DNA from: Sphingobacteriaceae bacterium
Lineage (GTDB): Bacteria; Bacteroidota; Bacteroidia; Sphingobacteriales; Sphingobacteriaceae
Length of the DNA stretch: 32,850 nt
Direction: 5' to 3'
Assembly (NCBI GenBank): GCA_947479815.1
Contig: CANKAT010000033.1
Span: 1-32,850, forward strand
Shown piece after piece: positions 1-32,850 of this stretch (position 1 is its first letter; every line of letters starts with the position of its first letter). Position numbers and translations under genes: made by a program. The notes below the pieces were generated by a model, which saw nothing but the letters and a program-made list of their open reading frames with translations, did not search any database and was not told where the DNA came from.

Positions 1-285
1 AGGAACAGCCACTAAATTGGCTACTGCTAGAAACATCAATGGAGTAGCATTTGATGGAAGTGCAGATATTACCATTGCCGCGGCAGCAGATGCAGGAACA
101 TTAACAGGTACCGCATTAAAATCAACAGTGACAGGTTCTAGTTTAACGAGCGTAGGTACTTTAGGTAATTTAACAGTGACCAATCCGATAGCCGGAAGTG
201 TAACCGGTAATGCAGGAACAGCAACTAAATTAGCAGCTTCTAAAAACATCAACGGCGTAGCATTTGATGGAAGTGCTGATATTAC
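1..285 (+). repeat. Pair of 72-bp direct repeats encoding ATKLAxxxNINGVAFDGSADIT
   Basis: Bases 1-72 and 214-285 are near-identical and lie exactly 213 bp (71 codons) apart, in the same frame. Differences are few and mostly synonymous. They are a duplicated module inside the N-terminal part of the fiber-like protein, and show that the coding frame continues past the left window edge. Confidence 0.85.
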
Positions 286-2725
286 TGTACCAGCTGCTGC
301 AGGAACATTAACTGGAATTGTAGCTATTGCCAATGGTGGTACTAATTCAACTGCTGCAGCCACAGCCGGGGGTATTGGATACGGAACAGGTACTGCCCAT
401 GCCTATACAGCTGCAGGCACAACCGGGCAAGTATTAAGTTCAAACGGAGCAGGAGTGCCAACCTGGATTACCCCTTCTGCTTCTGGCGGTGGAGTACCTT
501 ATACTGGTGCAACTGCTGCTGTTGATTTAGGCGCGTATGATTTAACGGTAAATAGTTTAACCGTTGGTAAGGGTGGTGGTAATATAGCTATTAATACTGC
601 AATTGGTCAATATGCGCTTCAAGCTAACACGACTGGTGCCTATAATACAGCAAATGGCTCATCTGCACTTAAATCAAACACGGAGGGTAATGGTAATACA
701 GCCAGTGGTTCTAGTGCGCTTTATTCAAATACGACGGGTACTGGTAATACCGCGAATGGTTTACAGTCGCTTTACTCAAACACGGTGGGTGAAAGTAATA
801 CTGCCATTGGGTATGATGCACTTAGATCCAATACCACAGGGTCTTTAAATATAGCTATTGGGTCATCTGCACTTTATTCAAACACTACGGGAGTTAGTAA
901 TACAGCAAATGGGCGGTCTGCACTTTACTCAAACACCACGGGAAATAATAATACAGCCAATGGATATTATTCGCTTTACTCAAATACGGGGGGTAGTTAT
1001 AATGCGGCTAATGGTTATTATTCTCTTCACTCAAATACGACAGGCGTTGAAAATACCGCCAATGGTTCTTCTTCGTTGCAAAATAACACGACGGGTTCTC
1101 AAAATACTGCTAATGGTACTTCTTCACTTTATTCAAATACAATAGGTAGATATAATTCTGCCAATGGTTATTATTCGCTTTTCTCAAACACCTTGGGTAA
1201 TTATAATTCAGCCAATGGGTATTTATCTTTGCAATATAACACGACGGGTTCTCAAAATACTGCTAATGGTTCTTCTTCACTTAAATTAAACACGGAGGGT
1301 AATGATAACACAGCCAATGGGTATAATACACTTCAAAGCAATACAACCGGCAATTTAAACACTGCAATTGGAGCATCTGCATTAGGTAGTAATTCAGTTG
1401 GCATTGCTAATACCGCAACTGGGGTGAATTCACTCTTTTACAATAGCTCAGGAATCAATAACACAGCTAATGGGAATAGTGCACTTTTTTCAAACACGAT
1501 GGGTAATTATAATACCGCCAGTGGTAGGGTTGCTCTTTATTACAATACCACAGGAGAAAATAACACATCCAGTGGGAATGAAGCTCTTTATAGCAATACC
1601 ACAGGTGGATATAACTCTGCCAGTGGGAACCGATCACTTTTTAATAATACGACTGGGAGCTATAACACGGCAATAGGATATGCTGCAGACGTATTATCCA
1701 ACAACTTAAGCAATGCAACTGCCATAGGTAATGGCGCTATAGTAGCCGCGAGTAATACCATACAATTGGGAAATACGGCTGTAACTGATGTAAACACTAG
1801 CGGCAGTTTAACTGTAAATGGAGTTAAAATTGGTAAGGGCGCTGGTAATGTTTCTACCAATACTGCGATTGGCTATCAATCACTAATCTCAAACACCTCA
1901 GGTTCTAGCAACACCGCTAGTGGTTATAAATCACTTTACTCCAACTTGTGGGGGGTTGAAAACAACGCCAATGGTGTTCAATCATTATTTTACAATACGA
2001 CTGGTAATGGTAACACCGCTAGTGGTTACGCATCATTACTTTCAAACTCTGAAGGTTCTTATAATACAGCCAATGGCAAACTTTCACTTGAGAAAAATAC
2101 CTTTGGTAATTATAATACCGCTAATGGTTTGGAAGCACTAAACTTAAACACAACTGGTAATTATAATACTGCAATTGGAGCTTTTGCAGGTTCTATCAAT
2201 ACAATAGGAACTAACAATACCTTTATTGGATACGATGCTCAAGGATCTTCGGCAACTGCAAGTAATGAAATTACCTTGGGAAATTCATCAATAGCTACAA
2301 TTCGTGCACAAGTTACTTCTATAACTGGTTTATCCGACAGACGTGATAAAACCGATATTAGTACGATTTCTGAAGGCTTAGATTTTTTAAAGCAATTAAA
2401 GCCTGTAAGTTTCACTTGGAATTCGCGCGATAAAGCAAAGGTTGGAATTAAGTCTGCGGGTTTTATTGCACAAGACCTATTAGCTTTACAGCAAAAATCT
2501 ACTATAGGTGCTAATTTAGATTTAGTGAGCCAAGAAAATCCAGATAAATTGGAAGCGCGCTATAGCAATTTATTGCCTGTAATTGTAAAAGCTATTCAAG
2601 AGGAGAGTGCTCAAAAAGATTTAGAGATGGCTCAAAAAGATTCGGAGATTGCGGCTTTAAAAGCAGTATTAAAATCATTAGAAGCAAGATTGCTATCATT
2701 AGAGACAATAGTCAATAAGAAATAA
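2..2725 (+). CDS. Tail-fiber/S74-like repeat protein, 5' end cut by window
   Basis: The frame is open from the first bases of the window, so the gene starts upstream; the TTG at 17 is internal, because its context duplicates codons near 230. Residues below are counted from that TTG. Residues 1-190 are Gly/Ala/Thr-rich, with two copies of a NINGVAFDGSADIT segment typical of phage-tail-fiber-like proteins. Residues 193-549 and 615-733 are 17-residue repeats of the NTANGxxSLxSNTTGxx type, suggesting a beta-roll or beta-helix stalk. The C-terminus is an intramolecular chaperone of the peptidase S74/endosialidase type: SDRRDK (Ser773, Lys778) fits the Ser-Lys self-cleavage dyad, followed by FIAQDL and YSNLLPVIVKAIQE. 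The last ~40 residues are a heptad-like coiled coil. By family knowledge such proteins trimerise and the chaperone is released. A secreted surface or adhesin-like role is inference; the signal peptide lies outside the window. Confidence 0.88.
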   Translation, partial: GTATKLATARNINGVAFDGSADITIAAAADAGTLTGTALKSTVTGSSLTSVGTLGNLTVTNPIAGSVTGNAGTATKLAASKNINGVAFDGSADITVPAAAGTLTGIVAIANGGTNSTAAATAGGIGYGTGTAHAYTAAGTTGQVLSSNGAGVPTWITPSASGGGVPYTGATAAVDLGAYDLTVNSLTVGKGGGNIAINTAIGQYALQANTTGAYNTANGSSALKSNTEGNGNTASGSSALYSNTTGTGNTANGLQSLYSNTVGESNTAIGYDALRSNTTGSLNIAIGSSALYSNTTGVSNTANGRSALYSNTTGNNNTANGYYSLYSNTGGSYNAANGYYSLHSNTTGVENTANGSSSLQNNTTGSQNTANGTSSLYSNTIGRYNSANGYYSLFSNTLGNYNSANGYLSLQYNTTGSQNTANGSSSLKLNTEGNDNTANGYNTLQSNTTGNLNTAIGASALGSNSVGIANTATGVNSLFYNSSGINNTANGNSALFSNTMGNYNTASGRVALYYNTTGENNTSSGNEALYSNTTGGYNSASGNRSLFNNTTGSYNTAIGYAADVLSNNLSNATAIGNGAIVAASNTIQLGNTAVTDVNTSGSLTVNGVKIGKGAGNVSTNTAIGYQSLISNTSGSSNTASGYKSLYSNLWGVENNANGVQSLFYNTTGNGNTASGYASLLSNSEGSYNTANGKLSLEKNTFGNYNTANGLEALNLNTTGNYNTAIGAFAGSINTIGTNNTFIGYDAQGSSATASNEITLGNSSIATIRAQVTSITGLSDRRDKTDISTISEGLDFLKQLKPVSFTWNSRDKAKVGIKSAGFIAQDLLALQQKSTIGANLDLVSQENPDKLEARYSNLLPVIVKAIQEESAQKDLEMAQKDSEIAALKAVLKSLEARLLSLETIVNKK
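593..1663 (+). repeat. 21 in-frame 51-bp tandem repeats (17-residue units)
   Basis: Twenty-one consecutive units of exactly 51 bp run from 593 to 1663 with no indel. Each encodes NTANGxxSLxSNTTGxx or a close variant. A degenerate 22nd unit (NTAIGYAADVL) begins at 1664 and leads into a non-repeat linker. Positions 6-7 and 16-17 of the unit vary, while Asn1, Ala3, Gly5, Leu9, Asn12 and Gly15 are nearly invariant, as expected for one coil of a beta-solenoid. Confidence 0.9.
1859..2215 (+). repeat. Second block of seven 51-bp tandem repeats
   Basis: Seven further 51-bp units of the same family run from 1859 to 2215, with a partial eighth (NTFIGYDAQ) from 2216. Both blocks are introduced by a similar lead-in: VGKGGGNIAI before the first, IGKGAGNVST before the second. 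This indicates that a stalk-plus-leader module was duplicated within the gene. Confidence 0.88.
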
Positions 2726-2740
2726 GCTTCTTTAGGTTAA

Positions 2741-2999
2741 TTATACCGCATTTAATAGTTGGAAATAGCATTGATTTAACACCCTGTACATAATCTTAAG
2801 ATCCTTATGTTGAGCTACAGCTTCTACATAAACAATCGTTCCATCTTTAATGATTCCTACAGCTTGTTCCGCTTTCAACGAATAGGAACATGTAATTGCC
2901 TTAAAAAAACCTCTTGTGGTAAACAGATAAATGATTCTTTCATGGTAAAATGATAGTTTTTCGATATTTGTTTAACTTACTATAATAATCAATCTCCAT
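2741..2999 (-). pseudogene. Decayed minus-strand ORF in the 404-bp gap before purL
   Basis: The gap 2726-3129 has no intact gene. On the minus strand three short coding-like pieces follow each other in three different frames. ATG 2999 gives MEIDYYSKLNKYRKTIILP and a stop. ATG 2943 (ATGA overlap) gives MKESFICLPQEVFLRQLHVP and so on to a stop. A third frame, read to the TAA at 2743-2741, gives KAEQAVGIIKDGTIVYVEAV, then AQHKDLKIMYRVLN. The pieces read like one small protein broken by frameshifts; a 7-A homopolymer (7 T on the minus strand) lies where the second and third pieces would join. The family is not recognised. It could instead be a short ORF with a non-ATG start, or chance. Confidence 0.3.
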
Positions 3000-3086
3000 A
3001 TTATTATCCTCTATTTCGATTATCCATGCGCCTGAAAATTTAATCGATCAAATCACATTCCTCCAAGCAAATTCCCATAAAAAAAT

Positions 3087-3094
3087 TAACTTTG
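3087..3094 (+). promoter_or_regulatory. Putative Bacteroidota -7 box for purL
   Basis: TAACTTTG matches the Bacteroidota -7 consensus TAnnTTTG exactly and lies 35 bp before the purL ATG. No clear TTTG -33 box is seen at the usual spacing, so the call rests on one element. Confidence 0.45.
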
Positions 3095-3129
3095 TACTTT
3101 CCAATATAGACACCCAAAGAAAACGTTCA

Positions 3130-6100
3130 ATGATTCATTTTTTTGTCTCCCCAAATCACAAGGTTTTTGCTGTTCAAACACATACTGAGATAGCTCTGGA
3201 CGATATTAAAAAACTAAATTGGTTATTTGGGGAAGCGCAAAAATCAGTTGATTTGGTACTGCTGGGCTATTATGTTGGGCCCAGAGCGGCAATGATTACG
3301 CCCTGGAGTACCAATGCCGTAGAGATTACACAGAACATGGGTATTTCAGGTATTATCCGCATTGAAGAATTTGAAAAAGTTCCTGCCGATTTTAATGCTT
3401 TTGACCCCATGCTTTCTCAGAAATACACGGAGCTTAACCAAGATATTTATACCTTCCATATTGAGCCGGAGCCCATTCTGCAGATCAGCGATATAGCCGC
3501 CTATAATCAATCAGAAGGGCTAGCGTTAAGTTTGGAGGAAGTTGATTATTTGAATAACTTAGCTTCCAAACTAGGCAGAAAACTAACAGATTCTGAAATT
3601 TTTGCCTTCTCACAAGCTAATTCAGAGCATTGCCGTCATAAAATTTTCAATGGAACCTTTGTAATTGATGGGCAAGAAAAACCAACATCGCTATTCAAAC
3701 TAATCCGTAAAACATCTGAAACGAATCCTAACGAAATTGTTTCGGCTTATAAAGATAATGTAGCCTTTGTAAAAGGTCCAAAACTGACTCAGTTTGCACC
3801 AAAAAGTGCTGATAAACCTGATTTCTACGAAGAAAAAGAATTTGAATCCGTTTTATCGCTGAAAGCAGAAACCCATAATTTCCCGACTACGGTTGAGCCT
3901 TTTAATGGCGCGGCAACCGGTTCAGGAGGTGAAATACGCGACAGATTAGCCGGTGGGCAAGGTTCATTGCCATTGGCAGGAACAGCAGTCTACATGACGT
4001 CCTATTCGCGCTTAGGGTCGGGTCATCCTGATGAAAATCAGGGGCGGGAATGGGAAAACGCTATGCCTGAACGCCCATGGCTCTACCAAACGCCAGTTGA
4101 CATCCTCATCAAAGCATCTAACGGTGCTTCAGATTTTGGAAATAAATTTGGTCAGCCATTGATCACAGGTTCGGTTTTGACATTTGAACATGATGAAAGC
4201 GGACGCAAAACTGGTTACGATAAAGTGATTATGCAGGCAGGAGGTGTGGGTTATGGAAAGCTAAATCAAGCCATCAAGCAAACTCCTCAATCAGGTGATA
4301 AAATTGTGATTCTGGGAGGCGAAAACTACCGTATCGGAATGGGTGGGGCTGCGGTTTCATCAGCAGATACTGGTGCTTTTGGTTCTGGTATTGAGCTCAA
4401 TGCCATTCAGCGTTCAAATCCTGAAATGCAGAAAAGAGCGGCTAATGCAATTCGTGGACTGGTGGAAAGTGATCATAACCCAATCGTATCTATTCATGAT
4501 CATGGTGCTGGAGGGCATTTAAACTGCCTTTCTGAATTGGTAGAAGCAAGCGGCGGACTCATAGATCTAGATAAATTGCCTGTTGGCGACCCCACCTTAT
4601 CTGCAAAAGAAATTATTGGTAACGAATCACAAGAACGTATGGGTTTGGTGATTGGCCAAAAAGATATAGATACCTTAAAGCGCATTGCCGACCGTGAGCG
4701 CTCGCCCATGTATGAGGTTGGTGATGTAACCAATGACCACCGATTTACCTTCGAATCAAAGTCAACAGGCTTAAAGCCAATGGATTATGCTTTAGAAGAT
4801 TTCTTTGGAAGTTCTCCCAAAACCATTATGGCCGATAAAACGGTCAATAGAACTTATGCTGATCTAAGTTATAAAACTTCAGATATTCCATTCTATCTGA
4901 ACCAGGTTTTGCAACTGGAGGCGGTGGCCTGTAAAGATTGGTTAACCAATAAGGTGGATCGTTGTGTGGGTGGAAAAGTGGCAAAGCAGCAATGTGCCGG
5001 TCCGCTACAATTACCATTAAACAATGTGGGCGTGATGGCCCTTGATTTTAAAGGCAAAGAAGGTATTGCAACTTCAATTGGACATTCTCCAATTGCTGCT
5101 TTAATAGATCCTACAGCAGGATCACGTACGGCCATTGCCGAGGCACTTTCAAATATGGTCTGGGCTCCATTAAAGGATGGTTTAGCATCCGTTTCGCTCT
5201 CAGCTAACTGGATGTGGGCCTGCAAGAATGAAGGTGAAGATGCCCGTTTATATGAAGCCGTAAAAGCATGTTCTGATTTTGCTATAGAACTAGGGATTAA
5301 TATCCCAACAGGCAAGGATTCGCTTTCAATGAAGCAAAAATATCCGAATGACGAGGTTATTTCACCTGGAACTGTCATTATTTCTGCAGGCGGAAATTGT
5401 TCAACTATTACCAAGGTAGTTGAACCGGTTCTGAAGCGTAATGGCGGAAATATTTATTACCTCAACCTATCTCAGGATAACTTCAAGCTGGGTGGTTCTT
5501 CGTTTGCTCAGATCCTGAATAGGGTAGGAACCGAGGTTCCAACAATTAAGGATTCTACTTATTTCAAAAAGGCATTCAACGTATTGCAAGACTTGATCAA
5601 AGACCGTAAAATCAAAGCCGGTCACGATGTAGGCAGCGGCGGTTTGATCGTTACTTTATTGGAAATGTGTTTTGCAGATGTGAACCTGGGAGCAAACTTT
5701 GACCTAAGCGTATTACAGGAAAGCGATACCGTCAAGGCTTTGTTTAATGAGAATATTTCATTGGTTTTTCAGGCTGATTCTACTGTAGAAGCTATTTTTG
5801 CACAAAACGGCATAGAGATCTTTAAAATAGGATCGGTTATCGAAGGTAATTCACTAACAATTAAAAATTACAGCGATTCATTCACGTTTAATGTATCTGA
5901 AACCAGAGATATTTGGTATAAAACTTCCTTCCTTTTAGATTCAAAACAATCGAAGAATGGAATGGCGCAGGAACGATACACGAATTATAAAAATCAACCT
6001 TTAAAATTCAAATTTCCAGTAAATTTTGATGGGAAATTACCTGTAATTGCCAAAGGAAAACCAAGACCAAAAGCAGCTATCATTCGCGAAAAAGGAAGTA

Positions 6101-6816
6101 ATTCTGAACGTGAAATGGCCAATGCAATGTTCCTGGCAGGCTTTGATGTGAAAGATGTTCACATGACCGACCTGATCTCAGGCCGAGAAACGCTTCAGGA
6201 TATACAATTTATTGGAGCAGTAGGAGGATTCTCTAATTCGGATGTTTTGGGTTCGGCCAAAGGTTGGGCAGGAGCATTTTTATACAATGAGAAAGCGAAT
6301 ACAGCATTGAAAAACTTCTTCAAACGCGAAGATACTTTATCGGTGGGTATTTGTAATGGCTGTCAATTGTTGATGGAGCTTGAATTGATCAACCCCGAGC
6401 ATGAAGTCCATGGAAAGCTACATCATAATACCTCTAATAAGCATGAAAGCGGCTTTACATCTGTACAGATCCAAAAAAACAATTCGGTTATGCTTTCTTC
6501 TTTAGAAGGTGCTACATTAGGTGTCTGGATTTCGCATGGAGAGGGCAAATTTAATTTACCTTACGCAGAAGACCAGTATACTATCGTAGCTAAATACGGC
6601 TATGATACTTATCCTGCCAATCCCAATGATTCAGATTACAATGCGGCTATGATATGTGATGCCACCGGAAGACATTTAGTGATGATGCCTCATATTGAGC
6701 GCTCTACCTTCCCTTGGAACTGGGCATATTACCCTGAAAGAGCAGAAAAGGACGAGGTTTCACCCTGGTTGGAAGCATTTGTGAATGCCAGGAAGTGGAT
6801 TGAGACTAATTATTAA
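3130..6816 (+). CDS. purL: Phosphoribosylformylglycinamidine synthase, single-chain
   Basis: Catalyses the fourth step of de novo purine synthesis, FGAR + glutamine + ATP to FGAM, in the cytoplasm. At 1228 aa it is the long PurL that fuses PurS-like, synthetase and glutaminase parts. The N-terminal ~150 residues are PurS-like. The FGAM signature SQANSEHCRHKIFNG surrounds Cys168. Two AIRS-type halves follow, with motifs such as KAETHNFPTTVEPFNGAATG and HDHGAGG. The class I glutaminase domain occupies roughly residues 1020-1228, with nucleophile Cys1075 in GICNGCQ and His1188/Glu1190 in PHIERS. All key residues are present and the length is as expected. The ATG at 3130 follows a TAnnTTTG box. 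It appears to be transcribed alone or with the DUF2147 gene 42 bp downstream. Confidence 0.97.
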   Translation: MIHFFVSPNHKVFAVQTHTEIALDDIKKLNWLFGEAQKSVDLVLLGYYVGPRAAMITPWSTNAVEITQNMGISGIIRIEEFEKVPADFNAFDPMLSQKYTELNQDIYTFHIEPEPILQISDIAAYNQSEGLALSLEEVDYLNNLASKLGRKLTDSEIFAFSQANSEHCRHKIFNGTFVIDGQEKPTSLFKLIRKTSETNPNEIVSAYKDNVAFVKGPKLTQFAPKSADKPDFYEEKEFESVLSLKAETHNFPTTVEPFNGAATGSGGEIRDRLAGGQGSLPLAGTAVYMTSYSRLGSGHPDENQGREWENAMPERPWLYQTPVDILIKASNGASDFGNKFGQPLITGSVLTFEHDESGRKTGYDKVIMQAGGVGYGKLNQAIKQTPQSGDKIVILGGENYRIGMGGAAVSSADTGAFGSGIELNAIQRSNPEMQKRAANAIRGLVESDHNPIVSIHDHGAGGHLNCLSELVEASGGLIDLDKLPVGDPTLSAKEIIGNESQERMGLVIGQKDIDTLKRIADRERSPMYEVGDVTNDHRFTFESKSTGLKPMDYALEDFFGSSPKTIMADKTVNRTYADLSYKTSDIPFYLNQVLQLEAVACKDWLTNKVDRCVGGKVAKQQCAGPLQLPLNNVGVMALDFKGKEGIATSIGHSPIAALIDPTAGSRTAIAEALSNMVWAPLKDGLASVSLSANWMWACKNEGEDARLYEAVKACSDFAIELGINIPTGKDSLSMKQKYPNDEVISPGTVIISAGGNCSTITKVVEPVLKRNGGNIYYLNLSQDNFKLGGSSFAQILNRVGTEVPTIKDSTYFKKAFNVLQDLIKDRKIKAGHDVGSGGLIVTLLEMCFADVNLGANFDLSVLQESDTVKALFNENISLVFQADSTVEAIFAQNGIEIFKIGSVIEGNSLTIKNYSDSFTFNVSETRDIWYKTSFLLDSKQSKNGMAQERYTNYKNQPLKFKFPVNFDGKLPVIAKGKPRPKAAIIREKGSNSEREMANAMFLAGFDVKDVHMTDLISGRETLQDIQFIGAVGGFSNSDVLGSAKGWAGAFLYNEKANTALKNFFKREDTLSVGICNGCQLLMELELINPEHEVHGKLHHNTSNKHESGFTSVQIQKNNSVMLSSLEGATLGVWISHGEGKFNLPYAEDQYTIVAKYGYDTYPANPNDSDYNAAMICDATGRHLVMMPHIERSTFPWNWAYYPERAEKDEVSPWLEAFVNARKWIETNY

Positions 6817-6858
6817 TTTAAATTATTCCTAATTTTATGGTTAATTAATTATTGAGCC

Positions 6859-7290
6859 ATGTACAAGTACCTTTTTTTTACGCTACTGCTATTCAACAGT
6901 AATCCTATTTTTTCGCAAAATAAAGACCAAATTATTGGTAAATGGCTCAATGCAACGGGCGAAGCACATATTCAGATCTATGCAAATGCTGGAAAATATT
7001 TTGGGAAGATTGCTTGGATGAAAACGCCAAATGATCCCGACGGGAAACCTCGTCTGGATAAGAATAATCCAGATAATAGCTTAATGAAGAACCCTATTTT
7101 GGGCTTAGTTATCCTGAAAAATTTTGTCTTCGATGATGATATATGGCAGGGTGGAAGTATTTATGATCCTAAAACAGGTAAAACCTATAGCTGCAAAATT
7201 ACTCTTCAGGGTTCTGATAAATTAAATGTAAGAGGTTTTGTAGGATTCTCGATGCTTGGAAGGACCGAACGCTGGACACGAGTTAAATGA
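6859..7290 (+). CDS. DUF2147 family secreted protein
   Basis: A 143-aa protein with a Sec signal peptide (about residues 1-19, ending IFSQ) and a DUF2147 domain: GKWLN near the start, YFGKIAWMKTPNDPDGKPRL in the middle, and YDPKTGKTYSCKI and GRTERWTRV near the end. By family knowledge these are small exported beta-rich proteins of unknown biochemical role, often compared with lipocalin-like folds. The gene lies 42 bp after purL and could be co-transcribed, although their functions are not obviously linked. Its TGA overlaps the ATG of a possible small ORF in the ATGA arrangement. Confidence 0.85.
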   Translation: MYKYLFFTLLLFNSNPIFSQNKDQIIGKWLNATGEAHIQIYANAGKYFGKIAWMKTPNDPDGKPRLDKNNPDNSLMKNPILGLVILKNFVFDDDIWQGGSIYDPKTGKTYSCKITLQGSDKLNVRGFVGFSMLGRTERWTRVK

Positions 7291-7397
7291 TGAAGAGCAT
7301 CACTGCGATTATTGTTTTTAGTTCGTTTTTTAGTTTTCAATCACTATCTCAAACACTAATACCCTTAGCTTCTCGAAAAAATACGAGTTTTTGCTAA
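7287..7397 (+). CDS. Possible 36-aa secreted peptide or truncated gene remnant
   Basis: ATG 7287 overlaps the stop of the DUF2147 gene (ATGA), and the frame runs 36 codons to TAA 7395-7397. The product begins with a convincing Sec signal peptide (MMKSITAIIVFSSFFSFQ, then SLSQ) and has only about 14 residues after the likely cleavage site, ending in Cys. Overlap with the preceding stop is typical of translational coupling. Either a short exported peptide is made, or this is the surviving signal-peptide end of a gene whose body was lost. Nothing else is recognisable up to the convergent DUF5916 gene. Confidence 0.35.
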   Translation: MMKSITAIIVFSSFFSFQSLSQTLIPLASRKNTSFC

Positions 7398-7424
7398 TTA
7401 AACTATGACCCAATAAGCAACCCC

Positions 7425-9665
7425 CTAAATATTCCACCAATAGGTTAATTTAAGGACTAGAAATCTGTTTTTGACTGCAAATGGAGTAGGTAGATAATTG
7501 TCGGTGTATACAATGAAAAGGTCGGAGGCGGGTTTATAGCGCCATTGCATACGAGTATTAATATTGATATTATTACTTTGTTCATTATACTGCACAAAAC
7601 CGGTAAAAAATACTTTATTGGTCATGGTCACATCAACTCTGGGTCCGATAAGCCAAAATTTTGTAGTATTCCAGGGTTGTGGCAAGCGTATATCATTATA
7701 ACTAGAACTTAAAGCCAGACTAACAAAAGGCTGGAATCGATATCCAAATTCACTCGTTACATTTAAACGATTTCCACCGGCATAATATCCGCCATAGCGT
7801 GTAGATAATGACATGGTGTATAAACTTTGTGGCCTAGAAACAAAATCTGCACCAAAAGCTTCCCAACGGTGTTCTGAACCAGTATTTAATACTGCACCTC
7901 CTTTGTTTGTGGGATCGAATGGCCTTTGTAGTTTTACATAATCATTAGCAATCCAGCCTGTTAATGTTGCTCTGCTTCTAAAATTCAGGTTGTAGGCAAG
8001 ATAGTTAGTGTAATCTGTGCGTTGAAAGGATTCATTAAAGTAATTCGCTGAAAATAATTTAGGACCATGGCTAACAAAAGGTCCTTTTTTTGGAAAAAAA
8101 AGATAGCCTGCCTGCGGGCTTAAATTAATATAACCTCTGCGGGGAACATATCCTACTTCTGCATTATAATTACGCCCTACATATTCATGTTGCCAGTTAA
8201 GATCCCAGTTTCCGGTCCAATACCGCAAATTTGCAGCCTGCATCATATCCTTTCCACTACTACTTGAACTGAACGATTTCATGGTCACAGCCTTGCCTGT
8301 CCAGTTATTATTTGATGAAGCCAGGTTATATTCAAGTCCAGCCACCCGATTATAGCGGGAAACTCCGGCAGCGGCATTTTCTGCATTAAAATTCATGGAT
8401 TGCTTGTTGATTAGGATAGCACCAATATTAGACCTTGCAAAAACTTTTCTCTGAAGTGCTACAACTGCAAAATTTTGTGCCGGATCAGCTGCACCGGTTT
8501 TTTCTGTCTGCATATTCATCAATCCAACTCTCCAATCTTTATTCAGTTTTCCGCTTAATCGGGCTCCGTACTGAATTGGAACTCCCAATCCAACACGCCT
8601 AGAAAAGAAAGGTCTGCTATTCTGATATCCAAAATTTGAAAAGAGATCACCGTTCTCAAGAAAATACTGTCTCCGTTCAGGGAAGAACAGTTCAAACCGC
8701 TCCAGGTTAGGCACCTGTCGGTCAACTTCTACCTGTGAATAATCAGGGTTAAGGGTCAGGTCGAGATTTAATGAAGAAGTGATAGCAACCTTTACATCAC
8801 CCCCGATCTCTCCACGCTGATTTCGTCCAACAGGAGTGACGGTATGATTACTGGAAATACCACCAAGAGTATAAGGAATAACAGAAATATTTTGACCGGG
8901 AACTGGTGGTGCTTGATCCCAAACTAAATTTCCGGTGTAAGCAAGTGATGCAGTTGCGAATTGTCGCGGAACTGGAGCCCAACTTGATTTTTCGGTTGAC
9001 TTTAGGTCCATACGACTAAAATTGATGCCCCATTTTGTGATACCCGCCTTGTAACGAATTGATTTAAAGGGTATAGCAGCCTCAAATACCCATCGGTCTT
9101 CGTAGTTTTTAACTGCAGATACCCATTTGTTATCCCAGCTAAGGTCTACCTTGCTTCCGTCATACATAATACCATCCCATTGTGCGCCAGCAGCATTTGA
9201 TCCAAATGAAAAACCATTGGTTTGATCGTCAAAAGGATCCATGAATAGTAAAAAGTTATCGTTTTTACCGAATGCAAAATCCCTTCGTAACGATTCTACA
9301 AAATAAGGACCCGGTTCATGGTAGCAAATAGCGATCAGGTAAAGAAAATTCTTGTCATAACTCATTTTTACATCGGTCCGTACTTTTGCAAAGCTGGTAT
9401 CCATCGGTTGAACCATAAAGAATTTGCTAGCTAGATCAGCATCCTCCCATGCACGTTCATCCATTATTCCATCAATTCGGATCTCTGAACTTGCTGGTTT
9501 AAGCTTTAATTCAAATTTTGCATTCTTTTTTTGTGCGAATGCACTACTGCTAAACATACTAAATAGAAGAATAGCAGTGTAGGTTTGAAGTTTGACAACA
9601 AAACTATTTGTTAGCCTATTTATAGTATTGATTCTGATAGTTTGGAATTTCAAAAGTTGAAACAT
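7425..9665 (-). CDS. DUF5916 outer-membrane protein with CBM9-like domain
   Basis: A 746-aa exported protein. After a signal peptide with a long N-region (cleavage near FAQK, residue ~45) comes a CBM9-like beta-sandwich starting at EIRIDGIMDERAWEDAD (about residues 60-230). It is followed by a DUF5916 region with typical LDLTLNPDYSQVEVDRQVPN and FPERRQYFLENGDLF motifs. The C-terminal ~350 residues alternate aromatic and polar positions like a beta-barrel and end with an aromatic-rich strand (KLTYWWNI). By family knowledge these are outer-membrane proteins of Bacteroidota whose ligand is undefined; a carbohydrate link rests only on the CBM9 resemblance. The gene is divergent from trxB (131 bp apart). 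No other in-frame Met is available before the hydrophobic core, supporting the chosen start. Confidence 0.87.
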   Translation of the reverse strand: MFQLLKFQTIRINTINRLTNSFVVKLQTYTAILLFSMFSSSAFAQKKNAKFELKLKPASSEIRIDGIMDERAWEDADLASKFFMVQPMDTSFAKVRTDVKMSYDKNFLYLIAICYHEPGPYFVESLRRDFAFGKNDNFLLFMDPFDDQTNGFSFGSNAAGAQWDGIMYDGSKVDLSWDNKWVSAVKNYEDRWVFEAAIPFKSIRYKAGITKWGINFSRMDLKSTEKSSWAPVPRQFATASLAYTGNLVWDQAPPVPGQNISVIPYTLGGISSNHTVTPVGRNQRGEIGGDVKVAITSSLNLDLTLNPDYSQVEVDRQVPNLERFELFFPERRQYFLENGDLFSNFGYQNSRPFFSRRVGLGVPIQYGARLSGKLNKDWRVGLMNMQTEKTGAADPAQNFAVVALQRKVFARSNIGAILINKQSMNFNAENAAAGVSRYNRVAGLEYNLASSNNNWTGKAVTMKSFSSSSSGKDMMQAANLRYWTGNWDLNWQHEYVGRNYNAEVGYVPRRGYINLSPQAGYLFFPKKGPFVSHGPKLFSANYFNESFQRTDYTNYLAYNLNFRSRATLTGWIANDYVKLQRPFDPTNKGGAVLNTGSEHRWEAFGADFVSRPQSLYTMSLSTRYGGYYAGGNRLNVTSEFGYRFQPFVSLALSSSYNDIRLPQPWNTTKFWLIGPRVDVTMTNKVFFTGFVQYNEQSNNININTRMQWRYKPASDLFIVYTDNYLPTPFAVKNRFLVLKLTYWWNI

Positions 9666-9747
9666 AGCGATAAAGGCCTAGCGTTTAGATTGTCTTGTAA
9701 TAATAGCAATAATTATTTGACCTCTCGGTTTTGAGTCGGTAAATGAA

Positions 9748-9779
9748 TTTGACTATCCCACCCTAAAGTTTTAAATTTG
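9748..9779 (+). promoter_or_regulatory. Consensus Bacteroidota promoter of trxB
   Basis: TTTG at 9748-9751, a 20-bp spacer and TAAATTTG at 9772-9779 match TTTG-N19/21-TAnnTTTG fully. The trxB ATG follows 17 bp after the -7 box, so the leader is very short. Confidence 0.75.
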
Positions 9780-9796
9780 CATCAAATAAAAATAAA

Positions 9797-10741
9797 ATGT
9801 CTGAAGAAACCGAACATGTAGAATGTCTGATCATAGGATCTGGTCCCGCTGGATATACCGCGGCAATTTATGCTGCACGAGCAGATCTCAAACCTGTAAT
9901 GTACACAGGAATGGTTCCTGGAGGACAGTTGACCCAAACTACCGATGTTGAAAACTTTCCGGGTTACCCTGAAGGAATTATGGGTCCTGAAATGATGGAA
10001 GATTTCAGAAAACAGGCCGAGCGATTTGGCACTCAGATTCGTTTTGGTTATGCCAGTAGTGTTGATTTTTCGTCAAGTCCACATCACGTAATCATTGATG
10101 AAAATAAAACAATTACTGCAGATACCGTGATCATTGCAACAGGTGCTTCTGCTAAATGGCTTGGACTTGAAAGCGAGCAAAAGTATAATGGCTTTGGAGT
10201 ATCGGCTTGTGCAGTATGTGATGGATTCTTTTTCAAGGGCCAGGATGTTGCCATTGTTGGTGCCGGAGATACCGCAGCAGAAGAGGCTACCTACCTTGCT
10301 AAGCTGTGTAAAAAAGTGCACATGCTGGTACGAAGAGATGAATTTAGAGCATCTAAGGCCATGCAAAAAAGGGTTTTAAATACTCCTAATATTGAAATTC
10401 ATTACAATTCAGATACAAAAGAAATACTGGGCGATGGTAAAAATGTAACGGGAATTTTGGTGTCAAATAATAAAACAGGACAGGAAACGACCATTGATGT
10501 GAGCGGGTTCTTTGTGGCAATTGGCCATAATCCGAATACAGATATTTTTAAAGGTTGGCTGGATATGGATGAAACCGGTTATTTAATTACACAGGCTGAT
10601 AGTACAAAAACGAATATTGAAGGCGTATTTGCCTGTGGAGATGCTCAGGATAAATTATGGAGACAAGCAATCACAGCTGCAGGTACGGGTTGTATGGCAG
10701 CCCTTGAAGCAGAGCGTTATCTGGCTGCCAAAGAAGACTAG
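9797..10741 (+). CDS. trxB: Thioredoxin-disulfide reductase
   Basis: A 314-aa cytoplasmic flavoenzyme that transfers electrons from NADPH through FAD to thioredoxin. The FAD-binding GSGPAGYTAAIYAARA motif is near the N-terminus. The redox pair is Cys138-Ala-Val-Cys141 in SACAVCDG. The NADPH-binding GAGDTAAEEA follows, and the C-terminal FAD motif GVFACGDAQDKLWRQAITAA is intact. Length is typical of low-molecular-weight TrxB. It stands alone between a consensus promoter and a strong intrinsic terminator, so it is probably a monocistronic housekeeping unit. Confidence 0.96.
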   Translation: MSEETEHVECLIIGSGPAGYTAAIYAARADLKPVMYTGMVPGGQLTQTTDVENFPGYPEGIMGPEMMEDFRKQAERFGTQIRFGYASSVDFSSSPHHVIIDENKTITADTVIIATGASAKWLGLESEQKYNGFGVSACAVCDGFFFKGQDVAIVGAGDTAAEEATYLAKLCKKVHMLVRRDEFRASKAMQKRVLNTPNIEIHYNSDTKEILGDGKNVTGILVSNNKTGQETTIDVSGFFVAIGHNPNTDIFKGWLDMDETGYLITQADSTKTNIEGVFACGDAQDKLWRQAITAAGTGCMAALEAERYLAAKED

Positions 10742-10767
10742 AATTAATTGATCATATTTAAGAAAAT

Positions 10768-10796
10768 GCCCTTGCTTTTGCATGGGCTTTTTTTTT
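10768..10796 (+). terminator. Intrinsic terminator after trxB
   Basis: GCCC-T-TGC, a TTTT loop and GCA-T-GGGC form a stem with one T/T mismatch (10768-10787), followed by nine T (10788-10796). It lies 27 bp after the trxB stop. Confidence 0.85.
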
Positions 10797-10926
10797 GTAC
10801 GGTATCAATAAATATGAAGGTTATTGATTTAAAAGGTTTTATATTTATTTGACAAATGCACCTAATCAGGGGCAATTAATTATTAAATTTGATAAAGGGC
10901 ATCATCCTACTATTGAAAGTACACAG

Positions 10927-11562
10927 ATGAATTTGAAAACGATACTATCCGGAATATTTTTAGCAAGTACATTATTTGCATCCTGTTCAGGAGATGAAGA
11001 AAAGAAAGTGGCAGTAAAGCCAAAAGTTAAAATGATTATGGAGCCATTTCGCTTTCATAAAGCTATAGAAGTGAAACCTGGTCTTACCTTAGATATTGTT
11101 AGCTGGGGTCGGGGTTCTAGTTCAGTTGGAGCTTATTTGATTCTCAGATCAGATTCTACCCACCTTAAGTATCGATCTATAGCGGGTGAATTAGATGGTA
11201 AAATAATGGATGCTTGGGATATGGACCTAGATACTGATGGGAACCCGGAATTATATATTCACGCAAAAGGAGAGGGTAAAGGGTCTTACCTTAATATGTA
11301 TATCTACGAATACAGCGAAGGGGGATCAAATCAGCAAATTCGTTTCCCCGAACTTAGTTCATCTTTAAAAGAAGGCTACCGAGGAAATGATTCAGTGTAC
11401 ATCAAGGAAGGAAAACTCTTGCGTGAGTTTTTGGTTTATGATAAAAACGATTCAACTGGTATAGCAACAGGAGAAATTCGAAAAGTTGAATATACCTTAA
11501 GAAACAATAGTTTGCAGTTTAGGGAAATTAAAGAAGAAAAGACAGCGGATAAAAAACAATAA
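10927..11562 (+). CDS. Putative lipoprotein of unknown function
   Basis: A 211-aa protein. The open frame extends 78 bp upstream to a TTG, but the ATG at 10927 is chosen because it starts a clear lipoprotein signal (MNLKTILSGIFLASTLFASC, acylated Cys20). The mature part starts with a charged SGDEEKKVAVK linker. DMDLDTDGNPELYIHAKGEG looks like an FG-GAP/VCBS-type segment of a secreted beta-rich protein. The C-terminal tail is Lys/Glu-rich. The family is not recognised. It ends 2 bp from the convergent membrane-protein gene, with no terminator between them. Confidence 0.7.
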   Translation: MNLKTILSGIFLASTLFASCSGDEEKKVAVKPKVKMIMEPFRFHKAIEVKPGLTLDIVSWGRGSSSVGAYLILRSDSTHLKYRSIAGELDGKIMDAWDMDLDTDGNPELYIHAKGEGKGSYLNMYIYEYSEGGSNQQIRFPELSSSLKEGYRGNDSVYIKEGKLLREFLVYDKNDSTGIATGEIRKVEYTLRNNSLQFREIKEEKTADKKQ

Positions 11563-11564
11563 AC

Positions 11565-12167
11565 CTACAAATCATTGTCCTCAAATTGTTTTTGAAGCCT
11601 TTCCAGATTCTGTATCATGTCTTCCAATTTGGATTCTTCCCTTTTGATATAGATTCTCATCAATACAAAATAGCAAAGTGCAATCCATAACAAAGTAAAT
11701 ACAAAACCAACTAGGGTAACCCATAGAGGTGTCATCATTGAAATCTCAACAAAATAAAGTAAAAAGCCTACAGTCAAAAATACAGAGTAGATAGAATACT
11801 TTCGAGTATTGAAAATATAACGATCATGTTTGTATTTCTTTAAATGGATTATATAATCCTCAGGTTTATCAATCAGGTTAGTATAATTAATTCTTCTGTA
11901 ATTATCGATCAATACAACGATATAATAGATACAGCAAGCAATAAATATAATCATGGCCAGATGAGTAGTCCACATTTTAAATGGACCGTCAATCCAGACA
12001 AATGAAATTACAGCAGTTGCAATTCCCATTCCAAACATTTCAATCAATAATTTGCTGGAAAGACCGTTTCTGGTCTTTCGTATCTTTTTTAATACCTTTT
12101 CGTGACCGACTTTCGGCAGCGTTATCTGGTCGTGCCAGATATTTTTCAGTGCTTCAAAATCTTTCAT
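11565..12167 (-). CDS. Four-TM membrane protein, probable anti-sigma partner
   Basis: A 200-aa protein with a short cytoplasmic N-terminus, four predicted membrane segments (about residues 41-58, 69-87, 125-142, 148-170) and a charged helical C-terminal tail (EESKLEDMIQNLERLQKQF) that could form a coiled coil. Its ATG lies within the last codons of the ECF sigma gene (14-bp overlap), implying coupled translation. The N-terminal MKDFEALKNIWHDQ resembles small Bacteroidota membrane proteins encoded next to ECF sigma factors. No zinc-finger anti-sigma motif (HxxxCxxC) is present, so an anti-sigma role is inferred from gene order only. Confidence 0.65.
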   Translation of the reverse strand: MKDFEALKNIWHDQITLPKVGHEKVLKKIRKTRNGLSSKLLIEMFGMGIATAVISFVWIDGPFKMWTTHLAMIIFIACCIYYIVVLIDNYRRINYTNLIDKPEDYIIHLKKYKHDRYIFNTRKYSIYSVFLTVGFLLYFVEISMMTPLWVTLVGFVFTLLWIALCYFVLMRIYIKREESKLEDMIQNLERLQKQFEDNDL

Positions 12168-12648
12168 TTCTATTATATAATTCAGTGAGTTTTTGTTTAA
12201 TTCGATGAATTTTTACTCTTAAATTTCCTTCAGAGATTCCCGAAATAGAAGCAATTTCGACATAGGGTACTTCATCAAGAACCATAGTGATTATAATACG
12301 CTCATTTTCTTCTAGTTGGGCAATACATTTATAGAGAGCGGAAACCTGCTCATTTTTTTCTGAGATTTCTTCACCTTTAGTTTCAATTATAGTGTCAGTA
12401 AGTTCATCTTTTGGGTGCCTTTTTTCAATTCGCAAGTGTGATAGGCAGGTGTTTACCGCAATTCGGTATATCCAGGTAGATATTAAAGCCTGGTTTCTGA
12501 ATTTATCAAGGTTTTGCCAAACCTTCATGAAAGTTTCCTGCATCAGGTCATTCGCGGTTTCATCGTCACCCGTATAACCATAGCATAAATGATAAATCTT
12601 TTTGGAGTTAGCCTGAAAAATTTCTTTAAAAAGTGCTTCTTTACTCAA
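12154..12648 (-). CDS. ECF-family RNA polymerase sigma factor
   Basis: A 164-aa sigma-70-family protein with only regions 2 and 4. Region 2 covers about residues 10-80, with DLMQETFMKVWQNLDKF and STWIYRIAVNTCLSHLR. Region 4 covers about residues 105-160, with LEENERIIITMVLDEVPYVE, then IASISGISEGNLRVKIHR as the DNA-binding helix-turn-helix. The frame begins with TTG at 12648: an in-frame ATG at 12666 is followed four codons later by TAG, and the next in-frame Met lies inside region 2. The downstream overlapping membrane protein is the likely regulator. A TGTAACA-type sequence upstream may be an autoregulated promoter. Confidence 0.88.
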   Translation of the reverse strand: MSKEALFKEIFQANSKKIYHLCYGYTGDDETANDLMQETFMKVWQNLDKFRNQALISTWIYRIAVNTCLSHLRIEKRHPKDELTDTIIETKGEEISEKNEQVSALYKCIAQLEENERIIITMVLDEVPYVEIASISGISEGNLRVKIHRIKQKLTELYNRNERF

Positions 12649-12664
12649 ACCCTATATTTTTGTC

Positions 12665-12694
12665 ATTAGATTAAAAATAACCTTAAATGTTACA
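12665..12694 (-). promoter_or_regulatory. Candidate ECF-type promoter of the sigma gene
   Basis: Reading the minus strand, TGTAACA (12694-12688), a 17-bp spacer and TCTAAT (12670-12665) resemble an ECF -35/-10 pair. The TTG start lies about 17 bp downstream. The -35 overlaps the last codons of the upstream gene. No TAnnTTTG box is seen here. Autoregulation is inference. Confidence 0.35.
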
Positions 12695-13208
12695 AAAAAT
12701 CACTTTTGTTAAACCATTTGATCTGTTTTGAAGCTTTTATTATCAAAGTTTCATACTCCTTTTGATAATCAAACTGCAGGTCTTCATGTAGTTTTGGTAG
12801 TAATTTTGTTATTTTTTCAAACTGCCTGGTCAATAATCCCTGTAAAGGCTTATGATTTGTGTTAAGATCAACATAAGTCATATAATTTGTACAAAACCAA
12901 AGTGTAAGTTCTGTTTCAACCTGCTTTGATCCTGTATATTTTGAATAGCGATTAATGAACCGAATAATTTTACGTAAACTTTTAGTGCTATAGAAATAAT
13001 GCTTCTGCAGGGCATTAAAATCAGCGATGAGAAATGATTTTACATCTTCAGCATAGTTCATAGGTTCATTCGAATCAAAAAGCAGATAGGCTAGTAATTC
13101 CTTGTTCTCCTTTTTGTATTTTGCCAGTCTTATGCAAATTTCTGTGAGTTCAGTAGCATTAAGCTTTAATAGTACCTTTTTTAAATCACTTAATTTCTCT
13201 GGTTTCAT
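12690..13208 (-). CDS. Conserved hypothetical protein, 172 aa
   Basis: A soluble, Lys/Leu-rich, mainly helical protein with no signal peptide or membrane segment. Visible features are an N-terminal helix (LSDLKKVLLKLNATELTEIC), the segment ENKELLAYLLFDS, and a C-terminal stretch LPKLHEDLQFDYQKEYETLI. No catalytic motif or named family is recognised. It precedes the sigma gene on the same strand by 41 bp, but the candidate sigma promoter sits in that gap, so the two may be separate units. The ATG at 13208 is clear. Confidence 0.7.
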   Translation of the reverse strand: MKPEKLSDLKKVLLKLNATELTEICIRLAKYKKENKELLAYLLFDSNEPMNYAEDVKSFLIADFNALQKHYFYSTKSLRKIIRFINRYSKYTGSKQVETELTLWFCTNYMTYVDLNTNHKPLQGLLTRQFEKITKLLPKLHEDLQFDYQKEYETLIIKASKQIKWFNKSDFL

Positions 13209-13220
13209 CTTCTGATTACA

Positions 13221-13251
13221 TTTGCTGGGTAAATCTAATTAATTACTTTTG
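13221..13251 (+). promoter_or_regulatory. Consensus Bacteroidota promoter of the symporter gene
   Basis: TTTG at 13221-13224, a 19-bp spacer and TACTTTTG at 13244-13251 match the consensus in both boxes and in spacing. The ATG follows 22 bp later. Confidence 0.75.
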
Positions 13252-13273
13252 TTCGATACGCTAACCACTTAGT

Positions 13274-14692
13274 ATGAAATTTAAAAGTTTTGGAATAGTT
13301 GCATTAATTGCAGTTACATTTTCTGCGCTACTTATATTCCTGGATCATTACATGATTGTTGATATTCCAGAAATAGCACTCCTATTTTCAAGATGGCTGG
13401 CTATTGCTGGTTTATTTCTATATGGTTTTCAAAAGAAATCGCTGACTACATGGATATTGATCTCTATGGTAGTAGGAGCCGAGATAGGCAATGATTTTCC
13501 TGAGTTTGGAATAAAACTTCAGGTTTTAAGTAAGGTCTTTCTGAAAATGATTAAGACCATTATTGCTCCATTACTTTTTGCAACTCTTGTTTATGGTATT
13601 GCAGGACATTCTGATTTAAAACAGGTTGGCCGTATGGGGTGGAAATCAATCCTTTATTTTGAAGTGGTTACAACAATAGCCTTGTTCATAGGCTTAGCTG
13701 CTATTAATATTTCTAAGGCAGGTATGGGAATCACACTTCCTCCTGGTGCTCATGAAGAACTTCAAAAGGTAGAACCTCAAACATTTAATGATATTATTCT
13801 GCATATTTTTCCTGAGAATATTGCTAAATCAATAGCTGAAGGGCAGGTGCTTCAGATTGTTATTTTCAGTATCATTTTTGGTATTGCGCTTGCCATGGTT
13901 CGTGAAGATAAACGCCAACCCATGTTACGCGCAACTGAAAGTCTGTCTGAAGTGATGTTTAAATTCACGAATATCATCATGTATTTTGCACCAATCGGGG
14001 TTGGGGCGGCCATAGCTTATACTGTTGGGCATATGGGACTTGGGATATTATTGAATCTATTACAACTATTAATGACGCTTTATGTCGCCTTATTTGTTTT
14101 TTTACTGGGTGTTTTATTGCCAATTGCCCTGTTCGTGGGCGTGCCAATAAAAAAATTCCTGAAGGCTATTGCAGAGCCCGTTTCTATCGCATTTGCAACC
14201 ACCAGTTCAGAGGCAGCACTTCCAAGGGCAATGGAGGCAATGGAACGGATTGGAGTTCCTCGAAAAATTGTAGCATTTGTTATGCCTACCGGTTATAGTT
14301 TTAATTTGGACGGCACGACCCTATATCTTTCGTTAGCAGCAATATTTGTTGCACAGGCTGCAGGAATGCCCTTAACCTTTGGCCAGCAATTGCTGATTGT
14401 ATTTACCCTAATGTTAACTAGTAAAGGTGTTGCTGGAGTACCGCGGGCTTCGCTGGTTATCCTTTTAGGAACTGCGGCATCTTTTGGGATGCCTGTATGG
14501 CCAATCTTCATCATACTTGGCATTGATGAGCTGATGGATATGGCAAGAACATCTGTGAATGTTATTGGTAATTGTCTAGCAACGGTAGTCATTGCTAAAT
14601 GGGAAGGAGAATTTCATCCTCCAGTTGATGATTTGGTAGCTCCTGATGAAAATAGAATTCATAAACTGGAAAATCAGATAGAAAAACATTGA
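13274..14692 (+). CDS. Dicarboxylate/amino acid:cation symporter (DAACS family)
   Basis: A 472-aa inner-membrane secondary transporter of the GltPh/GltP/DctA family. An extra hydrophobic N-terminal segment (about 75 residues) precedes the usual start of the fold. The first hairpin has TTSSEAALPRAMEAM (residues 309-323), followed by SFNLDGTTLY (Asn344), the second hairpin SKGVAGVPRASL (from 383), and the last helix DMARTSVNVIGN (Arg425, Asn429, Asn433). The Arg at the GltPh Arg397 position favours an acidic amino acid over a C4-dicarboxylate by family knowledge. The Asn at the GltPh Asp405 position suggests altered ion coupling, possibly protons. It has its own consensus promoter. Substrate assignment is inference. 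Confidence 0.9.
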   Translation: MKFKSFGIVALIAVTFSALLIFLDHYMIVDIPEIALLFSRWLAIAGLFLYGFQKKSLTTWILISMVVGAEIGNDFPEFGIKLQVLSKVFLKMIKTIIAPLLFATLVYGIAGHSDLKQVGRMGWKSILYFEVVTTIALFIGLAAINISKAGMGITLPPGAHEELQKVEPQTFNDIILHIFPENIAKSIAEGQVLQIVIFSIIFGIALAMVREDKRQPMLRATESLSEVMFKFTNIIMYFAPIGVGAAIAYTVGHMGLGILLNLLQLLMTLYVALFVFLLGVLLPIALFVGVPIKKFLKAIAEPVSIAFATTSSEAALPRAMEAMERIGVPRKIVAFVMPTGYSFNLDGTTLYLSLAAIFVAQAAGMPLTFGQQLLIVFTLMLTSKGVAGVPRASLVILLGTAASFGMPVWPIFIILGIDELMDMARTSVNVIGNCLATVVIAKWEGEFHPPVDDLVAPDENRIHKLENQIEKH

Positions 14693-14740
14693 AATCTATA
14701 GTGAAATGATGGATATTTGTTTGTCGATATATTAATTAAC

Positions 14741-15247
14741 ATGAGTGATAGAGGAAAAAAGATTTTTTTAGGCGTTTGCATCATCGCACCATTTCTTATC
14801 TATATGGTGTATTATTACTCCATAATGGTCAAGAATGCACCCTATAGGTTTGCTGATTTTGAATCATTAACATTTAAATATGGGCTTGGGGATAGCTTGG
14901 TGAATCAATATGATTCTAAAACTGGATATTATCAATATGTGAATAGCAGAGATTCTTTGGTGAAAACCAAGGTCAATCTCCGAAAGGATGATCTGTTATA
15001 TCTTCATCGTAAGGCAGCAGAGCTAGGCTTCTGGAACTTTCCTGAAAATATTGAGGGGGATACTGAAAATGGAAAGCCTGTAAATACGCCACACTATTAT
15101 CTAGAATATAAATACAAGAACAAGACCAAGCATATTCTTTTTGATGCAGCTTATAGAGATGATCCTAAATTAAACGATGCTGCAAAAACCTTGATTACTG
15201 AGGTCAGCAATATGATCAATGATGTGAGGGATCGCGATCAGGAATAG
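14741..15247 (+). CDS. Small membrane-anchored protein, DUF6438-like
   Basis: The open frame begins at a TTG at 14717, but the ATG at 14741 gives a better N-terminus, MSDRGKKIFLGVCIIAPF: positive residues then one membrane helix (about 8-30), making a 168-aa protein. The rest is predicted to face the periplasm. FADFESLTFKYGLGDSL and DDLLYLHRKAAELGFWNFPE recall DUF6438-type domains, in which such a segment marks a small secreted fold of unknown role; this resemblance is from memory and uncertain. It follows the symporter by 48 bp on the same strand and may be co-transcribed. Confidence 0.65.
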   Translation: MSDRGKKIFLGVCIIAPFLIYMVYYYSIMVKNAPYRFADFESLTFKYGLGDSLVNQYDSKTGYYQYVNSRDSLVKTKVNLRKDDLLYLHRKAAELGFWNFPENIEGDTENGKPVNTPHYYLEYKYKNKTKHILFDAAYRDDPKLNDAAKTLITEVSNMINDVRDRDQE

Positions 15248-15332
15248 TATTACAGGATCAGGCCTTTTATTAGGATTTACATACAGCAGTTCATAGATTT
15301 TAAATTTCGTTTTATTTTAAAAAATAATTTCT

Positions 15333-15340
15333 TATATTTG
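15333..15340 (+). promoter_or_regulatory. Putative -7 box for rplU-rpmA
   Basis: TATATTTG matches TAnnTTTG exactly, 27 bp before the rplU ATG. The upstream TTTA at 15311-15314 (18-bp gap) is only a partial -33 match. Confidence 0.6.
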
Positions 15341-15367
15341 CACCTCATTTAAAAAAATAAATTAATA

Positions 15368-15679
15368 ATGTACGCAATAGTAAATATAGCCGGACAGCAA
15401 TTTAAAGTTGCTAAAGACCAATATCTTTTTGTACACAGATTACAAGGAGAAGAAGGCGCTAGTATTGAATTTGACAACGTATTATTAGCTGAGAACAATG
15501 GTAAATTCTCTATCGGTGCTGATGCATTGAAGGGAGCTAAAGTTACTGCTAAGATACTGTCACATTTAAAAGGTGATAAAGTGATTGTTTTCAAAAAGAA
15601 ACGTCGTAAAGGCTACAAAAAGAAAAACGGACACCGTCAGCAGTTCACTAAAATAGAGATTACTAATATTAAGTTATAA
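15368..15679 (+). CDS. rplU: 50S ribosomal protein L21
   Basis: A 103-aa protein of the large ribosomal subunit that contacts 23S rRNA. It starts MYAIVNIAGQQFKV, which is diagnostic. The C-terminus has the expected basic stretch FKKKRRKGYKKKNGHRQQFT, then the terminal IEITNI. It is followed by rpmA in the order conserved across bacteria. The last two codons and stop (AAG TTA TAA) coincide with the first unit of a 7-bp tandem array. Confidence 0.97.
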   Translation: MYAIVNIAGQQFKVAKDQYLFVHRLQGEEGASIEFDNVLLAENNGKFSIGADALKGAKVTAKILSHLKGDKVIVFKKKRRKGYKKKNGHRQQFTKIEITNIKL

Positions 15680-15719
15680 GTTATAAGTTAAAAGTTATAA
15701 GTTATAAGTTATAAGTTAT
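15671..15719 (+). repeat. Seven tandem copies of AAGTTAT between rplU and rpmA
   Basis: Seven contiguous 7-bp units of AAGTTAT; the third is AAGTTAA. The first unit supplies the final codons and stop of rplU. Because the period is 7, the embedded TAA cycles through all three frames, so read-through of the rplU stop in any frame ends within the array. It may be a slippage-prone microsatellite. Confidence 0.9.
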
Positions 15720-15778
15720 TCATTATCAAGTTTAAAATCCTGAATTGATGATTGTCAGTTCATAAAATATAAAATAAA

Positions 15779-16216
15779 ATGGCACATAAAAAAGGAGCCG
15801 GTAGTTCCAGAAACGGTCGCGAGTCACATAGCAAGCGTTTAGGTATTAAGATCTTCGGTGGTCAGGCTGCAATTGCAGGAAACATTATCGTGCGTCAGCG
15901 CGGTACAAAACATCATCCTGATAAGCATGTTGGAATTGGAAAAGACCATACTCTGTTTGCTTTAATTGATGGTACTGTATTTTTCAGAAAAAAATCTGAT
16001 GATAAATCTTATGTTTCTATCATCCCAAGAGAAGTTTCTGTAGTAGTAGAAGATGCAGCTCCTGTAAATGCTAAAAAAGTTTCTGTTCCAAAAGCAGTTG
16101 TAACTGAAGAAGTTGTTGAAGTTGCTGCAAAGCCAGCCCCTAAGAAAGCTGCTACTAAACCAGCTGCGAAAAAGGCCGCTGCTGATGAGAATGCTACTCC
16201 AACTGAAGAAGCATAA
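15779..16216 (+). CDS. rpmA: 50S ribosomal protein L27 with long C-terminal tail
   Basis: L27 sits near the peptidyl-transferase centre of the large subunit. The N-terminus [20 protein letters not shown] and the core [20 protein letters not shown] with [20 protein letters not shown] are canonical. There is no Firmicutes-type cleavable leader. The canonical domain ends near residue 93. The remaining ~50 residues (145 total) are a low-complexity Ala/Lys/Pro/Val tail ([17 protein letters not shown]) ending in acidic residues, so the protein is much longer than the usual 85-90 aa. An intrinsic terminator follows the stop. Confidence 0.96.
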
Positions 16217-16245
16217 TCTGAATTCTAAAATTTTATAAATAGGAG

Positions 16246-16273
16246 AGCCCTGATGAGAATCAGGGCTTTTTTT
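16246..16273 (+). terminator. Intrinsic terminator after rpmA
   Basis: A perfect 9-bp stem AGCCCTGAT / ATCAGGGCT with a GAGA loop (16246-16267) runs straight into seven T (16267-16273). Its T run touches the stop codon of the convergent polyprenyl synthase gene. Confidence 0.9.
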
Positions 16274-17243
16274 AATTCTCTCTGATTAGCAATTGCTCTG
16301 CAAATCCTCTTAAGAGGTCTTTTTTGGAGCGATCTACCGAAATCTGATCCAAGGCTCTGAGAGCTTTATTAACATATTCTTCCATCTCTATTTCTGCAAG
16401 TTTTCTAACCTCGAGCAGGTTGTAAATAGATGTAATGGCTTCAACTTTAGCGAATGGGTCATCAGATCTATTTAACCATTGATCAATTTCAGATTTAGTA
16501 TTCCCTGTTGCAAGCTCCTTTGCTTTAATTAACATAAAGGTTTTTTTATTAGAGAGGATATCTCCTCCAACTTGTTTCCCGAATTTTTCAGGATTCCCAT
16601 ATACATCTAGTATATCATCCTGCAATTGGAAGGCAAGTCCGAGGTTTTCGCCGAATTCGTATAATAAATTTGCCTGATCTGGTACGGCTCCACCAATAAG
16701 AGCACCAATCTGCATACTTCCTGCAAGTAAAACTGCAGTTTTTTGCCGAATCATTTCAAGGTATTCAGGAAGGCTTACATCATCTCTCTTTTCAAAATTC
16801 ATGTCTGCCTGTTGCCCCTGGCATACACCTGAAGCCGTATCGCTGAAAATAGCGAGTACCTCTCTTAAAATACTATCATCTACCTTGATCATGAGTTTGT
16901 AGGCCTCTACAAACATCACATCTCCAGATAAAATAGCCGCACTTTCATTCCATTTGGCATGAACGGTTGGCTTACCTCTTCGAAGCGGGGCCTTATCCAT
17001 AATATCATCATGCATAAGCGTGAAATTATGGAATAGCTCGATACCAATTGCAGCATCTAAGGCTTTTAGCACAAGGCCATCAAACATCTCTGTAGCTATC
17101 AGAACCAACACCGGTCGCATGCGTTTGCCACCTAATTGCATCAGGTAACTGATGGGTTCATAAAGTTCCTCAGGTTGTTCGGTATATTTTGTATCGGCAA
17201 TTGCCTTATTAACCAGATGCTGAAGTTGTTCTATTGAATGCAT
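16272..17243 (-). CDS. Polyprenyl diphosphate synthase
   Basis: A 323-aa trans-isoprenyl diphosphate synthase that condenses isopentenyl diphosphate with an allylic primer. The first aspartate-rich motif is DDIMD (Asp79, Asp80, Asp83) with the downstream LRRGKPTVH. The second is DDILD (Asp209, Asp210, Asp213). GGKRMRP near residue 38 binds diphosphate. Phe74 lies five residues before the first motif, and the motif lacks the two-residue insertion of bacterial FPP synthases. By family rules this favours a short-to-medium product such as GGPP, but length cannot be read reliably. Possible uses are carotenoids or the quinone side chain. The gene is convergent with rpmA. Confidence 0.9.
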   Translation of the reverse strand: MHSIEQLQHLVNKAIADTKYTEQPEELYEPISYLMQLGGKRMRPVLVLIATEMFDGLVLKALDAAIGIELFHNFTLMHDDIMDKAPLRRGKPTVHAKWNESAAILSGDVMFVEAYKLMIKVDDSILREVLAIFSDTASGVCQGQQADMNFEKRDDVSLPEYLEMIRQKTAVLLAGSMQIGALIGGAVPDQANLLYEFGENLGLAFQLQDDILDVYGNPEKFGKQVGGDILSNKKTFMLIKAKELATGNTKSEIDQWLNRSDDPFAKVEAITSIYNLLEVRKLAEIEMEEYVNKALRALDQISVDRSKKDLLRGFAEQLLIREN

Positions 17244-17347
17244 TTATGAAAAATAGAATTTGCTACAAAATAAGTAAAAATCTTTAATCTAAGGTCTCTT
17301 TTGAGAGCCGCTTGTATCAAGAGAACAATACTAATGTATTTTAAAAA

Positions 17348-19480
17348 TCAATCTCTTACCAAGCTAAAATCTATCTGACGCTTCGCTAGATCAACTTTTT
17401 TCACAAGAATTTTAACTTCATCGCCAAGCTGATACTTTTTTTTTCTTCTCTGACCAATGATGCAGTAATTCTTTTCATCGAGTACATAAAAATCATCATT
17501 CAAATCTCGAAGGCGTATCATGCCTTCGCACTTATTTTCAATAATTTCAACATACATACCCCATTCTGTCAAACCAGATATGATACCGATATATTCCATT
17601 CCAACATTATTCTGCAGGAATTCAGCTTGTTTATATTTTACAGAAGCACGTTCAGCATCTGCAGCTTTCTTTTCCATCTGGGAAGAATGCATGGAGAACT
17701 TCTCATATTCATCTTCATTAACTGATTTTCCTCCGGCAAGGTAAAGTTCTAAAAGACGATGAACCATCACATCCGGATAACGGCGAATAGGAGAGGTAAA
17801 ATGTGTGTAATAATCAAATGCAAGTCCGTAATGGCTATGTTTTTTAGTCGTATACACTGCCTTAGCCATTGATCTGATTGCAAGTTTTGTAAGCACATTC
17901 TGCTCTTTTTTGCCTTCAACATCAGCCATTAAGAAATTAAGTGATTTTGCTGTTTCACGACCTGAGCTTATATCTATCTTATAACCAAATTTTAGAGCGA
18001 ACTGTGAAAAACTTAAGAGTGCATCTTCTTTAGGAGAATCATGTGAACGGTACACAAAGGTTAATTTTTGCTTGCCTTTACCTTTTTTAGCTATAAATTC
18101 TGCTACTTTCTTGTTTGCCAGTAGCATATAATCTTCAATGAGCTTATGTGCGTCTTTACGTTCTTTGGCGTATACTCCCAACGGTTTCCCATGCTCATCC
18201 AGATTGAATTTTACTTCAACACTTTCAAAACTTATTGCACCATGTTTAAATTTACGTTCTCTTAAAATATAAGCCAGTTCGTTTAATTTCAAAAGTTCTT
18301 CGCTATGTTTTCCGGTTTTATTTTCAAGAATCTCTTGAGCATCTTCATAACTAAACCGTGTATCTGAATGTATAATGGTTTTTCCAAACCATTGCTCAAC
18401 AACATTGGCCTCTTGATCAAGCTCAAATACTGCCGAGAAACAAAGTTTATCTTCATTAGGCCTCAAGGAGCACAATCCATTTGAAAGTCGCTCAGGAAGC
18501 ATAGGAATAACTCTATCAACAAGATAAACTGAGGTGCCACGCTCAAAAGCTTCTTTATCAAGTGCTGTACCTTGTTTTACATAATGTGATACATCAGCGA
18601 TATGAACACCAACCTCAACATTTCCATTGTCAAGTTTTCTAAATGAGATGGCATCGTCAAAGTCTTTTGCATCAGCAGGATCGATGGTAAAGGTTAATAT
18701 CTTACGGAAATCTCTTCTTTTGGCAATTTCTTCGGCAAGGATGATTTCTTCAATGGCTTCTGCCTGTTTTTCAACCTCATCCGGAAAGGCAAGTGGGAAG
18801 CCGTAATCAGCCAGGATGGCGTTCATTTCCGCATTATTCTCTCCTTGTTTTCCTAGCACATGCGTAATTTCTCCAATCGGATTTTTTGCATCTTCAGGCC
18901 AATCAACGATTCTTGCAATGGCTTTGTCTTTGTCTTTTGCTCCTTTTAGGCTATCAATGGGGATGAAGATATCATGCAGCATTTTGCGGTCGTCAGGTAT
19001 GAAGAATGCAAAACGATCGGACAGATTTACAATTCCCGTAAAATCCATTTTTGCCCTCTGTAATATCTCAACTACTTCGCCATCTTTTTTACGTCCTTTA
19101 TTTTTAGCATAGACATAAACCTTGACAATATCCCCATTCAGGGCATTACGCAGTTTACGAGGAGCTACATATATATCTTCTTCAAAGTCATCTTCACTTA
19201 CAATATATGCTGAACCATCAGAGGTCATATCCACCTTTCCGCTTACAAAAGTTTTTAATTGTTTGAGTATGAATTTCCCTTTTTCAGGTTCGTTTAGAAT
19301 TCCTTTTTTTGTTTCTTCTTTTAATATATCCAGGATTAAACCTCTTGATTCATCATCATGAAGGTTTAGTTTGGCTGCAACTTGTTTATAATTTAGAGGC
19401 TTATTGCCTGATTTTTCAAACACATCTGTGATGAGTTTGGTTAAAACCAGGTTAAAGCTATTTGATTTCTTTTTAGACAT
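17348..19480 (-). CDS. rnr: Ribonuclease R
   Basis: A 710-aa processive 3'-5' exoribonuclease of the RNase II/R family, acting on structured RNA in decay and rRNA quality control. An N-terminal winged-helix region (about 1-75) is followed by cold-shock domains (about 75-240). The RNB catalytic domain opens with TIDPADAKDFDDAISF (Asp267, Asp273, Asp275 and Asp276 for the metal site), then GVHIADVSHYV and later YTHFTSPIRRYPDVMVHRLL. The C-terminal S1 domain covers about residues 630-710. The basic N-terminus is present and the family residues appear complete. It lies 104 bp upstream of the polyprenyl synthase gene on the same strand. Confidence 0.95.
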   Translation of the reverse strand: MSKKKSNSFNLVLTKLITDVFEKSGNKPLNYKQVAAKLNLHDDESRGLILDILKEETKKGILNEPEKGKFILKQLKTFVSGKVDMTSDGSAYIVSEDDFEEDIYVAPRKLRNALNGDIVKVYVYAKNKGRKKDGEVVEILQRAKMDFTGIVNLSDRFAFFIPDDRKMLHDIFIPIDSLKGAKDKDKAIARIVDWPEDAKNPIGEITHVLGKQGENNAEMNAILADYGFPLAFPDEVEKQAEAIEEIILAEEIAKRRDFRKILTFTIDPADAKDFDDAISFRKLDNGNVEVGVHIADVSHYVKQGTALDKEAFERGTSVYLVDRVIPMLPERLSNGLCSLRPNEDKLCFSAVFELDQEANVVEQWFGKTIIHSDTRFSYEDAQEILENKTGKHSEELLKLNELAYILRERKFKHGAISFESVEVKFNLDEHGKPLGVYAKERKDAHKLIEDYMLLANKKVAEFIAKKGKGKQKLTFVYRSHDSPKEDALLSFSQFALKFGYKIDISSGRETAKSLNFLMADVEGKKEQNVLTKLAIRSMAKAVYTTKKHSHYGLAFDYYTHFTSPIRRYPDVMVHRLLELYLAGGKSVNEDEYEKFSMHSSQMEKKAADAERASVKYKQAEFLQNNVGMEYIGIISGLTEWGMYVEIIENKCEGMIRLRDLNDDFYVLDEKNYCIIGQRRKKKYQLGDEVKILVKKVDLAKRQIDFSLVRD

Positions 19481-19576
19481 TTTTACTAATTTTTTTAAAG
19501 ATAAGGCTTCGCCGTAAATAAAAGCCTGCCTAATAATTTGATAACATAACTATAACCGCTTTGATTATTGGGCTTG

Positions 19577-20290
19577 TTAGTTAACTAGAGTGATATCCTC
19601 ATCAGAAAGTATTGGGAGAGACTTGAAACGAAGTAAAATCCGGGCTGTTGTGATGACATCTTTTTCACAATAAACTCGAATCCTTTCTAGATCATTCTCT
19701 TTCCAGTAAACCCCATTAACCATGCTTCCATCAATGTCATCTTTCGGACTTGGTATATTGAATACTGCGGCCAAAAGTTTAAGTGAGGTATAGTTTTTGA
19801 AATCTCCGAATTTCCATAGTTCCATGGTATCGAGGTGCATGATCTCCCATGGTTTTTTGCCATGAAGGTTTAACTGAGTAGGCATTTGCAATCCATTGAT
19901 CAAGATTCTGCGGCATAAATAGGGAAAATCAAATTCTTTTCCATTGTGAGCGCATAGGACAAGGGAATCTGCCTGGGTTTTTAATAAGGCTATAAATGAT
20001 TGTAAAACAACTTTTTCTTCATCTCCATAGAATGATTTAACACGAAGAGATATGTTTTTGTTTTTTTTTGAAAAGATTCCTACAGATATACAGATTATCT
20101 TTCCAAATTCTGCTAATATTCCACCACGAGCATAAAAATCGGAAGGGCTTTCACCATCTTTGCGCTGAAACCTGGTTTTTTGCTCCCATAACTCCTGGAA
20201 ATCAACTGGCAGTTCTTCAAATGATGGATATTGCGGAACAGTTTCTATGTCGAGTACCAGAACCTGTTGCAGATCAATGTTTTCTAGCAT
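19577..20290 (-). CDS. DEDDy 3'-5' exonuclease related to the PolB exonuclease domain
   Basis: A 237-aa stand-alone DnaQ-fold nuclease. Motif ExoI is LDIETVP (Asp14, Glu16), ExoII is HNGKEFDFPYL (Asp121), and ExoIII is YCEKD (Tyr207, Asp211), which makes it the DEDDy type. The arrangement fits the predicted 3'-5' exonucleases related to the DNA polymerase B proofreading domain (PF10108 as remembered). A role in DNA repair or processing is likely but undefined. It is on the same strand as rnr and 96 bp from it. The metal ligands appear intact. Confidence 0.85.
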   Translation of the reverse strand: MLENIDLQQVLVLDIETVPQYPSFEELPVDFQELWEQKTRFQRKDGESPSDFYARGGILAEFGKIICISVGIFSKKNKNISLRVKSFYGDEEKVVLQSFIALLKTQADSLVLCAHNGKEFDFPYLCRRILINGLQMPTQLNLHGKKPWEIMHLDTMELWKFGDFKNYTSLKLLAAVFNIPSPKDDIDGSMVNGVYWKENDLERIRVYCEKDVITTARILLRFKSLPILSDEDITLVN

Positions 20291-20381
20291 AGAGATATTG
20301 GGTTCATAAAGGTTAAGCTACACTATTCCTCTGTTATTTAATACTTTATTGAGTAAACGGTCAGCCTAGTTCATGTATTAG

Positions 20382-20786
20382 TTATCCAATCATTACACCC
20401 GGTTTGTTCAATAGGGGTATCCGGGTCATATTGGTATCAATAATACTTTCAGGGACGAAAATAAATTTTTTATCAAAGATTTGTTTGCCGATGTAATAAC
20501 TCAACCAATATTCATTGGTTAATCCAAACACCTGTTCATCTATAAGTTCTATCTCTGCAAATGATTTTGAAGGAACATTACCTATTGAATGTCTCAGAAT
20601 CGATGTTTTTATTTTCTCGCCGTTTTTTTCTCCATACCCCTTAGAACTTACCAGCACAGTTTCAAGAGCCTCATTCTTCAAGTTGATTAAATACACTTTC
20701 CAAAGTTTGGATTCCGGGGTGGCCGATTCCATAACGATAGCTATAGCTATATTTTCGACTATGTTTTCAGGAAGATCTTTTTTCAT
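20382..20786 (-). CDS. Conserved hypothetical protein, 134 aa
   Basis: A small soluble alpha/beta protein. It has an N-terminal PENIVENIAIAIVMES strand, WKVYLINLKNEALETVLVSS, a central KTSILRH and EQVFGLTNEYWLSYYIGKQI, ending with IPLLNKPGVMIG. I recall close homologues across Bacteroidota, some apparently misannotated as a phenylalanyl-tRNA synthetase subunit; nothing here resembles a synthetase catalytic core. No signal peptide or membrane segment. It is on the same strand as topA, 74 bp downstream, and may be co-transcribed with it. Confidence 0.75.
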   Translation of the reverse strand: MKKDLPENIVENIAIAIVMESATPESKLWKVYLINLKNEALETVLVSSKGYGEKNGEKIKTSILRHSIGNVPSKSFAEIELIDEQVFGLTNEYWLSYYIGKQIFDKKFIFVPESIIDTNMTRIPLLNKPGVMIG

Positions 20787-20860
20787 CAGAATATAATTGT
20801 TATTAAACCAGCTAAAGGTTTAATAAAAAGCAAAGATTTGAAAAAAACAGCGTAACTATT

Positions 20861-23446
20861 TTATTTTGTTACAAGGCGTTTAGCTGGTTTTTTCTTTACA
20901 GGAGATTTTTTTGCAGTCTTCTTAGCTTTTACTGTAAACGCATCTGGAATTTGATCTGTAATCAGTTTTTTTACTGTTTCAAGCGAAAGCTGGGAAAGAT
21001 CTTCAGCTGTATATTTATCTTTTGTAACTGGATTTTTGCCAAGTTTCAGCATTTCTTTTTGAAAACGAATGAATGGTCCCCATCTGCCGTTTTCAATGGC
21101 AATCTTTTCAGTTGGCCATTCCTGGATAAAACGATTGGCTTCTTTCTCAATTTTTTTACTAATCAGTTCATCTATTTCAGCTTGACCTAGAGTGTCAAAA
21201 TTATACCTTACAGGGACATTGATATAGAGGTTATTCCATTTAATGAATGGTCCGAAACGTCCTTTACCTTTAGTTACAGGCAATTCCTGGAAATGTGTAA
21301 TAGGAGCATCTGCAATATTTTTTTCATTAATAAGCTCTACTGCACGATCTAAATTAACTGCTAAAGGATCTTCCCCCTTAGGTAATGAAATGAAACTTTC
21401 ACCCCATTTAATATAAGGGCCAAAGCGTCCAACACCAACACTTAACTCTTTTTCCTGATAGGCTTCTAAATGAAATGGAAGTTTAAAAAGATCAAGCGCA
21501 TCTTCTAAAGAAATGCTTTCGATCATTTGCCCTGATCGCAGACTAGCATACCTCGGTTTTTCGTCTTCCTCCTGCTCTGCTGATTCACCAATTTGGACAA
21601 ATGGACCATAACGACCTATACGAACAGATATTTTTTTACCACTTTCAGGATCATGACCTAATTCACGTTCACCACTTGCACGGTTTGCATTTTGTAAAGT
21701 ACTTTCAACTTCTAAATGGAAAGGGTTGTAGAAGGAGCGGAGCATCTCTGTCCAGTTTTTCAATCCCTGCGCTATTTCATCAAATTCTTTCTCAACTTTT
21801 GCGGTGAAATTAAAATCTACGATCCCATTAAAGTGTTCAACCAAGAAATCATTTACTACCGCACCAATATCAGTTGGAAAAAGTTTACTTTTTTCTGCAC
21901 CGGTATTTTCTGTCTTTTTTGTTGCGTTGATTTGACCATCTTTAAGGCTGATCGACTGAAACAAACGTTGTTTTCCTTCGCGATCTTCTTTAACAACATA
22001 TCCACGATTCTGTATAGTGGAAATCGTTGGTGCATAAGTTGATGGACGACCAATGCCAAGCTCTTCAAGCTTTTTAACAAGGCTTGCTTCTGTATAACGT
22101 GCCGGAGGTCTTGAATATCGCTCTGTGGCGTTCATTTCACGCAAATTAAGCGTTTGCCCTTTGGCTAATGGAGGTAGGATGGAGTTATCATTATCTTCAT
22201 CTAAGTTGATTTCTGCGTCTTCATCGTCAGTTGACTCCATATACACTTTTAGGAAACCATCGAACTTCATCACTTCACCATTAGCAACAAACTCCTCGCT
22301 GCGGGAGGAAATACTGATTTTAGCCGTAGTTTTTTCAAAATTGGCTTCAGACATTTGTGAAGCAATGGAACGTTTCCAAATCAGATCATATAATCTTTGT
22401 TCTGATGAGTCGCCACTGGTGGTATGCTGTTCAAAATAAGTAGGACGAATAGCTTCATGAGCTTCCTGAGCGCCAGCCGATTTGGTTTTATATTTTCTTA
22501 ACTGATGGTATTTTTCTCCATAAGCAGATTTTATCTCTGCTGCAGCAGCATTTAATGCAGTATCCGATAAGTTTACGGAATCGGTACGCATATACGTGAT
22601 TTTTCCACTTTCGTATAATTTTTGCGCCACTTGCATAGTTCTTGCAACTGAAAAGCCTAACTTTCTGCTGGCTTCCTGTTGCAGGGTTGAGGTTGTAAAT
22701 GGAGCCGACGGACTTCTTTTTGTGGGTCTGGTTTCTAGGCTTCTTACCGTATAAACTGCATTTATGCAATCTTTCAGGAAATTTTCTGCTTCAGGTGCCT
22801 TTTCAAAACGTTCGGGTAGTTCAGCTCTGAATAGTTCTTTTAGTTTATCGGTATAAAAAAGTGCTACGACTTTGAATGCGGCTGTAGCTGTAAATTTATT
22901 TACTTCGCGCTCTCTGTCAACAATCAAACGAACTGCAACAGATTGCACACGACCGGCAGAAAGAGACGGTTTTACTTTTTTCCAAAGTACTGGGGATAAC
23001 TCAAATCCTACTAAACGATCTAAAACACGTCTTGCTTGTTGAGCATAAACTAAATTATAATCTATTTTTCTTGGTGATTCAATGGCTTTAAGAATAGCAC
23101 TTTTAGTAATCTCATGGAAAACAATACGCTTGGTTTGATCTTCTTTCAAGCCTAATGTTTCAAAAAGGTGCCATGAAATTGCTTCTCCCTCCCGGTCCTC
23201 ATCCGATGCAAGCCATACCATTTCTGCATCCTTAGCTAATTTCTTTAATTCATTGACAACTGCTTTTTTATCGGATGGAACTTCATAGCGCTGTTCGAAA
23301 TTATGGCTAACATCAATGGCGTCATCGGTCTTGATTAGGTCACGAATATGACCATAGCTTGATTTAACAAGAAAATCTTTTCCAAGGTACCCTTCAATTG
23401 TTTTCGCCTTAGCCGGCGACTCAACAATAAGTAAATTTTTAGCCAT
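20861..23446 (-). CDS. topA: DNA topoisomerase I (type IA)
   Basis: An 861-aa enzyme that relaxes negative supercoils. The N-terminal Toprim domain has LLIVESPAKAKTIEGYLG and SDEDREGEAISW. The active-site Tyr285 is in KITYMRTDSVNLS. The fold continues through ARYTEASLVKKLEELGIGRP, then STYAPTISTIQNRGYV. The C-terminus lacks Cys4 zinc ribbons. It instead has several GRFGPFIKW-type repeats (about residues 600-800), as in other Bacteroidota and actinobacterial TopA, followed by a Lys-rich tail (KTAKKSPVKKKPAKR). The ATG is preceded by promoter-like boxes, and the gene is likely monocistronic or linked to the downstream 134-aa gene. Confidence 0.96.
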   Translation of the reverse strand: MAKNLLIVESPAKAKTIEGYLGKDFLVKSSYGHIRDLIKTDDAIDVSHNFEQRYEVPSDKKAVVNELKKLAKDAEMVWLASDEDREGEAISWHLFETLGLKEDQTKRIVFHEITKSAILKAIESPRKIDYNLVYAQQARRVLDRLVGFELSPVLWKKVKPSLSAGRVQSVAVRLIVDREREVNKFTATAAFKVVALFYTDKLKELFRAELPERFEKAPEAENFLKDCINAVYTVRSLETRPTKRSPSAPFTTSTLQQEASRKLGFSVARTMQVAQKLYESGKITYMRTDSVNLSDTALNAAAAEIKSAYGEKYHQLRKYKTKSAGAQEAHEAIRPTYFEQHTTSGDSSEQRLYDLIWKRSIASQMSEANFEKTTAKISISSRSEEFVANGEVMKFDGFLKVYMESTDDEDAEINLDEDNDNSILPPLAKGQTLNLREMNATERYSRPPARYTEASLVKKLEELGIGRPSTYAPTISTIQNRGYVVKEDREGKQRLFQSISLKDGQINATKKTENTGAEKSKLFPTDIGAVVNDFLVEHFNGIVDFNFTAKVEKEFDEIAQGLKNWTEMLRSFYNPFHLEVESTLQNANRASGERELGHDPESGKKISVRIGRYGPFVQIGESAEQEEDEKPRYASLRSGQMIESISLEDALDLFKLPFHLEAYQEKELSVGVGRFGPYIKWGESFISLPKGEDPLAVNLDRAVELINEKNIADAPITHFQELPVTKGKGRFGPFIKWNNLYINVPVRYNFDTLGQAEIDELISKKIEKEANRFIQEWPTEKIAIENGRWGPFIRFQKEMLKLGKNPVTKDKYTAEDLSQLSLETVKKLITDQIPDAFTVKAKKTAKKSPVKKKPAKRLVTK

Positions 23447-23452
23447 TCAGTT

Positions 23453-23497
23453 CAAAGATATAATGCAAATAAAGGTATTATTAAAGGGAATGACAAA
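23453..23497 (-). promoter_or_regulatory. Candidate topA promoter region
   Basis: On the minus strand, TTTG (23497-23494), a 20-bp spacer and TTTATTTG (23473-23466, one mismatch to TAnnTTTG) have correct spacing. An exact TATCTTTG lies closer, at 23460-23453, only 6 bp before the ATG. The first pair is the more plausible promoter. Confidence 0.35.
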
Positions 23498-23587
23498 TTA
23501 GTCATTTGCAAAATCGCAGAATACATGCTAAAATAGGACAAAATTCAAGAGGAAATAAAATTCGTATACGCTAATTACCTGAAAATT

Positions 23588-24676
23588 TTATACTAGAAAA
23601 CCACCGCCAAGGAGATCGTTACCTTCATAAAATACAGCCGATTGTCCAGGAGCAATACCTGATACCGAATGATGGAAATTTATTTTAATGGTATCTCCAT
23701 CCTGCACCAGAGTACTCATAGCACCTGCATCTTTATATCTGATCTTGGTTATTGCATCCATAGGCTCAGAGATATTTTCATATTTAACCAGATTAATATT
23801 TCTGACCATCGCTTCTGATTTTTCAAGCTCTTCGATGGTGCCTAGCATAACTGTATTGCTTTCAGGTAGAATTCTAGTTACGAACATGGGGTGTCCAAAC
23901 GCAAGGCCTAATCCTTTACGTTGTCCTATAGTATAGAATGGGTATCCCTGATGTTTCCCGGCAATACTACCATCGCTAAGCATAAAGTTTCCTGGGCCGA
24001 TGCGTTCGTCCAAATCATCTACTTTATTCCTTAAAAAAGATCTATAATCATTATCTGGCACAAAGCAGATTTCATAACTTTCAGATTTGTTGGCTAGTTC
24101 AAGTTGGCCCATATCTTTAGCCATTTGTCTGATTTCAGATTTCGCGAAGCTTCCTAGAGGAAAGCGGGTACGGGCCAGGTTTTCTTGAGAAACACCCCAT
24201 AGCACATAAGATTGATCTTTATGTTCATCTTTTCCTTTAGAAATCACATAGCGGCCACTGTCCTGAACACGAATATTAGCATAATGTCCGGTAGCTATAA
24301 ATTCACAATCAAGTTTATCAGCACGTTTTAGTAAGGCCTCCCACTTGATATGGGTATTGCATAAAACACAGGGGTTAGGGGTTCTGCCTGATAAATATTC
24401 ATCAACGAAGTTATCAATCACAAAATCACCAAATTCACTTCTGATGTCAAGTATATAATGTGGGAATCCATAAGCAACAGCTAATGCACGGGCATCATTA
24501 ATACTATCCAGACTGCAGCATCCAGTTTCTTTAGAAGAGCCCCCCGAAGAGGCATAGTCCCAGGTTTTCATGGTTAGCCCGATCACCTCATAGCCCTGCT
24601 CGTGAAGCATTACTGCTGCTACCGAACTGTCTACTCCGCCACTCATGGCAACCAATACTCTACCTCTTTTACTCAT
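23588..24676 (-). CDS. mnmA: tRNA-specific 2-thiouridylase MnmA
   Basis: A 362-aa cytoplasmic enzyme that inserts sulfur at C2 of wobble uridine 34 in Lys, Glu and Gln tRNAs. The PP-loop is SGGVDSS (residues 12-18). The catalytic cysteines are Cys106 in NPCVLCN and Cys204 in YEICFV. GHYA (130-133) and YVLWGVSQ are also typical. The C-terminal beta-barrel reads SGIAPGQSAVFYEGNDLLGG. Length is as expected. It stands alone on the minus strand, 141 bp from topA. Confidence 0.96.
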   Translation of the reverse strand: MSKRGRVLVAMSGGVDSSVAAVMLHEQGYEVIGLTMKTWDYASSGGSSKETGCCSLDSINDARALAVAYGFPHYILDIRSEFGDFVIDNFVDEYLSGRTPNPCVLCNTHIKWEALLKRADKLDCEFIATGHYANIRVQDSGRYVISKGKDEHKDQSYVLWGVSQENLARTRFPLGSFAKSEIRQMAKDMGQLELANKSESYEICFVPDNDYRSFLRNKVDDLDERIGPGNFMLSDGSIAGKHQGYPFYTIGQRKGLGLAFGHPMFVTRILPESNTVMLGTIEELEKSEAMVRNINLVKYENISEPMDAITKIRYKDAGAMSTLVQDGDTIKINFHHSVSGIAPGQSAVFYEGNDLLGGGFLV

Positions 24677-25032
24677 TGAAATTTTTAGACCACTAGTATG
24701 CGTTCTTTTAAATTATTTGCAAAGATAAGGCTTTATTGACTATTCTGACAGGCAGACGGTCAAAGTGGAGTAAATTATACAATTTGCTAGTTTATTTTCA
24801 GAAAATTGGGAAGATGATTAGTATTTATTAATAATATAAATGCATATAAATAATTGATTAACAATATCTTATATAAATAGATAATTGCAATATTTACAAA
24901 TTCTTTGATGTACCCATTTATTCTCTTGTCAATTTATTTGGGGTGAACACAGCAGCTCTAAGGCTAAATTTTATTCAGCTAATAATTTCAAATTTGAGTC
25001 ATGTTAATGACTGATAAACTAGTTAAACCTCT
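24677..25032. other. Gene-free AT-rich gap of 356 bp
   Basis: This gap between mnmA and the glycoside hydrolase gene holds the mnmA -7 box near its left end and a small hairpin (AGTCAT / ATGACT, loop GTTA, 24997-25012) 20 bp after the hydrolase stop. The hairpin has no T run, so it is at best a weak terminator. The rest is very AT-rich without a coding frame that I can support. Confidence 0.6.
24720..24727 (-). promoter_or_regulatory. Putative -7 box for mnmA
   Basis: TATCTTTG on the minus strand matches TAnnTTTG exactly, 43 bp before the mnmA ATG. No TTTG is present at the expected -33 distance. Confidence 0.4.
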
Positions 25033-26091
25033 TTATTTGGCATTTAATTTTTTGATTAAATCGGTTTCCTTTTTGCGGTAAGAAGTGCCGTTTGGCCAAA
25101 AAATATCGTGAAACCAAACTTCAGGCTGAGCGCCATTTTTAATAGGTTTATCCCATGCATAGATGGTATTCGTTTTGCCTGAAACTAGCCCCCAGTTAAT
25201 TGCCCCAACATTTTCTTTTTTCAGCATAGGCATTGTATTTGCGAAAGTACTGTTATTGGTGCGTGCCATATATTCAGTACATATCATTGGTCGGCCATGG
25301 GTTTTTAGTACCTGCAATGATCTTTTATGCCATTCGGGTTGTTCATAGTCATGGTAAGTTATAATGTCTGAATTAAGGATTTGAAAGGTATTGAATTTTT
25401 CAAAATCCCACCTCCAAACTGCTACAGAAATGGGCTGATCAGGGTTTACTTGTCTAGCCCACTGAAAAATTTTAGTTAAAAGTGGCATTGAGCTTTCCAA
25501 CTTGCCAGAATTACCCGGCTCGTTATATAAATCCCACAATAGAATACGTTTGTCTTTGGAGAAATGCCCCATAACATCTTTTACATAGGCTTCAAGAGTA
25601 GGAAAATTTTCGGTTTCCTTGTATGCAGGATCTCCCGGATCTTGTACCCAACCTGAATTATGTATACCTGGCTTTGGGGCTGGTTGTTTTCCTATAACGC
25701 CCATCTTATTCCAGCAATCATCGAAAAATACAAAGATGGTTTTAATATGATGTCTATCTGCAATGCTTAGGTATTGATCAATTCTACTTTTAAAGCCTTT
25801 TGGATCCTGTTTATAAGCCAGGCTATGCAAATAAACCCGCATAGTATTAAATCCTATGCTTTCTGCCCAGCCCAGTTCCCGGTCAATAGTTGTGGGATCG
25901 AATGATGAAGACTGCCACATTTCCAGCTGATTGATTGCAGTACTGGGGATAAAATTAGCTCCATTTATCCATGGATGCTCTGCATACCATTTCCCCGCTT
26001 TTTCTATGCTCCATTTACCTTCAATTTGTGCGTTAGCATGGATGCTTACTGACATTAATAAAATTGCTGTAATGATGTGTTTGAACTTCAT
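25033..26091 (-). CDS. Secreted clan GH-A glycoside hydrolase (GH5-like)
   Basis: A 352-aa exported hydrolase. The signal peptide ends at ANAQ (residue ~21). The mature part is a TIM-barrel with the clan GH-A layout: WINGANFIPS near strand 1, NTMRVYLHSL, acid/base Glu191 in LWDLYNEPGNS after strand 4, and nucleophile Glu273 in CTEYMART after strand 7. YHDYEQPEW supplies the usual His/Tyr. Homologues are often labelled cellulase-family or 1,4-beta-xylanase, but the substrate cannot be read from sequence. There is no SusC/SusD pair or other CAZyme nearby, so it is not part of an evident polysaccharide locus here. Confidence 0.85.
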   Translation of the reverse strand: MKFKHIITAILLMSVSIHANAQIEGKWSIEKAGKWYAEHPWINGANFIPSTAINQLEMWQSSSFDPTTIDRELGWAESIGFNTMRVYLHSLAYKQDPKGFKSRIDQYLSIADRHHIKTIFVFFDDCWNKMGVIGKQPAPKPGIHNSGWVQDPGDPAYKETENFPTLEAYVKDVMGHFSKDKRILLWDLYNEPGNSGKLESSMPLLTKIFQWARQVNPDQPISVAVWRWDFEKFNTFQILNSDIITYHDYEQPEWHKRSLQVLKTHGRPMICTEYMARTNNSTFANTMPMLKKENVGAINWGLVSGKTNTIYAWDKPIKNGAQPEVWFHDIFWPNGTSYRKKETDLIKKLNAK

Positions 26092-26321
26092 GATTTTTAA
26101 TAATTATTTTCTCTTATTGATTTCCTGCTATTAAATTTATGGAGAATTCGCTAAATGGCTATTTTTTTTGTTTTTAATTAAAATATCCAAAATACAATTT
26201 ATTCGTTCAATTTTAATCCTTTATTGTTTTCAATAGTCAGAACAATATATAACATGCAAACCATGATCAAACAGGTAATGAAACATTTCTATCTGCAAGA
26301 ATATAGGTATTATGAAATAAC

Positions 26322-26353
26322 AAAAAAAGACAGGTGTGATCCTGTCTTTTTTT
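26322..26353. terminator. Bidirectional intrinsic terminator
   Basis: AAAAAAAGACAGG (26322-26334), loop TGTGAT and CCTGTCTTTTTTT (26341-26353) form a perfect 13-bp hairpin with an A run on one side and a T run on the other. It serves the five-gene minus-strand operon ending at 26379. Confidence 0.9.
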
Positions 26354-26378
26354 GATTAACCATGGAGAACGGTTTAAC

Positions 26379-27608
26379 TTATTTAAACTTGAGGTTTAAA
26401 GAAACCACATCAGAAAGCAAACTGGTTGATCTCACATAATGCCCATATCTTAATTCAACCATATTTAATCGCTGCACTCCAAAAACACCTTTAGGAGGAG
26501 TGAGGCGGATTCCAGTTCCAAAAAAATCGCTACTTAAGCTAGATAGATCATAATCGCTCGTAAAATAGGTTGCGGTAGGATTATGTTGTCCGTAGCTTGC
26601 AAAATATTTCGTTCCGCTTTGATTATTATAGCGGTAAAACGGACTTATAGAAAAGAATGGACTTATTTTAGTAGGGATCTCTAGCTCAGCGGTATGTGCT
26701 TTTAAACCCCAATCATCCTGATAATAGCGGTAAAAGGTTCGTATGATAAATTGGTCATTCAGGAAGTAATTCAATCGTAGACCAATGGGTAGTTTAAAAC
26801 GATTATCCGGAAGATTTTCAGATTTTACTGTGCCATTAGTAAAATAACTACGCTGGTATTTTGTAGCAAGTAAACCGTGTTGATAGGCTGGTTCTATGAT
26901 CAACATGGCCTGAAGCTGTTGATTTATGACCTGTGAAATGGAAAATGAACTATTGAAGGAGTTCCTTGGACTCAAAGGACCCCTGTTATCATCGTCGTCT
27001 CTACGTCTGGCGCTAAATGTTCTCAATTCAATTGGAAGTATGACTGACCATTTATCAAGGAATGTCTGAAGCTTAAAATCAAACTGAGTATTTTTATTTT
27101 TAGATAAACGAGTTAAATTAAAAGCTGCTCCAATGGATGTATAATCATATTCATACGAGTACGAACCTGAGAAACCATACGAATTTCCGGTTTTTTCATT
27201 TGATTTTGTCCAATTTAAGGATGGGTAAACTCGTGTATCTTGCATGGATGCCGATGAGATACTATACGGGTCTATCTTATCAGAGGATGCAGAGGTATAA
27301 TGATCAACGCCAATTTCAAAAGTGAATGTATTTTTTTTACCCCACTTATCGAATTTTGAGATCTGCAGGTCAAATGTGTTGGCGATATCACTTAGCTTTT
27401 CAGTTCCAATTCCTCCGGTAACCGCTGAATTATTACCGTCTTGATGATAATAGGCGGATACAATATTAACCTCATCCACATGAAGTTTTCTAGACTGGTA
27501 GTTTGTGCTGTCATTTGCTGCAGAGGTTGTCTGCTTTGTATTTGTTTGGGAAAAGCTGTTTAATATTCCCAGATATAACACAAAAACAAATAGGTATATT
27601 CTTCTCAT
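26379..27608 (-). CDS. DUF3570 outer-membrane beta-barrel protein
   Basis: A 409-aa exported protein. After the signal peptide (cleavage near NSFSQ, residue ~21) the sequence starts KLHVDEVNIVSAYYHQDGNN, typical of DUF3570. The rest is alternating amphipathic strands (for example NTFTFEIGVDHYTSASSD) with SAxxxDTRVYPSLNW, ending in VVSLNLKFK with a terminal aromatic, a beta-barrel signature. It is the last gene of a tight operon with DUF4266, ApbE, thioredoxin-like and Rieske genes. By family knowledge DUF3570 and DUF4266 genes commonly co-occur. A role as outer-membrane component of a redox system is inference. Confidence 0.85.
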   Translation of the reverse strand: MRRIYLFVFVLYLGILNSFSQTNTKQTTSAANDSTNYQSRKLHVDEVNIVSAYYHQDGNNSAVTGGIGTEKLSDIANTFDLQISKFDKWGKKNTFTFEIGVDHYTSASSDKIDPYSISSASMQDTRVYPSLNWTKSNEKTGNSYGFSGSYSYEYDYTSIGAAFNLTRLSKNKNTQFDFKLQTFLDKWSVILPIELRTFSARRRDDDDNRGPLSPRNSFNSSFSISQVINQQLQAMLIIEPAYQHGLLATKYQRSYFTNGTVKSENLPDNRFKLPIGLRLNYFLNDQFIIRTFYRYYQDDWGLKAHTAELEIPTKISPFFSISPFYRYNNQSGTKYFASYGQHNPTATYFTSDYDLSSLSSDFFGTGIRLTPPKGVFGVQRLNMVELRYGHYVRSTSLLSDVVSLNLKFK

Positions 27609-27624
27609 TTTCTTTTTTCAAAAA

Positions 27625-27855
27625 TTAATTACAGCCACAACCACCACCACTTTTACCGCCATTTGAGCCAGAAGCACCTTCACGATATAATTGGAAACTT
27701 TGTTCGAACTTTTGGATCTTTCTGGAGGTTAATGCCATCTCTGAATCGTTTAATTTATTTTTCTGATAAGATTTGACTGTGCTGCAGGAACATAAAATGC
27801 TTATTCCTGATATCCCAAGAAGAAAGATTCTTGTTAATTTGTTTATTGATTTCAT
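27625..27855 (-). CDS. DUF4266 lipoprotein with Cys-rich tail
   Basis: A 76-aa lipoprotein. The signal ends in a lipobox LCSC with acylated Cys24. The mature ~52 residues have a helical stretch with NDSEMALTSRKIQKFEQSF, then a flexible Gly/Ser linker and the terminal motif GGGCGCN. This layout is characteristic of DUF4266. The terminal Cys-Gly-Cys could bind metal, be modified or form a disulfide; none of this can be decided from sequence. It lies 1 bp from apbE and 16 bp from DUF3570, so it is almost certainly co-expressed with both. Confidence 0.85.
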   Translation of the reverse strand: MKSINKLTRIFLLGISGISILCSCSTVKSYQKNKLNDSEMALTSRKIQKFEQSFQLYREGASGSNGGKSGGGCGCN

Positions 27856-27856
27856 A

Positions 27857-28792
27857 TTATTCCTTTATAATGATGTTTTTAGAGGTATATAGTTTGTCAT
27901 GATCGTCTATGATCACACATTCCACGTGTTTTAGCTGATTTATAAGGTTTAATCCAATTTTAACTCCCATAACTACCACTGGAGTTGCTAAAGCATCAGC
28001 AAGTTCTGCGCTAGGACATATAATACTGACACTTTTTATACCGCTTACTGGCAAGCCGGTTTTGGGGTCAATAGTATGCGAATAACGTTTGCCATCAATA
28101 ATTACAAACTTTTCATAATTACCAGAGGTAGCAATGGCCATATTACTGATATTTAAAGAAGAAAATGGCCGACCACTTTGGTCTGGATCAGCAATTCCAA
28201 TGGTCCATGCTGAACCATTTAATTGTTCTCCCCAGGTGATTAGGTCGCCGGCAGCATTTACAATTCCGCTTTTAATACCCAAATTTTGAAGAATTTGTTT
28301 GGCCTTGTCTGCTGCATAGCCTTTGCCTATACCTCCAAAACCAATTCGCATTCCTTTATTTTTTAACATGACAGTACATTCTTCATCATTGATCAGCACA
28401 TGGCGATAATTGATCAGATCTACAGTTTTTAAGGCCGTTTCTTGATCTGGCAGGCTAGTCATTTTCAGGTCAAAGTTCCATAGGCTTTTGTCGATAGATC
28501 CATAGGTAATATCAAAAGCACCATCTGTAATTGTTGAAATCTTATTAGCCCTGCTAATTAACTGTAATACTTCTCTATCTATTTTTACCGGTCTAATACC
28601 GGCTTGATCATTTATTTCATTAGCCTGACTACTTTTCTTAAACGTTGAAAGTAATTCTTCGATCCTTTTTACTTCAGCTATTGCCTGTTCAATCGCCTGG
28701 TTTCCAATTTCTTTATTCTCAGCAATTACAGTGAACTCAAAACGGTTACCCATTAATTTAAGAACACTTTTACTCAAAATTTGAGAATGCAT
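27857..28792 (-). CDS. apbE: FAD:protein FMN transferase (ApbE family)
   Basis: A 311-aa Mg-dependent enzyme that splits FAD and attaches FMN to a Thr or Ser of target proteins. Family motifs are present: FGGIGKGYAAD (152-162), VNAAGDL (178-184), SGNYEKF (223-229), SHTIDPKTGLPVSG (238-251), and ADALATPV with the metal ligands (265-272). Unlike most bacterial ApbE proteins it has no signal peptide or lipobox: MHSQILSKSVLKLMGNRFEF begins directly at the domain, and no in-frame upstream start exists before a stop. This predicts a cytoplasmic enzyme, although its operon partners are exported. It starts 4 bp after the thioredoxin-like gene. Confidence 0.93.
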   Translation of the reverse strand: MHSQILSKSVLKLMGNRFEFTVIAENKEIGNQAIEQAIAEVKRIEELLSTFKKSSQANEINDQAGIRPVKIDREVLQLISRANKISTITDGAFDITYGSIDKSLWNFDLKMTSLPDQETALKTVDLINYRHVLINDEECTVMLKNKGMRIGFGGIGKGYAADKAKQILQNLGIKSGIVNAAGDLITWGEQLNGSAWTIGIADPDQSGRPFSSLNISNMAIATSGNYEKFVIIDGKRYSHTIDPKTGLPVSGIKSVSIICPSAELADALATPVVVMGVKIGLNLINQLKHVECVIIDDHDKLYTSKNIIIKE

Positions 28793-28796
28793 TTTT

Positions 28797-29231
28797 CTAT
28801 CTTTTTTGACTGAGAAGCTCTAATTGCTGGACAAATTGAGCAGCATTCTCTTTTGGGAGTCCATCCCATGTTTTTAAAATCTTACCCTCACTATTTACGA
28901 GCAATGTAAATGGGAATTTTCCATCTTTATTATAACGCTCTGCAAGCATTTCATTTAATTTAACCTGAGCTTCAGGGAGCTTATTTTTCTTTTGTCTTGG
29001 AAAATCAGCTCTAACCAATAATAGTTTTTCTGAAGCAAATTTTTCAAAAACTTCAGTTACGAAGATTTCATTTTTAAGCCTGATGCATGGACCGCACCAA
29101 TCAGATCCCGAAAAATTAATTAGGATCAATTTATTTGATTCTTTAGCAATTTTTGCAGTTTCATTGAAATTGCCTGACCAGATAGCTGGTGTAGGAATCA
29201 ATCCAATTAATAAAAAAAATATAAATCTCAT
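28797..29231 (-). CDS. Exported thioredoxin-like protein
   Basis: A 144-aa protein with an N-terminal signal peptide (MRFIFFLLIGLIPTPAIWSG) and a thioredoxin fold. The redox site is Cys46-Gly-Pro-Cys49 in GSDWCGPCIRLKNEIF, and the cis-proline region is KFPFTLLVNSEGK. It resembles the DUF255/thioredoxin-7-type periplasmic proteins. Its ATG overlaps the stop of the Rieske gene (ATGA), so translation is coupled. In this operon it may keep cysteines of DUF4266 or others reduced, which is inference. Confidence 0.88.
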   Translation of the reverse strand: MRFIFFLLIGLIPTPAIWSGNFNETAKIAKESNKLILINFSGSDWCGPCIRLKNEIFVTEVFEKFASEKLLLVRADFPRQKKNKLPEAQVKLNEMLAERYNKDGKFPFTLLVNSEGKILKTWDGLPKENAAQFVQQLELLSQKR

Positions 29232-29656
29232 CCGTATATTCTTAAGTTAGTTCCTGTTAATTCTGTTTGATAAACGTTCAATGGTCGGGTTGCTGGGCCA
29301 TTGCCTACTGCTCCGCTTTCTGAGAAAGTAGCACCGTGAGCGCTACAATAAAATTTATTAATAGAAGATTGGTAAGTTAAACTTACATTGGAGTGCGTAC
29401 AAGATCTTTGTACTGCAAAAAACACACCTAAGCTTTTTCTAACCACTATTACATCATTAGATATTAAAAATCCCCCATCACGAGTTAATGCAGAATTTGC
29501 TGCGGCATTCAGGTCAAGAGTTAAATTAACACTTGCTGGTGAGCCACCTTGGCCAGAAGATGGACTATCTGTACTTTTGGCACATCCTGCACAGTTCATT
29601 AGTGCAAAACTTGCTGCACTTATTCCCAAACTTGCAAAAAATTCTTTTCTATCCAT
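29228..29656 (-). CDS. Exported Rieske [2Fe-2S] protein
   Basis: A 142-aa protein. The N-terminus MDRKEFFASLGISAASFALM is a signal segment, Tat-like in sequence but without the twin arginine, followed by NCAGC (a weak lipobox). The Rieske domain has Cys86-x-His88 in SCTHSNVSL and Cys104-x-x-His107 in YCSAHGATF, with the usual ~15-residue spacing and GPATRPLNVY after it. The cluster ligands are complete, so it can transfer single electrons in the envelope. It is the first gene of the five-gene operon; neither a cytochrome b nor an oxygenase subunit is nearby, which separates it from bc1 complexes. Confidence 0.87.
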   Translation of the reverse strand: MDRKEFFASLGISAASFALMNCAGCAKSTDSPSSGQGGSPASVNLTLDLNAAANSALTRDGGFLISNDVIVVRKSLGVFFAVQRSCTHSNVSLTYQSSINKFYCSAHGATFSESGAVGNGPATRPLNVYQTELTGTNLRIYG

Positions 29657-29972
29657 ATAGTTAAAAATTAATTTTAGAGTAATTGTTAAACTATCTCATA
29701 CTTCTCCAAAATAAATGACCCTATCACTTTGTTTCGATACTGCTATGATAGATTAATATAAAGGTATTTTTTAATTATGAAGGGAAGATGAAGTTATTTT
29801 TATGTTTTAATATTCCAAGACAAATAGATTATAATATCTATTTATGATTTCGTGTCTTTAAATTGTCTTATTCACTAAGGCTCTTTTCTAGAGAACTAAT
29901 TATAAGCCATATTTGTATTTATAAATGAGTAGTTGTGAGAAATAGTATGTTTGATTCAATATTACCAGCAAT
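29657..29972. other. AT-rich gap with an inverted repeat upstream of the Rieske operon
   Basis: This 316-bp gap should hold the promoter of the leftward Rieske operon, but no exact TAnnTTTG is seen close to its start. The clearest structure is AAGAC-AAATAGAT (29817-29829), a 6-bp spacer and ATCTATTT (29836-29843) with GTCTT at 29854-29858. The inner arms are perfect 8-mers. Without a T run it is more like an operator than a terminator. No other feature is supported. Confidence 0.5.
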
Positions 29973-30338
29973 ATGAGCGATAATAAACTTTCAATTAACG
30001 ATTTAAATTCGGTTAAATTGCTATCAAAATCTGGCATTGAATGTAAAATATATGTAGAAGCAATAAATCTGCTGATTTTGATAAATTAGAATCAGAACTC
30101 AGTAAAGAGATTAAGCATCAGGTATCCGGTTAAAATTTATAATGCAAATATACAGTTTATACTGCGTCAGCGTCTAGATATTTATATCAATAGATACTCC
30201 TTTTTCTCTACTAAAAGTAGTTGGATTGCGGGATATAAAATAAGTCTTGATCTGATTGAGCATTATTTCATTCTAAACTTCCTAGATCCTTTAAAAAATT
30301 TAAGAAATAGGATTGTAGTTTATATCTTGACAAATTAA
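29973..30338 (+). pseudogene. Frameshifted gene remnant
   Basis: ATG 29973 starts MSDNKLSINDLNSVKLLSKS and continues GIECKIYVEAIN, then hits TAG at 30087. From 30068 a second frame continues in coding-like fashion as SADFDKLESELSKEIKHQ to TAA. The first frame resumes as RYPVKIYNANIQFILRQRLD, then IYINRYSFFSTKSSWIAGYK and ISLDLIEHYFILNFLDP, to TAA 30336-30338. The simplest reading is one ~120-aa gene with two compensating single-base indels, or a sequencing error. The family is not recognised. An alternative is two very short independent ORFs. Confidence 0.45.
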
Positions 30339-30347
30339 AAAAGCACA

Positions 30348-30683
30348 ATGGATAATCATTATTATAATTCAAAAGACCTGGATAAATTTGGAAACATTGC
30401 TGAATACCAGAAAGAACTTGCAGATAAATTCTTTTCCTATTACGGTGAAGTATTTAAGGATAGCCATTTAACTGCGAAAGAAAAATCGCTTATTGCCCTT
30501 GCTGTTGCACATGCTGTACAATGCCCATATTGCATAGATGCATACAGCAGCGATGCCTATGAAAAGGGCTATAGTGAGGCACAGATGATGGAGGCTGTTC
30601 ATGTGGCATCAGCTATAAAAGGTGGAGCAGTACTTGTGCATGGTGTTCAAATGATGAACAAGGTCAAAGAAATTGGGATGTAA
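30348..30683 (+). CDS. AhpD/CMD-family protein, arsenosugar-cluster type
   Basis: A 111-aa carboxymuconolactone decarboxylase-fold protein. The redox pair is Cys59-Pro-Tyr-Cys62 in VAHAVQCPYCIDAYSSDAY, preceded by KEKSLIALAVAHA. The AhpD catalytic His four residues after the second Cys is replaced by Tyr66, as I recall for the arsenosugar-associated subfamily (TIGR04169), in which the first Cys is often selenocysteine; here it is an ordinary TGC Cys. It is followed after 8 bp by the radical SAM gene. The likely role is a peroxidase-like partner in that pathway; its biochemical function is not established to my knowledge. Confidence 0.85.
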   Translation: MDNHYYNSKDLDKFGNIAEYQKELADKFFSYYGEVFKDSHLTAKEKSLIALAVAHAVQCPYCIDAYSSDAYEKGYSEAQMMEAVHVASAIKGGAVLVHGVQMMNKVKEIGM

Positions 30684-30691
30684 TACCATTT

Positions 30692-31741
30692 ATGATTAAA
30701 TCACTCAAAGTTTTACAACATCCTCTTTCTGATTCTCTTAATCAGCTTGCGCTGCTAGAGCCTGATTTAGATTATTCTAAGTCTTCTTTTAAGGCCAGGC
30801 TTGATGAATTCGGACTGTTTCCACTGAGAACTTCAGCTCTTGAAATTTTCCAGATCAATTTGGGTAAGATGTGTAATCAGACCTGCAGACATTGCCATGT
30901 TGATGCTGGGCCAGACCGAAAAGAGATCATGAGTAGGCAAACCATGCAATTATGTCTTCAAGTTTTAAAAAACTCAGAAATTAAAACAGTGGATCTTACC
31001 GGAGGAGCGCCCGAATTGAACCCTGATTTTCGCTGGTTTGTTCAAGAAATAAGAAAATTGGGTAAGCATATCCTAGTTCGCTGTAATTTGACTATTATTT
31101 TGGCCAATAAGCGGTTTAATGATCTTCCCGAATTTTTTAAAGAGCATCAAGTTGAGGTTGTTTCATCTTTGCCAAGTTTTACCCAAGACCGAACAGATAG
31201 GCAAAGGGGTGATGGTGTTTTTGAAGATTCTATAAAAGCTTTGCACATGCTAAATGCTGTCGGATACGGACAGGAGGGAAGCGGATTGATTCTTAATCTT
31301 GTCTATAATCCTGCAGGAGCCTTTCTTCCACCATCTCAAATAGCTTTGGAGACAGAATATAAAAAAGAGTTGTCTGTTCGTTATGGTATTTTATTCAACC
31401 AGCTATTTGCAATTACCAATATGCCGATAAGCAGGTATTTAGACTATTTATTAACCTCAGGAAACTATGAAAGGTACATGGATAAACTGATATCTGCGTT
31501 TAACCCTACATCTGTCCAGAATCTCATGTGCCGTACTATGCTTTCTGTAGGCTGGGACGGATATTTGTATGATTGCGATTTTAATCAGATGCTTGACCTT
31601 AAAGTAAGCACTTCAAATAGCCAACATATTTCGAATTTTGATTTTGAGCTATTAAAAAATAGGGATATTGTAATAAAACAGCATTGTTTTGGATGTACTG
31701 CTGGCGAAGGATCTAGTTGCGGAGGAAGCCTTTCAGTTTAA
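30692..31741 (+). CDS. arsS: ArsS-like radical SAM/Cys-rich protein
   Basis: A 349-aa radical SAM enzyme. The 4Fe-4S motif is Cys61-x3-Cys65-x2-Cys68 (CNQTCRHCHVDAGPDRKE). VDLTGGAPELNP follows as the SAM-binding GGE-like motif. The C-terminal DUF3641-type region has MCRTMLSVGWDGYLYDCDF and ends with Cys332, Cys335 and Cys343 in CFGCTAGEGSSCGG. By family knowledge (TIGR04167, ArsS) such enzymes attach the deoxyadenosyl group to dimethylarsenite in arsenosugar synthesis. Neighbours on both sides match that cluster. The methyltransferase ArsM is not in the window. Assignment to arsenosugar chemistry is by family, not tested. Confidence 0.87.
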   Translation: MIKSLKVLQHPLSDSLNQLALLEPDLDYSKSSFKARLDEFGLFPLRTSALEIFQINLGKMCNQTCRHCHVDAGPDRKEIMSRQTMQLCLQVLKNSEIKTVDLTGGAPELNPDFRWFVQEIRKLGKHILVRCNLTIILANKRFNDLPEFFKEHQVEVVSSLPSFTQDRTDRQRGDGVFEDSIKALHMLNAVGYGQEGSGLILNLVYNPAGAFLPPSQIALETEYKKELSVRYGILFNQLFAITNMPISRYLDYLLTSGNYERYMDKLISAFNPTSVQNLMCRTMLSVGWDGYLYDCDFNQMLDLKVSTSNSQHISNFDFELLKNRDIVIKQHCFGCTAGEGSSCGGSLSV

Positions 31742-31743
31742 AT

Positions 31744-32349
31744 ATGACCATGCTTAGCTCAACTGCTTTGGTAATATTTGTGAGAAATCCAGTTTTAGGG
31801 CAAGTAAAAACACGTCTTGCAAAAGATATAGGTGATAAACGGGCTCTTGCAATTTATCTTCAATTACTTGATCATACCCTTGAAATTACCAGAAGCCTTA
31901 GTTTCAGAAAGTTTATTTATTATGCTGATGAAGTCAGTGATTATGATCTTTGGAGCGTTCCCGGCTATACTAAAAGAAAGCAAAACGGAAATGATCTTGG
32001 TGAACGCATGTTAAATTCATTCAAAGAGCTATTTGATCAGGGATTTACCCGGATTGTTATTATTGGCAGTGATTGTTTACAGTTGAAAACAAATACCCTG
32101 GAGCAGGCTGTATCTTTACTGGAATCAAATGCTGCAGTTTTAGGTCCAGCCAGTGATGGTGGTTATTACTTACTTGGCTTAACTAAATTGTATCCAGATT
32201 TGTTTGTTAATAAACCATGGAGCACTGACCAGGTTTTTACTAAAACGATTGATGATTTCAATAATCAGGGTATTTCGTATGCCTTATTAGAAGAGCTCAG
32301 TGATATTGATGATATCACAGACCTTGATGAAAATGGGATTTCAATTTGA
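31744..32349 (+). CDS. TIGR04282-type glycosyltransferase (DUF2064)
   Basis: A 201-aa protein of the CofC/GT-A-like DUF2064 family that accompanies ArsS-like genes. The open frame extends upstream to a TTG inside arsS, but ATG 31744 lies 2 bp after the arsS stop and gives MTMLSSTALVIFVRNPVLGQ; ATG 31750 is an alternative. Motifs are VKTRLAKDIGDKRAL (nucleotide-binding loop), IIGSDCLQL (metal-binding Asp) and LGPASDGGYYLLGL. By family knowledge it is proposed to act as a glycosyltransferase in arsenosugar formation. It is the last gene of the cluster; no terminator is evident after it. Confidence 0.85.
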   Translation: MTMLSSTALVIFVRNPVLGQVKTRLAKDIGDKRALAIYLQLLDHTLEITRSLSFRKFIYYADEVSDYDLWSVPGYTKRKQNGNDLGERMLNSFKELFDQGFTRIVIIGSDCLQLKTNTLEQAVSLLESNAAVLGPASDGGYYLLGLTKLYPDLFVNKPWSTDQVFTKTIDDFNNQGISYALLEELSDIDDITDLDENGISI

Positions 32350-32498
32350 ATAAGGTTGGGTACTCATTAAATGCTTAATTTATTCAAGGTGAGTTCTTGA
32401 TGAAATCTTGACTGAGATACGCTTAAATCCATATTAATTTCTCTTTTTCAGAAAGCAAGGTCTGTGTCTCTTCGGTTTGGCCAGCCCCGTGTTCTGCC

Positions 32499-32555
32499 GT
32501 AGTTTTTTGCACCATATTTTGATTTATAATAAAACTCTTTTTGCAAAAAAGCTAC
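32499..32555. repeat. Imperfect inverted repeat A in the 3' gene-free region
   Basis: The stretch 32350-32850 has no supported gene and carries three inverted repeats. In this one GTAGTTTTTTGCA (32499-32511) faces TGCAAAAAAGCTAC (32542-32555); the arms pair fully apart from one bulged C. Weaker similarity continues outward (CCCGTGT against ACTCGGG, about 32487-32569). The spacer is AT-rich. Confidence 0.7.
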
Positions 32556-32611
32556 AGCTGCCACTCGGGTTTAAACAAAAAGCTAATGGTTCTTTTGCCA
32601 GGCTTCCCGTA

Positions 32612-32676
32612 GCTAGCGCATGCGTGTCGCGTGTGCTTGTAAAATATTCTGGAACGCGCGGCACGCGCGCACCAGC
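32612..32676. repeat. GC-rich imperfect inverted repeat B
   Basis: GCTAGCGCATGCGTGTCGCGTGT (32612-32634) faces ACGCGCGGCACGCGCGCACCAGC (32654-32676). All mismatches between the arms are transitions and several become G-U pairs in RNA, so the arms may have been kept foldable as RNA. The loop is AT-rich. The base composition is strikingly GC-rich for this window. Confidence 0.7.
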
Positions 32677-32694
32677 AGCTTAAGGTTAAATAAA

Positions 32695-32776
32695 CCTTGC
32701 CGAAGGAGGTAGCTTCCGGCTAGTGGTAATTTGAACTATAACTCATTTTTTTGCCGGAACTACTCCACCGGAAAGG
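32695..32776. repeat. Imperfect inverted repeat C
   Basis: CCTTGCCGAAGGAGGTAGCT (continuing TCCGGC, 32695-32720) faces GCCGGAACTACTCCACCGGA (continuing AAGG, 32753-32776). The arms pair along their length with two small bulges and a few mismatches, around a 32-bp AT-rich spacer. It follows repeat B directly, suggesting one element with three hairpins. Confidence 0.7.
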
Positions 32777-32850
32777 GCTGAACCATCCTATAAAAAACAG
32801 GTATTGCTTTCAAAAATCAAAGTCTTATAACTCCAGTGCCTTATCCGACC

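Follow-up and report, generated by a model that had tools for sequence, protein, structure and literature searches.

Which function brings together a Rieske protein, a thioredoxin-like protein, an ApbE flavin transferase and two DUF families in one gene cluster of a Sphingobacteriaceae bacterium? We addressed this question for an operon in a window of 32,850 nucleotides (contig CANKAT010000033.1, the whole stretch of DNA analysed). The operon is the DsbD-less form of a published ApbE/DUF3570/thioredoxin/DUF4266 cluster, in a Bacteroidota version with an added Rieske gene. While the four-gene set has already been published, the barrel placement of the FMN sites, the leaderless ApbE and the Rieske addition are new here, by computation only.

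Operon layout and gene products

A sequence-only reading of the window had described a tight run of five genes, all on the minus strand, and a check of the open reading frames recovered this run with the same boundaries (Table 1). From the Rieske gene to the DUF3570 gene, the intergenic spacings are -4, 4, 1 and 16 bp. The strong terminator was likewise found, right behind DUF3570; at the remaining four sites picked up, the stem counts 5 or 6 pairs, and shuffled sequences give 3.0 sites by chance. The family assignments of all five products hold, with Pfam matches above the cut-offs, as do the export signals on four of them, judged by eye, with ApbE as the exception.

Table 1. Features of the operon, in window coordinates
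Feature	Position	Strand	Basis
Rieske [2Fe-2S] lipoprotein gene, first gene, accessory	29228..29656	(-)	142 aa; PF00355 E=1.2e-11
Thioredoxin-like exported protein	28797..29231	(-)	144 aa; Thioredoxin_7 PF13899 E=7.3e-9; leader by eye
ApbE, FAD:protein FMN transferase, without export signal	27857..28792	(-)	311 aa; PF02424 E=9.1e-81
DUF4266 small lipoprotein	27625..27855	(-)	76 aa; PF14086 E=5.6e-19
DUF3570, predicted outer-membrane beta-barrel, ApbE substrate family	26379..27608	(-)	409 aa; PF12094 E=4.3e-26
Rieske cluster ligands C86-x-H88 ... C104-x-x-H107	29336..29401	(-)	CxH..CxxH pattern
Thioredoxin active site CGPC, residues 46-49	29085..29096	(-)	from translation
DUF4266 C-terminal CGCN tail, C73-N76	27628..27639	(-)	CGC tail common to family
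FMN site 1 (predicted), T105 in TSAS	27285..27296	(-)	column conservation and model
FMN site 2 (predicted), S118 in SSAS	27246..27257	(-)	column conservation and model
Intrinsic terminator, end of operon	26321..26354	(-)	14-pair stem and T tract

Conservation of the cluster

We surveyed 121 loci around DUF4266 genes, that is, 120 fetched places and the window. The 3-kb pieces L003-L032 and L093-L122 stay outside the counts unless the place was fetched again, family f18 is represented by 6 places taken in full from a phylum-wide sample, and the named set comprises the 80 best out of more than 594 stretches. In Bacteroidota, where 113 of the 395 genomes sampled carry it, DUF4266 is common. Within the same fetched stretch as DUF4266, DUF3570 is present in 120, ApbE in 115 and a thioredoxin-like match in 110 of the 121 loci, and the gene order (Rieske>)Trx>ApbE>DUF4266>DUF3570 is kept in 93. 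The sequence-only reading had staked its case on these families occurring together in other genomes, and they do so far above chance. As the loci are related by descent, p-values given in this text are indicative only.

The accessible text of Meheust et al. (2021; PMC8238504) counts 285 clusters with DsbD and 316 with the four genes without it. No DsbD gene is encoded in the window (contig C33). The two DsbD_TM matches of this genome, a DsbD-like protein of 676 aa and a weak frame of 241 aa, sit on contigs C11 and C15, which is why we class the operon as DsbD-less. Among the neighbours of the surveyed clusters, a VIT1-type ORF group recurs in 31 and a cytochrome b561 group in 30 of the 121 loci, and two-component genes also recur. 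The names of the VIT1, cytochrome b561 and CusB groups come from a scan of a single member per group; CusA and the two-component genes were recognised by eye. No VIT1, cytochrome b561 or two-component gene stands in this genome's own cluster; its single VIT1 gene lies on another contig, and no cytochrome b561 was found in the genome.

Predicted position of the flavins on DUF3570

DUF3570 had been read as a family without assigned function. This no longer holds: in the accessible text of Meheust et al. (2021; PMC8238504), one DUF3570 protein is an ApbE substrate, flavinylated by its cognate ApbE at two S/T motifs, and covalent FMN was demonstrated for the C. luteolum protein only. Because this relative is flavinylated at two sites, DUF3570 is likely the target of the operon ApbE. 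Of the earlier proposal of an envelope electron-transfer or cofactor-assembly machine, the first half gains from the published work and our survey, while assembly of something else loses ground, DUF3570 itself being the likely target.

T105 and S118 align with the FMN sites of the family at homologous positions. At both sites the G of the canonical [S/T]GA[S/T] motif is replaced by S, and the motif is found only in relaxed form. For site 1 this form is common to most aligned Bacteroidota DUF3570s; T or S at position 105, A107 and S108 are each present in 60/60 aligned sequences. At site 2, [ST][SG]A[ST] is found in 39/60, and the 21/60 that depart from the relaxed motif do so partly through an alignment shift.

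The fold is taken from a structure model (mean pLDDT 86.3, pTM 0.81); a search of the sequence against solved structures returned only two streptavidin matches (E ~0.35). With 16 strands by our count, it is in the model only that DUF3570 combines a signal peptide with a closed barrel of even strand number, whose outer loops are long and whose turns are short. The model matches OmpC/OmpF-type barrels from N to C terminus and reaches Z 15.8-21.4 against the 50 outer-membrane barrel entries listed. Among the 50 matches listed by Foldseek, TM-scores by query range from 0.32 to 0.44, which is low, and therefore we claim no particular barrel family. T105 is the first residue past strand 3, and S118 lies in the same loop ahead of strand 4. 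The loops assigned as outward, by strand parity and with hand-merged strands, have a mean length of 14.5 residues versus 6.0 for the turns (permutation p ~0.03), and three of them, L1, L5 and L7, are well conserved (0.79, 0.71 and 0.68). This topology suggests that in the model both FMN sites, in the strand 3-4 loop, face the cell exterior. The accessible text of Meheust et al. (2021) leaves the function of DUF3570 open, and FMNs on an outward barrel loop would give it a concrete role, namely flavin-based, haem-free electron transfer at the cell surface.

Such a barrel could also serve import. DUF3570 would then be a metal-chelate channel whose FMNs reduce the metal and set it free at the mouth of the barrel during uptake, for metal assimilation instead of electron export. 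The porin-like matches of the barrel fold, the conserved outward loops and the VIT1-type neighbours fit this idea, and VIT1 is found in 25 clusters according to the accessible text of PMC8238504. However, the conserved set contains no further transport gene among the rows listed, and we regard import as unlikely.

Probable site of flavin attachment

The operon ApbE contains the segments that we take to be typical of this enzyme. By a hydrophobicity test it has no leader, also when the frame is extended back to the preceding stop codon. By a crude threshold, ApbE is leaderless in 95/115 clusters, including 64/64 of the window's family, whereas a leader is present in 13/25 f4 and 3/4 f9 clusters. 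The leader state changes 3 times on a quick tree of 106 ApbEs, from which families f16, f18 and f35 were left out and on which 34/103 inner branches are open. Because ApbE is leaderless while DUF3570 is exported, and the loop would be unreachable after insertion of the barrel into the outer membrane, these data suggest that FMN is attached to DUF3570 before export, i.e. that the cofactor is in place ahead of secretion. The cytosolic ApbEs covered in the accessible text of a recent review serve cytosolic or fused substrates (PMC12052999).

A second ApbE in the genome carries a lipoprotein-like leader, as judged by eye, and no FMN_bind protein that could be its partner was found in the genome. 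This copy might flavinylate DUF3570 in the periplasm and leave the leaderless operon enzyme with another target. But 115/121 loci have an ApbE gene within the stretch fetched around DUF4266, and in the f4 and f9 clusters mentioned above it is the cluster enzyme itself that bears a leader. The cluster ApbE thus seems to act on one and the same substrate, from one side of the membrane or the other, which makes a takeover by the second copy quite improbable.

Thiols of DUF4266 and the thioredoxin-like protein

Cys is absent past residue 25 in 59/60 DUF3570s, and therefore the thiols of a relay would have to sit on its partners. WCxPC is present in 110/110 thioredoxin matches shorter than 230 aa (WCGPC in 78), and the CGC tail in 122/122 DUF4266 matches. 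Cys24 of DUF4266, in a lipobox recognised by eye, is invariant in 47 aligned sequences. Residues 62-68 and 70-76 of DUF4266 have a pLDDT below 50, and the tail is of low confidence and unstructured in the model. A CGC peptide has an E0' of -167 mV (PMC4316792, citing Woycechowsky and Raines 2003) and, according to the accessible text of the same source, mimics disulfide isomerase. DUF4266 as a further ApbE substrate, via its conserved REGASG stretch, which resembles a flavinylation motif, was considered and rejected: this stretch contains no S/T in 20/122 sequences (REAAAG 11, REGAGG 4, REGAAG 2, REAAVG 2, REGAVP 1).

The isomerase-like behaviour of the CGC peptide would also fit periplasmic thiol or redox maintenance, with the thioredoxin and DUF4266 acting on envelope disulfides, FMN-DUF3570 as oxidant or sink, and the electrons staying in the cell. 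The best NCBIfam match of the thioredoxin-like protein, the disulfide reductase DsbH, points in the same direction (71.5 bits, below the cut-off of 190). Two observations speak against maintenance, the location of both FMN sites in the predicted outward loop and the recurrence of metal-transport genes as neighbours, and we give it a low probability, below that of import.

The Rieske gene

The sequence-only reading took the addition of the Rieske gene to be possibly lineage-specific. A full-length Rieske gene comes first in 38 of 117 testable clusters (four loci with less than 2.2 kb upstream were dropped), spread over four families; of the other 79 clusters, 76 have no Rieske gene and 3 have a fragment. 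Its presence changes 19 times on the ApbE tree, with 10 changes forced by well-supported branches. The gene is thus repeatedly gained or lost, and an origin as a one-lineage novelty was rejected. Since 79/117 clusters lack a full-length copy, a relay would run without it.

All 38 Rieske genes stand immediately ahead of the Trx gene, the gap being 23 bp or less in 32 cases, and every one of the best 35 Rieske family matches lies within 3 kb of a DUF4266 match. The Rieske protein diverged together with the other cluster products (r 0.71-0.87, above all 1000 permutations), and its distance correlation with Trx and DUF3570 is 0.86-0.87 (37 loci). One could still view the gene as a hitch-hiker without a role in a relay: most clusters lack it, three degenerate fragments occupy the usual Rieske position, the second-cluster copy in genome G631 has two stops, and its close sister G518 carries a stop-containing remnant. 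This is hard to reconcile with the fixed position and the co-divergence, or with genome G452, where Rieske stays with Trx and ApbE apart from the DUF4266/DUF3570 pair (that pair lies near a contig end). We therefore think it improbable that the gene is a mere passenger.

The CxH..CxxH ligands are present in 37/38 full-length relatives, which together with the PF00355 match places the protein in the Rieske superfamily. The extra box I Cys of the bc1/b6f type was found in 0/38. Membership in a bc1-like complex was rejected, as this Cys is missing in 38/38 and the genome lacks cytochrome b561. Rieske proteins without the bc1-type disulfide are expected to be low-potential. The nearest solved structure is 5cxm (E=2.3e-11), of the cytochrome b6f type. 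As to a Tat signal, RK stands in place of the twin-arginine RR in at least 34/38, and the genome has a TatC gene. In the open-licence literature, DUF4266 and DUF3570 are each mentioned in a single paper; nothing turned up on DUF5777, on Rieske together with ApbE and flavinylation, or on PetC3 in connection with Rieske and redox potential.

In four more distant families (f16, f18, f20 and f35), CXXCH genes, putatively cytochrome c-like, appear often to stand upstream in place of Rieske: a same-strand CXXCH ORF lies within 3.5 kb in 9/12 of these loci versus 1/109 elsewhere. Together, the Rieske variant and these CXXCH genes, found at that same end of the cluster, hint at the point where a one-electron carrier may connect.

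A proposed electron relay

We propose that the operon encodes an electron relay that works without haem and spans the cell envelope, a reading that in our estimate has about an even chance of being right. ApbE would attach FMN to DUF3570 while the latter is still a precursor, either ahead of its export or in the course of it. The entry point for electrons would be the exported thioredoxin-like protein with its CGPC site, which a DsbD from another place in the genome probably reduces. This protein would hand the electrons on to the CGC dithiol in the flexible, Gly-rich tail of the lipoprotein DUF4266. From there they would move to the barrel FMNs of DUF3570 and on to an acceptor located at the outer membrane or beyond it; an oxidised metal, for example ferric iron, is the most likely candidate. 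The Rieske lipoprotein, presumably of low potential, would serve as an optional carrier of single electrons and provide an additional or alternative input, and CXXCH genes may take its end of the cluster in some more distant families. We infer both the direction of electron flow and the acceptor; the CGC/thioredoxin chain could also run as an oxidant.

Tentatively, DUF3570 may be a haem-free outer-membrane conduit, with FMN on the outward loop, loaded in the cytosol by the ApbE that lacks a leader and then taken through Sec and Bam with the flavin already in place. The CGC tail of DUF4266 would swing into the barrel, and Rieske or cytochromes would be interchangeable one-electron inputs. We consider this conduit somewhat unlikely, if less so than the import channel.

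Comparison with known systems

The clusters in the accessible text of Meheust et al. (2021; PMC8238504) share with the operon the same four genes, the two S/T sites on DUF3570 and the CXC tail of DUF4266. The operon differs in its Rieske first gene, the G-to-S replacement in both motifs, the leaderless ApbE and the lack of DsbD. A word search of the main text of PMC8238504 gave no mention of Rieske, a barrel or a cytosolic ApbE; its supplementary tables may list Rieske genes. The models in the accessible text of PMC11334425 comprise FMN-bind, NqrB/RnfD, DUF2271, flavodoxin and FMN-reductase types, with DUF3570 not among these, and thioredoxin, Rieske and DsbD each have 0 occurrences in that paper.

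Cytochrome b6f-type Rieske proteins are alike in domain and ligand spacing, but the protein described here has no box I disulfide Cys, is a lipoprotein by eye and comes from a genome without cytochrome b561. Listeria, the host of the FmnB/PplA system of flavin-based extracellular electron transfer, is Gram-positive, and the substrate there is not known to be a barrel. The likeness, within the accessible text of PMC12052999, is the ApbE-type FMN loading of an exported electron carrier: FmnB attaches FMN to a secreted protein, from which electrons reach acceptors outside the cell. In Klebsiella pneumoniae, the same text describes a cytosolic ApbE that serves a soluble fumarate reductase (PMC12052999). 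This enzyme resembles the operon ApbE in lacking an export signal, but its substrate stays in the cytosol whereas DUF3570 is exported. Porin-cytochrome conduits of the MtrCAB type combine an outer-membrane barrel with multihaem cytochromes. The proposed relay would resemble them in function only, as a barrel with redox cofactors that carries electrons across the outer membrane, with covalent FMN and dithiols here in place of the multihaem cytochromes there.

The operon as a member of a known cluster type

The window operon belongs firmly to a known type of flavinylation cluster, of which it is a variant with a Rieske gene and without DsbD. ORF reading, a terminator scan and Pfam bore out the five genes, their spacings and the terminator described in the sequence-only reading. 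Export signals had been claimed for four of the five products: the lack of a leader on ApbE was confirmed by a hydrophobicity test, while the other four leaders are assigned by eye. Coordinates are collected in the table.

Coordinates of the operon, its divergent neighbours and a DUF4266-DUF3570 pair
Feature	Location	Strand	Content
Five-gene operon	window 26379-29656	-	Rieske, thioredoxin-like, ApbE, DUF4266, DUF3570
Divergent arsenosugar-associated genes beside operon	window 30348-32349	+	AhpD-like TIGR04169; ArsS radical SAM TIGR04167; glycosyltransferase TIGR04282
DUF4266-DUF3570 pair	L085:3663-5936		no ApbE or thioredoxin in stretch

Clustering of ApbE, DUF3570, a PF13899 thioredoxin and DUF4266 was published by Meheust et al. 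2021 (PMC8238504), whose cited passages list 285 clusters with DsbD, most having this gene set, and 316 without DsbD. The same passages report that Chlorobium luteolum DUF3570 receives its flavins from its cognate ApbE at two [S/T]GA[S/T] motifs. In a word search of the main text, neither "Rieske" nor "barrel" occurs.

PF14086 (DUF4266) is present in 113 of 395 genomes sampled from the phylum and in 74/251 of the family. Our main survey, by jackhmmer seeded with the window proteins, covered the window and 120 fetched places, making 121 loci that each offer 6 kb or more of sequence. The proposed association of these families held: DUF4266 was accompanied by DUF3570 in 120 loci, by ApbE in 115 and by thioredoxin (Trx) in 110. 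Rieske was matched in 42 loci, three of these matches being fragments and one a 517-aa protein. The order Trx>ApbE>DUF4266>DUF3570 was found in 56 loci, and in 37 it was Rieske>Trx>ApbE>DUF4266>DUF3570. A second set of 80 named loci contained DUF4266 in 79, and these had DUF3570 in 79, ApbE in 75 and Trx in 72. Full-length Rieske was found in only 4 of the 75 named loci with enough upstream sequence, compared to 38/117 in the main set. Sampling contributes to this low share, since the named loci are the best 80 of >594 stretches picked by similarity to the DUF4266 alignment, partly overlap the main set and are rich in Chryseobacterium and Flavobacterium.

The L085 pair follows a protein that combines a hydrazine-synthase-alpha middle domain with two CXXCH motifs; the layout of L086 is similar (domain scan of the L085 protein only). 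In four loci of families f16 and f35 (L039, L040, L077, L081), DUF3570 and ApbE are separated by a NusG_II-domain protein whose start is Tat-like, as assigned from a scan of one member.

A proposed electron carrier heading the cluster

A full-length Rieske gene heads 38 of the 117 main-survey loci with enough upstream sequence (f1, the window's family, 32; f4, 3; f10, 2; f9, 1), fragments being found in 3 and none in 76. The protein has a conserved MDRKEF-type start and, by eye, a lipobox-like Cys22. CxH..CxxH is present in 37 of the 38 copies, the exception being the degenerate f9 copy, and the bc1-type box I Cys is absent from all 38. On the ApbE tree, Rieske presence needs 19 changes (shuffled mean 31), 10 of them forced by well-supported branches. 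Rieske distances across 37 loci correlate with those of DUF3570 (0.874), Trx (0.861), ApbE (0.731) and DUF4266 (0.705), each value exceeding 1000 permutations.

In the family-wide search, the best 35 Rieske matches (E <=2.6e-58), 11 of which were already in the search model, all lie <=3 kb from a DUF4266 match. Weaker matches include copies in other settings, among them seven at E 1e-52 to 1e-45, of which only the stop-bearing copy of genome G631 has a DUF4266 neighbour at that distance. In genome G452, a flavohaemoglobin-like gene (globin and NAD-binding domains) is followed by Rieske-Trx-ApbE together (L191), and DUF4266-DUF3570 lie elsewhere, near a contig end (L162). Only a stop-containing Rieske remnant was found in the close sister genome G518. 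Fragmentary or stop-bearing cluster-head Rieske genes, with other cluster genes found, occur in L171, L172, L174, G631:C26 and G518:C131, as read from the assemblies.

A paralogous Rieske lipoprotein clusters with YceI and DUF5777 ("membrane bound beta barrel") in L192, L193, L194, L195, L197, L198, L200 and L205, and with YceI only in L186 of the window's own genome. Of ten such loci, 8 have DUF5777 at a distance of about 0.7 kb or less, and 9 have YceI close by. The Rieske family therefore recurs next to a second barrel type. Open-licence papers yielded no mention of DUF5777.

Families f16, f18, f20 and f35 have a same-strand CXXCH ORF within 3.5 kb in 9/12 loci versus 1/109 elsewhere. One such protein, with 11 CXXCH and a cytochrome c7 match, directly precedes Trx. 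Not every CXXCH ORF need be a partner, since those of f18 are separated from the cluster by 200-300 bases and some nearby ORFs hold a single CXXCH. These data suggest that a one-electron carrier, of Rieske or CXXCH type, heads the cluster.

DUF3570 is modelled as a barrel with two predicted FMN sites

Both predicted FMN sites of the window DUF3570, T105 (TSAS, site 1) and S118 (SSAS, site 2), line up with the family FMN sites. Among 60 DUF3570s, residue 105 is always T or S, A107 and S108 never vary, and 59 have D102. A relaxed motif is present at site 1 in 54 (TAAS in the remaining 6) and at site 2 in 39, the second site being shifted or degenerate in Mucilaginibacter-type proteins. Flavobacterium-type DUF3570s of L044, L047, L048 and L049 have an inter-site loop insert with a further TGAS, possibly a third site. 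No Cys occurs beyond residue 25 in 59/60.

The model from these sequences (pLDDT 86.3, pTM 0.81) has a signal helix and 16 strands, after merging strands by hand. The 50 entries listed by VIA-align are outer-membrane barrels, BamA, CymA and OmpC among them, matched with Z 15.8-21.4 and aligned N to C. With the N-terminus placed in the periplasm, the odd loops would point outward; their mean length is 14.5 residues, compared to 6.0 in the turns (permutation test, p about 0.03). Long outward loops and short turns are the expected pattern for outer-membrane proteins. The most conserved loop is L1 (GNNSAVTGGIGTEK; 0.79). Sites 1 and 2 both fall in the loop that joins strands 3 and 4 (residues 105-123), which is partly of low confidence (109-111 and 116-120, pLDDT <50). 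From this model we infer that the FMN sites would face outward, an arrangement not found in the cited literature passages.

DUF4266 tail and flanking genes

All 122 DUF4266 sequences have a CGC tail. The DUF4266 model is weak (mean pLDDT 62, pTM 0.26); in it a signal helix leads into two short helices, and the tail has pLDDT <50. The potential of a CGC peptide is given as -167 mV, near PDI at -180, in a passage of PMC4316792 citing Woycechowsky and Raines. The cited passages of Meheust et al. 2021 (PMC8238504) suggest that the CXC motif of DUF4266 undergoes redox cycling. The tail could act as a flexible dithiol arm linking thioredoxin and flavin, a reading that the unstructured tail and the peptide potential fit.

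The flanks of the 121 loci contain a VIT1-represented ORF group in 31 (8 genera) and a cytochrome b561-represented group in 30 (6 genera, all f1), each named from one scanned member. By eye, CusA-like pumps flank 20/121, and two-component genes adjoin the operon in many loci among the rows listed. Neither label occurs in 15 same-family windows around other Rieske genes (one being the G452 half cluster); of 67 f1 clusters, by comparison, 20 have VIT1 (Fisher p 0.009) and 30 cytochrome b561 (p 0.0004), both values uncorrected for kinship. VIT1 was also noted in 25 clusters, with a possible iron assimilation role (Meheust et al. 2021, PMC8238504, passages cited). The recurring neighbours point to a link of these clusters with metals, though not for the window genome's own cluster.

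Proposed FMN loading by a leaderless ApbE

Hydrophobicity upstream of the domain start indicated no leader in 95 of 115 cluster ApbEs, including 64/64 of the window's family and 5/5 of f18. The 20 with a leader belong to f4 (13/25), f9 (3/4), f16 (2/2), the single f5 and one odd f2 ORF; just below threshold, two f35 and one f9 proteins look leader-like by eye. Leader state needs 3 changes on a quick ApbE tree of 106, which left out f16, f18 and f35.

In the simplest reading, the leaderless ApbE would put FMN on DUF3570 before its export. Alternatively, DUF3570 could be flavinylated by the second ApbE of the window's 3.2-Mb genome, which has a leader and for which a search of that genome found no FMN_bind partner. 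This second ApbE (L002, contig C15) has a lipoprotein-like leader and lies, by eye, beside an apparent Gfo/Idh-type oxidoreductase. Loading by the cluster ApbE before export was not found in the cited literature passages. A cytosolic ApbE is mentioned in a passage of a 2025 review (PMC12052999); its substrate is a cytosolic fumarate reductase, whereas that of the window cluster is exported.
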